Source of the DNA: a virus
Reading direction: 5' to 3' (one strand)
Length of the DNA stretch: 42,949 nucleotides
IMG/VR virus record: IMGVR_UViG_3300049032_000028
Span: 1-42,949 of that record
Positions 1-42,949 of this stretch are shown here, piece after piece. The position numbers and the translations under genes were made by a program. The notes under the pieces are model-generated. The model did not search any database, was not told the DNA's origin, and saw only the letters and a program-made list of their open reading frames with translations. The first letter of the stretch is position 1. Each line of letters starts with the position of its first letter.

Positions 1-89
1 TCCTCGACTTCGTGAAAGCGGAGGTCACAGCCGGGCGGTTGCTCGCTAAGGGCATGTATGACCTTCTGCTAGCTGACGCCCGACTTTAG
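1..89 (+). CDS. Tail fibre protein, 3' fragment (wrap-around of the last gene)
   Basis: This is the last 28 or so codons of the gene that is complete at 41430-42899. The reading frame enters at base 3 and stops at TAG 87-89. It has no start here because the window begins inside the gene. It is not an independent gene. On the circular molecule it is the end of the tail module, followed directly by a hairpin and the lysis cassette. Confidence 0.93.
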   Translation, partial: LDFVKAEVTAGRLLAKGMYDLLLADARL

Positions 90-91
90 GA

Positions 92-123
92 GTGTTGCCC
101 CGCTCATCACAGCGGGGCAACAC
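92..123 (+). terminator. Hairpin after tail fibre gene
   Basis: A perfect 13-bp stem (92-104 with 111-123) closes a 6-base loop three bases after the tail fibre stop codon. There is no U-tract, so it may slow or protect transcript ends rather than be a classic intrinsic terminator. The same hairpin occurs at 42902-42933 in the repeated end. Confidence 0.55.
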
Positions 124-204
124 CACTTCCCACCACACAACCAGCCTGTTAAGGAGGCTCGCCCGGATGGGTGACACAAACACTACGCCCATTGGGGGGC
201 CACC

Positions 205-627
205 ATGCGCAAAACACTCAACGCCCAACGCCTAGTAAACGGCAGACGCGGACTATTCCAGCTCCTATTCGGGGTCGTGTATCTGTTCATCGGGTACTCG
301 TACTTGTTCGCGGACGCATCCCCTGCACGCCGGGTGGCGCTGGCGTGGATCGGTGAGTACGGGAACCTGCTAGGGCTGGTCTGGATCGTCGCCGCCATAC
401 TCTCGTTCGTCGGGTGTGTCAGGCCCAGGGGTAGGGATGCTTGCTCATTCGCGGCCCTCAGTGGCGCACCCATGGCGTTCGGGTTCCTCTACCTGATTGG
501 GGTGCTAGCGGGCGCACCAATCCAGGGCCTGTTCACGGTCTTTATTTTCTTGTTGATTTCGGGGGCCGTTGCGATTGTCGCGGGCATGCAGGGCGACCAC
601 GACCGTTGCATTAGGAAGCCCCAATGA
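205..627 (+). CDS. Four-helix membrane protein, possible holin or holin partner
   Basis: 140 residues. Hydrophobic stretches at about residues 18-37, 48-69, 84-104 and 108-126 suggest four membrane-spanning helices with short polar ends. It starts at ATG 205 behind a G-rich stretch (GGGGGG, 195-200) and overlaps the next gene by 4 bases (ATGA). It is the first gene after the tail fibre and precedes the endolysin, so a role in lysis or membrane disruption fits its position. No specific family was recognised, and a holin role is inferred from topology and context only. Confidence 0.8.
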   Translation: MRKTLNAQRLVNGRRGLFQLLFGVVYLFIGYSYLFADASPARRVALAWIGEYGNLLGLVWIVAAILSFVGCVRPRGRDACSFAALSGAPMAFGFLYLIGVLAGAPIQGLFTVFIFLLISGAVAIVAGMQGDHDRCIRKPQ

Positions 628-983
628 CACCAGACCAACTAGTAACACTCCTCGGCCTGATGATCACGGCAGGCGCGACAGTGACCGTCGCTGTGGTCGC
701 ATCAAGGTCTTCCAAGAAAGTCAGCAAAGAACAAACCGCCGTCACGTTCTCCCAACACCTCATCACCCGCATCGAGGACCTGGAGAAACGCAACGATGAC
801 CTTGAAACCCGGTTCGGTGTCCTCGAAAAGAGCTTCACCACGGCAATCAACTTCATCGAACGCATGGTGCTCTGGGCGCGCGGTGGTTCGAAACCGCCCA
901 TGCCGAGCATCCCCAAATCGCTTATGTCCCACTTCGACCCGTCCCTTGTCGAAGAACACCTTGAGCGCCAAGAAGCAGAATGA
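624..983 (+). CDS. Small membrane-anchored coiled-coil protein (DUF2746-like)
   Basis: 119 residues. One hydrophobic segment at residues 6-26 is followed by a basic patch (SRSSKK) and a heptad-rich coiled coil at about 45-75 (RIEDLEKRNDDLETR). Proteins with an N-terminal anchor followed by a coiled coil are common next to actinophage endolysins and holins. It overlaps the upstream gene by ATGA, and 12 bases separate it from the endolysin. It may act as a lysis accessory or spanin-like protein, but this is inference. Confidence 0.8.
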   Translation: MTPDQLVTLLGLMITAGATVTVAVVASRSSKKVSKEQTAVTFSQHLITRIEDLEKRNDDLETRFGVLEKSFTTAINFIERMVLWARGGSKPPMPSIPKSLMSHFDPSLVEEHLERQEAE

Positions 984-995
984 ACAGGACACCCC

Positions 996-1856
996 ATGAC
1001 TGACATCCGAGAAGTGTGGATGAACTCTGTAGTTGGTACGGCACTGAACCCTGATGGTCATTACGGCTATCAGTGCGTGGACGTGCCTGACCATTTCGCG
1101 GAGTTCATCTTTGGTGTTCCGTGGGCGCAGTCAGTGGGCGGCGTAGCAGGCGCTAACGGCCTGCTCAACTCCGCATCCGACGCCTACTGGGAACGCATCG
1201 ACTACTACCACGGGTTCGTGCCGCAACGGTACGACGTGCTGGTCTACGCGGGCGACAACCTCAACCAGTGGGGTCACACCGCGGTGGTCGAGTCCGCGGA
1301 CTGGACAGGTATCAACGTCATCCAGCAAGACGGGTTCGCGTACCCCTGGCAGTTCGTTGACGGCAACTACTACTCAGCGAAACCTGCGCACCGCTACCGT
1401 CTCGCCTACTCGCAGGCCGGAACCGGCCCGCTCAAGGGCGTCCTACGCGCACGCACAAACAAACTAATCGGCGGGGGCGCTTCACTCAACCCCGCAGGCA
1501 CTACCGAAACCACCCCCACGGAAGAAGATGACATGTTTAGTGACCTTGATCGCGAACGCCTGAACTGGCTTTGGGAAACTGTTAGCGGCGGCAAGTCCGG
1601 TTACAAGGAAGCTGGCGCCGTGGCCGTTGATGCTGCCGCTGCCCGCGCCGCTGCTGAGGCTGTCCTTGACGCCGTGTCTCCTGGCGAGACTGGGAAACGG
1701 CACGCCGGCGCCGTGTATGCCGCACTGGATGCACTCAAAACCACTGACGCAACCGTTGACGCGACGGAACTTGCAAGGGCCCTTGCATCAGCTCTGCCCG
1801 CAGAGCTTGCCAAGAAGGTCGTGGCTGAGCTCGGCACTGCACTGGGTGGTCAGTAA
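996..1856 (+). CDS. Endolysin with CHAP amidase/peptidase domain
   Basis: 286 residues. It should cleave peptidoglycan to release progeny. The N-terminal 140 residues look like a CHAP cysteine amidohydrolase: the nucleophile is Cys27 in YQCVDV and the general base is His94 in WGHTAVV, with RYDVLVY just before it as usual for the fold. A Gly/Pro/Thr linker (about 155-175) leads to a C-terminal region of about 110 residues rich in Ala. It begins with FSDLDRERLNWLW and contains two related SGGKSGYKEAGAV / PGETGKRHAGAV segments, as in the tail-like C-termini of actinophage lysins, and probably binds wall or oligomerises. No signal peptide is seen, so export needs the holin-like neighbours. Confidence 0.9.
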   Translation: MTDIREVWMNSVVGTALNPDGHYGYQCVDVPDHFAEFIFGVPWAQSVGGVAGANGLLNSASDAYWERIDYYHGFVPQRYDVLVYAGDNLNQWGHTAVVESADWTGINVIQQDGFAYPWQFVDGNYYSAKPAHRYRLAYSQAGTGPLKGVLRARTNKLIGGGASLNPAGTTETTPTEEDDMFSDLDRERLNWLWETVSGGKSGYKEAGAVAVDAAAARAAAEAVLDAVSPGETGKRHAGAVYAALDALKTTDATVDATELARALASALPAELAKKVVAELGTALGGQ

Positions 1857-2237
1857 ATGGGTGATCATGCTGCCCCGGTTAGTGTGAAGTCTGACGCGCT
1901 GAATCGTGCGTGGCGGACACTGTACACGGGCATCATCCTTGACGCCCTGGTGTTGATCGGCGTGGGATTGAATGACTTGCTCTCGTCGGCGGACATCACC
2001 ACGCAACAGTTCTGGGTGACGTTCGGGATCCTCATCGGCAAATCGTTGCTGACCTCTTTGGGTTCCTACCTACTCCGGCTCAAAGTCACACCCAAAGAAA
2101 CACCCGCCCCATCTGGGCTAAGGATCAGCGGCGGCAGTATTGACGTTGTCCAAGGTGAAGTAAAGATCATCGACGGCAACTCAAGCGTCAAAGGCAACCT
2201 CTACGTTGACGGTGACGGCAAGCTCTACCGCGACTAA
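1857..2237 (+). CDS. Holin-like two-helix membrane protein
   Basis: 126 residues with two hydrophobic helices at about residues 23-43 and 50-73. The polar C-terminal tail is beta-rich and contains GGSIDVVQGEVKI and GNLYVDGDG. The ATG directly abuts the endolysin TAA, so the two are translationally coupled. Size, topology and position match small phage holins that form the lesion through which endolysin escapes. The beta-rich tail is longer than in most holins. The gene ends five bases before a strong terminator. Confidence 0.75.
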   Translation: MGDHAAPVSVKSDALNRAWRTLYTGIILDALVLIGVGLNDLLSSADITTQQFWVTFGILIGKSLLTSLGSYLLRLKVTPKETPAPSGLRISGGSIDVVQGEVKIIDGNSSVKGNLYVDGDGKLYRD

Positions 2238-2242
2238 CAACG

Positions 2243-2273
2243 AAGCCCCCACCCTTACCGGGTGGGGGCTTTT
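2243..2273 (+). terminator. Intrinsic terminator after lysis cassette
   Basis: A 12-bp GC-rich stem (2243-2254 with 2260-2271) and 5-base loop end in a short T run. It marks the end of the rightward late operon where it meets the leftward integration operon, and the inverted symmetry may let it stop transcripts from both sides. Confidence 0.9.
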
Positions 2274-2279
2274 CGTGCG

Positions 2280-2423
2280 TTAGAGTCTGCTCTCTATCCA
2301 ACCCCAAACTGTGATCAAACCTATGTATGCCCAGAACCCGACGAACGTGATGGCGCCGATGATGACCAAAGCGGGAATCCATCCGAACCCAAGGGCTAGG
2401 TAATACCAGTGAAGTTCGGTCAT
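2280..2423 (-). CDS. Tiny single-pass membrane protein
   Basis: 47 residues, starting MTELHWYYLA and ending GWIESRL. It is almost wholly hydrophobic with many Trp and Tyr, giving one long or two short membrane helices. A good ribosome binding site (GGGAG, about 10 bases upstream) precedes the ATG at 2423, and the stop lies next to the late terminator. It is the last gene of the leftward integrase operon. No family was recognised; a membrane or superinfection-related role would be a guess. Confidence 0.7.
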   Translation of the reverse strand: MTELHWYYLALGFGWIPALVIIGAITFVGFWAYIGLITVWGWIESRL

Positions 2424-2461
2424 GCCTTAATTCTCCCAGACCGCGCCTCAAATTAACAGAG

Positions 2462-2608
2462 CTACGGTTCGGTTCTGATCACGATAGCTTTGCATCCTTC
2501 TGGGATGAGTGCCCGCGCTTTCGTGTACGCGTCCGCATAGTCAGCACCCACAGCAGACACATGACCCAGCTCGCCCGATTCGTCCTCAACAGTCAACGTA
2601 ACTTCCAC
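2462..2608 (-). CDS. Small hypothetical protein directly after integrase
   Basis: 48 residues, starting at GTG 2608. The sequence has an acidic strand-forming start (VEVTLTVEDESGELG) and a YADAYTKARALIPEG segment. It lies in the same frame as the integrase stop codon, three sense codons beyond it, so it could be made either from its own GTG (GGAGGG lies 13 bases upstream) or as a read-through tail of integrase. No known domain was recognised. Confidence 0.6.
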   Translation of the reverse strand: MEVTLTVEDESGELGHVSAVGADYADAYTKARALIPEGCKAIVIRTEP

Positions 2609-2617
2609 CCAGCAAGG

Positions 2618-3772
2618 CTAACCCTCCAACGCTTTGGTTGCGATGTCGATGGCAGCGAATTGCGCGTCAGGCAGGAGCCCCGAATACCGGTCCATCGTTG
2701 TGGTAATGGATTCGTGGCCTAGTCTGCGTGATAGTTGGAAGATTTCCATGCCTGCGAAGATCATCCAGCTTGCGTGCGTGTGCCGGACATCGTGGATGCG
2801 GGGCATGTTCCCCTGCCGTGTTTTAGTGCTGGGTGTGTAGCCGGTCTTGAGCAGCGCCGGCTGCCACGCCCGGTTGAACGTTGACCCGGATCGCATGACA
2901 CCACCCTCCTTGAGAGTGAACACATACCCCTCCCCTGCACGCTCCACAGCGTCACGTATGGCTGTCACAGTAGATGGAGCGAGTGATACTGTGCGCCTGG
3001 ATTTCTTGGTCTTAGGGGCGCCAACGTAGTACCCGCCAGCATCATCCTGCTTCCACGCCTTAGTGACCTTCACTGATGGGGCCTTAGCGTCAAGCTCAAA
3101 GTCTGTCGCCTTGAGCGCTGTTGCTTCACCGAACCTGAGCCCGGACCCTACAAGGAATTGGAAGAACGGCAGGAAGTGGGCGTCCATGTTCCCTAGGATC
3201 GCGTCCCACTCGTCACGGGTGATGAACCTGATTGGTTCCTCAGTGTGCGTTGATTTCGGTAGCTTCACGCCTTTGCATGGGTTGTCTGCGCGGTAACCGT
3301 ACACGAGTGCCGTGTTCATCGCCGCGGACAACAACCCGTGCTGGTTGGCGATGGTCTTAGCTGACATCGGCGCCCCATACCTACCCGGCTTGGCTTTCAT
3401 CTCGTTTATCCAGGCGGTGATGTCGCGGCGGGTGATCCCAGCAACCTTACGTGGCAACAAACTGGTGAAGTGGTTGTTTAGGTCGCGACTGTACCGTTTG
3501 AGCTGGTACGGGCCAACATCCGTTAACTGCTTGAAGTGCTCCTCAAACAAGTCCCGCATCGTCGGGCCCGCCTGCTCAGCATCCGCGTAGAGTGCCGTTG
3601 CTGCGGTGAGCGACTGACCGTTAGCGTCCAACAGCCGCTTCCACAGGTTCGCGTCCGCCTCATCTTGGAACGTCTCGTGCTTCGGGCCGTAGTCAGGATC
3701 CCGCCACATAAGCCGGTACGAGTACGTGCCATCCTTCTTCGGACCGCGCTTATGGATACTAGCCACTTGCAC
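2618..3772 (-). CDS. int: Tyrosine recombinase, phage integrase
   Basis: 384 residues. It carries out site-specific recombination between attP (about 4.8 kb) and the host attB. The N-terminal 55 residues form an arm-binding type domain (YSYRLMWRDPDYGPKHETF), the core-binding SAM-like domain follows to about 175, and the catalytic domain ends the protein. Catalytic residues are visible: Arg213 (GSGLRFGEA), a Lys near 257, His327 and Arg330 (HDVRH), His353 (LGHES) and nucleophile Tyr363 (MDRYSGLL). Two GTG starts are possible. The one at 3772 sits only 3 bases from GGAGG, while GTG 3766 is 9 bases away, so translation more likely begins at 3766. Confidence 0.95.
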   Translation of the reverse strand: MQVASIHKRGPKKDGTYSYRLMWRDPDYGPKHETFQDEADANLWKRLLDANGQSLTAATALYADAEQAGPTMRDLFEEHFKQLTDVGPYQLKRYSRDLNNHFTSLLPRKVAGITRRDITAWINEMKAKPGRYGAPMSAKTIANQHGLLSAAMNTALVYGYRADNPCKGVKLPKSTHTEEPIRFITRDEWDAILGNMDAHFLPFFQFLVGSGLRFGEATALKATDFELDAKAPSVKVTKAWKQDDAGGYYVGAPKTKKSRRTVSLAPSTVTAIRDAVERAGEGYVFTLKEGGVMRSGSTFNRAWQPALLKTGYTPSTKTRQGNMPRIHDVRHTHASWMIFAGMEIFQLSRRLGHESITTTMDRYSGLLPDAQFAAIDIATKALEG

Positions 3773-3938
3773 CCACCTCCGCGTAGATGGCTTTCAGGTG
3801 TTTCCCGTAGTGCTTGTCGGCGTAGTGGGCTTCCATCTCGTCATGGTTGGCCTGCGGGTCAATGCCAGTCACCTTGTGGTCACACCAGCGCTGGAAGAAA
3901 CAATGAACAGTGAACGTCTCAAACAACGCGCCGGTCAT
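3759..3938 (-). CDS. Small Cys/His-rich hypothetical protein
   Basis: 59 residues from ATG 3938, overlapping the upstream gene by ATGA and the integrase start by 8-14 bases. Cys at CFFQRWCDHK and several His (ANHDEMEAHYADKHYGKH) could bind one zinc ion, as in a C2H2-like finger. It is co-transcribed with integrase. It could be a small DNA-binding accessory factor, but nothing beyond the metal-binding pattern supports this. Confidence 0.75.
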   Translation of the reverse strand: MTGALFETFTVHCFFQRWCDHKVTGIDPQANHDEMEAHYADKHYGKHLKAIYAEVGASG

Positions 3939-4132
3939 TGGAACTCCAATGGGTTGTCCAGTTCTTCTCTGATGGCTTGGAGGTTTGCTGCGAGCATGTC
4001 TGCTGCGTCTGATGCACGGACGGCAGCGATGACTTTGCGGGCTTGGATCTGCCACGTGAAATCTTTGGATTCGATGAGGATGTTAGCGACTTTCCGTTCT
4101 AGCGCCTCCGTGTGCGAGGCTGAACCGATCAT
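3935..4132 (-). CDS. Small hypothetical protein with ES[RK]D[YF]TWQ[IV]QA motif
   Basis: 65 residues from ATG 4132, with AAAGGA about 9 bases upstream and an ATGA overlap on both sides. It is helical and contains KVANILIESKDFTWQIQA, closely similar to KVAELLYESRDYTWQVQA in the plus-strand protein at 19068-19286. The two are therefore paralogues or share a domain. Function is unknown. A longer in-frame start upstream would run over a better-supported small gene and is rejected. Confidence 0.75.
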   Translation of the reverse strand: MIGSASHTEALERKVANILIESKDFTWQIQARKVIAAVRASDAADMLAANLQAIREELDNPLEFQ

Positions 4133-4248
4133 GGCTTGCGTCCTTTGTGAATTAGCGGCCTGCCGGGGTAGAGGCTGTTCTTGTTCCAGCCCGCGTAACT
4201 TAGGGTGGACGACCACGCTTTCCCGTTGACTATCAACCATCGCTTCAC
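4129..4248 (-). CDS. Tiny basic hypothetical protein
   Basis: 39 residues, starting GTG 4248 (VKRWLIVNGKAWSS) and ending LIHKGRKP. It overlaps the preceding stop as GTGA and the following start as ATGA, exactly the spacing used by the other genes of this operon. It is basic, with three Trp. It is below the length normally called, so the coupling at both ends is the main support. Function is unknown. Confidence 0.65.
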   Translation of the reverse strand: MKRWLIVNGKAWSSTLSYAGWNKNSLYPGRPLIHKGRKP

Positions 4249-4652
4249 GCTGCCACATCCTCTGCTGTCGCAAGCGCCGGGATGATTGCTGGGTAGGCGT
4301 CAACGATGAGTTGCGCGGCGTTGACGTAGGTGCTGGTCTTGTTGACGTTGTACCGGTCCATGAGTATGGCGAGGTTGTAGACGGCTGCCTGTTCTGGCGT
4401 GTCCCCGTCTTCGGCTATGTCTGGTCGCGTGGTTAGTTCGTGCAGCAGCTCTAGCCGGACAGCTTGCATGACTTGGTGCTTCATGATGCCGAACGCTTGA
4501 TCTACGCTGCCATGCCTACCCTGACAGCCTTTGCGGTGACACTCAGGCCACTCAAACTCAACCGCAGAACGGCTAACACGTGCATCGCCTATCGCCGCTT
4601 CGATACGGCGGATGAGGGCTTCACCAACGGATCGGCTTGGTAAACTGGGCAT
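4245..4652 (-). CDS. Hypothetical protein, first gene of the integrase operon
   Basis: 135 residues from ATG 4652, with AGGAG 6 bases upstream. It is mostly helical, with a central ECHRKGCQGRHG segment that could bind a metal ion and a C-terminal helix pair (TPEQAAVYNLAILMDRYN). No recognised domain. It heads the leftward operon that includes integrase, just downstream of an extended -10 promoter and the attP arm motifs. Confidence 0.75.
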   Translation of the reverse strand: MPSLPSRSVGEALIRRIEAAIGDARVSRSAVEFEWPECHRKGCQGRHGSVDQAFGIMKHQVMQAVRLELLHELTTRPDIAEDGDTPEQAAVYNLAILMDRYNVNKTSTYVNAAQLIVDAYPAIIPALATAEDVAA

Positions 4653-4718
4653 ATCGACTCCTAGCTAGTCGGTCACGCCCCCGGATGTAACGGCATCGCG
4701 GGGGTCTCCTATGCCTCA

Positions 4719-4727
4719 ATTTTAGCA
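4719..4727 (-). promoter_or_regulatory. Extended -10 promoter for integrase operon
   Basis: On the minus strand TGCTAAAAT is a good extended -10 element (TAAAAT at 4724-4719), placing transcription start near 4712, about 60 bases before the first gene. There is no convincing -35. Two GTCAAC arm-type motifs lie just upstream, so integrase binding could repress its own promoter. Confidence 0.45.
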
Positions 4728-4730
4728 GTT

Positions 4731-4970
4731 GGGTCAACGGATTGGGCGTTTGTGTCAACACCAAAAGAAAAAGCCCCGGAAATCCGGGGCTAAATCAGTG
4801 GAGATGGGGGGAATTGAACCCCTTATGAAACAGCTAGAACACGCGGATTCCACCAAGCCACTTGGTAGTCTTTGGCATTTCTGTGTGTCAGAGCAAGTCA
4901 TTCCATGTCATTCTCTGTTGACTCTGTCAAGCGCGAATCGGGGTTGTTGACCCGGTCAACGCGGGTCAAC
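4731..4970. other. attP: Phage attachment region (attP) with arm-type motifs
   Basis: The core at 4799-4822 reads, on the minus strand, as a T-loop and acceptor end (GGGGTTCAATTCCCC then CATCTCC A), that is the 3' end of a tRNA or tmRNA gene, the usual tyrosine-integrase target. GTCAAC-type motifs surround it: 4733-4738, 4754-4759, 4955-4960 and 4965-4970 on the plus strand, and 4917-4922 and 4946-4951 on the minus, with GTCAAG at 4926-4931. This layout of core plus P and P' arms fits integrase and excisionase binding. The gene is about 1 kb from int. A CATCTCC acceptor would pair with GGGGATG, as in tmRNA, so ssrA is the likelier target. Confidence 0.65.
4763..4790 (-). terminator. Intrinsic terminator for the leftward repressor operon
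   Basis: On the minus strand a 7-bp GC stem (4790-4784 with 4779-4773, 4-base loop) is followed by a U-rich tail (complement of AAAAGAAAAA). It would end transcripts coming leftward from 5083-7844 before they enter the integrase operon. Confidence 0.85.
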
Positions 4971-5010
4971 ACGCGCAAAGGCCCCCGCCGAAGCGAGGGC
5001 CTTTGCGCGT
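4971..5010. terminator. Long hairpin beside attP
   Basis: A perfect 14-bp stem (4971-4984 with 4997-5010) closes a 12-base loop. It follows the last gene of the leftward ladder (ending 5083) and precedes the attP P' arm motifs. It could be a terminator or mark the attachment region. No clear U-tract on either strand. Confidence 0.6.
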
Positions 5011-5082
5011 ATAACCTAAGTCGCCATATCCCGATCTTGGTTATTTGACAGAGCTGCGTATTGGTGCTGGTAACGCTACGAA

Positions 5083-5292
5083 TCAGCTCCTGTATGGGTT
5101 GCGGTCTTTGCGGTCGGGGTTCTCGACGTGGAAGCAATGACCATGCCCCTCGTCCCAAGCTTGCGCGGCGATGAACGGGGCAGCAGCGGTAAGTATCGCC
5201 TCCACAGCATCGGTGTCGTTGTGCATAGATTTACCCTGCTTGTACCTTTGGAGCGCTTCGCGTGCAGACTCCACTGCCATGTCGGGTATCAT
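5083..5292 (-). CDS. Small hypothetical protein (VEAILTAAAPFIAAQAWDEG type)
   Basis: 69 residues, ATG 5292 overlapping the upstream stop as ATGA. The VEAILTAAAPFIAAQAWDEG segment and the NPDR...NPYR ending match a type of small protein seen repeatedly in actinophage accessory operons, function unknown. Last gene of the leftward ladder. Confidence 0.8.
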   Translation of the reverse strand: MIPDMAVESAREALQRYKQGKSMHNDTDAVEAILTAAAPFIAAQAWDEGHGHCFHVENPDRKDRNPYRS

Positions 5293-5492
5293 CGCTCATC
5301 CTCTACTTTGTCTCGCTTGAACAACCTAAACGCTTCTCCCGTCTGGGCGCACTTCTCGCAGTACCATATGCCCGGTTTCTCGGCGAGGTTCTGGTACGCC
5401 GCCCATGTTCCGCGCACGGTCGCTGGCACGGGTGGAACGTGGATGTTAGAAACACATGTAGGCGCTTCAACCACTTCGTCAGGCACGCTCAA
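5289..5492 (-). CDS. Small zinc-ribbon-like hypothetical protein
   Basis: 67 residues from TTG 5492, which overlaps the previous stop as TTGA and has GGTGG 7 bases upstream. Longer in-frame starts exist at GTG 5546 and ATG 5531 but would overlap the neighbour by over 40 bases. The C-terminal half has WYCEKCAQTGEAFRLF, a CxxC motif likely to bind zinc with a second pair missing or distant. Function is unknown. Confidence 0.7.
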   Translation of the reverse strand: MSVPDEVVEAPTCVSNIHVPPVPATVRGTWAAYQNLAEKPGIWYCEKCAQTGEAFRLFKRDKVEDER

Positions 5493-5650
5493 TTGGTCAC
5501 CACCGGAGGGTTGCCGCACGCTTCGAACCATGACCCGCACGAGCACTCGTGGGGTCCGTTGTGGTTGGAGGTCTTAGCGCACACGCAAGTCTCACCACCA
5601 AGTTTCCAAACAGGACCAACCCACCAACCGCAAACCAACCCAGGCATCAT
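5489..5650 (-). CDS. Small cysteine-rich hypothetical protein
   Basis: 53 residues from the first of two ATGs (5650), with GGGAGGA upstream and an ATGA overlap with the preceding gene. Cys and His are arranged as CVCAKTSNHNGPHECSCG, a pattern of small zinc-knuckle proteins typical of actinophage accessory genes. Function is unknown. Confidence 0.75.
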   Translation of the reverse strand: MMPGLVCGWWVGPVWKLGGETCVCAKTSNHNGPHECSCGSWFEACGNPPVVTN

Positions 5651-5814
5651 GCTTCCTCCCGCGAGGTTAGGTTTCTCACAGAGCACCAGACTTTAGCGCC
5701 GTCCGTAAATTCAACTAGGCGCGTTTCGTGGATGTCGCTTGTCTTGACGATCACTCCCCTGCCACCTGCCCCGCCGTAAAGCGACACTGACCGCCCAACT
5801 CCCAACCCGCTCAT
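5647..5814 (-). CDS. Small beta-rich hypothetical protein
   Basis: 55 residues, starting MSGLGVGRSVSLYGG and ending CSVRNLTSREEA. Both ends overlap their neighbours by ATGA. The sequence suggests a short beta barrel (VIVKTSDIHETRLVEFTDG), like a mini KOW- or SH3-type fold, but no family is assigned. It is too short to be called by length alone; the coupling and ribosome binding site support it. Confidence 0.7.
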   Translation of the reverse strand: MSGLGVGRSVSLYGGAGGRGVIVKTSDIHETRLVEFTDGAKVWCSVRNLTSREEA

Positions 5815-6086
5815 GCCCCCTCCCGCAACGCCGCAACAACAGCACGGACAACTTTCCTACTGTCAGCTTCCGACATGCTCACCGCCACGTGCGCATACAC
5901 CGAGGCTCGTTCTATCGCGGCCTCACTGAACATCACCAAGTCAGCGGCGGACAGTGCGGACGTTTCGCACGCCGCATAGTCCCCGCGAAGTTCGGGGCTA
6001 GTGTCCTCCCATGCGATTGCGTAGACATTTTCTCTTTGGTCATGCTCGTAAGCGGCCTTCGCGGCGGCTTCCACACGTGCGCTCAT
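5811..6086 (-). CDS. Hypothetical helical protein
   Basis: 91 residues, ATGA overlaps at both ends. It starts MSARVEAAAKAAYEHD, similar to MNARVTAAKRVALERY in the protein at 19068-19286. A DLVMFSEAAIERA segment also resembles DEVMFSEAMEAKV in that protein, so the two share a domain. It is predicted helical, with no catalytic motif. Function is unknown. Confidence 0.78.
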   Translation of the reverse strand: MSARVEAAAKAAYEHDQRENVYAIAWEDTSPELRGDYAACETSALSAADLVMFSEAAIERASVYAHVAVSMSEADSRKVVRAVVAALREGA

Positions 6087-6454
6087 GCCGTGTCACCACC
6101 CAACGCCTGGGTGAGGGCGAAGCGGAGTTTGCTTGCCACGCGAGCGGCGCTAACGTTCGGCACCCCGGGGGATGATGGGTCGCATGCTTCGATAACGTCA
6201 AGAGCCTCGCACCAACCAACCACGGCTTCTATTGCTGAGATGAGCTTGGCCTGATCCGTGGGGGAGGCAGCGATGAAGTCACCATCCCGCTCTGGCCTGT
6301 TGCCGACATAGCCGAGGTTGATCGGGTTCAGCTCTCCCGATTCGGATTCGACGTACAGGGAGAGGTCATGGCGGACCGTCTTCCACGGCCCGGGTGTGGC
6401 TGCGGCGAGTCGGTCTTTCAGGGGCTGCAACAAGGCAGGGACAGTGGCGGTCAT
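6083..6454 (-). CDS. Ead/Ea22-like hypothetical protein
   Basis: 123 residues. The ATPGPW motif near residue 20 and the GDFIAASPTDQAKLISAIEAV segment near 60-80 match the pattern of Ead/Ea22-like phage proteins (ATPGPW...DADFIA...D...LL.AIEAV). In lambda these belong to the accessory b/early region and are dispensable; a biochemical role is not established. ATGA overlaps on both sides. Confidence 0.8.
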   Translation of the reverse strand: MTATVPALLQPLKDRLAAATPGPWKTVRHDLSLYVESESGELNPINLGYVGNRPERDGDFIAASPTDQAKLISAIEAVVGWCEALDVIEACDPSSPGVPNVSAARVASKLRFALTQALGGDTA

Positions 6455-6684
6455 TCGCTGGCTCGTTCGTCGAGCACTCGGGCCGTGTCAGGCGCGGCTT
6501 CCAAGCCGTACGGCTGACCAGAATCGCGGGTGTTGCATCGGATGACGATTGATCCCGGCCCTGCCTTGTGTCCCCAGCGTATTCCGTCCTGCGAGACGAT
6601 AGCTACGCCGCAGTGCTTACAAGTCAGATGTGGAATATCGCGGACTATTTCGCGCTCTGTTGGCGCGTTGGTTGTTTGGCTCAT
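6451..6684 (-). CDS. Small zinc-binding hypothetical protein
   Basis: 77 residues. CKHCG near residue 22, a GHKAG segment and RCNTRDSG near 50 give a CxxC...H...C set able to bind one zinc. This arrangement recurs in actinophage small proteins of unknown function. There is no Shine-Dalgarno sequence before ATG 6684; instead TATTCT (6696-6691) lies 6 bases upstream, so the mRNA may be leaderless. Confidence 0.78.
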   Translation of the reverse strand: MSQTTNAPTEREIVRDIPHLTCKHCGVAIVSQDGIRWGHKAGPGSIVIRCNTRDSGQPYGLEAAPDTARVLDERASE

Positions 6685-6690
6685 ATAACA

Positions 6691-6696
6691 AGAATA
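6691..6696 (-). promoter_or_regulatory. Candidate -10 box for a leaderless transcript
   Basis: TATTCT on the minus strand ends 6 bases before ATG 6684, the spacing that puts the first transcribed base at or next to the start codon. The bases overlap an AATACC operator-like half (6693-6698) and the foot of the adjoining hairpin. Confidence 0.35.
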
Positions 6697-6732
6697 CCCT
6701 GCTCTACCAGATGAGGCTAGGTAGAGCAGGGT
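6696..6732 (-). terminator. Terminator/attenuator after the ImmA-like gene
   Basis: A perfect 13-bp stem (6696-6708 with 6720-6732) and 11-base loop lie between the stop of the metalloprotease gene and the next leftward gene, with ATTCTTGTT after it on the minus strand. It should limit read-through from the repressor operon into the small-gene ladder. Confidence 0.75.
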
Positions 6733-6745
6733 AGTTCTTTTGGGG

Positions 6746-7177
6746 TTAGCTAGCGATGAGTATGGGTTGGCGGAAAGCTGACGGGTGACCCGAATACCGG
6801 GCCTGGATCACAGGACACTTCCCACACTCCATACACCCCGCCAACCTCGCCTGCTCATCCGTTAGTGTCGCTGCACGGTCCATCAGTACCTGACGGGTCA
6901 CCTTGAGTTCACGCGCGATCTGAGACAACGAACGCCCCTCCTTGCACACCCCCACAATCATGTCCAAAGGCAACAAGCGCTTAGCAGTCTCAAAACGGAC
7001 GGACATCTCAACCGCCTCATTCTGCAACGTACAATGACCCCGCTCAATATGGATCATCTCGTGCTCAATCGCGCAACGGATCCCGACCTCATCCAGGCGG
7101 TCATCCAAATAAATATCAACACCGTCAGTCCGAGACGGAACACCATCAGGCATCCGAACCGTATACACAATCGCCAT
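6746..7177 (-). CDS. ImmA/IrrE-like zinc metalloprotease
   Basis: 143 residues from ATG 7177 (GGGGG about 10 bases upstream); a longer start at 7216 is less likely. The zinc protease signature HEMIH (residues 39-43) followed by GH at 47-48 marks an ImmA/IrrE-type peptidase. A helix-turn-helix-like stretch (SLSQIARELKVTRQVLMDRA) follows, and a CMECGKC knuckle lies near the end. In known systems such proteases cleave the neighbouring HTH repressor on an inducing signal. Here it lies just downstream of the repressor gene, supporting the same role by inference. Confidence 0.85.
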   Translation of the reverse strand: MAIVYTVRMPDGVPSRTDGVDIYLDDRLDEVGIRCAIEHEMIHIERGHCTLQNEAVEMSVRFETAKRLLPLDMIVGVCKEGRSLSQIARELKVTRQVLMDRAATLTDEQARLAGCMECGKCPVIQARYSGHPSAFRQPILIAS

Positions 7178-7274
7178 GCAGCAACCCCCAAACCCTGACC
7201 CCCAAGCCGGCACCATGCCAACGACTTTGGGTTAACAGTAAGGGCTGGGTCCGACAAGCTAAGACCACTGACCA

Positions 7275-7844
7275 CTAATTGGAGGCAGGGCCCTCGTCCG
7301 GCTCCTTCTGAGCTTTCCCCTCGAACTCCTTTTCAAGGTGCTCAGGGATGTGACCACTAGCAGCCATCCCATACAAATCCTGAGTCCCAGGGGCAGTCGT
7401 CGCCGCCCGTGGCAGGATGCTCCCGCCCATTCCTGACTGCAACTTTTCGATGCGATCCGCCAAGATGCGCAACAGAACTGGAGTGGGGACGTTCTCAAGC
7501 GTGGACTCAGGTGCCGCGTCAAACGCATCCAAATCCTCCATAGACACATCAGACGCATTCCGAGTCTCGGCAACAGCCAGCAACTCATCAATCACGCCCG
7601 AACGCCAATGCAGCCCGCGCTCAAACTTCCGCAACGTCATCGCATAAGGCCTAGTCCTGCCGAACTCAAAATCGCGGATAGTCGCACCAGAACCGATCTT
7701 CAACTCCTCGGCCATCCGGTCACGCCCCATACCTATCTCTTCCCGGCGCTGACGTGCGAGCTGGCCCAGCCGGCGCAACATTGCTTCTTCGCCGTACTGC
7801 CTGCCCTGCTCCATGTCGCCCTCGGTTTCTAAAACGATGCTCAT
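7275..7844 (-). CDS. Immunity repressor, HTH protein
   Basis: 189 residues. A helix-turn-helix of XRE type spans about residues 25-80 (RQRREEIGMGRDRMAEEL, then GSGATIRDFEFGRTRP as recognition region and linker). An acidic, proline-containing region follows, with a charged C-terminus (EKEFEGKAQKEPDEG). There is no Ser/Lys autoprotease domain, so inactivation may depend on the ImmA-like neighbour. It probably binds the AATACC(A/T)AG operators between it and the divergent Cro-like gene. AGGGGG lies 11 bases before ATG 7844, and a 16-codon leader ORF lies upstream. Confidence 0.85.
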   Translation of the reverse strand: MSIVLETEGDMEQGRQYGEEAMLRRLGQLARQRREEIGMGRDRMAEELKIGSGATIRDFEFGRTRPYAMTLRKFERGLHWRSGVIDELLAVAETRNASDVSMEDLDAFDAAPESTLENVPTPVLLRILADRIEKLQSGMGGSILPRAATTAPGTQDLYGMAASGHIPEHLEKEFEGKAQKEPDEGPASN

Positions 7845-7859
7845 ACGATCAATGTCCCC

Positions 7860-7910
7860 CTACTTGGTGAGGTGTTCAATACCTTGCGGTACGCGTCTTT
7901 GTTTGCTCAT
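7860..7910 (-). CDS. Leader peptide upstream of the repressor
   Basis: 16 codons (MSKQRRVPQGIEHLTK) with an excellent ribosome binding site, GGAGG 5 bases before the ATG at 7910. It ends just before the repressor's own ribosome binding site, so its translation could couple to or regulate repressor expression. An AATACC-type element lies inside it. It is basic and has no resemblance to known attenuator peptides. Confidence 0.45.
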   Translation of the reverse strand: MSKQRRVPQGIEHLTK

Positions 7911-8163
7911 GAGTACCTCCGAGTACCTAGTTGTTCGCTCATGAACTACCCGGAAGTACCTGATTAGGTTCCAAAAAAGTTCTTGGTATTTGCAAGGCGC
8001 GCGAAAGGTAGTCTAAGCCGCTTCCCTTGGTATTGCCCGGTCAAACGGGGTTCGAATATACCTTCTACTTTGGGGCTTGGTTCCCTTAATTGGCGCGGAA
8101 CTCCACCATAAAATACCAAGCAATACCAAGCAGGGTGTTGACACAATACCTAGCAATACCTAG
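7878..8163. promoter_or_regulatory. Divergent operator region with AATACC(A/T)AG sites
   Basis: Seven related elements lie between the repressor and the Cro-like gene. Plus-oriented copies are at 8112-8120, 8122-8130, 8145-8153 and 8155-8163, arranged as two tandem pairs with a 10-bp period. Minus-oriented copies are at 7982-7990 and 8026-8034, and a variant is at 7878-7886. Ten-bp spacing places neighbouring sites on the same helix face. The pair at 8145-8163 fills the spacer of the rightward promoter, so a bound repressor would block it directly. Confidence 0.75.
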
Positions 8164-8166
8164 TCT
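8138..8166 (+). promoter_or_regulatory. Rightward early promoter (PR-like)
   Basis: A consensus -35 TTGACA (8138-8143), a 17-base spacer and TAGTCT (8161-8166) as -10. Two AATACCTAG operators occupy the spacer. The -10 ends 7 bases before the Cro-like ATG at 8174, implying a leaderless transcript. Confidence 0.7.
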
Positions 8167-8173
8167 TACCTGT

Positions 8174-8497
8174 ATGAGCACAGCAATCACGGGTATCCGG
8201 GAGGCCCGCAAAGACATCGACCCGGAAGACTACAGGGTAGGAAGAACCCTCGCAGCCCTCATGTACCGCACAGAACTAACCCCCGAGGGCTACCTCAACC
8301 GCCGCCCCATCACCCAAGAAGAACTCGCACGCGGCGCGAAGGTATCACCCGGCCTCATCTCGCAAATCTGCACAGGCCGGAAACACATGAGCAACCAAGT
8401 ACTCCTGCGGATCGCCGCCTACTTGGACATCCAGCCCATCGTGATCAAAGTCCCTGACCCGGAGATCCAGCAACAAGGTTTGCCGTTCGCGGCATGA
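8174..8497 (+). CDS. Cro-like HTH regulator
   Basis: 107 residues from ATG 8174. A Cro/C1-type helix-turn-helix lies at about residues 46-95 (ITQEELARGAKVSPGLISQ), followed by ICTGRKHMSNQVLLRIAAYL typical of the fold. No Shine-Dalgarno sequence is present; the promoter's -10 box lies 7 bases upstream, so it is probably read as a leaderless mRNA. It is the first gene of the rightward early operon and faces the repressor. It most likely tunes the lysis-lysogeny switch. An earlier in-frame ATG lies upstream of the promoter and is rejected. Confidence 0.85.
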   Translation: MSTAITGIREARKDIDPEDYRVGRTLAALMYRTELTPEGYLNRRPITQEELARGAKVSPGLISQICTGRKHMSNQVLLRIAAYLDIQPIVIKVPDPEIQQQGLPFAA

Positions 8498-8718
8498 CCG
8501 ACATGCTCTACACCCTCGAAGAACTCGCCGCGATCCTGAGAGTTTCACGGTCCACGATCTACCGGCTCAAAAAACGCGACAACTGGCCGCACCACGTGAT
8601 CGGCTCCGAAATCCGTTTCTCAGCCGAAGACATCCAAACCATCAAAGCGATGTACCACAAACAACCAGCACCACCAGAACCACCCCGCAAAGCACCCCGA
8701 ATCCCGAAAAGGAAATGA
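8494..8718 (+). CDS. Excisionase-like winged HTH protein
   Basis: 74 residues, ATGA overlap with the Cro-like gene. LYTLEELAAILRVSRSTIYR and the wing-like RFSAEDIQTIKAMY are typical of MerR/excisionase DNA-binding folds (helix_turn_helix_17). The C-terminal tail is Pro- and Lys-rich. In temperate phages such a protein next to the switch bends attP DNA and directs integrase toward excision; that role is inferred here. Confidence 0.82.
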   Translation: MTDMLYTLEELAAILRVSRSTIYRLKKRDNWPHHVIGSEIRFSAEDIQTIKAMYHKQPAPPEPPRKAPRIPKRK

Positions 8719-8948
8719 GCACACCAATGAGCGACAACAAGGAGCGCACCGCCTACTGGGGATCTTGCGAAGACGATGACTGCGGAACAGCCATGGTCAT
8801 CTACCCGCACAAGTTCTCCGGTCACGACCTTCCGGACGATGACGAGTGGGACAACGGCGGAACCTTCTACATCGACTGCCCAGTGTGTGGCGGCAACTTC
8901 GACTGGGGCGGAACTGACCCCGCCGACAACATCATCAAGAACTACTAG
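8715..8948 (+). CDS. Small acidic zinc-ribbon protein
   Basis: 77 residues (or 73 from the second ATG), ATGA overlap. CEDDDC near residue 18 and CPVCGG near 55 could form a four-cysteine zinc site; the protein is otherwise acidic. AAAAGGAA lies just before the start. Function is unknown. Confidence 0.75.
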   Translation: MSTPMSDNKERTAYWGSCEDDDCGTAMVIYPHKFSGHDLPDDDEWDNGGTFYIDCPVCGGNFDWGGTDPADNIIKNY

Positions 8949-8958
8949 GAGCAATGAC

Positions 8959-9120
8959 ATGACCACTCACACGTTCTCCGTATTCACATCAGACATCCGC
9001 CGCAACCCCAGCATCCTGACGAACCTCCAACAAGAAGCAGCAGCCCACACCGGATACCTCGCACCCGTCACCATCACCGAACACGGCCCGGTCACAACAG
9101 TCACGGCGGTCGCAGCATGA
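8959..9120 (+). CDS. Small hypothetical protein
   Basis: 53 residues from ATG 8959 with AGGAG 7 bases upstream. Segments VFTSDIRRNPSILTNL and VTITEHGPVTTVTAV suggest a short alpha/beta unit, similar in tone to antitoxin-like Phd/YefM N-termini (residues that set an operator-binding fold), but too short to assign. Confidence 0.65.
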   Translation: MTTHTFSVFTSDIRRNPSILTNLQQEAAAHTGYLAPVTITEHGPVTTVTAVAA

Positions 9121-9305
9121 GCATCGTCACGAACGCGACCATCATGCGGGAGTACTTCAAAACCGGTCACGTATTCGGCACCCACTCCGAAGTCTTCAAA
9201 CTCGACAGGTTCGCAACAGAGTTCGCCACCTACATCACAACCGGGACCGTACCCCCAGGCTTCGGCAAACACCGCGACCCCGCCTACGACAGGCCCAACC
9301 AATGA
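9117..9305 (+). CDS. Small hypothetical protein
   Basis: 62 residues, ATGA overlaps at both ends. Helical start (MREYFKTGHVFGT), then FATEFATYITTG and a polar, Pro-rich tail. No recognised domain. Confidence 0.65.
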   Translation: MSIVTNATIMREYFKTGHVFGTHSEVFKLDRFATEFATYITTGTVPPGFGKHRDPAYDRPNQ

Positions 9306-9433
9306 CCGCCGAGCAAGCGATGGCGAACATCGGACAACAAGTAGACGTGTTCATGCGCGGCCAATCAACACCCGTCGCCGTCCTCATGAACATCACCCAA
9401 ATCGTCACCACCTACCGGACGGAAAAACAATGA
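9302..9433 (+). CDS. Tiny hypothetical protein
   Basis: 43 residues (MTAEQAMANIGQQVDVFMRG...), with ATGA overlaps at both ends. The coupling to both neighbours is the main support. Unknown function. Confidence 0.6.
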   Translation: MTAEQAMANIGQQVDVFMRGQSTPVAVLMNITQIVTTYRTEKQ

Positions 9434-9543
9434 GGACCGAACGCCGGGACTGGTTCTTCTACTCCCAACGCGAAGAAACCGAAGCCCAACAACAAACCAA
9501 GCACGAAGACGACGCAGACCAAGCACGAAAGGGAGAACGATGA
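9430..9543 (+). CDS. Tiny charged hypothetical protein
   Basis: 37 residues, very rich in Glu, Gln, Arg and Lys after an N-terminal RRDWFFYSQR patch. ATGA overlap at both ends. Unknown function. Confidence 0.55.
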   Translation: MRTERRDWFFYSQREETEAQQQTKHEDDADQARKGER

Positions 9544-9710
9544 AAATCCACTCCACCCGCACCAACCCCGACAAGCCATCTGTCGTCAAGGAATACGGCT
9601 ACTGGTGGGCAAGGTCCAGGAACACCAACGGCGGCATGGCAATGAGCGCCCACCCCTGCCAGCCCGATGCATTCGCCGCAGCCGCACGCATGGCAAGTGC
9701 GAACCAATGA
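9540..9710 (+). CDS. Small hypothetical protein
   Basis: 56 residues (MKIHSTRTNPDKPS...). GYWWARSRNTNGGMAMSAH and an Ala-rich C-terminal helix suggest a compact alpha/beta fold. ATGA overlaps both neighbours. Unknown function. Confidence 0.6.
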   Translation: MKIHSTRTNPDKPSVVKEYGYWWARSRNTNGGMAMSAHPCQPDAFAAAARMASANQ

Positions 9711-9844
9711 GCCGGCAACCGATCCGTTGGAACCGTGACGCACTCGAATCACTCCGCGAAACCGCGTTAGGCATCCTGATCCTCGTCGTACTACCACTCA
9801 GCACACTCCCCATCGCCGCAGCACTCGGCACCCTCAACCAGTAA
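9707..9844 (+). CDS. Tiny single-pass membrane protein
   Basis: 45 residues: a basic, polar N-terminus followed by one membrane helix (ILILVVLPLSTLPIAAALG). ATGA overlap with the gene before. An upstream in-frame ATG at 9605 would run through the neighbouring gene and is rejected. Unknown function. Confidence 0.65.
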   Translation: MSRQPIRWNRDALESLRETALGILILVVLPLSTLPIAAALGTLNQ

Positions 9845-9856
9845 AGGAACCCTTCC

Positions 9857-10033
9857 ATGACTCACATGCCCATCCCCGCGAACAACGTTTTCAAACCCCA
9901 ATCCATCTTCAACCCCTCCAAGCAGGCTCTCCTGAACCACATCCCCGCCGTCGCAGATCGCGCTGCTGCCCGCCGCCAAGTCAAACGGGTGGCCCCTGAC
10001 CTCGAAGCCATGATCTTCGGGAACGTCCAATGA
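9857..10033 (+). CDS. Small hypothetical protein
   Basis: 58 residues from ATG 9857, with AAGGAA about 7 bases upstream. A Pro/Asn-rich start is followed by a basic helix (AVADRAAARRQVKRV). ATGA overlap with the next gene. Unknown function. Confidence 0.6.
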   Translation: MTHMPIPANNVFKPQSIFNPSKQALLNHIPAVADRAAARRQVKRVAPDLEAMIFGNVQ

Positions 10034-10170
10034 AGCGGCGACTTCCTGATCCGCTCGACCCCGACCAAACCGGGGAATGGGCCACGCCAAACACCTTCCA
10101 ACAATGCGCAAACAGTTCCTGCTCCTGCCGCGCATCACAAGAACCACTAGACAAAGGCGACATCGAATGA
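10030..10170 (+). CDS. Tiny cysteine-containing hypothetical protein
   Basis: 46 residues. QQCANSSCSCRASQ may bind a metal ion, and the N-terminus is Pro/Asp-rich. ATGA overlaps both neighbours. Unknown function. Confidence 0.58.
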   Translation: MKRRLPDPLDPDQTGEWATPNTFQQCANSSCSCRASQEPLDKGDIE

Positions 10171-10256
10171 CCACCCGCGAAGAACACGAACGCGAACAAC
10201 TCGAAGCAGCCATACGCGCCACACTCCACTACCTCAACCACGGAGACGAAGAATGA
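10167..10256 (+). CDS. Tiny helical hypothetical protein
   Basis: 29 residues (TTREEHEREQLEAAIRATL...), a single charged amphipathic helix. It is coupled by ATGA to both neighbours, which is the only reason to call it at this length. It may mainly keep ribosomes moving into the exonuclease gene. Confidence 0.5.
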   Translation: MTTREEHEREQLEAAIRATLHYLNHGDEE

Positions 10257-11107
10257 GCACAAGCACCGAGCAACAACCCACAAGCCGCCTCGAAGTATTC
10301 ACCGACCTCCAACAAGGCACAGACGAATGGCTCCAACAACGCTGCGGCATCATCACCGCATCAGTCATCGGCCAATTCATCACACAAGGCCCACCCGACG
10401 CACTCACCGTTGAATGCCCCAAGTGCGAGGCCGGAGAAGGTGCACCCTGCGTCAGTCTCGCCCGCAAAATCCCGGCACCCATCAAAACCCCGCACGACGA
10501 ACGATCAGCACAAGCCGCAACCCTGCCACCCGTGTTCAAAGTCAGCTCCAACGACTACTCCCGGGCCCTCACAATGACCCTCGTATCAGAACGAATCACC
10601 GGCTACGTAGTACCAACACCCATGACACGCAACATGGAACGCGGCACCCTGGACGAGCCCTACGCCCGCGACAAATACAGCGAACACCACGCCCCAGTAC
10701 ATGAAATCGGGTTCATGGTCCGCGAATACCCCTGGGGCCGCATCGGATACTCCCCCGACGGGCTGGTTGGAGATGAGGGGCTAATCGAAATCAAAGCCCC
10801 CGAACCAAAGAAGCACCTCGCCACGATCCTCGCGGACCGCGTTCCCTACGAGCACATGGCCCAACTCCAAACCGGGCTACTCGTCTCAGGCCGCGAATGG
10901 ATCGATTTCAACTCATACAGCGGCGGCATGCCCCTCTGGACCCGTCGCGTCTACCCAGACCCGGCATGGCAACAAGCCATCATCGACGCCGCAATGACAT
11001 TCGAAGACACAGCCGCGACCACCATCACCAACTACCGGCACCTCACCCAACACCTACCCGCAACCGAACGCATCGACCACTACGCAGACATCGAGATTGG
11101 ATTCTAA
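10253..11107 (+). CDS. YqaJ-type recombination exonuclease with zinc-knuckle insert
   Basis: 284 residues. It belongs to the lambda-exonuclease/YqaJ PD-(D/E)xK group, which chews dsDNA ends for single-strand annealing recombination. Motifs: QGTDEWLQQR (residues 21-30) and ITAS at the start; Glu135 in GTLDEPYA; Asp169 in YSPDG; and IEIKAP with Glu179 and Lys181. Residues 55-84 hold an inserted CPKCEAGEGAPC...PHDER motif, a C-C-C-H zinc knuckle more often seen as a separate actinobacterial domain. The next genes (annealing-type partner and SSB) fit a recombination module. Confidence 0.88.
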   Translation: MSTSTEQQPTSRLEVFTDLQQGTDEWLQQRCGIITASVIGQFITQGPPDALTVECPKCEAGEGAPCVSLARKIPAPIKTPHDERSAQAATLPPVFKVSSNDYSRALTMTLVSERITGYVVPTPMTRNMERGTLDEPYARDKYSEHHAPVHEIGFMVREYPWGRIGYSPDGLVGDEGLIEIKAPEPKKHLATILADRVPYEHMAQLQTGLLVSGREWIDFNSYSGGMPLWTRRVYPDPAWQQAIIDAAMTFEDTAATTITNYRHLTQHLPATERIDHYADIEIGF

Positions 11108-11646
11108 TGGACCTTGATATGACCGACAGCTTGGCCCCAAAAAGTGACCAGCTTGACGCGATAGACCTTGTTGCAGGCCCGCGCACGTTCACCATCGAGA
11201 ACGTCAGCAAACACAACACCGAACAGCCATTCAACTTCCACCTCGCAGGATTCCCCCGTGTATGGCGCCCCGGTAAGTCCATGCGAAGGGTAATCGCCGC
11301 AGCCTGGGGCACTAAAGCATCCGCGTACATCGGGCAGAGCGTGACATTGTTCTGCGACCCGTCAGTGCAGTTCGGTAACGAGGCTGTAGGTGGAACACGC
11401 ATCAGCCACATGACCGGCCTTGACAAGCCGTTGAAGGTTCCGCTGCTGGTCAAAAAGGGCCGTTCCGCAGTGTTCACCGTGCAGCCCCTCGAAGAAGCAC
11501 CCCGCCGTGACTGGCTCGCAGAAGCCGCACTAGCCGCCGGCGACATCGAGAACGTCAAAGCCGTATACATGGCCGCGCAACAAGCAGGGGAAGGCCCGGA
11601 CATGCTCAACAAGATCAAGTCCCATGCCCAGCCAACCGAACAGTAA
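11107..11646 (+). CDS. Conserved phage recombination-module protein
   Basis: 179 residues from ATG 11107, whose A is the last base of the preceding TAA. It has a recognisable phage pattern: KSDQLDAIDLVAGPRTFTI, KSMRRVIAAAWGTKASAYIG, then GGTRISHMTGLDKPLKVPLL. Proteins of this type sit beside exonuclease and SSB genes in many actinophages; a DNA-binding or annealing-partner role is inferred, not shown. The C-terminal 45 residues form a separate helical segment. Confidence 0.72.
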   Translation: MDLDMTDSLAPKSDQLDAIDLVAGPRTFTIENVSKHNTEQPFNFHLAGFPRVWRPGKSMRRVIAAAWGTKASAYIGQSVTLFCDPSVQFGNEAVGGTRISHMTGLDKPLKVPLLVKKGRSAVFTVQPLEEAPRRDWLAEAALAAGDIENVKAVYMAAQQAGEGPDMLNKIKSHAQPTEQ

Positions 11647-11821
11647 CAAATGCAGTTGCGGGAAGGTGAAGTCTTCTAACCTTCCCGCGGCCCGCCTGCT
11701 CCACGCCAAAGTATGGGCACGCAACGGCGGCGACCCGCGCGCCTACTTCTACCAATGCTCACACCGCATGTGGCATTGGACCTCGGATCTCGAACAAACA
11801 AACTACCCGAAAGCCGCATGA
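11624..11821 (+). CDS. Small zinc-ribbon-like protein
   Basis: 65 residues, overlapping the previous gene by 23 bases. CSCGK at the start and YFYQCSHRMWHWT near the end give Cys and His ligands for one zinc. The Trp/Tyr-rich end suggests nucleic-acid contact. ATGA overlap with the redoxin gene. Unknown function. Confidence 0.7.
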   Translation: MPSQPNSNKCSCGKVKSSNLPAARLLHAKVWARNGGDPRAYFYQCSHRMWHWTSDLEQTNYPKAA

Positions 11822-12105
11822 AAACCATCACCGTATACACGACACCCGCGTGCAGCCAATGCAACATGACCAAACGCTGGCTCGAATCCCGCCACATCCC
11901 ATACAAAACCGTGGACGCCACGGCTGACGACAACGTAGCCGACTCCATCAGGTCGCTCGCCGCAACAGACGGAAACACCGGGAAAGTGCAGATGCCATAT
12001 GTGCAGTTCAGCACCGGTAACCCGGAAACAGATTTTTACTGGTTCGGGTTCATCCCGGCCCACCTCGAAAAGTACGCAACCACCATCAACCAGGAAGCAG
12101 CCTAA
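11818..12105 (+). CDS. nrdH: Glutaredoxin-like (NrdH-type) protein
   Basis: 95 residues with a thioredoxin fold: strand TITVYTTPACSQC carries the redox-active CxxC at about residues 12-15, and MPYVQFS holds the cis-proline. NrdH-redoxins reduce class Ib ribonucleotide reductase; phages use them to support dNTP supply. No reductase gene lies in the window, so it would serve the host enzyme. ATGA overlap with the previous gene. Confidence 0.82.
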   Translation: MKTITVYTTPACSQCNMTKRWLESRHIPYKTVDATADDNVADSIRSLAATDGNTGKVQMPYVQFSTGNPETDFYWFGFIPAHLEKYATTINQEAA

Positions 12106-12108
12106 ACC

Positions 12109-12570
12109 ATGGCGAACGTATCAACCACCGCGAACATCGGCACCTACCACGGCCTCAAGTACGGCAACGACGGGAAGCCACGCATCAGCTTCTCAGCCGC
12201 CGAAACCGCCCGCATCAAAGACCAAGCAGGGCAATGGGTTGACGGCGGCACAACCTGGTTCAACGTCACCCTGTTCGGCGGCGCATCCGAAGCGCTGGAC
12301 CAGATCATCGCCGGGCAGGGAGGCAAGGGCAAGGTCAACTTCACGGGCCGCATGTCCACCCGTGTCTACGAACACAACGGCGAGAAACGCGAATCGTTGG
12401 ATGTTGTGGCTGACTCGGTGGGTCTCGTGCCACGCAACCAGCCCGCAAACGGCGGCAACCAGCAGCCTGCACGCACACAGCAGGCCCCGCAGCAAGACCC
12501 CTGGGCCGCACCCGCAACACAAGACGCGGGCGGCTGGGGCAACGGACCCACCACCGGGCCGGCGTTCTAA
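12109..12570 (+). CDS. ssb: Single-stranded DNA-binding protein
   Basis: 153 residues. An OB-fold-like N-terminal domain (about residues 8-108: TWFNVTLFGG, KGKVNFTGRM, ESLDVVADSVGLV) is followed by a Gln/Pro/Gly-rich linker and a short tail ending in GPAF rather than the usual acidic DDDIPF-like tip. The missing acidic tip suggests altered or lost contact with host partner proteins. It should coat ssDNA during replication and exonuclease-driven recombination. Confidence 0.85.
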   Translation: MANVSTTANIGTYHGLKYGNDGKPRISFSAAETARIKDQAGQWVDGGTTWFNVTLFGGASEALDQIIAGQGGKGKVNFTGRMSTRVYEHNGEKRESLDVVADSVGLVPRNQPANGGNQQPARTQQAPQQDPWAAPATQDAGGWGNGPTTGPAF

Positions 12571-12580
12571 AAACACCCCA

Positions 12581-12635
12581 TGTGCAAGATAACGACCATT
12601 TGAGGTTTACGCCGGAATGGTCGTTATCTTGCACA
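12581..12635. repeat. Perfect 20-bp inverted repeat after SSB
   Basis: 12581-12600 is the exact reverse complement of 12616-12635, with a 15-base loop. The stem is only about 45 percent GC and there is no U-tract, so it does not look like an ordinary terminator. It lies between ssb and the next ribosome binding site (AAAGGAG at 12646-12652). Confidence 0.95.
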
Positions 12636-12656
12636 CCAACCAGCTAAAGGAGCGTC

Positions 12657-12806
12657 ATGGGATTCAAAGAAATGCCCGCCGACAACATCAAAGTCTGGCG
12701 CGACTGGCACAACCGAGACCACCTAGGCAAATGGGCCCAATGCTGCTACGAACCATGCCGCTCCGCCGCCCCCAAATTCCGCACCGACTGGGACAACACC
12801 AAATGA
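12657..12806 (+). CDS. Small hypothetical protein
   Basis: 49 residues from ATG 12657, with AAAGGAG 4-5 bases upstream. WAQCCYEPCRS could bind a metal ion. It is the first gene after the large inverted repeat. ATGA overlap with the next gene. Confidence 0.65.
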   Translation: MGFKEMPADNIKVWRDWHNRDHLGKWAQCCYEPCRSAAPKFRTDWDNTK

Positions 12807-12973
12807 GCACCTACACCTACCCCCGCTACACCGCCACCCGCACCCCACAAAAAGGCTGGGAATACGCCGACTGCCGACGATGCGGCATCAACTTCAACAC
12901 CCGCAACCGCCTAACCACAGACCGAACCCACTGCACCGACTGCAAACACTACGCCAGGAAGGAAAACCGGTAA
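12803..12973 (+). CDS. Small four-cysteine zinc-ribbon protein
   Basis: 56 residues. CRRCGINF (about 24-27) and CTDCKHY (about 44-47) form a CxxC-x16-CxxC zinc ribbon, with basic residues around it. Likely nucleic-acid or protein binding. ATGA overlap upstream; stop TAA shares a base with the next ATG. Confidence 0.78.
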   Translation: MSTYTYPRYTATRTPQKGWEYADCRRCGINFNTRNRLTTDRTHCTDCKHYARKENR

Positions 12974-13311
12974 TGGCCTACGCGTACGGGCAAACAAAAA
13001 CCCCATACCAACAACGCCAAGAAGCCCGCCGAAAAGCACTCGCCAGAGCAGCCGAACTAGCCGCCCTCGAAATCCAGCTCCAAGCCAAACTCAAAGCCGC
13101 ACAAAAAGAACTCCGCACCCTCCCCGCACGAACCTACTACCCCACCAAAGAAGCCCTCGAATGGCGCGACCGGCCCAACAAAAAAGAACTCCCACCACCC
13201 ATGTACGGAGGACACGCCGGCCTCGAAGCAGCCGCCCGAGAAGCAGCCTCCTGGGACGTAACCCATCGCCGCGGAACCTGGCAACAAAACGAAGGGCAGG
13301 AAGCAGCATGA
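12973..13311 (+). CDS. Basic helical hypothetical protein
   Basis: 112 residues. A long Ala/Lys/Arg helix (RQEARRKALARAAELAALE, then KLKAAQKELR) is followed by a Pro-rich polar half. Possibly coiled-coil. The gene is coupled to both neighbours. Function is unknown. Confidence 0.72.
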   Translation: MAYAYGQTKTPYQQRQEARRKALARAAELAALEIQLQAKLKAAQKELRTLPARTYYPTKEALEWRDRPNKKELPPPMYGGHAGLEAAAREAASWDVTHRRGTWQQNEGQEAA

Positions 13312-13505
13312 CCTACAAATACGCCGGCCCCGAAGCCTGGGCAGGGCCACGCCAACAACTCGTATTCGACCCAACTAAATGCGGCACCCGCAAAGGCTAC
13401 CGACAACACCAAAACCACGGCACACCCACCTGCCAACAATGCCGCCAAGCCCACAACGAATACATGAACCAACGCAACGCCACACTCAAAGGAGTCGCAG
13501 CATGA
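13308..13505 (+). CDS. Small zinc-finger protein of actinophage type
   Basis: 65 residues. CGTRKGYRQHQNHGTPTCQQ and CRQAHNEYMNQRN make the recurring CGTRxGY...H...C..CR.A...Y pattern of small actinophage proteins thought to be zinc-binding, possibly HNH-derived. No catalytic set is complete. It precedes the methyltransferase with an ATGA overlap. Confidence 0.75.
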   Translation: MTYKYAGPEAWAGPRQQLVFDPTKCGTRKGYRQHQNHGTPTCQQCRQAHNEYMNQRNATLKGVAA

Positions 13506-15094
13506 GGGCCGGTGAGCTTTGCGCAGGCTACGGCGGACTAGCCCTGGCTGTCGAAGAAGTGTTCGGCGCCGAAACAGCGTGGTTTAGCGAATTTGACCCC
13601 GCACCGTCCAAGATCCTCGCCCACCACTGGCCCAAGGTTCCCAACCACGGAGACATGACCCAGATTGACTGGGCAGCTATCGAACCCGTAGACATCATCA
13701 GCGGCGGAACACCATGCCAGGATCTCAGTGCGGCCGGGAAGCGCAAAGGCATGACCGAAGGAACGCGGTCCAACTTATGGGTCAACATGCGCGAAGCAAT
13801 CGCAACTATCAGACCTAAGTATGTGGTCTGGGAAAACGTAAGGGGGGCCTACAGTGCCGAAGCCAGTAGCGATTTGGAGTTCTGCCCGGGATGTATGGGA
13901 GAAGCCGCAGACGGAGGGGTTGTTCTGCGAGCACTTGGCCGTGTACTCGGAGACCTTTCCGACCTCGGGTATGACTGTCAATGGCGTGGCATACGAGCTG
14001 CCGACGTGGGAGCCCCGCACGGACGATTCCGGGTCTTTGTCCTTGCCTCTCTTCCGGACTCCATGCGCAGCAGAAGCAGTAGGAGGTCGGAGGAACCCCG
14101 ATCGGCGAGGCGCCACTATGCGGTTATCGGATCAGGTACGCGAGGAAGCTGGGCGAGGACTGCTCTTGCCAACCCCAAAGGCGTCCGACGGAGAGAAGGG
14201 TGGGCCCAACCAGCGGGGCAGCTCGGGGGATTACATGCTTCCATCGGCGGTGATCCATCTGCTGCCGACGCCGAGTGCGTGTGTAGCGAACGACGGAGAG
14301 TCAACGGTGACGTGGTTAGAGCGCCGCGAACGCGTGAAGCTGGCAGCCGCGAACGGCAACGGAATGGGAATGCCCTTGACAATAGCAAGCCTCCTAATTC
14401 AGGAGGCACAACTGCCGGGTCAGACGGATATATCGGAGGTGTTGTAAATGGCGGTACCAGCAAAGCGGGACCCAAAGAAGGACTGCAAAGCCTGCGGGAA
14501 GCCCCTGGAGCGAAAACGATACGGGAATCGATTGGAGGACCGAACGAGGTTCTTGGCGCGGGAACACTGCGACCAGACATGCGCGAACAGTCGGGCTGCG
14601 ATTCAAGCCGACTCTCACCGCTGGAGGGCGCGTCAGATCAAACAGCGGGAGCAGTGCTCGACGTGTTCCACAACGACGAGCTTGCACGTCCATCACAAGG
14701 ACAGGAACCCGGCAAGCAACCAGTCCGAGAACCTGGAAGTGCTGTGCGCGAGCTGCCATCTCAAGCTGCATTGGTCGGAGGATCGGGAGAATCGCCTCGA
14801 AGCGAAACTAACTGGGGACCGTATGAACCAGCTATTAGGCGCTGGGAAATGGTCCTCGGTCGTCAAGCGCCGCCGCCTACCGAAGCAACCGGACGGAATG
14901 GCGGGCATCGCCTAAGCCCTCGTTTTACAGAGTTCATGATGGGCCTACCTGATGGATGGGTGACCGATCCAGCCATTGGAATCAGCCGCAACGAACAGCT
15001 AAAGGCCTGCGGAAACGGTGTCGTACCACAGCAAGCAACCGCAGCCCTGCAAGACATGCTTGCAGGCTTCCAGAATCAGGGGAAAGCAGCATGA
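13502..15094 (+). CDS. C5-cytosine DNA methyltransferase with a long open insert
   Basis: 530 residues from ATG 13502. It transfers a methyl group from SAM to cytosine, probably protecting phage DNA from restriction. Motif I is LCAGYGGLALAVEEV, motif IV has Cys72 (GGTPCQDLSAAGK), motif VI is ENV (111-113), motif VIII is GRFRVFVLA (about 174-182), and motif X is near the C-terminus (RNEQLKACGNGVVPQQA). Conserved sequence resumes at WGPYEPAIRRWE (about residue 438). The 250 residues between look low in complexity and overlap two +1-frame genes, one an HNH endonuclease. A longer start at 13379 would cross the preceding gene and is rejected. Confidence 0.88.
   Translation: MRAGELCAGYGGLALAVEEVFGAETAWFSEFDPAPSKILAHHWPKVPNHGDMTQIDWAAIEPVDIISGGTPCQDLSAAGKRKGMTEGTRSNLWVNMREAIATIRPKYVVWENVRGAYSAEASSDLEFCPGCMGEAADGGVVLRALGRVLGDLSDLGYDCQWRGIRAADVGAPHGRFRVFVLASLPDSMRSRSSRRSEEPRSARRHYAVIGSGTRGSWARTALANPKGVRRREGWAQPAGQLGGLHASIGGDPSAADAECVCSERRRVNGDVVRAPRTREAGSRERQRNGNALDNSKPPNSGGTTAGSDGYIGGVVNGGTSKAGPKEGLQSLREAPGAKTIRESIGGPNEVLGAGTLRPDMREQSGCDSSRLSPLEGASDQTAGAVLDVFHNDELARPSQGQEPGKQPVREPGSAVRELPSQAALVGGSGESPRSETNWGPYEPAIRRWEMVLGRQAPPPTEATGRNGGHRLSPRFTEFMMGLPDGWVTDPAIGISRNEQLKACGNGVVPQQATAALQDMLAGFQNQGKAA
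13854..14447 (+). CDS. Overlapping +1-frame protein inside the methyltransferase gene
   Basis: 197 residues from GTG 13854, with AAGGGGGG 6 bases upstream. The translation has sequence patterns I recall from proteins encoded at actinophage cytosine methylase loci: YSETFPTSGMTVNG, AYELPTWEPRTDDSG, LPLFRTP, and LLPTPKASDG followed by GPNQRGSSGDYMLPSAV. Between 13854 and about 14050 the same DNA also encodes methyltransferase motif VIII in the other frame. It may be a target-recognition or accessory polypeptide, the real continuation of the methyltransferase by frameshift, or a conserved shadow. Its stop abuts the HNH start in the same frame. Confidence 0.6.
   Translation: MPKPVAIWSSARDVWEKPQTEGLFCEHLAVYSETFPTSGMTVNGVAYELPTWEPRTDDSGSLSLPLFRTPCAAEAVGGRRNPDRRGATMRLSDQVREEAGRGLLLPTPKASDGEKGGPNQRGSSGDYMLPSAVIHLLPTPSACVANDGESTVTWLERRERVKLAAANGNGMGMPLTIASLLIQEAQLPGQTDISEVL
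14448..14915 (+). CDS. HNH endonuclease nested in the methyltransferase gene
   Basis: 155 residues from ATG 14448, with GGAGGT 7 bases upstream. The HNH fold is clear: an N-terminal CKACGKPLERK / CDQTC zinc site, then CSTCSTT, LHVHHKDRNPASNQSENL and LCASCH (His-His with the Asn and C-terminal CxxC). Such genes usually act as homing endonucleases that cut alleles lacking them. It lies entirely within the open methyltransferase frame but in the +1 frame, and its last 35 or so codons reuse DNA encoding the conserved methyltransferase C-terminus. It is likely an insertion at the variable linker. Confidence 0.85.
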   Translation: MAVPAKRDPKKDCKACGKPLERKRYGNRLEDRTRFLAREHCDQTCANSRAAIQADSHRWRARQIKQREQCSTCSTTTSLHVHHKDRNPASNQSENLEVLCASCHLKLHWSEDRENRLEAKLTGDRMNQLLGAGKWSSVVKRRRLPKQPDGMAGIA

Positions 15095-15204
15095 CATACG
15101 CATCCGATCAGGAGCGCCGGCAGTCACGCAAGCAAGCCGACCAGGCCCGGAAACAAACCATGCGGCAACAACGAGAACACGACAAGGAAGCGAGGTCAAG
15201 GTGA
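15091..15204 (+). CDS. Tiny basic charged protein
   Basis: 37 residues, almost entirely Arg, Lys, Gln and Glu (RRQSRKQADQARKQTMRQQR), a single helix with possible nucleic-acid binding. ATGA overlap with the methyltransferase and GTGA overlap with the next gene. Unknown function. Confidence 0.55.
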   Translation: MTYASDQERRQSRKQADQARKQTMRQQREHDKEARSR

Positions 15205-15974
15205 GTGATGACCGGCTGTTTTTCAAGCTCCACAACGGCTTCCCGGAACACCCCAAAACCATCGAGCTAAGCGACAAAGCGTTCCGTCAACTGGTGGAGG
15301 CGTGGTGCTACTGTTCCAGGAATTTGAACGATGGTTTCCTCACGAAAGCGCAGTTCGTTCGTTTTTTTTCGCCGAAAAGTCGTGGCGAACTCGTTGCAGT
15401 CGGGTTCATCCGTGAAGAAGAAAACCAGTACGTAATGCACGACTACCTTGAGCACCAGCAAAGCGCCCAGCAGGTCGCTGACCTGCGGGAACGTCGCAGA
15501 ATGGCGGGCGCTAAGGGTGGCAAAGCTAAAGCAAGTGGTCTAGCAAGTGCTAAGCAAATGCCAGAGCCCGTGCCTAGCAAACCTCTACCAGATACAGATA
15601 CAGATCTAGATACAGATCCAACACCACCTAAAGGTGGTGTGACGCCCCGCAAGCGGGCCACACGAATCCGTGAAGATTTTCAGGTCACAGATGCCATGAA
15701 GGAATGGGCCGCTTCGAAGGCGCCGCACGCAGATGTTGGTTTGGAAACTGAGAAGTTCATCAACTACTGGGTGGCCAAGTCCGGTAAGGAAGCCACGAAG
15801 CTCGACTGGACTGCGACGTGGCGTAACTGGATCCTCAACAGCCGATCCCACCTGCAACCACAGCAGCGCATGGATCAGGGCTCACGGGCGTTGGCGAAGG
15901 GCGCTCAGATGTTGGCGGCATGGGACGCGCAACAGGAACAAGAACAGCAATCAATCCTTGAATTGGAGGGCTAG
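15201..15974 (+). CDS. Replication initiator-like protein (winged HTH)
   Basis: 257 residues from GTG 15201, which overlaps the previous stop as GTGA. The first 90 residues resemble phage replisome-organiser N-terminal domains (DDRLFFKLHNGFPEHPKT... KSRGELVAVGFI). A Lys/Gly/Ala hinge (MAGAKGGKAKASG) and Pro/Asp-rich linker lead to a C-terminal DnaT/DnaD-like part ending in WTATWRNWILNSRS. It probably recognises the phage origin and recruits helicase through its neighbour. A longer in-frame start at 15018 overlaps the methyltransferase and is rejected. Confidence 0.75.
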   Translation: MSDDRLFFKLHNGFPEHPKTIELSDKAFRQLVEAWCYCSRNLNDGFLTKAQFVRFFSPKSRGELVAVGFIREEENQYVMHDYLEHQQSAQQVADLRERRRMAGAKGGKAKASGLASAKQMPEPVPSKPLPDTDTDLDTDPTPPKGGVTPRKRATRIREDFQVTDAMKEWAASKAPHADVGLETEKFINYWVAKSGKEATKLDWTATWRNWILNSRSHLQPQQRMDQGSRALAKGAQMLAAWDAQQEQEQQSILELEG

Positions 15975-16394
15975 ATGGAAACCCCGGAAGTGATCAGGAT
16001 GTTGACGTGGATCAACTCGGTTGATGGGCGTGTGGCGTTGAATGAGGCGGCGGTTGAGATGTGGTCTTATGCGATGCGGCAGGTTGATGCGGCTGTGGCT
16101 AAGCAGGCCGTGTTGGAGCATTACAAGGCGCACGAGTCGATCGCCGCGACTCCTGGTGCCATCAGCAAACGGGCGGCGAACATCAGGACTTCGCGTGAGG
16201 CTGGGCAGCGGGCGATTGACGCTCAGCCAGTGAAGCGTCCGAAGACTGAGGCTGACTATCGCAAGCGGATCCGTGAAACACCGGAGTTCATGGCGTTGTT
16301 TGAGCAGGGCCGGCGTGAGGGTAATGCGATGCGTGCGGCTGCAACGAAAGCGCGCGAGGGTGCGCAGGTGGCGGATGAGTGGGAGGCCGCATGA
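15975..16394 (+). CDS. Candidate replicative helicase loader
   Basis: 139 residues, ATG directly after the previous TAG. The helical N-terminal half (MLTWINSVDGRVALNEAAVEMW... VLEHYKAHESIAATPGAIS) resembles small helicase-loader proteins that follow initiator genes in Gram-positive phages (G39P-like); the C-terminal half is charged. Order after the initiator supports the idea, but no motif proves it. ATGA overlap with the resolvase. Confidence 0.6.
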   Translation: METPEVIRMLTWINSVDGRVALNEAAVEMWSYAMRQVDAAVAKQAVLEHYKAHESIAATPGAISKRAANIRTSREAGQRAIDAQPVKRPKTEADYRKRIRETPEFMALFEQGRREGNAMRAAATKAREGAQVADEWEAA

Positions 16395-16753
16395 GCCGGT
16401 CGAGGGCCAGCGCGAAAGCAGCAGGCAGCAGGTTTGAGCGGCTAGTTGCTGACTACCTCGCAGCCAACGTGTCCGAGTTCGTTGACCGGCGCGTGAAAAC
16501 CGGGGCAGCAGACAAGGGCGATGTTGGCGGGGTTAGGGCGCACGGGCAACGCGTCACGGTCGAATGCAAAGACGTGGCGAAACTCAACCTCGGCGGATGG
16601 GTTGCTGAGGCCGAGACTGAGCGCGTGAACGATGACGCCCTTGCCGGTGTCGTGGTGCATAAACGCCGCGGCAAAGGTCAGCCTGGGGATCAGTACGTGA
16701 CCATGACCCTCGCGGACCTGGCTTTCCTGCTGACCGGCGAACGACCCGCGTGA
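16391..16753 (+). CDS. Holliday junction resolvase-like PD-(D/E)xK nuclease
   Basis: 120 residues from ATG 16391 (ATGA overlap). The pattern AGSRFERLVADYLA, then KGDVGG with catalytic Asp, VECKD with Glu and Lys, and GQPGDQYVTM matches small PD-(D/E)xK Holliday junction resolvases common in actinophages. It would cut branched DNA before packaging. It closes this replication block; a T-rich stretch follows. Confidence 0.82.
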   Translation: MSRSRASAKAAGSRFERLVADYLAANVSEFVDRRVKTGAADKGDVGGVRAHGQRVTVECKDVAKLNLGGWVAEAETERVNDDALAGVVVHKRRGKGQPGDQYVTMTLADLAFLLTGERPA

Positions 16754-16784
16754 CCCTATTTTTTTGATCACCCAACTACCCCAA

Positions 16785-16818
16785 AATACCTACCTCAAAC
16801 GGGTATTCCTTGGTAGAC
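16785..16818 (+). promoter_or_regulatory. Operator and extended -10 promoter
   Basis: AATACCTAC (16785-16793), one base off the immunity operator, and a second GGTATT copy (16802-16807) precede TTGGTAGACT, a TGN-TANNNT extended -10 (TAGACT, 16813-16818). Transcription would start near 16825 and run into the genes from 16840. The repressor probably controls this second early promoter too. Confidence 0.5.
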
Positions 16819-16839
16819 TTAGACTCACAGGCGGGGACC

Positions 16840-16881
16840 ATGAGCAAACCCGCCCCAACCAGAACCGAGACACACAAATGA
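16840..16881 (+). CDS. 13-residue leader ORF
   Basis: MSKPAPTRTETHK, with GCGGGG 4 bases before ATG 16840 and an ATGA overlap with the next gene. It is the first ORF behind the promoter and may only deliver ribosomes to the following start, which lacks a good ribosome binding site. Confidence 0.4.
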   Translation: MSKPAPTRTETHK

Positions 16882-17096
16882 GCGGACTTCTTGAAGAAGA
16901 CGAGGTTATCAACTTCGTCCGCGAGTATGACCACTGCGCAGAATGCCAAGGCTGGGATGAGCGTTTCGTGGGCATCCAGCGTCCGAAGCGCAACTTCTAC
17001 GGCCAGTTGCTTGAGCAGGACCACCAGCCGTCAGGTATCCGATTGCGCGGCAGGTCAAACCACCGCCGCATCTGCTCGAAGCGTCAAAGCCAATGA
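16878..17096 (+). CDS. Small hypothetical protein with Cys pair
   Basis: 72 residues from ATG 16878. An acidic N-terminus (GLLEEDEVINFVREYD) with HCAEC is followed by a basic C-terminal half (RLRGRSNHRRICSKR), giving three Cys and two His for possible zinc binding. ATGA overlaps both neighbours. Unknown function. Confidence 0.7.
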   Translation: MSGLLEEDEVINFVREYDHCAECQGWDERFVGIQRPKRNFYGQLLEQDHQPSGIRLRGRSNHRRICSKRQSQ

Positions 17097-17236
17097 CCGC
17101 CCATCCGGAGCATCACAGCCTCCCCCACCTGTTAGAGCTGATCGACGGCTTGGATGAGGGCAGCCAGTGGGCGCTCGTCCGGGAACTCAAACTCACCGCA
17201 CACACCATCGCCAAAGACCGGGAGAACACACTGTGA
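17093..17236 (+). CDS. Tiny helical hypothetical protein
   Basis: 47 residues (TAHPEHHSLPHLLELIDGLDE...), two amphipathic helices. ATGA overlap upstream and GTGA overlap downstream. Unknown function. Confidence 0.6.
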   Translation: MTAHPEHHSLPHLLELIDGLDEGSQWALVRELKLTAHTIAKDRENTL

Positions 17237-17760
17237 AGACAACCATCTACCTTGACGTTGACGGGGTACTCAACGCAGTCAGCAAGAAACACCCCTCCAT
17301 CTCTGCGACTGGCTGGGACAAATGGGAAACCGCGCCCGTCAACGGCTGGCCCATCCTCTGGTCGCCGGAACTCATCGCAGAACTCAACGAACTAGCGGCC
17401 CGTGATGATGTGACGTTCAAGTGGCTCACGACATGGACCGATGACGCCGCGAAAGTCCTGAGCCCCGCCATCGGCATCAACGGCCAGGAATGGGAAGTCC
17501 TGCACGGCGACCAACACGCATGGGGTGGCAAGCGTGGGTGGTGGAAGCTCGAAGCGATCCAGAAGGACATCTTGGAGACAATGCCGGGTCAGTTCATTTG
17601 GATTGACGACGACATTTCTGCCGAACGTGAGGCTATCGACTGGGTTACTGGGAGGGATAACGGTTACGCGATCAGCCCGTTCACCAGCTGGGGCCTGACA
17701 CGCGAACACCTGACTGAGATTCAGGCGCTCATCGACTTTGACGACAAGGCCGCAGCATGA
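17233..17760 (+). CDS. HAD-superfamily phosphatase-like protein
   Basis: 175 residues from GTG 17233 (GTGA overlap). HAD motifs are visible: TIYLDVDGVLNA (nucleophile and acid DxD), FKWLTTWTDDA (motif II) and FIWIDDD (motif IV acids). It would remove phosphate from a small molecule, nucleotide or nucleic-acid end. Related genes are frequent in actinophage early regions. The substrate is unknown. Confidence 0.83.
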   Translation: MKTTIYLDVDGVLNAVSKKHPSISATGWDKWETAPVNGWPILWSPELIAELNELAARDDVTFKWLTTWTDDAAKVLSPAIGINGQEWEVLHGDQHAWGGKRGWWKLEAIQKDILETMPGQFIWIDDDISAEREAIDWVTGRDNGYAISPFTSWGLTREHLTEIQALIDFDDKAAA

Positions 17761-17867
17761 CCCCCGCCCCCGCACCTGTCCCGCCTGTCCTGGCCCGGAA
17801 GCTCGCCGCACTCGCCCACACCAACCCGGCACTACACCAACAAATCACCGGAAGCAGGAAACCATGA
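17757..17867 (+). CDS. Tiny Pro/Ala-rich protein
   Basis: 36 residues (TPAPAPVPPVLARKLAALAH...). A Pro-rich start and one short helix. ATGA overlaps both neighbours. Unknown function. Confidence 0.5.
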   Translation: MTPAPAPVPPVLARKLAALAHTNPALHQQITGSRKP

Positions 17868-18097
17868 GCATGTACGCACCCGTTGATGACATGGAAGGGA
17901 AGCCCGTGTCAGAGGTCCTGCGGGAATTGGCATGGACTCGCCGGCAGCGTAATGACCTGATTGCAGATAGGGACAACCACGCAAAGGCAAGAGGTGAAGC
18001 TGAACACCGCCGCAGTAAAGCCGAGCGGGCACTGTCTGATGCGCGCAGATCATTTCGCGGGGCACTCCAAGCATTATCTTCAGAGCCCGATGCCTGA
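17864..18097 (+). CDS. Small coiled-coil protein
   Basis: 77 residues. A long charged helix (SEVLRELAWTRRQRNDLIAD, then EAEHRRSKAERALSDARR) is predicted to form a coiled coil. ATGA overlap with the gene before. Unknown function. Confidence 0.65.
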   Translation: MSMYAPVDDMEGKPVSEVLRELAWTRRQRNDLIADRDNHAKARGEAEHRRSKAERALSDARRSFRGALQALSSEPDA

Positions 18098-18245
18098 CGT
18101 TCCCCCGTCGATGGGTGGTGATTGGTGGTCGCGCAGGTCGAACCGGCAACCCGGATGCAACTGCCCCAGATCCCGCTACGATCCGCGACAACAACGACCA
18201 ACCAACCCCGACTGTCACCTACACGGAACCAGGAGCGACACGTGA
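18090..18245 (+). CDS. Small Trp/Arg-rich protein with Cys/His
   Basis: 51 residues; overlaps the previous gene by 8 bases and the next by GTGA. DWWSRRSNRQPGCNCPRSR and CHLHG give a C-C-C-H set for zinc. Unknown function. Confidence 0.6.
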   Translation: MPDVPPSMGGDWWSRRSNRQPGCNCPRSRYDPRQQRPTNPDCHLHGTRSDT

Positions 18246-18394
18246 GCACCACAACTATCTACGCTCCACACGAGTGTAAGCCAACGAGCAACTTCTTCGG
18301 TGTTGTTCCAGACGGCACAGTTGAGCTTTGCGTATGCGGACAGAAATGGCGCATGAAATCAGGCAGATTCTTCTACAAATGGGAGCTGGCATGA
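18242..18394 (+). CDS. Small zinc-ribbon-like protein
   Basis: 50 residues from GTG 18242. PHECKPTSNFFG and LCVCGQKWR give Cys/His ligands, then FFYKWEL. Overlaps both neighbours by 4 bases. Unknown function. Confidence 0.6.
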   Translation: MSTTTIYAPHECKPTSNFFGVVPDGTVELCVCGQKWRMKSGRFFYKWELA

Positions 18395-19071
18395 GCCTGT
18401 ACTACCAAGACGATTACGTTGAGCTTTGGCATGGAGACTGTCTGAAGGATCACCGAGAATGGCTTGAAGCCGACGTGCTGGTTACAGATCCTCCATACGG
18501 AATGTCATACTCCGGGTTTGGCGGGCGCAAGGGTGAACCGAGACGAACTCAAGGGCCCTTGTCGGTGGCTGGCGATGGAGATACAACCATTCGCGACGCG
18601 GCACTCGCAGCATGGGGTGATCGACCGGCCATAGCATTCGGCAAGTGGAGTATCAATCGTCCTGCCAACACCCGCCAAGTGATCATCTGGGACAAATCTG
18701 ACAACGGCCCCGGCATGGGAGCCACCGACCTGCCATGGGGGCCTTCTTTCGAAGAGGCCTACGTGATGGGCAAGGGGTGGACCTCGACCGAACGCGGAAG
18801 TTCCGTCTACCGCGTCAAACCCTACACGTCTGGTGATGCTGATCGACCGGACCACCCAACACCGAAACCGCCAAGCCTCATCGAACTCTTGATCGCTAAA
18901 TGCCCTCCGGGAGTAATCGCTGATCCATTCGCCGGATCTGGCGCCACTCTGATCGCAGCCAAGAATCTCAGGCGTCAGGTGGTAGGCGTAGAACTTGAGG
19001 AAAAGTACTGCGAGATCATGGCTAAGCGCCTTTCTCAGGATGTTCTGGACATCTTTGGGAGTGCAGCATGA
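18391..19071 (+). CDS. DNA methyltransferase (N6-adenine or N4-cytosine, beta class)
   Basis: 226 residues from ATG 18391. The catalytic motif DPPYG (residues 33-37) comes first and the SAM-binding DPFAGSGATL near residue 178 last, the beta-class order, with HPTPKP between. It methylates an exocyclic amine, probably protecting phage DNA or mimicking host marking. No cognate nuclease is next to it, so it is an orphan. An in-frame start at 18328 overlaps the preceding gene and is rejected. Confidence 0.9.
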   Translation: MSLYYQDDYVELWHGDCLKDHREWLEADVLVTDPPYGMSYSGFGGRKGEPRRTQGPLSVAGDGDTTIRDAALAAWGDRPAIAFGKWSINRPANTRQVIIWDKSDNGPGMGATDLPWGPSFEEAYVMGKGWTSTERGSSVYRVKPYTSGDADRPDHPTPKPPSLIELLIAKCPPGVIADPFAGSGATLIAAKNLRRQVVGVELEEKYCEIMAKRLSQDVLDIFGSAA

Positions 19072-19286
19072 ACGCCCGCGTGACAGCAGCGAAAAGAGTG
19101 GCGTTGGAGCGTTACGCCGCTCGCCCTGATAGCACCTTCATAAGAAGTCTTCTCACCGCCGCCGATGAGGTCATGTTCTCTGAGGCGATGGAGGCGAAGG
19201 TTGCTGAACTGCTTTACGAGTCACGCGACTACACATGGCAAGTCCAGGCATCGTTTATCTTCCAACTATTGAGGGGCGAAAAATGA
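19068..19286 (+). CDS. Small helical protein, paralogue of leftward-operon proteins
   Basis: 72 residues, ATGA overlaps. It starts MNARVTAAKRVALERY and contains KVAELLYESRDYTWQVQA. The first part resembles the protein at 5811-6086 and the second the protein at 3935-4132, so three small proteins of this phage share segments. Function is unknown. Confidence 0.72.
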   Translation: MNARVTAAKRVALERYAARPDSTFIRSLLTAADEVMFSEAMEAKVAELLYESRDYTWQVQASFIFQLLRGEK

Positions 19287-20002
19287 CGGTCACGCAAGCC
19301 GAGTTGGAGCGGGCTTTGACGGTGTTGGATCAGGTGGTGGCGAACGTGAACATCGGGCGCGGGAGCTTCACCGCGAGTTACGGGCCGCGCATGGGTGGTG
19401 GAAGTCGGGAACACGCGCCGTTGCCTGTTGACGTTGACCTCATCGACAAAAAGGTTGCCGCCCATCGAATGCTCATGGATCGGGCGCTCAGGGTTGCAAT
19501 GGAAACCGACCAGCCACTCAACGGACGCGACCCGCAGTCACTCACCAACTATTTGTTCACCCGCGCCGCCTGGATCGTCGGGCAAATGTGGGGCGACGAC
19601 TTCCACCGGGGCTTAGTGCAGCACGCGGACGGGATGGACGCAGCCCGCGACCGATTGGCGCCCAAGGTTCTGCTGGGTCCATGCACCACAACCGGCTGCG
19701 AAACCGACCTCCAAGGCCGCGAAGGCGACCAAGAAGTACGCTGCGACGTTTGCGGCTACACCTACACAATCGTCCACCTACGCCACCAACGAGTCACCCA
19801 AGCACTCGGACACGACGGAACACCACTCCGCGCCGCACAAGCCGTCCGCTACCTCAACAACAAAGGCGTCAACGTTACCACCAAAGACGTTGAGAACTGG
19901 GTCAAATGGGGACACCTCACCCCCGCCGACACAGACGACAAAGGCCGGCGACTCTACAACCTCCAAGACATCTACACCCGAGCAGCAAGGAACAACACAT
20001 GA
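19283..20002 (+). CDS. Zinc-ribbon and winged-helix protein, possible regulator
   Basis: 239 residues from ATG 19283. A helical N-terminal domain is followed by a four-Cys ribbon (GPCTTTGC, then RCDVCGY, about residues 135-160) and a C-terminal MerR-like or HTH region (AAQAVRYLNNKGVNVTTKDV, WVKWGHLTPAD, RLYNLQDIY). This resembles Zn-ribbon HTH proteins of actinophages annotated as DNA-binding. It may regulate transcription of this arm; the target is unknown. ATGA overlaps both neighbours. Confidence 0.75.
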   Translation: MTVTQAELERALTVLDQVVANVNIGRGSFTASYGPRMGGGSREHAPLPVDVDLIDKKVAAHRMLMDRALRVAMETDQPLNGRDPQSLTNYLFTRAAWIVGQMWGDDFHRGLVQHADGMDAARDRLAPKVLLGPCTTTGCETDLQGREGDQEVRCDVCGYTYTIVHLRHQRVTQALGHDGTPLRAAQAVRYLNNKGVNVTTKDVENWVKWGHLTPADTDDKGRRLYNLQDIYTRAARNNT

Positions 20003-20154
20003 GGAACCGGACCATCCGCATGAAGCGACTCCGTGAACAGCGACTGTTGGACGAGTTCATGCGCACCCCTCGCCGGTTGATAATGGGGGCGCAGCCGACG
20101 CTAACCGAATGGGCGAGTGGCCCCGGGCGGATCTGGACGATGCCCAATGCCTAA
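19999..20154 (+). CDS. Tiny basic hypothetical protein
   Basis: 51 residues; strongly basic N-terminus (RNRTIRMKRLREQRLL), then TEWASGPGRIW. ATGA overlap upstream and 8-base overlap downstream. Unknown function. Confidence 0.58.
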   Translation: MRNRTIRMKRLREQRLLDEFMRTPRRLIMGAQPTLTEWASGPGRIWTMPNA

Positions 20155-20383
20155 GTACGTGATTGCCGCTAGCCGTTGGGCTTACAACGCGTGGTGTGAC
20201 CGCAGCGGGTTCAAGTGGTTCCACCACATCTACGTCCACGACGGATACACGATCAACACACTCAACCTGCGCGCCGATCAGTTTGTGTTCGTGGACGGCT
20301 GGGAAACCAACCCCAAAGCAGTCCGAATCAAAGCAGGCTACAACGCAGCAACCATCCGCCAACGAATAGGAGCCGCTGCATGA
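20147..20383 (+). CDS. Small hypothetical protein
   Basis: 78 residues (MPKYVIAASRWAYNAWCDRSG...), aromatic-rich with a likely beta-sheet centre (TLNLRADQFVFVDGW) and a C-terminal helix. No recognised family. Confidence 0.65.
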   Translation: MPKYVIAASRWAYNAWCDRSGFKWFHHIYVHDGYTINTLNLRADQFVFVDGWETNPKAVRIKAGYNAATIRQRIGAAA

Positions 20384-20607
20384 GACGGCTCTACAGGGCA
20401 GTATGCGCATGGATCGAAGCTGACACGCAAACAAAGCTACAACCCGAGCCAGAGCTTCATGCCGAAGGAAACAACTTCGCCCAAGCAGAACATGCGCACT
20501 CTTACACGACCCCACCAGAGATGCACTCAGGCTGGGGCAGGCAATCAATGGACGATAATGACGGCGGAACGTACCGCCTAGGATTCCAGAAAGCAGATCG
20601 ACCATGA
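20380..20607 (+). CDS. Small hypothetical protein
   Basis: 75 residues, ATGA overlaps at both ends. A basic N-terminus is followed by an acidic, His-rich polar stretch; likely poorly ordered. Unknown function. Confidence 0.6.
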   Translation: MRRLYRAVCAWIEADTQTKLQPEPELHAEGNNFAQAEHAHSYTTPPEMHSGWGRQSMDDNDGGTYRLGFQKADRP

Positions 20608-21392
20608 GCCAGGATGTCGTGAACCACCCCAAGCACTACACTGTGCACCCCGACGGCATTGGGGGTGTAGAATGTATACATGAGGGAAACGAAGTATCAG
20701 CCAGGGATGCGGTTCGGGCGGCTTGTGATTCTGGAACGTACGGAGGGGCGGGGCAATACCCGATGGCTATGCCAGTGCGACTGCGGGAATCAGACGAAGG
20801 TCTACAGCCCAAACCTCAGGTCCCAGAGGGTTCAGAGCTGCGGTTGCCAGCGGCAGGAGCAATGGGAGTCCAGGCGGCTGGAGCGGACGATGATGAACGG
20901 TTATGCGTTTGTGAAGGCGCCCGGCCACCCAAGGGCGAATCCGAACTCAGGAAGAGTGCGGGAGCACATCTTGGTCATGGAGAAGATGCTCGGGCGTTAC
21001 TTGGTACCCGGCGAGGAAGTGCATCACAAGAACGCGGACCGGGCAGACAATCGGCCAGAGAACTTGGAGCTTTGGAATCGGAGTCAGCCAGCAGGGGCGA
21101 GAGTCGCCGATCAAGTGGAGTGGGCAATGGAGATATTGCGGATGTACCAGCCGGAAAGCCTGACGCCGTAGACCACCCCGTTCACTACACATCAAGCTCC
21201 GCTAAGTGCCTTTGCGGAGAGACTATCGAGTGTATCCAGATCACCGAGCACATGGGGTTCAACCTTGGCAATGCGCTCAAGTACATTTGGCGGTGTGACC
21301 TCAAATCAGACGCCATTGAGGATCTTCGCAAGGCTGCGTGGTTCATCTCCCGTGAGATAGCTAAGCGGGAGAAAATAAGTAAGAATACCTAG
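20604..21392 (+). CDS. DUF3310 protein with inserted HNH gene and duplicated N-terminus
   Basis: 262 residues. The C-terminal 75 residues are a complete DUF3310 domain (VDHPVHYT, ECIQITEHMGFNLGNALKYI, then LRKAAWFISREI), a family of small phage proteins sometimes linked to nucleotide kinases. The first 23 residues repeat its N-terminal signature (VNHPKHYT...GGVECI). Between them 160 low-complexity residues read across an HNH gene in the +1 frame. The real protein may be only the last 75 or so residues, but no good start is seen there. The frame is open throughout. Confidence 0.7.
   Translation: MSQDVVNHPKHYTVHPDGIGGVECIHEGNEVSARDAVRAACDSGTYGGAGQYPMAMPVRLRESDEGLQPKPQVPEGSELRLPAAGAMGVQAAGADDDERLCVCEGARPPKGESELRKSAGAHLGHGEDARALLGTRRGSASQERGPGRQSARELGALESESASRGESRRSSGVGNGDIADVPAGKPDAVDHPVHYTSSSAKCLCGETIECIQITEHMGFNLGNALKYIWRCDLKSDAIEDLRKAAWFISREIAKREKISKNT
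20680..21171 (+). CDS. HNH endonuclease nested in the DUF3310 gene
   Basis: 163 residues from ATG 20680. The N-terminal part (KYQPGMRFGRLVILER, CQCDCGNQTKVY, SCGCQRQE) is the AP2/zinc-type DNA-binding region common in phage HNH proteins. The catalytic HNH_3 part is GEEVHHKNADRADNRPENLE with the downstream WNRSQPAG. This is a homing-type nuclease. It lies in the +1 frame within an otherwise open DUF3310 frame and begins one codon after the duplicated GGVECI motif. The ribosome binding site is weak (GGGGGTG 14 bases upstream). Confidence 0.85.
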   Translation: MRETKYQPGMRFGRLVILERTEGRGNTRWLCQCDCGNQTKVYSPNLRSQRVQSCGCQRQEQWESRRLERTMMNGYAFVKAPGHPRANPNSGRVREHILVMEKMLGRYLVPGEEVHHKNADRADNRPENLELWNRSQPAGARVADQVEWAMEILRMYQPESLTP

Positions 21393-21422
21393 TTGACATG
21401 GTAGACCGAGGTGGTTTACCCT
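21384..21422 (+). promoter_or_regulatory. Operator plus promoter for a candidate ncRNA
   Basis: A perfect operator AATACCTAG (21384-21392) touches a consensus -35 TTGACA (21393-21398). TACCCT (21417-21422) follows after 18 bases as -10. An alternative extended -10 ATGGTAGAC lies in the spacer. Transcription would start near 21429. The operator match suggests control by the immunity repressor. Confidence 0.6.
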
Positions 21423-21428
21423 AGAAGT

Positions 21429-21598
21429 GAGGCAGAAGTGTCTCTACTTCCACAGATGTGCATCGCCGTGAGGTGACGCGGGGTCCATACGCAGCAATCC
21501 CCACCAAAAAGTGCCGCACCGCCTCAAGGCCCGAATGGGACTCCGCGTCGTAATCGCGGAGAGCACGTCAAAAGTGTGCGATCCCATCGGGCCTTTTG
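21429..21598 (+). ncRNA. Candidate structured small RNA
   Basis: About 170 bases between the promoter and the next gene with no convincing ORF. A 14-bp stem with one bulged A (21526-21540 with 21582-21595) ends in TTTT and encloses two hairpins: 21541-21547 with 21555-21561, and 21563-21566 with 21576-21579. The last stem plus T run works as an intrinsic terminator, so promoter, structured body and terminator form one transcription unit. It resembles no RNA family I recognise; it may instead be a structured leader of the gene at 21627. Confidence 0.5.
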
Positions 21599-21626
21599 TG
21601 CGCCCTCCTACCTTGAGGTGGTCAGC

Positions 21627-21890
21627 ATGGACGTGGTATCAGACAAAAGGGTCTTCACCAACATGCTCGACTGCACCAACCGGTGCGACAAATGCGGTGG
21701 GCAAGCGTACGTCCTCGCAGTCCTCGACCTCACCCCCGAACAGCAACGGGCAAGGCAAGGCGACGAACTCTACTTCTGCCGCCACCACTGGTTGATCCAC
21801 GAAGCCAAACTAGAGCCCCTCTGCGGCCTCATCGTGGACGAAACCCACCGCCTATACGAACACGTACAAGACGACGGACACATCAACTAA
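21627..21890 (+). CDS. Zinc-ribbon protein (DUF7455-like)
   Basis: 87 residues from ATG 21627, with GAGGTGG about 6 bases upstream. NRCDKCGGQAYVLAVLD and LYFCRHHWLIH form the CxxC...CxxH zinc ribbon of small actinobacterial and phage DUF7455-type proteins. The C-terminal part is acidic and helical. Function is unknown. Confidence 0.78.
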   Translation: MDVVSDKRVFTNMLDCTNRCDKCGGQAYVLAVLDLTPEQQRARQGDELYFCRHHWLIHEAKLEPLCGLIVDETHRLYEHVQDDGHIN

Positions 21891-21907
21891 CCAGGAATGA
21901 GCAAACC

Positions 21908-22138
21908 ATGAGCGTTCAGCAAGTCGAAGTGGTCAACCCTAAACTGAGCGGAACCGAGGCGTGGACGCGGATTGTCGCGGGCTTGTTTGGACTCGCGTTT
22001 CGGGTTCTGTTCGTCTGGTGGGCCGTTGCAGTCTGGTTCCCAGAGCTAGGGCTCACCTACTGGCAGCTCATCCTGCCGGTCTACGCAGTTCGGATGCTCG
22101 TCGGCAACGCAAGCTTCAAGCGAACAGCGAAATCCTAA
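21908..22138 (+). CDS. Small two-helix membrane protein
   Basis: 76 residues from ATG 21908, overlapping the 4-codon ORF that starts at 21898. Two hydrophobic helices (GLFGLAFRVLFVWWAVAVW and LTYWQLILPVYAVRML) between a polar N-terminus and a basic tail. Unknown function. Confidence 0.72.
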   Translation: MSVQQVEVVNPKLSGTEAWTRIVAGLFGLAFRVLFVWWAVAVWFPELGLTYWQLILPVYAVRMLVGNASFKRTAKS

Positions 22139-22141
22139 GTT

Positions 22142-22740
22142 CCTGCGGGGCGGTTAGTACCTTTCCCGCCGCTCATCGGATGTGGTGCCATGACGCCGCC
22201 CCGCAGGTTAAACCTAGACAGGTCAAGCACGTTCGAAAGGATGGTGTCTGTCTCCCGCGTCAGGGTCACGACGCATGTCACCGTACGCACACACTTGCGA
22301 AAGTCCACGTACGGCAACACCCCGAAACCCTGTAACCAGGACGGGACAACTTCATAGCCCCGGAACATGAGCCGGGGAGGACCGTAGCTCAAAGGCAGAG
22401 CAGCCCACCCCGGATACGGGGAGCATGGGTCGGTTTGGGTGGTTCAACTCCACCCCGGTCCACGCAGCGCAGACATCCGGACGGATGATCGAGCGCTAGT
22501 AAGCTTCCCGACCAGACCTAGGGTGCTGAGGGAAGTCATAGCCCCTGCCGAGTAATCGACGCCGGGAACGCCAAGCCATTGGCGGCGAAAGCTCGCAGAC
22601 GTGCAGCAAATGGCACTTAAACGTCCCGCCCAAATGCCAACCCCATAAGACCTTGGCTCAAGCGCGGCGAATCACCGCATCTTATCGCCCCAGTTCAGCG
22701 GAAGCACAACAGAACGGGCACCCTTTCAACCCTTGAGCAA
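22142..22740 (+). ncRNA. 600-base gene-free region rich in hairpins
   Basis: No supported ORF on either strand. Stems seen in order: 12 bp at 22142-22153 with 22196-22207; 7 bp at 22281-22287 with 22308-22314; 6 bp at 22358-22363 with 22372-22377; a tRNA-like fold at 22379-22462; 5 bp at 22474-22478 with 22483-22487; 6 bp at 22504-22509 with 22530-22535; and 6 bp at 22569-22574 with 22579-22584. It could be one large structured RNA, a tRNA remnant cluster, or a packaging or origin region. It separates the early block from the packaging block. Confidence 0.45.
22379..22462 (+). ncRNA. tRNA-like element with enlarged anticodon arm
   Basis: 84 bases. A 6-bp acceptor (GGACCG with CGGTCC, discriminator A), a canonical D-arm (GCTC...GAGC) and a T-arm with TTCAACT loop and 6-bp stem are clear, so acceptor plus T-stem still total 12 bp. 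The anticodon arm is abnormal: a 5-bp stem (GCCCA with TGGGT, one G-U pair) closes an 18-base loop that itself contains CCCCG-GATA-CGGGG. No standard 7-base anticodon loop exists, so it is unlikely to decode. It may be a decayed tRNA or a tRNA mimic. Confidence 0.45.
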
Positions 22741-22750
22741 GGAGCAAGAC

Positions 22751-22936
22751 ATGAGCGAACAAGCAGGCGGAATCAGCTTCGCAAGCGCCCTCGGACTAGT
22801 GTTCATCGTCCTCAAACTGACCGGCGTAATCGCATGGTCATGGTGGTGGGTACTCGCCCCGTTCTGGATCCCCCTCGCAATCGGCATCATCTTCATCCTG
22901 GTCCTCCTGATTATCGACTGGACGGACGGACGATGA
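22751..22936 (+). CDS. Small membrane protein
   Basis: 61 residues from ATG 22751 (AAGGAG 7 bases upstream; the ATG at 22733 is less likely). Two hydrophobic helices (ALGLVFIVLKLTGVIAW and WVLAPFWIPLAIGIIFILVL) leave a short polar end. This type commonly sits near the start of actinophage packaging modules; function is unknown. ATGA overlap with the phosphoesterase. Confidence 0.78.
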   Translation: MSEQAGGISFASALGLVFIVLKLTGVIAWSWWWVLAPFWIPLAIGIIFILVLLIIDWTDGR

Positions 22937-24258
22937 GCCGATGCAAGTTCGCCGCCGAATACGGCGCCGCAATCCCCACATGGGACAACCTCAGCTCACG
23001 CGAAACCGCACGACTCACCGGCTACTCCAAATCAGCCATCAACGCACACCGCGCAGCAACATGCCGATGCGCCAAAGACCTCGCTGACGTGCCGCGACTC
23101 ATCAACACAGGCGAATCGGAACAGCACAACCCAGACGGGTCAAGCTCATACGTGCGCATCTCCGACGCCGCATGGGGCTATGAGGACTACCGAAAGTTCA
23201 TCCGCAGTGTTGGGCAAGACCCCGATAAGGTCACCTTCACATGGGGTTGGACATCAAACCCTGCCGGTGGTTTCTGGAACAAACTCAACAACGTCCGCCC
23301 CATCACTGACGGCAAAGATGGCGAACCCGCATGGCCTGTTATTCAGCAAGCCGCACCCGTTCGCGTTGCGCTCAAAGCAACACCGGTCAAACCGCCACGG
23401 GAGATGAAACTGGCGCTCAAAGGCGCTGACACCCAGATCGGTTACCGGCAACTGCCTGACGGCACAATGGACCCATTCCACGATGACGCAGCCATGGAAT
23501 GCTTCGTGCAAGCAGCTCTGCAATACCAGCCTGACAAGATCCAGATCCTTGGCGACTTCCTAGACCTCGCAAGTCAGGGCCGGTTCGCGCAAGAAGCAGC
23601 GTTCGCTAACACCACACAAGCAGCTTTGGACGCTGGTCACGCGTTCCTCGCTAAGCTTCGCGCCGCCGCACCTGACGCCCAGATCATTGTGATCGAAGGA
23701 AACCATGACAAGCGGATGCAGAACTTCATTGAAGCCAACGCAGTTGCAGCCTTTGGGCTCAAACGTGCCGGCCTCCCGAAGTCCTGGCCTGTCATGTCAC
23801 TGCCCTACCTGCTGCGCCTGGACGAGCTGAATATCCAATACGTTGACGCCTACCCAGCAGCAACCGACTGGGATAACGACTCAACCCGCAACATCCACGG
23901 CACCAAAGCCAATAGCAGGGGCTCCACCACAGCCCAGTACGTGCACGAACACCCGCACCTCAACACGTGGGCAGGTCACACTCACCGAACCGAAATCACC
24001 TACCACAGTGTTATCGGCCCCCGCGGTGAACCCATCGAATCGTACTCCGCTAACCCCGGCTGCCTCTGCCGCACAGACGGTTCAGTGCCCAGCGTTCACG
24101 GCGCCATCTCATCCGATGGTAGGCCTGCGCGCATAGTCGAGAACTGGCAGCAAGGGTTCGGCATGGCCTACTACAACGACACCCAGTCGTGGCCGTTCGT
24201 GTACCGCATCCGTGACGGTGTCGCACTCATGGGTGGCATGGAACTAACGGCAGCGTAA
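22933..24258 (+). CDS. Calcineurin-like metallophosphoesterase with HTH N-terminus
   Basis: 441 residues. A helix-turn-helix-like N-terminus (SRETARLTGYSKSAINAH) with CRCAKD is followed, after a linker, by a metallophosphoesterase domain: a weak first motif ADTQIGY near 160, GDFLD at about 207, GNHDKR at about 256 and GHTHRTE at about 348. These residues bind two metals and cleave phosphodiesters of nucleotides or DNA. Similar proteins occur in actinophages just before the terminase genes. Role unknown. The usual first-motif His appears to be Gln. Confidence 0.83.
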   Translation: MSRCKFAAEYGAAIPTWDNLSSRETARLTGYSKSAINAHRAATCRCAKDLADVPRLINTGESEQHNPDGSSSYVRISDAAWGYEDYRKFIRSVGQDPDKVTFTWGWTSNPAGGFWNKLNNVRPITDGKDGEPAWPVIQQAAPVRVALKATPVKPPREMKLALKGADTQIGYRQLPDGTMDPFHDDAAMECFVQAALQYQPDKIQILGDFLDLASQGRFAQEAAFANTTQAALDAGHAFLAKLRAAAPDAQIIVIEGNHDKRMQNFIEANAVAAFGLKRAGLPKSWPVMSLPYLLRLDELNIQYVDAYPAATDWDNDSTRNIHGTKANSRGSTTAQYVHEHPHLNTWAGHTHRTEITYHSVIGPRGEPIESYSANPGCLCRTDGSVPSVHGAISSDGRPARIVENWQQGFGMAYYNDTQSWPFVYRIRDGVALMGGMELTAA

Positions 24259-24560
24259 TGGCGTGGTCAACGAGCACGCGTCGGCAACGACTGCCGAGCG
24301 ATTGGCGCGAGCTAAGGCGTGAGGTCAAGCGGAGGGCAGGAGGCATCTGCGAATGGGTAAGCAACAGCGCCCGGTGCACACAAGTAGGTACCGACTGTGA
24401 CCACATCAATCAAGGCGACAACCACGCACTTACCAACCTCCAATGGCTATGCACACAACATCATTGGGCCAAGACCAAACGAGAGAACGCGGCACGCAAC
24501 ACCAACAACGCCGCACTCAAACGCAAACCCCGCGAACAACACCCAGGGAGAACCACATGA
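24258..24560 (+). CDS. HNH endonuclease of the packaging module
   Basis: 100 residues; ATG shares its A with the preceding TAA. LPSDWRELRREVKRRAGGIC, CDHINQGDNHALTNLQWLC and HHWAKTKRE form the HNH core with flanking Cys. In HK97-like phages an HNH protein encoded beside the terminase genes is needed for cutting DNA at packaging; here it lies about 1.3 kb before TerS, which supports that role over homing. Confidence 0.85.
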   Translation: MAWSTSTRRQRLPSDWRELRREVKRRAGGICEWVSNSARCTQVGTDCDHINQGDNHALTNLQWLCTQHHWAKTKRENAARNTNNAALKRKPREQHPGRTT

Positions 24561-24769
24561 CCGAAGTAAAGTTCACGAAAGCAACAGGCGGACACCGTGT
24601 CGGTGATAGACTGAACACCAGCCCCGGAGCAGCCGCCTACCTTATCGAAGCGGGCGTAGCAGAGCCCCACGAGACACCTGAGAAGCCGGCACCCAAAGCC
24701 GCCTCAGGCCGCACCAAGGCAGGGGTGGGGGGCGACTCCCCCGCCAAGGCTCCCTCTACCGCTGGATAG
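24557..24769 (+). CDS. Small hypothetical protein
   Basis: 70 residues, ATGA overlap with HNH. The first 35 residues (TEVKFTKATGGHRVGDRLNT, then AYLIEAGVAEP) resemble a small beta/alpha domain often seen near phage capsid genes; the rest is Pro/Ala/Lys-rich and probably disordered. Function is unknown. Confidence 0.7.
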   Translation: MTEVKFTKATGGHRVGDRLNTSPGAAAYLIEAGVAEPHETPEKPAPKAASGRTKAGVGGDSPAKAPSTAG

Positions 24770-24954
24770 CAATTCAGATCCTGCGTGCGACCTTTCTGGA
24801 TTTTTGGGTGGTTTTCGCACTGTTTGCCGAATGTTGTTCGGCATTCTTGAGTAATCCAAAATATCCTTCGATTCCCCACTTTCGCACGCAAGCCGAATGA
24901 TTGAAATTCCTTGTAAACACTGGGATTATCCGTAACAACTGGTAGACTGTTGCT
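24770..24954. other. Intergenic region with nested inverted repeats, candidate cos/pac
   Basis: An AT-richer gap before the primase-like gene. A 9-bp inverted repeat (24782-24790 with 24882-24890) encloses a 7-bp hairpin (24825-24831 with 24837-24843), and the half-motif GCCGAAT recurs at 24826-24832 and 24892-24898. Symmetric repeats between the HNH and TerS genes suggest a terminase recognition or cos site. No ORF is supported. Confidence 0.4.
24941..24948 (+). promoter_or_regulatory. Extended -10 promoter for the packaging operon
   Basis: CTGGTAGACT (TAGACT at 24943-24948, with TGG before it) ends 6 bases before ATG 24955, and no Shine-Dalgarno sequence precedes that ATG. This points to a leaderless mRNA. 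There is no good -35. The same TGGTAGA motif occurs at the 16.8 and 21.4 kb promoters. Confidence 0.5.
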
Positions 24955-25524
24955 ATGGAACCTGGGGCGTGCGAGTACTGTGGAGCATCACTGAAATTGC
25001 TGCGCGCCGGCGCTCGATTCTGCTCCACGAAGCACCGCGTATATGCCTCAAGAAACCCGCTATTCCCCCCTGAAATGACCTCAAAAGATCGTTGGGTGCG
25101 GAGGGAAAAGACGAAACGCCCTGTTACTTTGGCGCGCAAGCCTGCCAGCTCAACCAACCCTTCGACGTGGGCGTCCTACGCGGCGGCTAAAGCTTCGACG
25201 GTTGGCGCTGGCCTGGGTTTTGTTCTCGGTGATGGTGTTGGATGCATCGACCTTGACCACTGTTTCATTGACGGCGATCTGGCCGGATGGGCTGAGGAAA
25301 TTGTTGCTAGCTGCCCTGCAACATTCATGGAGGTTTCCCAGTCCGGTGATGGGCTGCATATTTTTGGCTTGCTACCAGAGGGCGGGGGCCGCAACTTGCG
25401 TGACGGTGAACGCAGTGTTGAGTTCTACTCTGCTGGGCGGTATATCGCGGTGACGGGTGACCGGTTCCGCGGTTCGCCATCGAAGCTTGCTGATTTGTCC
25501 GGGGTTGTTGCCTCGGTTCTTTAG
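24955..25524 (+). CDS. Small primase-polymerase-like protein (AEP core) with zinc finger
   Basis: 189 residues. An N-terminal zinc finger (CEYCG at 6-10 with C23 and H27) is followed by an archaeo-eukaryotic primase/polymerase core: GLGFVLGDGVGCIDLDH with metal-binding Asp99 and Asp101, SGDGLH (130-135) with the typical His, and VEFYSAGRYIAVTGDR (155-170). These elements match prim-pol domains, but the usual C-terminal helicase or PriCT part is absent. It may prime DNA synthesis or be a truncated relic. It heads the packaging operon. Confidence 0.8.
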   Translation: MEPGACEYCGASLKLLRAGARFCSTKHRVYASRNPLFPPEMTSKDRWVRREKTKRPVTLARKPASSTNPSTWASYAAAKASTVGAGLGFVLGDGVGCIDLDHCFIDGDLAGWAEEIVASCPATFMEVSQSGDGLHIFGLLPEGGGRNLRDGERSVEFYSAGRYIAVTGDRFRGSPSKLADLSGVVASVL

Positions 25525-25564
25525 CGTCCCTGGTGGGCGCGTTCGCGTCCCAGGAGGATGTCTG

Positions 25565-25924
25565 ATGGCTGCACATGCCCCGTCCGGGCTTGCCACTAAA
25601 GGTAAGCGTCTCTGGAAAGAGACTGTGGACAAGTATGACCTCCGCGCTGATGAGCTGGACACGCTTGAAGATATTTGCCGTGAGGCTGACCTGATTGCTC
25701 GCCTTGAGGCTGATCTTGAGGGCGCCTCCTTGCTGGTGCGTGGCTCTCAGGGGCAGGAAGTTGTGAACCCTATCGTGTCGGAGATTCGGCAGCATAGGGC
25801 TACTAAGAAAGCTCTTTGGGCTTCCCTGAAGCTACCGGATGAGGGTTCGGAGGCTGGGGGCTCGAATCAGCAGCGCGCGGCTGCTCAGTCGCGTTGGGCG
25901 GCGTCCCGTGGCAAGAGCGCGTAG
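25565..25924 (+). CDS. terS: Terminase small subunit
   Basis: 119 residues from ATG 25565, with AGGAGG 7 bases upstream. APSGLATKGKRLWKETVDKY, LRADELDTLEDICREADLIA and VVNPIVSEIRQHRATKKALW match P27-type small terminases, which bind phage DNA and hand it to the large subunit. The C-terminal tail is Gln/Ala-rich. Overlaps the large subunit gene slightly. A longer in-frame start at 25457 overlaps the previous gene. Confidence 0.85.
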   Translation: MAAHAPSGLATKGKRLWKETVDKYDLRADELDTLEDICREADLIARLEADLEGASLLVRGSQGQEVVNPIVSEIRQHRATKKALWASLKLPDEGSEAGGSNQQRAAAQSRWAASRGKSA

Positions 25925-27677
25925 TGGCGCGGCTCTCATTACTTCTGCCGAATCGGATTTCGCGGAAATCATCAGGTGGTACGAGGATCTTCTAGAGAAG
26001 ACTTTCCCGCCTGCTGATCTGCAATGGGAGCCGGTAAAGATTGGTCCGACATGGCAGTGGGATAACGGCTGGAAGCTCCCTAAGCATTCGCTTGGGTGGC
26101 AGGTTTTGGCGTGGTGCGGCTATTGGTTGCGCGACAAGCATGGGAAGCCGTGGGCTTTCACTGCTGAGCAGACACGTTTCGTGTTGTGGTACTTCGCTTT
26201 GGACGATTCTGGCGGGTTCCTTTATCACTCTGCGGTTCTTCAGAGACTCAAGGGTTTCGGTAAGGACCCGATTGCTGCGTGTCTTGCCATGGCGGCGATG
26301 TTCGCTGACGTGAACTTTGACCACTGGGGCGCTGACGGGAAACCTGTTGGGCGGGATCAGCCGAATGCCTGGGTGCAGGTTGTTGCCGTTTCGCAGGATC
26401 AGACGAAGAACACCATGAAGTTGTTCCCGTCTCTGATCAGCCCAGAGGCCCGAAAGCACTATGGGATCCAGGTTGGCAAGCTGAATGTTTGGGGCGATGG
26501 TGATTCGCGGCAGATCGAGGCCGTTACCGCGTCCGTGATGGCTATTGAGGGCGGGCGTCCTACGCTGATCGTTCGCAATGAGACGCAGAACTGGAATTCA
26601 TCGAATGGCGGTCATGATATGGCCGGCGCGATTGAAGGTAATGCTGCTAAGTCTGCTATTGATTCGCCCGCCCGGATGCTCGATATTTGCAACGCTTATC
26701 GTCCTGGTGAGGATTCGGTTGGGCAGCGTGCGCGTGAGGCGTATGAGGCGACGGTTGGGGATGATGCTGAGTTCGCGGATTTCGGTGTTATGTATGACTC
26801 GTTGGAGGCTCCCCCTGAGGCGCCGTTGACGTTGGCTGCTGCTCCGTCTGTTGTCGAGGCTGTGCGCGGTGATGCTATTTGGTTGGACGCTCATGGGCGT
26901 ATCAAGAACTCGATTGCGAATCCCGCGAACTCGCCTAGTGAGTCGCGGCGTAAGTGGTACAACCAGATCACTGCCGCGGAGGATTCGTGGACTGAGCCGC
27001 TGGAATTTGACCCGCTGAAGGATGCCGATAAGACGGTTGAGGTAGGCGAGGAAATTGCCATGTTCCTTGACTGTTCGAAGTCCGATGATGCCACGGGCCT
27101 TGTCGGGGTTCGCATGTCTGATGGGCACGTGTTCACGTTGGGGATGTGGCAGCGTCCACCCGGTAAGCGCGGCGATGGTTGGTTGGCTCCGCGCGAGAAG
27201 GTTGACGAGGTTGTTAAGGATGCGTTCGTTAAGTTCAGCGTGTCCGGGTTCTTCGGTGACCCTTCGCACACGGTTGATGACGAAACCATGGATCGTTACT
27301 GGGATCCGCTGTTTGATGAGTGGCATTTGCGGTACCGCCACAAGTTGAAGGTGTGGGCATCAGGGACGAAGGGCGGCAAAGGCCATTCAGTCATGTTTGA
27401 TATGTCCGCCCGTGACAATGCCAAGTCTTTCGCGTCTGCTGTTGCTTTCACGCTGGAAGAAATTAAGTCGCAGTCCTTCTCGTGGGATGGTGACGCCCGC
27501 TTGCGGCGGCATGTGCTGAACGCTCGCCGGTATCCAGTCCAGGGCTTTGTGTCTATCGCTAAGGATGGGCGCGAGTCGAAGAACAAAATTGACCTCGCTA
27601 TCTGCATGGTTGGTGCCCGTCTGGTGCGCCGCCTGATTTTGAACAACGGAAAGAAACGGGGTGGCCGAGTATGGTGA
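25908..27677 (+). CDS. terL: Terminase large subunit
   Basis: About 589 residues from GTG 25908; an upstream in-frame ATG at 25839 is possible but would overlap TerS by 86 bases. The ATPase part has a Walker A-like RLKGFGKDPIAACLAM and a Walker B-like strand ending in RNETQNW. The nuclease part shows AMFLDCSKSDDATGLVGV (metal-binding Asp), FGDPSHTVDD and KNKIDLAICMVGA. It pumps and cuts phage DNA into the procapsid. The type is HK97-like actinophage terminase. Overlaps the portal gene by 7 bases. Confidence 0.92.
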   Translation: MARARSGAALITSAESDFAEIIRWYEDLLEKTFPPADLQWEPVKIGPTWQWDNGWKLPKHSLGWQVLAWCGYWLRDKHGKPWAFTAEQTRFVLWYFALDDSGGFLYHSAVLQRLKGFGKDPIAACLAMAAMFADVNFDHWGADGKPVGRDQPNAWVQVVAVSQDQTKNTMKLFPSLISPEARKHYGIQVGKLNVWGDGDSRQIEAVTASVMAIEGGRPTLIVRNETQNWNSSNGGHDMAGAIEGNAAKSAIDSPARMLDICNAYRPGEDSVGQRAREAYEATVGDDAEFADFGVMYDSLEAPPEAPLTLAAAPSVVEAVRGDAIWLDAHGRIKNSIANPANSPSESRRKWYNQITAAEDSWTEPLEFDPLKDADKTVEVGEEIAMFLDCSKSDDATGLVGVRMSDGHVFTLGMWQRPPGKRGDGWLAPREKVDEVVKDAFVKFSVSGFFGDPSHTVDDETMDRYWDPLFDEWHLRYRHKLKVWASGTKGGKGHSVMFDMSARDNAKSFASAVAFTLEEIKSQSFSWDGDARLRRHVLNARRYPVQGFVSIAKDGRESKNKIDLAICMVGARLVRRLILNNGKKRGGRVW

Positions 27678-28999
27678 TGAGCCAATCTGCTGTCGTAGAA
27701 CTCGCCACTGACGTACTCATGCCGAAGCACCTCAGCGAGCGTGAACACCTTGATTTGGTGGATAGCTGGTCGCGGTGGAGCCCGGAAAAGGTGCAGCTCC
27801 CTGCTGAGGCTAGCCGGGAGCACCAAGCCCTCCGAGACTTGTCCGAGACACCATGGCTGAACCTGGTTGTGACAACCATGGCGCAGCAGCTTATGGCTGA
27901 GGCTGTGCGGTCGTCCAGCGCTGCCGAGGCTGGCGAATTGGCGCGTATTTGGGCGCCCTGGCAGCGGAACCGTATGGCAGCTAAGCAGAAGCCTTTGCAT
28001 CGCGCCGCGCTGTCGTATGGGCAGGCTTTCACGAAGGTTCTTCCCGGTGACACGGGCGCTGTGATCAAGGGGCTTAGCCCGCGGAACATGGTCGCTGTGT
28101 ATCAGGATCCCGCCGATGACGAGTACCCGATGTACACCCTTGAAGTTCAGGGTGGTCATTGGATCGTCATGGACGAGGAAGCCGAGTACACGCTTGGCAT
28201 GGAAAAGGGCGGGCTCAAGTTCATTGAGTATAAGCGCCATGATGTTGGGGTTACGCCTGTTATCCGTTATGCGAATCAGATGGACCTTGAGGGCCGCACC
28301 CCTGGCGAGGTTGAGCCGTATATTCCGATGGCGAAGCGGATCAACAAGACCTCGTATGACCGTCTTCTCACGCAGCACTTCAACTCTTGGAAGGTCCGCA
28401 CGGCGACGAAGATTGATCAACCGGCAACTGACGCTGAGGCTAACCGGCTGAAGCTTCTGCTGCGGCAGAGTGACATCCTGACCGGCGAGGGCGATACGGA
28501 GTTCGGGACGCTTGACGAGACGCCGCTGGAAGGATTCATCAAGGCTTGGGAGTCGGATATTCAGGCTCTTGCTGCTGTTTCCCAGACTCCTTCGCACTCG
28601 CTGACCGGACAGCTTGTGAACCTGTCTGGCGATGCTCTGGTTGAGGCGCGTTCCATGCTTGATCTGAAGGCTGGGGAACGCAAGGTCTCGTTTGGTGATT
28701 CTCACTGTCAGACGCTCCGCCTTGCTGCCCACATTGAGGGCCGCGAGAATGACGCTTCGGACTTCACCTTGTCTATGCAGTGGGCCGACCTTGAGTCCCG
28801 TTCGATGGCTCAGGCTGCGGATGCTCTTGGCAAAATGGCGACCATGCTGGGCGTCCCGGTTGAGAAGCTATGGGACAGGATCCCAGGCGTAACGCCTGAG
28901 GTTGCGGATGAGTGGTTGAAATTCAAGCAGGCAAATCCGACCCCTGAGGCTCAACTGGCGAACGCTTTGAACACGCAGTCTAATGGCGTTAACGGCTGA
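27671..28999 (+). CDS. Portal protein
   Basis: 442 residues from ATG 27671, with GGGGTGG about 6 bases upstream. Features of SPP1 gp6-like portals: WLNLVVTTMAQQLMAEAVR, KPLHRAALSYGQAFTKVLPG, and a helical SQTPSHSLTGQLVNLSGDAL segment before the C-terminus (VEKLWDRIPGVTPE). It forms the dodecameric ring at one capsid vertex through which DNA passes. Overlaps terL and the MuF-like gene. Confidence 0.9.
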   Translation: MVMSQSAVVELATDVLMPKHLSEREHLDLVDSWSRWSPEKVQLPAEASREHQALRDLSETPWLNLVVTTMAQQLMAEAVRSSSAAEAGELARIWAPWQRNRMAAKQKPLHRAALSYGQAFTKVLPGDTGAVIKGLSPRNMVAVYQDPADDEYPMYTLEVQGGHWIVMDEEAEYTLGMEKGGLKFIEYKRHDVGVTPVIRYANQMDLEGRTPGEVEPYIPMAKRINKTSYDRLLTQHFNSWKVRTATKIDQPATDAEANRLKLLLRQSDILTGEGDTEFGTLDETPLEGFIKAWESDIQALAAVSQTPSHSLTGQLVNLSGDALVEARSMLDLKAGERKVSFGDSHCQTLRLAAHIEGRENDASDFTLSMQWADLESRSMAQAADALGKMATMLGVPVEKLWDRIPGVTPEVADEWLKFKQANPTPEAQLANALNTQSNGVNG

Positions 29000-29771
29000 G
29001 GGCCGCGCGCTCACTGAGGCTAACCGGTTGGCTCAACTTTCGGTCGCAGCTCGCGCCGTTGTGGTGTCTAAGGCGTTGTGGGCGCGGATTGACCCGTCTG
29101 ATATTGACCGTTCGGTTGAGCGGTGGATGCCAGCGCAGATAGCCGCGTTCCGTCGCTTCTATGGTGAGTCTCAGGCGCTCACTGAGTCTTATCTGGCCGA
29201 TTACCGGCTTGCTGAGATTGGGGACGCTGACGGGCCTGTCGTTGCCCCGCTGTTCCCGGTTGCTGTGATGCGTGATGCTGCACTTTTGGCTGGCCCTGTG
29301 CGGGTGAAGATGCTCATCGGCGCGGGGGAATCTCCTGGTTCGGCTCATGCTAAGGCGTTCACGAAGTTCTCTGGAATCGCGCGCCGGCAGGTGCTTGATG
29401 GCGGGCGCAAGATGATTGACGCCACCACCAAGGCTGACACCCGCGCTATTGGGTGGCGGCGTGTGAGTGACGGGAATCCGTGCACGTTCTGCGCAATGCT
29501 GTGCAGTCGAGGTCCTGTTTACGCGTCGAAGCAGCGCGCTGAAACTGTTGCCGGTTCCGGGCTCCGTTATCACGGGCACTGCGGCTGCACGGCGGAAATC
29601 ATGTACGGCGAATGGGTTCCCAACGAAGCTGAACGCGGATACATCGAGGACTACGAGAAAGCCGCCAAGCAAGCCGAGGCTGACGGCCAACCACGCACTC
29701 AGGACACGGTTCTTTGGCGTATGCGTCAAAACAGTGTCTACCGCGACTCTCCCCTGTCCCGCAATAAGTAA
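28983..29771 (+). CDS. MuF-like minor head protein
   Basis: 262 residues, overlapping the portal gene by 17 bases. The C-terminal half has the SPP1 gp7/MuF-like signature: RRVSDGNPCTFCAMLCSRG and YHGHCGCTAEIMYGEWVP, with a Cys/His cluster. The N-terminal half is helical. Proteins of this kind bind portal inside the procapsid and may act in DNA ejection or head maturation. No separate prohead protease gene is seen. Confidence 0.85.
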   Translation: MALTAEGRALTEANRLAQLSVAARAVVVSKALWARIDPSDIDRSVERWMPAQIAAFRRFYGESQALTESYLADYRLAEIGDADGPVVAPLFPVAVMRDAALLAGPVRVKMLIGAGESPGSAHAKAFTKFSGIARRQVLDGGRKMIDATTKADTRAIGWRRVSDGNPCTFCAMLCSRGPVYASKQRAETVAGSGLRYHGHCGCTAEIMYGEWVPNEAERGYIEDYEKAAKQAEADGQPRTQDTVLWRMRQNSVYRDSPLSRNK

Positions 29772-29843
29772 GTTTCCGGCGCCACAAGGCGACGGGTAGT
29801 TAGCTGCCCCGGTGGCGGCACCAAACAAGCCCCAGGAGGGCAC

Positions 29844-30323
29844 ATGTCTGAGCAGGAAACCGAAACCCAGGAAGTTGAAACCGAAGAAGTAGAAGCCCAG
29901 GAGGCCGAAACCGAACCGGACGAAACCGAAGACGACGAGGGTTTCGACGCGGAAAAGGCGCGAGAGAAGATCCGCAAGATCAACTCCGAAGCCAGGAAGC
30001 TCCGCGAACGCACCAAAGCCGCTGAAGAAAAGGCTAAGGGCGCCGAAGAAAAGGACTCGCGGCTGACTGCTCTGGAAGCGGAAAACCTGCGGCTCCGTGT
30101 CGGCGTCAAGCACGGCCTGCCTGAGGCGCTTATCAAGCGGCTCTCCGGCGCCACTGAAGAAGAAATTCTGAAGGACGCCGAGGAACTGATGGAGCTGTTT
30201 GGTTCCAAGAAGCCACCGACGAACCGCCCGAAGGAAAACCTGCGCGGCGGTACGGACCCCACCGAAAACGCTGAAGACATCGGTGATCTGGACAAGTTCT
30301 CAGAGAAGATCTTCCGCAACTAA
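29844..30323 (+). CDS. Capsid scaffolding protein
   Basis: 159 residues from ATG 29844, with AGGAGG 6 bases upstream. A very acidic start (TQEVETEEVEAQEAETE) is followed by a coiled-coil core (REKIRKINSEARKLRERTKA ...) and a polar C-terminus. Composition and place between MuF and capsid genes mark it as the scaffold around which the procapsid forms. Confidence 0.88.
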   Translation: MSEQETETQEVETEEVEAQEAETEPDETEDDEGFDAEKAREKIRKINSEARKLRERTKAAEEKAKGAEEKDSRLTALEAENLRLRVGVKHGLPEALIKRLSGATEEEILKDAEELMELFGSKKPPTNRPKENLRGGTDPTENAEDIGDLDKFSEKIFRN

Positions 30324-30375
30324 AGCACTAGCCACGCTGGTGCCGTTGACTTTCTAACATTCAAGGAGGCCCATC

Positions 30376-31266
30376 GTGGCACACACCCTTTACACCCCGA
30401 CGCAGGCTGCTACGGCAACCCTCGCGTCTCTCCGTTGGCTGACGAACCTGCCCCGCACTGTGCGGCAGGACTTCTCCAACGAGTTCGTTGCTGGTCGTGG
30501 GCAGACGGTCAACGTCCTCGGCCCGATCAGCGCCGGCACCGCCAAGGTTTACACCAAAGCGAACCGTGACGCCCGCGCGGCAATCCAGTTCAACGACATC
30601 ACGCAGACCTGGTTCCCGGTAACCCTGGAAAACCAGCTCTACAACGCTGTCCGCCTGCCGGATGACTGGGCCACCTTCACCCTGACTGACCTGACCAAGC
30701 AGGTCCTGAAGCCTCAGGCTGAGTCTGTCGTGGATGAAATCGCTGCGCCGCTGATCGCTGAGATGGTTGCCATCGGCACAGACGCGTCGATCCCAGCTGT
30801 CGCTGTCAACGGATCCAACTTCCTGAACGTGTTGATCCAGGCGCGTAAGGTCCTGAATGAGCGTCACATCCCCACGGATGGCCGCACGTTCGCTGTTGGT
30901 GCCGATCTGGAAGCTGCTGCACTTCAGCTCCCGCAGCTTCAGAAGGTCAACGAGGCTGGCACGACTGAGGTTCTGCGTAACGCCGTCCTTGGGCGCCTGA
31001 TGGGCTTTGACATCATTGCTGATCCGGCATTGCCGTCTGACTTCGGCATCGCCTACCACAAGGATGCGTTCGCCCACGTCACCCGCCCGTCCCGTCAGCC
31101 CGAAGGTGCCGCTAAGTCGGCCACCGTCGCTCAGGATGGTTTCGCGCTGCGGTGGATCCAGCACTACAACCCGCTTCAGCTCGAAGACCAGTCCGTTGTT
31201 GACACGTTCTACGGTGCAGCGACCCTGGACGCTAACCGGGCTGTCTCCGTCTCGCTGGCTGTTTAG
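30376..31266 (+). CDS. Major capsid protein
   Basis: 296 residues from GTG 30376, with AAGGAGG 6 bases upstream. The sequence (LPRTVRQDFSNEFVAGRG, QFNDITQTWFPVTLENQLYN, then YHKDAFAHVTRPSRQP) fits P22/HK97-fold coat proteins of actinophages that use a separate scaffold. It makes the icosahedral shell. Shares its last base with the next gene's GTG. Confidence 0.9.
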   Translation: MAHTLYTPTQAATATLASLRWLTNLPRTVRQDFSNEFVAGRGQTVNVLGPISAGTAKVYTKANRDARAAIQFNDITQTWFPVTLENQLYNAVRLPDDWATFTLTDLTKQVLKPQAESVVDEIAAPLIAEMVAIGTDASIPAVAVNGSNFLNVLIQARKVLNERHIPTDGRTFAVGADLEAAALQLPQLQKVNEAGTTEVLRNAVLGRLMGFDIIADPALPSDFGIAYHKDAFAHVTRPSRQPEGAAKSATVAQDGFALRWIQHYNPLQLEDQSVVDTFYGAATLDANRAVSVSLAV

Positions 31267-31727
31267 TGGCTGCCCCGGCAACACTGGCCGGGGTCACTGA
31301 ACTAGCCGACTGGTTGGGTGAGCCTATCGTTGCCGGTTCGGCTGACGAGAAGCGCGCCCTGCTGTGTCTCCGTATCGCGTCTGCCCTGGTCCGTAAGGAA
31401 TCGGGGCAGACGTGGTTGGGGGCTGATGGCGGGCTTGTTGACCCCGTGCCGGAAGACGCGGTGATGGTCACGCTTTACTGTGCATCGCGGGTGTTCGATA
31501 ACCGTAACGCGCAGACTTCGGGCGCCGTTGATGATAGCCGCGAGGGCTGGAAAGTCGATGAAGCGGGCGCTTATCTGACTGAGTCTGAGAAGCGCATGTT
31601 GACGCCTTTCAAGGGTTCCGGTTCGCGCGGTATTGGGGTTATTGCGACCACCCGCGAGGATACGGTGCCACCGTCGAATGGCTGGGTTCCTACCGATACT
31701 CCCAACGTCTACTTCCCTTGGTACTAA
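31266..31727 (+). CDS. Head-tail connector (adaptor)
   Basis: 153 residues from GTG 31266 within the capsid gene's stop. LADWLGEPI...LCLRIASALVRKESGQTW and VMVTLYCASRVFDN resemble gp6/gp15-type adaptors that dock under the portal. First of four small connector genes; order supports the call. Confidence 0.8.
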   Translation: MAAPATLAGVTELADWLGEPIVAGSADEKRALLCLRIASALVRKESGQTWLGADGGLVDPVPEDAVMVTLYCASRVFDNRNAQTSGAVDDSREGWKVDEAGAYLTESEKRMLTPFKGSGSRGIGVIATTREDTVPPSNGWVPTDTPNVYFPWY

Positions 31728-31736
31728 GGAGTTCGC

Positions 31737-32129
31737 GTGCGTACTGAGCTTCTAATCAATCGAGGGCGTAAGCGCGCAAAAGCGTTGATGTTGGATACGT
31801 GTACGGTGCATCGTCCTGGTGAGCCAATCACGGACGCTGACGGCAACGTATCCCCGAGCCTGACTTTGTTGTATACGGGTCCGTGCAAGATTCAGCAAAC
31901 CCTAGCCCAGTCGTCTAACCCTGAGGCTGGCGGTCATCAATATACGGTGCAGGATACGCGGTGGGATACGCCGGTCGCTGCTGGTGTTTTCGCTGTGGAT
32001 GACGTGGTTACGATCATCGCCGCGGTTCTGGATCCGCAGTTGACTGGCCGGGTGTTTCGGGTGACTGATCCGTTCCATAAGACGGGTGCGACTGCTCAGC
32101 GGACACGTGTTGAGGCGGTGGCGGCGTGA
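31737..32129 (+). CDS. Head-tail stopper-like protein
   Basis: 130 residues from GTG 31737, with AAGGAG 5 bases upstream. LDTCTVHRPGEPITDADGN, GPCKIQQTLAQSSNPEAGGH and LTGRVFRVTDPFHKTGATA match the stopper type of small beta-barrel proteins (DUF6093-like) that plug the connector. GTGA overlap with the next gene. Confidence 0.8.
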   Translation: MRTELLINRGRKRAKALMLDTCTVHRPGEPITDADGNVSPSLTLLYTGPCKIQQTLAQSSNPEAGGHQYTVQDTRWDTPVAAGVFAVDDVVTIIAAVLDPQLTGRVFRVTDPFHKTGATAQRTRVEAVAA

Positions 32130-32509
32130 GTGATGGTGTTGAGGAAGTCAGGAAGCTGGCTGCGAACCTTGGGCGGATCGCTGGGTCTGCTGTGTCTGAT
32201 GTTGATGGCGTGCTTAAGAAGGGTATGCAGAACATTAAGACTGAGATGGTCGCGGACGTTTCTGGTTCGGAGCATTTCAAGGGCATGGCTGGTTCGATCA
32301 CTTACGAGTCTCATTATCTGCCGGGTCGTGTGCGTTATGTGGGTGGTCCTGATAAGGGCCGTCGTGGTGGCGCGTTGGGGAACATCTACTATTTCGGTAC
32401 GTCGCGTGGTGGCGGTTCTGGTGATATTGATAAGCCGTTGCGTAACGAGGAACCTCGTACCGTTAGTGCGCTTGAGGCGTTGGCTTCGAAGTGGGCTGGT
32501 CGGTTATGA
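32126..32509 (+). CDS. Tail completion protein (HK97 gp10-like)
   Basis: 127 residues from GTG 32126. The sequence (KKGMQNIKTEMVADVSGSEH, ITYESHYLPGRVRYVGGP, IYYFGTSRGGG) resembles HK97 gp10-type proteins that complete the tail before head joining. Overlaps the next gene by 4 bases. Confidence 0.8.
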   Translation: MSDGVEEVRKLAANLGRIAGSAVSDVDGVLKKGMQNIKTEMVADVSGSEHFKGMAGSITYESHYLPGRVRYVGGPDKGRRGGALGNIYYFGTSRGGGSGDIDKPLRNEEPRTVSALEALASKWAGRL

Positions 32510-32913
32510 CTGGCGATGCTCTGGCTAACGGGTTCGAGGCGCTTCTTACTGGGTTCACGGTTTATAAGGACAAGGTGCCGGCGAATCCGTCGTTCCCGTA
32601 CGTGTTTGTGTTGACGAACTTCCCGAGCGTGTCTGGTCGTTCTCATGCTCGTACGGTTCATTCTCGTCAGTTGCGTTCCAGGACTTTGGTTGTGGGGCTC
32701 ACGGGCGCGTCGGTCCGGATCGTGGCGCAGAAGCTCATCAACGTGCTTGAGGGTAAACGCCCGGTGGTTGCTGGCTGGTCGCTTGGCACTATCGAGAACG
32801 TCCCGAACGAGCAACCTATCCAGCCGGACCTTGATGTCACGATCCCTGGCACGTCCCTGAATCCGCTGTATCAGCCCTTTGACTGGATCCTTACCGGTTC
32901 TCAGATCCCGTAA
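32506..32913 (+). CDS. Tail terminator-like protein
   Basis: 135 residues from ATG 32506. LANGFEALLTGFTVYKDKVP, FPYVFVLTNFPSVSGR and SRTLVVGLTGASVRIVAQKL resemble terminators that cap the tail tube. The order after gp10-like and before tail tube genes supports this. A terminator hairpin follows 4 bases after the stop. Confidence 0.8.
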   Translation: MTGDALANGFEALLTGFTVYKDKVPANPSFPYVFVLTNFPSVSGRSHARTVHSRQLRSRTLVVGLTGASVRIVAQKLINVLEGKRPVVAGWSLGTIENVPNEQPIQPDLDVTIPGTSLNPLYQPFDWILTGSQIP

Positions 32914-32916
32914 CTT

Positions 32917-32943
32917 GCGCTCCCTTGTGGGGCGTTTCTTTTT
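32917..32943 (+). terminator. Intrinsic terminator between connector and tail genes
   Basis: A 6-bp stem (32918-32923 with 32929-32934, one G-T pair, extendable by one wobble pair) and 5-base loop are followed by TTTCTTTTT. It likely reduces read-through so that connector and tail genes are made in different amounts. Confidence 0.75.
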
Positions 32944-32960
32944 GCCCGAAAGGGGCTCCT

Positions 32961-33143
32961 GTGTTCATTCGCGTGAAAGACAAGGACACCGGTCACGAGT
33001 TTGACGTGCCGGAGACAGACTGGCGGATCGGTGATGGTCTTTTCATCCCCGTCAAGGGTGATCGATTCCCAGCGGTGGACCGGCCCCGAGTTTCGAAACA
33101 TAAATTAGGGCCCGCTCGGGCACCCAAGAAAGAGGAAAGCTAA
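32961..33143 (+). CDS. Small tail-module protein
   Basis: 60 residues from GTG 32961 with AAAGGGGC upstream; an upstream ATG at 32925 runs through the terminator and is rejected. FIRVKDKDTGHEFDVPETDW followed by a basic tail is a small protein type found before major tail genes in actinophages. Function is unknown. Confidence 0.7.
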   Translation: MFIRVKDKDTGHEFDVPETDWRIGDGLFIPVKGDRFPAVDRPRVSKHKLGPARAPKKEES

Positions 33144-33656
33144 ATGGAAGAAATTCCCAGCACCCCGGCGGATGGCAATTTTCTTGTCCTCGTTGTCCCG
33201 GAAATCGCTAACACGTCCGCGCCGACGCTCGCTGAGTTGAACGCGGGAACTGTCGTTGACATCTCTTGCTATCTGACCGCTGGCGGTTGGAAGCCGTCAC
33301 TGTCGGAGCAGGTCATCACTGATGACCGTTTGTGCTCGACTCAGACGTATGAGAAGAAGGGCCGCTCTCAGCGTTCCCTTGAGGTTGAGTACATCGACAA
33401 CACGAACTCGCCCAACGCCACTGAGTTCAACAAGGCGAAGGACACCCTGATTCCGGGGTCGAAGCATTACTTGGTGACCCGTGGTGGCATGCCGTATGAG
33501 ACTGCGCTTGCCGCGACTCAGAAGGTTTCTGTTCGCCCGGTTGAGGCCGGCGAGTACAACGACATGCCTCCGGAAGCGAACTCGGTTATCAAGACCGGTC
33601 AGAAGTTGTTCGTGACCGGTGAGACGAAGACTGACGTGGCTGTCGCGGCTGCGTAG
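33144..33656 (+). CDS. Major tail protein (tube subunit)
   Basis: 170 residues, ATG directly after the previous stop. Beta-rich sequence (DISCYLTAGGWKPSLSEQVI, SQRSLEVEYIDNTNSPNATE, KHYLVTRGG) fits the lambda gpV/HK97-like tail tube fold. It is the most abundant tail component and precedes the chaperone pair, as expected. Confidence 0.85.
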   Translation: MEEIPSTPADGNFLVLVVPEIANTSAPTLAELNAGTVVDISCYLTAGGWKPSLSEQVITDDRLCSTQTYEKKGRSQRSLEVEYIDNTNSPNATEFNKAKDTLIPGSKHYLVTRGGMPYETALAATQKVSVRPVEAGEYNDMPPEANSVIKTGQKLFVTGETKTDVAVAAA

Positions 33657-33672
33657 TTCTTCCCGTATTACT

Positions 33673-33711
33673 CCTGCCTGCCCCTGTGTTGTGGGACCGG
33701 GGGCAGGCAGG
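33673..33711 (+). terminator. Strong hairpin after major tail gene
   Basis: A 12-bp GC stem (33673-33684 with 33700-33711) and 15-base loop lie 17 bases after the tail tube stop. No U-tract. It probably lowers transcription of the chaperone and tape measure genes or stabilises the tube mRNA. Confidence 0.7.
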
Positions 33712-33758
33712 CGCACGTCCCACTAATCGTCCTGCTCAAAATTCTTGGAGTAAATATC

Positions 33759-34295
33759 ATGGCTTTGACTGTGAAGCGCCCTGAAACTCGTGTGTCGTTC
33801 TGCTTGGACGGTGATTTGAAAGCTGCTCATGAGGCGGCGGAGGCCGAGTTTAATGCGGCCCGTAATAAGTCGTTGGCTGATGCCCGTCTGAATGGTCCTT
33901 TGAAGGGTTTGGCTCAGAAGGTCGCTGATGTTGAGGCTGAGATGCAGGCTTCGACGGTTGAGTTCCTGGTGCGTGGTTTGAAGCGCTCGGAGTGGACTGA
34001 TCTTGTTGCTGAACATTCCCCGCGTGATGGTAATGCGTTGGATAAGTCGTATGGGTTCAACGTTGAGGCGTTGATGGTTGATGCTATCCCGGCGTGTGTT
34101 GTTGGGGTGGAGAACGCTAAGGGCGAGTCTCTGCCGTTTGATCCCGCTAAGGAGTGGGATGCGCTCGCGGATGACATGACTGATTCGCAGTATGAGGAAT
34201 TTGTGCTTGCGGTTCTGCGGGTGAATAAGGGGCGTAATGAGGTCCCTTTTTCGCTCAGCGCCTACAGGACGATCCAGGCCTCAGATCAGATGTAG
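33759..34295 (+). CDS. Tail assembly chaperone, short form (G-like)
   Basis: 178 residues from ATG 33759. Acidic, helical (DGDLKAAHEAAEAEFNAARN; DALADDMTDSQYEEFVLAVL). It assists tape measure folding and tube assembly. A slippery heptamer near its end lets part of the ribosomes enter the -1 frame to make the longer G-T product. Confidence 0.87.
   Translation: MALTVKRPETRVSFCLDGDLKAAHEAAEAEFNAARNKSLADARLNGPLKGLAQKVADVEAEMQASTVEFLVRGLKRSEWTDLVAEHSPRDGNALDKSYGFNVEALMVDAIPACVVGVENAKGESLPFDPAKEWDALADDMTDSQYEEFVLAVLRVNKGRNEVPFSLSAYRTIQASDQM
34244..34250 (+). promoter_or_regulatory. Programmed -1 frameshift site (CCCTTTT)
   Basis: CCCTTTT is read C-CCT-TTT in the zero frame, a perfect X-XXY-YYZ slippery heptamer. 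After a -1 slip the frame runs open from 34250 to the stop at 34642. A weak GCCT/AGGC stem lies downstream. Confidence 0.85.
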
Positions 34296-34642
34296 AAGCG
34301 GCGCTTTCGCTGGGTATTTCGTTGAAGCGGTTTCATGGGTGGGAGCCGCGGACGACGTATGAGTTTGACGAGCTGGGCCGGATGGTCGCGAGCCGTCCTG
34401 AGTCTGAGTGGGATGAGTCTCAGCAGACTGTTGTGCTGGCGTTGATGCATTACCGGAATGGGTTGTGCCCTAAGTGTGGTGGCCCGTTGTCGTTGTGTAC
34501 TGATGCGGCGAACGAGATGAAGTACGACGTGGGCCTGCCGATTCGGTGTCATGCGACTACTGCGCGTGGTCGTGCTGCTGAGGCTTACCGGGATCAGCCT
34601 GGGTCTGAGGCGTTGTTGTTTGTTCCGCGTCTCAAGGTCTAG
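34250..34642 (+). CDS. Tail assembly chaperone, frameshift extension (T-like)
   Basis: 130 residues added by the -1 frameshift, giving a fusion of 294 residues (33759-34250 joined to 34250-34642). The stretch after the slip (FAQRLQDDPGLRSDVEAALS) leads into a Cys-containing domain: MKRFHGWEPRTTYEFDELGR, then CPKCGGPLSLC. In lambda-like tails the fusion binds tape measure protein. A separate start at ATG 34322 exists, but the upstream open frame makes frameshifting the better explanation. Confidence 0.85.
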   Translation, partial: FAQRLQDDPGLRSDVEAALSLGISLKRFHGWEPRTTYEFDELGRMVASRPESEWDESQQTVVLALMHYRNGLCPKCGGPLSLCTDAANEMKYDVGLPIRCHATTARGRAAEAYRDQPGSEALLFVPRLKV

Positions 34643-34890
34643 CGTTTCTCGACTGCGGCAAGGATCCGCCTAGCGAACCCGATCCCTGCAAGTACGAGCC
34701 CGCCCACTAGCAGGATGATTGCCCCGGCGCTTGGGGCTTTGGTTGTCACCATGCCCACGCCGGCCACGTAGTTGGTTACTGGGCTTGTCAGGTTGATGAG
34801 TAGCAGCACGAAGCCTAGGGCGAGAAGAACTATTCCGACTGTCATTAGTCGTGTCCCTGGTCGCTGCTTTTCCCCCACCGTTTTTGTCAT
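34639..34890 (-). CDS. Moron: small two-helix membrane protein
   Basis: 83 residues on the minus strand, between the chaperones and tape measure. Two hydrophobic helices (LMTVGIVLLALGFVLLLI and AIILLVGGLVLAGIGFA), cytoplasmic basic ends. Opposite orientation and a private promoter-like TACAAT mark it as a moron expressed apart from the late operon, probably in the lysogen. It could change the host envelope or block superinfection; function unknown. Converges with the chaperone gene, overlapping 4 bases. Confidence 0.75.
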   Translation of the reverse strand: MTKTVGEKQRPGTRLMTVGIVLLALGFVLLLINLTSPVTNYVAGVGMVTTKAPSAGAIILLVGGLVLAGIGFARRILAAVEKR

Positions 34891-34896
34891 GCCGTG

Positions 34897-34902
34897 ATTG
34901 TA
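34897..34902 (-). promoter_or_regulatory. -10 box of the membrane-protein moron
   Basis: TACAAT on the minus strand ends exactly 6 bases before ATG 34890, and no Shine-Dalgarno sequence is present. This predicts a leaderless mRNA. No good -35 is seen. Confidence 0.5.
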
Positions 34903-34938
34903 GCGGGTTGACCAGTCGAATAATACAGGAGGCCTTCA

Positions 34939-37872
34939 ATGGCGGACCGGTCAATCAGCATAAGCCTTGAGGCTAGGGTGCAGGGCTTTGTTGCGGGGAT
35001 GAAGACGGCGCAGCAGGCGGCGAATGATTTCGCTAACCGGACGGCGAAGTTCGCTCGTGAGAACGAGGAACACTTTGACCGCGTTGGTAAGGCGTCCGCC
35101 GTCATGGGTGGCGTGTTGCTGGCTGGTTTTGGTTTGGCTGTGAAGTCTTTCATGGAGTTCGACTCGGCTATGGCTGAGGTTCGGGCTTCTACTCATGAGA
35201 CTGCCGGGAACATGGATTTGCTGCGTGAGGCTGCCATTAATGCGGGCGCGGATACAGCTTTTTCTGCTGCTGAGGCGGCGAAGGGTATTGATGAGCTGGC
35301 TAAGGCTGGCGTCTCGACGAAGGACATTCTTGGTGGGGGTTTGACCGGGGCTTTGTCCCTTGCGGCTGCTGGTTCGTTGGAGGTTGCTGAGGCCGCGGAA
35401 ATCAGCGCTTCGGCCCTGACCCAGTTCAAGCTGTCAGGGGATAAGGTGCCGCACCTCGCGGACTTGCTGGCTGCTGGTGCTGGTAAGGCTCAGGGTTCGG
35501 TTAAGGACCTTGGAGCGGCACTGAATCAGACGGGTCTTGTGGCTGCGTCTACTGGGCTGTCTATCGAGGAAACTACGGGTGGGCTGGCTGCGTTCGCTTC
35601 TGCCGGCCTGTTGGGTTCGGATGCTGGCACGTCTATGAAGACGATGTTGCAGCGCCTCACGCCTCAGTCGAAAGAGGCTGAGGAGAAGATGCGCGAGTTG
35701 GGTATCTCAGCTTATGACGCGCAGGGGCAGTTCATTGGGTTGTCGAAGTTCGCTGGGAACTTGAAGGAGTCCATGCATGACATGACGCCTGAGGCGCGTA
35801 ACGCTGCCATGGCTGTTATCTTCGGTTCGGATGCTGTGCGTGCCGCGAATGTTCTGTATGAGCAGGGCAGCACTGGCATTGCGGAGTGGACTGAGAAGGT
35901 CAACGATGCGGGCTATGCGGCTGTGACTGCCTCTATCAAGCAGGACACGCTTGCTGGTGACCTTGAGAAGCTGGGCGGTTCATTCGACTCTGTCTTGATC
36001 AAGGGCGGCGGCGCGGCTGCTGAGACTCTACGCGGCATTGTGCAGGGTGCTGAGGATCTAATCGATGCTGTTGGGAAGATCCCTGCGCCGGTATTGAACG
36101 CGGCTGTTGGTATCGCTGGCGTAGCGGGCGGCGCGATGCTCTTGGGGGGCGCGTTCTTGACAGTTTTGCCGCGCCTGGTTGAGTTCAATTCGTCATTGGA
36201 TCAGATAGCGCCGAAGGGGTCTAAGGCTCGCGGGGCTATTACAGGTGTGGGCAAGGCCGCGGGTATTGCGGCTGTGGCGCTGGTGGGTTTGCAGATTGCC
36301 GGCGCGGTCTTTAGTGATAAGCAGACGCAATCCGCGGAGGATTTCGGGCAAGCATTGCTCAAGGTTCAGAAGATCGCAGGGAATGACGCGGGCACTGGCC
36401 TCGACTCGATGTTCAAGGACTGGGACAAGCTGATTACGGGCGAGTCGGTGTCTACAGTGAATGATTTGTCTTCTGCCGTTGAGCGTCTGACAAAACAGGG
36501 TAGCCGGGATTGGATTGACCAGAACATCGCTGATCCGCTCAACCGAATGTTGGGCTTTTCTGTTTCTGATGTTGCGCAGATAGAGGAGCGCTTCAAGGGT
36601 CTTGGCGAGTCGATGGGCGAGGTCACCCGGAACGGTGGCGCGGAAACTGCGGCGAAGTCGTTCCAGGCGTTGACTGCCGAGTTCCAGAAGAACGGGAAGG
36701 GCGCGAAGGAAGCTCTTGAGGTTGTTCCAGGGTACAAGGATGCGTTGAAGGGTCTTGCTAATCAGGCTGGGGTGACACTGACTGAGCAACAGTTGTTGGA
36801 CTTTGCCATGGGCAAGGTTCCAGCATCGATAGAGGCCGCTACGACTGCGGTGGAAACCTACACGTCAAGCACTGGTGAGGCTGCTCCGATTACTGAGGAA
36901 ATGGCTAAGGCGCTTGAGGACATTGGTCTGACGGCTGCGGGCGCTGTGTCGAACCTTGACGCGTTCACTAAGTCTTTGTTCGCTGCTGGTTTGTTGTCGT
37001 TGTCTTCGTCTGATGCTGCTATCGCGTATCAGGATTCCATCGACAAGATGACTGAGTCCGTGACGAAGAACGGCAAGACCCTTGATCTGAACACGGAGCA
37101 GGGCCGCGCTAACCAGTCTTCGTATAACGACCTTGCTAAGTCTGCGATGGCTGTTGCTGAGGCTCAGGCCGCGGAGACGATGGCGGCTAAGGGTTCGTCT
37201 GCTGCTCAGTCTGAGTTGCAAACATCTCTCAGCACTAGTTACACGTCTCTTGTCGCAGCCGCTAATCAATTGGGTATTTACGGTACTGCTGCTGAGGACA
37301 TGGCTCGTAAAGCTTTGGGGATCCCTAAGGACATCCCAATTAAGGCATGGGTTGAGGACCACGCTACGACGAGCTTGGACGCGATTAAGGGCAAGGCTGA
37401 TGCGTTGAACGGCAAGGTTTCTACCTTGACGATTCAGACGATCCAGGAGACGTACAACCGGGTAATTAACGGTGGCCCGGATCCTGCTAGGCCGGGCCAG
37501 ATTGCGCCGATGGCTGGTGGTGGCGCTGTGGTTGGTCGCGGGCAGAAAGGTGTTGATTCGGAGCTGCGGTTGTTGGCTCCTGGTGAGCATGTTCTGACGG
37601 ATTCCGAAGTGGATGCTATGGGTGGTCAGGCTGCGGTGTATTCGTTCCGTGCTCAGTTGCAGTCTGGGCAGTCTCCGATGGGTTATCAGTATGCGCCGGC
37701 TGCTGCTCCTGTGTCTCGTTCGTCGTCCATGGCGGCTCCTGTTCAGGCTGGGGCTTCTGTGTCGTTGGAGTTGAATGTGCATGGCACGACGGCGCCGCGT
37801 GAGGTGGCTGATGAGGCTATGGGGATGATTCGTTTCGAGTTGCAGAAGCAGGGGGTGCGTCTTGGCGGTTGA
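34939..37872 (+). CDS. Tail tape measure protein
   Basis: 977 residues from ATG 34939 with AGGAGG upstream. The N-terminal 330 residues match the TP901-type tape measure core (ANDFANRTAKFARENEEHFD, MEFDSAMAEVRASTHETAGN, QTGLVAASTGLSIEETTGGL). Hydrophobic stretches at about 55-70 and 383-410 and a Gly/Ala-rich C-terminus follow. It sets tail length, roughly 145 nm at 1.5 angstrom per residue, and may help DNA cross the envelope. Confidence 0.92.
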   Translation: MADRSISISLEARVQGFVAGMKTAQQAANDFANRTAKFARENEEHFDRVGKASAVMGGVLLAGFGLAVKSFMEFDSAMAEVRASTHETAGNMDLLREAAINAGADTAFSAAEAAKGIDELAKAGVSTKDILGGGLTGALSLAAAGSLEVAEAAEISASALTQFKLSGDKVPHLADLLAAGAGKAQGSVKDLGAALNQTGLVAASTGLSIEETTGGLAAFASAGLLGSDAGTSMKTMLQRLTPQSKEAEEKMRELGISAYDAQGQFIGLSKFAGNLKESMHDMTPEARNAAMAVIFGSDAVRAANVLYEQGSTGIAEWTEKVNDAGYAAVTASIKQDTLAGDLEKLGGSFDSVLIKGGGAAAETLRGIVQGAEDLIDAVGKIPAPVLNAAVGIAGVAGGAMLLGGAFLTVLPRLVEFNSSLDQIAPKGSKARGAITGVGKAAGIAAVALVGLQIAGAVFSDKQTQSAEDFGQALLKVQKIAGNDAGTGLDSMFKDWDKLITGESVSTVNDLSSAVERLTKQGSRDWIDQNIADPLNRMLGFSVSDVAQIEERFKGLGESMGEVTRNGGAETAAKSFQALTAEFQKNGKGAKEALEVVPGYKDALKGLANQAGVTLTEQQLLDFAMGKVPASIEAATTAVETYTSSTGEAAPITEEMAKALEDIGLTAAGAVSNLDAFTKSLFAAGLLSLSSSDAAIAYQDSIDKMTESVTKNGKTLDLNTEQGRANQSSYNDLAKSAMAVAEAQAAETMAAKGSSAAQSELQTSLSTSYTSLVAAANQLGIYGTAAEDMARKALGIPKDIPIKAWVEDHATTSLDAIKGKADALNGKVSTLTIQTIQETYNRVINGGPDPARPGQIAPMAGGGAVVGRGQKGVDSELRLLAPGEHVLTDSEVDAMGGQAAVYSFRAQLQSGQSPMGYQYAPAAAPVSRSSSMAAPVQAGASVSLELNVHGTTAPREVADEAMGMIRFELQKQGVRLGG

Positions 37873-38617
37873 GCATATTACGTGGGGCGCACGAACCCTT
37901 TCGGGGCGTGATCGTTTCGGTGAGTGGTCTGTTAGCGATGGTATGGAGGATTGGTGGGGGTCGCCGGAGATTAAGGGTGAGGTTGTTTCTCGTCCTGATG
38001 CTGATGGCGATCTTGATTTGCCGGTCTATAACCAAGCCAGGTTGCTGACTCTTTCGGGGATGTTGCATACGGATAGTCATGATCAGATGCACGAGGCCAG
38101 CGCTTATCTGTCTGCTTCGATGTTTGGCCGGTTTAAGGTGCAGGGTCATGGCCCGTCGTTGTGGTCTGATGCTCGACGGAATAGCAGTGTCCGGTTTATG
38201 CCGGTGACTGACAGGTTGGCTCAGTGGCAGGTGCGGCTCAAGTTTGTGGATCCCAGGAAGTTTGGGGAGACGCGTTCTTGGGCCGCGTCTGTTAGTGCGC
38301 CGGCTGCTGGTGTTCATCATCGCGGGAACTACAACGCGACACCCAAGTTTGTGGTGGCTGGCAGTATGCCGGGTGGTTACACGCTGACGATCAAGGGTCA
38401 GGTGTTCACGGTGTCTAAGCCGCTGGTTGCTGGTCAGCCTCACAGCATTGATTACGGGGATGGTCGTCTCAGGATTAACGGGGTGATTGTTCATGGCGGT
38501 CTTGGGTGGGGGTTCACTCCGCTGATCACTCCGGGCGTTCCTACTGCTCTAGCGATTGAGCCGAACACGACTGGTACTGGCACGGCGACGTTGACGCTGA
38601 TTGACACTTACATTTAG
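37862..38617 (+). CDS. Distal tail protein
   Basis: 251 residues from TTG 37862, overlapping the tape measure stop by 11 bases with GGGGG upstream. RLLTLSGMLHTDSHDQMHEA and WQVRLKFVDPRKFGETR, followed by a beta-rich C-terminal galectin-like part, match Dit proteins that form the hub ring between tube and baseplate. The order after tape measure fits. Confidence 0.82.
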   Translation: MAVEHITWGARTLSGRDRFGEWSVSDGMEDWWGSPEIKGEVVSRPDADGDLDLPVYNQARLLTLSGMLHTDSHDQMHEASAYLSASMFGRFKVQGHGPSLWSDARRNSSVRFMPVTDRLAQWQVRLKFVDPRKFGETRSWAASVSAPAAGVHHRGNYNATPKFVVAGSMPGGYTLTIKGQVFTVSKPLVAGQPHSIDYGDGRLRINGVIVHGGLGWGFTPLITPGVPTALAIEPNTTGTGTATLTLIDTYI

Positions 38618-38626
38618 GGGGCTCGT

Positions 38627-39706
38627 ATGATGCGGTATTTTTCCGTGAGTGCGGCTACCTGGGGTGACAAGATTGAGTTGCCGGCGTTTGAGTTCGGCGG
38701 GTCGAGGGCTTTGAATGTGGGGCGTAGCGGTTCGGCTACGTTCCATGTGAAGGATCCTGGTGTTGCTGAGGTTGTGACGCTCGAATCTATCGCACCTTTG
38801 GCCCGTGTTTTGGTGGCTGAGGAAGACGGCAACGCAGTGTATGCGGGTTTCATCGTTGACATTGACGAGGACTTGCATGCCGGGACTGTGACGGTCGGGC
38901 ATTATGACATTTGGTGGATTCTGGCGCGGCGTTACTTGTTGGCGAACCGTGACGGCACTGCACCGGATGGTCCTAAGCTGACGTGGAGTGGTCGGTCTTT
39001 GGCGACCCTGGCGAACCTTGTGGTCGCTAAGGGCATGGACGGCGACCCTGCTGATAAGTACGACCTTCCGCTGATCATGAGCGCCGATGTTGCCGGCACT
39101 CACAAGCGGGAGTATGAGGGCTATAAGTTCATCACGGTTGAGGACGCGCTACAGGAAATCATCAACACGTACGGCGGTCCTTATGTGGACTTCGATGTGC
39201 GGTGGGCTGCTGGTACGGAAACCCTTGAGTGGGTGATGCGTTCCGGTGACTTGACCTCTGGTTTTTGGGAGTGGGATGCGACGGCTGAGAAGTCGGAAGT
39301 GTCTCAGCCTCGCCTTAAGACGAACGCGGATAAGATCGCGAACCGTGTGATCGCCACGGGTGAGGGTTCCGGTGAGGACATGATTGCCCGGTCAGCATCA
39401 TTGTTCATCGATAACATGCCGGCGATTGAACGGGTCAGCTCGTACCAGGACATTCATGATGGTACGCAGTTGCAGGACCGGGCATGGTCTGATCTGTACT
39501 CAGCTAATCAGACGACGAAGCAGTTCAGTTTCCGGATCCCTGTTGGCGGGACTGTGAAGCTTGGCGATTTGATCCTTGGTGGCACGTGCCGGGTGAAGAC
39601 AACCGGCTTCCGTTTCCTTGGTGCTGGGTGGAATAACTGGCGCCTCATTCAGTATGACTTTGATCGTGATTGGATCACGTTGCAGATGCAGATGATAGGC
39701 GGCTGA
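38627..39706 (+). CDS. Tail-associated hub protein (Gp37-like)
   Basis: 359 residues. DPGVAEVVTLESIAPLARVL, VYAGFIVDIDEDLHAGTVTV, then KFITVEDALQEIINTYGGPYV resemble siphovirus gp37/Tal-like baseplate hub proteins. It probably forms the tail tip with Dit. No lytic domain is visible. Start at ATG 38627; the second ATG at 38630 is equally possible. Confidence 0.8.
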   Translation: MMRYFSVSAATWGDKIELPAFEFGGSRALNVGRSGSATFHVKDPGVAEVVTLESIAPLARVLVAEEDGNAVYAGFIVDIDEDLHAGTVTVGHYDIWWILARRYLLANRDGTAPDGPKLTWSGRSLATLANLVVAKGMDGDPADKYDLPLIMSADVAGTHKREYEGYKFITVEDALQEIINTYGGPYVDFDVRWAAGTETLEWVMRSGDLTSGFWEWDATAEKSEVSQPRLKTNADKIANRVIATGEGSGEDMIARSASLFIDNMPAIERVSSYQDIHDGTQLQDRAWSDLYSANQTTKQFSFRIPVGGTVKLGDLILGGTCRVKTTGFRFLGAGWNNWRLIQYDFDRDWITLQMQMIGG

Positions 39707-39707
39707 C

Positions 39708-40526
39708 GTGGGACAGATCGACAACATGGCTCAGGGTAATCTGGGCGATATTTTCCGGCGCCTGCGTGCTCTTGAGCATGCGTCTAACCAGAACAACATG
39801 GCTGTGGGTCGTGGCGGGATCCGGGTTCACAACGGTGGTGTCATCACCATCGAAAACGGTGGTTTGGTTGTTACCGGCACGGCTGAGATTATCGGATCGC
39901 TGATTGCGTCCGGAACGATTGACTTCACGGGTGACGTGAACATTAGCGGGCCGTTGGATGTGTCTGGTTTGGTGACGTTGATGAGTGACCTTGTGGTTGC
40001 TTCGGGCGGCAAGATCACGGCGGGTTCGATTGAGTTGAACCCAGACGGGTCAGCGAAGTTCGGGACGATGACGATTAGCCCTGCCGGGAAGATCACTAGC
40101 GGATCCGCTGAGATTAATCCTGACGGTTCGGCTAAGTTCGGTACATTGCAGATTAGCTCGACTGGCAAGATCACGAGTGGCACGACTGAGATTAACCCTG
40201 ATGGTTCCGCGAAGTTCGGGGATACGACGATCAGTTTCGCCGGTGTGATAGAGAGCGGGAACACGCTGATTGACCCGGACGACGCTATGGGCGGGTTCAC
40301 GTTCAACTCTGGTGGCGGCGTTGGCGGTAACGGCGGCGTGGTTGCTGTGAGGGGTTCCGGCAACGCGGGTCTGCTGACGGGAACGACTGCCGCGTTGTTC
40401 GCTGGCTCTACGCAGGTTACGGTGGCGAATGGTTCGGTCCGTTTTGATGGGCTGCCCACTGTTACGGGTGTTGAACCGAACGTCTACCTTGATCCGTCAA
40501 CTGGTTCGCTGAAGCGGATCGTTTAG
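39708..40526 (+). CDS. Minor tail protein with 26-residue tandem repeats
   Basis: 272 residues from GTG 39708. A short helical N-terminus (NLGDIFRRLRALEHASNQNN) probably attaches to the baseplate. The rest is Gly/Ser/Ile-rich and beta-helical in tone. Three 26-residue units with core IELNPDGSAKFGTMTIS lie at residues 101-178. The C-terminus (YLDPSTGSLKRIV) is typical of phage baseplate spikes. Confidence 0.8.
   Translation: MGQIDNMAQGNLGDIFRRLRALEHASNQNNMAVGRGGIRVHNGGVITIENGGLVVTGTAEIIGSLIASGTIDFTGDVNISGPLDVSGLVTLMSDLVVASGGKITAGSIELNPDGSAKFGTMTISPAGKITSGSAEINPDGSAKFGTLQISSTGKITSGTTEINPDGSAKFGDTTISFAGVIESGNTLIDPDDAMGGFTFNSGGGVGGNGGVVAVRGSGNAGLLTGTTAALFAGSTQVTVANGSVRFDGLPTVTGVEPNVYLDPSTGSLKRIV
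40008..40241 (+). repeat. Three 78-bp tandem repeats
   Basis: Units 40008-40085, 40086-40163 and 40164-40241 each encode GKIT(A/S)G...INPDGSAKFG..., keeping frame. A degenerate fourth unit may follow. In-frame repeats of this kind can change copy number by recombination and alter fibre length. Confidence 0.9.
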
Positions 40527-40867
40527 CCGGCGCACAAGTGTTTCTTGGCAGCCGCCGCGACGGTCAGGTGATCGACGGCTAGTTTCACGTCTGGGTATTC
40601 CTTGAGGACCGCTTCACGGTATTCATCTTTGTCGCGGAACAGCAGGTTGGCGCAGGCTGCGTATGCCTCACGCATTAGTTCAGCGTCGCTGGCTTTGAGT
40701 GTTGTGAGGTAGGGGCGTAGTTCGTCCAGCATGTCTGATTGGACGCTGGCCCGCTGTATCTGAGCAACGGCTTTAGCGGGCTCTGTTGCGGTGGTTGGCG
40801 CGGCTGAGGCTGTGCAGGCAAGGAGCGCCATGATGGCTGCTGCTGCGTATCCCCCAATTTTCCCCAT
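40523..40867 (-). CDS. Moron: secreted lipoprotein (DUF732-like)
   Basis: 114 residues on the minus strand. A signal peptide (GKIGGYAAAAIMALLAC) ends in an LLAC lipobox, so the mature protein should be lipid-anchored outside the membrane at Cys18. The rest is helical with two further Cys (AACANLL and HLCAG) placed as in DUF732-like actinobacterial proteins. A minus-strand gene in the tail block with its own promoter is a moron; known phage lipoproteins often block superinfection by the same phage. That role here is inference. Confidence 0.82.
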   Translation of the reverse strand: MGKIGGYAAAAIMALLACTASAAPTTATEPAKAVAQIQRASVQSDMLDELRPYLTTLKASDAELMREAYAACANLLFRDKDEYREAVLKEYPDVKLAVDHLTVAAAAKKHLCAG

Positions 40868-40873
40868 GCGCTG

Positions 40874-40879
40874 ATCTTA
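40874..40879 (-). promoter_or_regulatory. -10 box of the lipoprotein moron
   Basis: TAAGAT on the minus strand lies 6 bases before ATG 40867, and there is no Shine-Dalgarno sequence, predicting a leaderless mRNA like that of the other moron. Confidence 0.5.
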
Positions 40880-40925
40880 CTTGTTTTCTCCGGCGATTAA
40901 TACACGCCCCAACTAAATACTTCCT

Positions 40926-40948
40926 AACGCCTCTATGGGGCGTTTTTT
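40926..40948 (+). terminator. Intrinsic terminator before tail fibre genes
   Basis: A 6-bp stem (40926-40931 with 40939-40944) and 7-base loop run into TTTTTT. It lies between the lipoprotein promoter and the next rightward gene. Confidence 0.7.
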
Positions 40949-40965
40949 CATGCCCAGGAGGCACC

Positions 40966-41430
40966 ATGCCAGACGTGACAGGCAAGCTCACTGATGTTGG
41001 GGGTGGGCACCTCGTTGGGAAATACCCTGAGATTCATTTCACCTTGAACGCCCCGAACGCTAAGGCGGGGGTGATGCTCCCAACACAGCCACTCACTGTT
41101 CAGCCCGAGGCTGATGGTTCGTTCACGGCGCCGTTGCAGTCCACGGTCGATATGCATGATGACGCTTGGTACAACGTTTCGATCCAGTGGCTCGACAGTG
41201 CAGGCAACTATGTCAAAGCGGACTTCCCGGACTGGAACCTACAGGTCCCTACTGGTGGCGGTTCGTTCTCTGACCTGTTCGGCAGGCCCCCGAAGAACAC
41301 GGCGATGATTTACGTTTCGTTGTCCGCGCCGGAGAACCCCCGCAAGTGGACGTTCTGGCTCGAATCAGACCCGGTTGACCCAGCTAACCCCCTGAATACA
41401 GGGAATCTCTACCAATGGAGGACCGCCTAA
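40966..41430 (+). CDS. Minor tail protein, fibre-associated
   Basis: 154 residues from ATG 40966, with AGGAGG 6 bases upstream. Beta-rich (YPEIHFTLNAPNAKAGVML, WYNVSIQWLDSAGNYVKADF), ending near NPLNTGNLYQWRTA. Such small beta proteins precede tail fibres in actinophages and probably form a collar or adaptor for the fibre. TAA and the next ATG share a base. Confidence 0.75.
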   Translation: MPDVTGKLTDVGGGHLVGKYPEIHFTLNAPNAKAGVMLPTQPLTVQPEADGSFTAPLQSTVDMHDDAWYNVSIQWLDSAGNYVKADFPDWNLQVPTGGGSFSDLFGRPPKNTAMIYVSLSAPENPRKWTFWLESDPVDPANPLNTGNLYQWRTA

Positions 41431-42899
41431 TGGCTAACTGGGCATGGGTTTTCGTTGCCAACCTCAAAGGACCAAAGGGCGACACTGGTGCGCAAGGTCC
41501 CGGCAACGGGTACAAGGGCACGCTGCCCGCGGCGACTGACCTGAACAACCTTGTAAACGCAAGTGACACTGGTTTTTACCACATGTCTTCCAGTGGTAAC
41601 TACGTGAACAGCCCCACGTTGGCTGGCGGGTTGCTGGAAGTAAAGATCACCGGCTCCCTTGCGGGTGAGCAACGTATGACGCGGTACCAGACCGGTGAGG
41701 TATGGCAGCGTGTCATCCAAAGCTGGACGGCAAGCCCGAAGACCTGGACGGCGTGGAAGCGCGAAGGGACGATTGACCCCACGGAAGTTCCGTCCGGAGC
41801 GAATCTCGATGATGATGCTTACCGCGTGCCGGGTGACTACCTCATCCGGAACACGTCTACTGCGGTGTCTCTCGTAGGTGGCTGGCCTGACAACTTGGGG
41901 ATTGATCGGTGGACCGCTTTCCTGCGGGTCCGGGCCACATCGACCGGTATTACTTGGCAGGAACTTAGCATCGCCGGTCCGGATGCAACAGTCTGCGTGC
42001 GGCAAACGTCAACCATCGGAACCACTCCGTACCCCTACAACGCGTGGCGGGACATCGCCGCGGTCGCAGCACCGACTAACCCGGTAGCATCCGACCCCGG
42101 CGCGGACGCGGCACTGGCGAACATGCTGCGCGTCGCGGACTTCACCTACCGGCGCGGCGGGATCTGGAAAACGAACGGGCTGCCCGTCGTGTCCTTCCGC
42201 GTCGATCACGGCTTGAACAACTGGAACAACAAGCTCCGGGGACCTCACGAAGCTAGAGGAATCCCCTACGGGCTCGCGCTCAACTCCCGATCCTGGACCG
42301 TCGCGGAGAACGACACAGTAACGCCGGCAATGGTCAATGCGTGGGTCACAGCCGGGCTTTGTGAGATATGGAACCACGGCGCGAACGGGCACACGGACCA
42401 GACCACCGAAGCCGGAATTGTGGATACTGTCGTCAACGGGCTTGCAGAGCTCCGAGAGCAGATCCCTGCCGCACAAATCGACGGCTGGATTGTTCCAGGC
42501 GTGGGTGGTACCGGCTTCAACGGATTCGTGAACGGCTCCACACCTGAAAAGTTCTACACCACACTGGTGGGGCGGCTCATTCTGAAGTACCACGCCGTCA
42601 GCACGGGAGCTTTCCCCGGCACGTACCGGCGCATCCTTGACGGCCAGATCCGGCAGGGACAAAGCCACTTCGGCATGGAGTCCCGGACGCCTGCGGAGAT
42701 TATTGCGGAGATCCAGCTAGCGCAAACGAACAAGCGCGGCTTGCAGCTAATGATCCACCCTTCACTGGTGGACCAGCCGGGATACATCACCACGGCACAG
42801 TATGTGGAAGTCCTCGACTTCGTGAAAGCGGAGGTCACAGCCGGGCGGTTGCTCGCTAAGGGCATGTATGACCTTCTGCTAGCTGACGCCCGACTTTAG
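41430..42899 (+). CDS. Tail fibre with knob and polysaccharide-deacetylase-like domain
   Basis: 489 residues from ATG 41430. A short collagen-like GPKGDTGAQGP motif near residue 15 trimerises fibres. A pyocin-knob-like repeat follows (FYHMSSSGNYVNSP, EVWQRVIQSWTASPKTWTAW, about 45-110; a second copy around 145-210). The C-terminal 240 residues resemble NodB deacetylases: VVSFRVDHG with Asp259, a His pair in WNHGANGH near 315-322 and LMIHPS near 440. It may remove acetyl groups from host surface glycans during attachment. The domain call is by eye. Confidence 0.8.
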   Translation: MANWAWVFVANLKGPKGDTGAQGPGNGYKGTLPAATDLNNLVNASDTGFYHMSSSGNYVNSPTLAGGLLEVKITGSLAGEQRMTRYQTGEVWQRVIQSWTASPKTWTAWKREGTIDPTEVPSGANLDDDAYRVPGDYLIRNTSTAVSLVGGWPDNLGIDRWTAFLRVRATSTGITWQELSIAGPDATVCVRQTSTIGTTPYPYNAWRDIAAVAAPTNPVASDPGADAALANMLRVADFTYRRGGIWKTNGLPVVSFRVDHGLNNWNNKLRGPHEARGIPYGLALNSRSWTVAENDTVTPAMVNAWVTAGLCEIWNHGANGHTDQTTEAGIVDTVVNGLAELREQIPAAQIDGWIVPGVGGTGFNGFVNGSTPEKFYTTLVGRLILKYHAVSTGAFPGTYRRILDGQIRQGQSHFGMESRTPAEIIAEIQLAQTNKRGLQLMIHPSLVDQPGYITTAQYVEVLDFVKAEVTAGRLLAKGMYDLLLADARL

Positions 42900-42949
42900 G
42901 AGTGTTGCCCCGCTCATCACAGCGGGGCAACACCACATACCACCACACA
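42811..42949. repeat. Terminal direct repeat, right copy
   Basis: Matches bases 1-139 except at 42937 and 42939. It includes the end of the tail fibre gene and the hairpin at 42902-42933, after which the left-end lysis genes would follow on a circle. Confidence 0.95.

Follow-up and report, generated by a model that had tools for sequence, protein, structure and literature searches.

The methyltransferase locus described here is best explained as encoding a C5-cytosine methyltransferase (C5-MTase) made of two polypeptides from overlapping genes, alpha in frame 0 and beta in the +1 frame, with an HNH endonuclease gene inserted in the +1 frame. We give this reading a probability of roughly 0.8. 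The window, i.e. the whole stretch of DNA that was analysed, is a 42,949-base virus record (IMG/VR record IMGVR_UViG_3300049032_000028, positions 1 to 42,949). Its gene content is that of a temperate siphophage, including an integrase, a RecE-like nuclease, an SSB, a replication initiator, a terminase and a tape measure protein. The nearest phage DNA at the MTase locus is found in Arthrobacter phages, such as MidnightRain and Jinkies. Elsewhere in the window, upstream of the terminase, positions 22834-24258 encode a 474-aa metallo-phosphoesterase (phrog_20266, E=7e-139).

In the proposed enzyme, alpha (frame 0) would form the large catalytic domain. Beta would be translated from its own ribosome-binding site and GTG start codon inside the alpha gene, and would bring an N-terminal domain (p1) followed by LPTP repeats, which lie where a target-recognition domain (TRD) would be, making it the candidate recognition subunit. 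We infer that alpha and beta assemble into one methylating enzyme. The module containing motifs IX and X appears attachable to either chain: it is split in most distant relatives, lies entirely in beta in some actinophages and entirely in alpha in the window. The HNH protein is a presumed homing element that would target C5-MTase genes just before motif IX/X. As it occupies the +1 frame and leaves frame 0 open, its insertion would lengthen the alpha chain and not break it.

Long, deeply conserved overlaps between genes on the same strand are rare and often taken for annotation errors. The overlap described here is long, deeply conserved and present in every relative found, and it passes independent tests. 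Natural controls exist as well: the C-terminal module of the enzyme is found in one frame or the other, and some single-chain forms have lost the overlap. The arrangement points to a likely function for PHROG 1008 and may explain the overlapping pairs in which phage 'DNA methylase' genes are annotated. It also opens overprinting, the splitting of subunits and frame-transparent gene invasion to tests in laboratory mycobacteriophages and Arthrobacter phages.

Layout of the locus and the alpha frame

All features of the locus lie on the plus strand. The open reading frames and coordinates given in a preliminary description of this DNA proved exact: a 530-codon frame 0 (alpha, 13502-15094), a 197-aa ORF in the +1 frame that starts with GTG (beta, 13854-14447) and, abutting it in the same frame, a 155-aa HNH endonuclease ORF with an ATG start (14448-14915). 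The beta stop is directly followed by the HNH start (TAA, then ATG), and the ribosome-binding site of the HNH ORF, GGAGGT (14435-14440), is located within the tail of beta. Segment by segment, 13502-13853 and 14916-15094 encode the MTase only, and two proteins are encoded from 13854 to about 14048. From about 14049 to 14447 the coding frame is that of beta, and from 14448 to 14812 that of the HNH protein, with frame 0 serving as a linker in both. At 14813-14915 the MTase is the coding layer and the HNH tail is passive.

Alpha has the composition of a C5-MTase: motifs I-VIII come first, and an open linker separates them from motifs IX-X. Pfam PF00145 matches its residues 1-189 (E=2.4e-35), TIGR00675 also matches the protein, and GGTPCQD, ENVRG and APHGRFRVF are found in frame 0, placing motifs I, IV (PCQ), VI (ENV) and VIII in order in a single chain. 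The C-terminal module (14813-15061) consists of WGPYEPAIRRWE, motif IX (RLSPRFTEFMMGLPDGW) and motif X (QLKACGNGVVPQQ), and is detected in frame 0 by our ct profile at 146 bits. Among the PHROG families, phrog_363 covers alpha residues 1-519, and phrog_1008 and phrog_10223 match the C-terminal part. In the Pfam and PHROG profile searches, every MTase motif of the window is intact. By its motifs, alpha is thus a C5-cytosine MTase, for which site-specific cytosine methylation is predicted.

The beta protein

Beta homologs are found by tblastn in 369 phage records, mainly from phages of Mycobacterium, Arthrobacter and Gordonia. The N-terminal domain of beta, p1 (SETFPTSGM..NG), shares its DNA with the part of alpha that runs from just past motif VI through motif VIII, and the LPTP repeats come after it, at the TRD position. 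PHROG 1008 ('DNA methyltransferase') matches both beta (positions 76-208, E=1.3e-19) and the frame-0 C-terminal module (positions 215-324), indicating that these two parts form one protein in other phages. As this profile unites it with motif IX/X, the 197-aa ORF is to be counted as part of the MTase, a link that the preliminary description did not make. Searches of Pfam and NCBIfam returned no family for beta, and a comparison with PDB sequences matched no solved structure. AlphaFold2 models beta alone poorly (pLDDT 62, pTM 0.28). For a single-chain homolog (L118), the core is modeled well and resembles M.HhaI in Foldseek (an HhaI-like core), and the LPTP region has very low confidence. Given these poor models, the recognition role proposed for beta is drawn from position, and the structure predictions neither support nor refute it.

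Two further loci (L241 and L264) encode beta-like proteins in the +1 frame with a different N-terminal domain (FSRMFMGTSLWASTKC..), followed by WPTP repeats and motif IX; these may represent a second beta subfamily. In a Leptospira plasmid (p2, L296), Salmonella phage S9-5 (L297) and a Rhodoplanes plasmid (L299), the beta ORF is present and unannotated within genes labeled 'DNA cytosine methyltransferase'.

Dual constraint in the first overlap

The segment in which the motif VIII region of alpha (frame 0) and p1 of beta (+1) share DNA (13857-14048) is constrained in both frames. When the alpha protein was kept and its synonymous codons were shuffled in 115 loci, the p1 score fell from 95 to 28 bits, and 1.2 stops per sequence appeared in the +1 frame, where 1 was seen in all 115. 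The reverse shuffle, which keeps beta, lowered the MTase-tail score from 100 to 24 bits in the same number of loci. As codon shuffles take no account of phylogeny, they are complemented by a comparison in which each sequence pair is its own control, inside versus outside the overlap. For pairs with 70-80% identity, the difference at alpha fourfold-degenerate sites is 0.61 outside the overlap and 0.32 within it, and it has this direction in 273 of 276 pairs; fourfold-site divergence about halves from the +1 start on. A codon alignment likewise shows the third-position rate dropping at the beta start, from about 0.6 to 0.34-0.50. Between the window and its nearest relatives, fourfold-site differences are 0.50-0.74 outside and 0.09-0.33 inside the overlap, and identity in the +1 frame is 0.68-0.81 inside and 0.39-0.57 outside.

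Codon choice in alpha also bears the mark of beta translation. A Shine-Dalgarno-like sequence, AAGGGGGG (13840-13847), lies within the ENVRG codons, which are skewed over 82 loci: the Arg codon of ENVR is AGA or AGG in 65% of them, versus 13% elsewhere (P=4e-27), and the Gly codon at the beta ribosome-binding site is GGA or GGG in 77% versus 32% elsewhere. The Ser codon that creates the GTG start of beta is AGT in 73%, versus 6% elsewhere (P=3.5e-53). On these comparisons, the first overlap is truly dual-coding, and the codons forming the ribosome-binding site and GTG of beta are under selection. Two earlier arguments are thereby borne out, namely that the overlap with motif VIII encodes two meaningful proteins (in our analysis, from 13854 to about 14048) and that the ribosome-binding sites speak against a shadow ORF. 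Two checks proposed at that time also gave clear answers: synonymous rates are strongly reduced in the overlap and not normal, and relatives keep the +1 frame open.

A shadow, in which one layer (the +1 ORF) is a by-product of MTase codons, would be expected to arise readily in GC-rich DNA, which favours long spurious ORFs. In the window taken by itself, the absence of +1 stops given frame 0 is indeed weak evidence (1.9 expected, 0 seen, P=0.11), and the case therefore rests on the comparison with relatives. There, the codon shuffles, the third-position rate, the fourfold sites and the selected start and ribosome-binding codons all contradict a shadow, as does the LPTP region, where the +1 frame and not frame 0 has the coding pattern. 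Moreover, beta carries MTase motifs in loci of types II and III (defined below). We regard this explanation of the +1 ORF as having a negligible chance of being correct. The suggestion that one layer is a shadow nevertheless holds for other parts of the locus, i.e. for frame 0 between about 14049 and 14812, which is a stop-free linker, and for the HNH tail at 14813-14915; it fails for the first overlap.

Conservation of the frame relation

The +1 relation between the two genes is constant. In all 124 loci found with beta (80 viral and 44 genome loci), p1 lies in the +1 frame of the MTase N domain, and the same is true for 100 of 100 more distant loci, from environmental viruses, a Paenibacillus phage, a Salmonella phage, Leptospira and Rhodoplanes plasmids. 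A query with the MTase only recovers 50 loci with p1, which is in the +1 frame in all of them; p1 is missing mostly from distant MTases, with about 39% identity or less, and also from L118 and the similar L158. Judged from these homologs, the overlap arrangement is conserved across hundreds of phages. In two Microbacterium loci (L213 and L214), MTase motifs I-VI share their frame with p1 and motif VIII is in another frame; these are probably a frameshifted or decaying copy.

Motifs IX and X move between the frames

The position of motifs IX and X varies, and distinguishes three types of overlapping loci. In type III, alpha keeps motifs I-VIII and motif X, and motif IX resides in beta; 97 of the 100 distant loci have this division, which is close to the small-domain/large-domain division of C5-MTases. 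Frame-0 stops across beta number 1 in these 97 loci, compared to 4.1 expected per locus. In actinophages, motifs IX and X are adjacent and move together between frames. Both are in frame 0 in type I (118 mapped loci, including the window) and in the +1 frame with beta in type II (39 mapped loci, e.g. Orcanus gp40/41 and Andrew gp43/44).

These types are reflected in the LPTP-repeat part of beta (14049-14447 in the window), where stop counts and third-position variation indicate that the +1 frame is coding and frame 0 merely stop-free. Frame-0 stops occur here at 0.13/kb in type I and at 18.9/kb in type II. As IX-X lies in frame 0 in the window, frame 0 must stay open across the LPTP region as a linker: when the beta amino acids of the window are kept and the codons shuffled, 9.8 frame-0 stops are expected in 13854-14444 and 0 are seen. 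The most variable position in this region of the window is the third position of the +1 frame, and a search for frame-0 conservation in it found an open frame and no conservation.

Before the +1 stop, 240 LPTP repeats are in the +1 frame and 4 in frame 0; after it, 121 are in frame 0 and 6 in +1. This change of frame, seen in many loci, together with the Shine-Dalgarno-like sequence upstream of beta, could be read as a single MTase polypeptide made by ribosomal frameshifting between frames 0 and +1, in which case the +1 ORFs would not be independent genes. Of 118 type I loci, however, only 1 has a -1 slippery heptamer ahead of the +1 stop. The codon giving rise to the GTG is selected, and what follows the +1 stop in the window is an ATG and no LPTP repeat. 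Furthermore, near-identical phages of types I and II differ by a one-base indel in the DNA itself: DLane (type I, L004) and Ovechkin (type II, L007) are set apart by one inserted base in this region. We therefore consider frameshifting very improbable, and the earlier proposal that the MTase uses it finds no support in the slippery-heptamer count or in the selected GTG start. The DLane/Ovechkin difference falls in a G run (GCGGGG versus GTGGGGG, at about locus position 2230; the phages are about 97% identical here), which is a possible phase-variable site.

Single-chain forms show where the repeats belong. In L118 and L158, LPTP repeats lie between motifs VIII and IX in frame 0, and p1 has been lost (its score is no better than that of shuffled sequence). 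In this layout, the repeats occupy the site where an ordinary C5-MTase has its recognition domain. It also bears on whether beta could instead have a regulatory or counter-defence role of its own, sharing DNA with the MTase but acting outside the enzyme. The window offers some grounds for this idea, as its alpha has motifs I-X by itself, so that an enzyme built in this way might in principle do without beta, and no solved structure matches beta. Against it, beta was never found without the MTase among the loci examined, type II and III betas carry the IX or IX-X that is missing from alpha, and the LPTP repeats occur inside single-chain MTases. A separate protein is therefore unlikely, though it is the least unlikely of the alternatives that we considered, and we favor beta as a part of the methyltransferase.

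Relation to known two-polypeptide methyltransferases

C5-MTases of two polypeptides are already known as a kind, and the window encodes a variant of it. The beta chain of M.EcoHK31I is reportedly likewise encoded in an alternative frame within alpha. The window shares this plan, as its second MTase polypeptide is encoded in another frame inside the alpha gene. In M.EcoHK31I (Lee, Kam and Shaw 1995, summarised in PMC3404938), the large polypeptide has motifs I-VIII and X and the small one motif IX, with the predicted TRD placed in the larger subunit. Compared by motif division, this is the split of 97 of the 100 distant loci (type III). The window differs in having IX-X in alpha, with beta consisting of p1 and LPTP repeats only, and in that recognition is proposed here for beta; it is therefore a variant and not a strict member. 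M.AquI, with motifs I-VIII in alpha and IX-X in beta (PMC3404938), matches the motif division of type II loci; the window is not divided so. In current annotation, PHROG 363 covers frame 0 and PHROG 1008 covers beta plus the C-terminal module. Both are named 'DNA methyltransferase', and the overlap and the subunit relation are absent from the annotation.

The HNH insertion

The HNH ORF (phrog_1271, E=1.7e-12) sits in the +1 frame between the LPTP part of beta and the C-terminal module. Its nearest relative, in a mycobacterial locus (L028), has the same site and frame; the insertion is present at this one site in the window and L028 and absent from close relatives such as L003. In a Staphylococcus phage, another relative precedes motif IX of an ordinary, monomeric C5-MTase and uses its +1 frame. 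Among the 18 best viral HNH relatives examined, 17 are nested in a C5-MTase whose own frame stays open. Judged by this recurrent position, the HNH is a separate, later insertion, not recognized as such in the preliminary description, that is found repeatedly just before motif IX/X of C5-MTase genes. The HNH relatives at L348-L369 and L346 are almost all within C5-MTase genes, in +1 relative to the frame with motif IX/X, and that host frame has no stops. In L355 and L362, it is the beta frame that acts as host.

The insertion might instead have destroyed the MTase, leaving the open frames as remnants of a decaying locus. It does come between the LPTP region of beta and the C-terminal module, and it gives alpha a long stretch that is not conserved, the linker with the HNH insertion being about 250 residues. 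But host-frame stops number 0 over the 18 HNH-bearing loci, where 111 are expected, and the MTase motifs of the window are all intact. In the HNH part of the window itself, synonymous shuffling predicts 7.3 frame-0 stops, and 0 are seen (P=0.0004). Decay is thus an unlikely account, slightly more so than a separate beta protein. We think it somewhat probable that this is a widespread MTase family in which the catalytic and the recognition gene always overlap and IX-X hops between frames by small indels, giving at least four chain topologies of one enzyme, and that an HNH family adapted to the +1 frame of C5-MTase genes has come to avoid stops in the host frame, allowing invasion without splicing.

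The HNH tail covers the beginning of the C-terminal module (14813-14915), ending at a +1 stop about 102 nt into it. Several uninvaded type I relatives end beta at this stop, and the HNH tail is probably read from former beta sequence. We looked for dual constraint in this second overlap using fourfold sites and found none, with a difference of 0.60 under the HNH tail versus 0.63 in the rest of the module. The overlap of the HNH tail with the MTase C-terminus therefore exists as previously described, but as a passive one, and 14800-14915, put forward for a test of synonymous constraint, carries no extra constraint.

An HNH ORF hidden out-of-frame in a phage methylase, with an open host frame, has been described as the ShiLan domain (PMC11855218). 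According to that report, the authors detected no intron or intein, and no ribosome-binding site is given. Compared by description, the window HNH is alike in lying in another frame of a methylase whose host frame has no stops; it differs from the domain so described in being a 155-aa ORF with an ATG start and a GGAGGT. The ShiLan methylase belongs to a phage cluster (F1) shared with DLane, whose gp65 is apparently of the same gene family. Measured against the published description, the HNH family found here is wider than the ShiLan domain, and the portions consulted of that paper and of its predecessor make no mention of the beta overlap in the methylase.

A different HNH insertion is found in Gordonia phage Ailee and its relatives (L009, L059 and L069). 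It lies upstream of p1 and ends just before beta, with frame 0 open, and the deposited annotation of these loci gives the MTase as a two-piece join.
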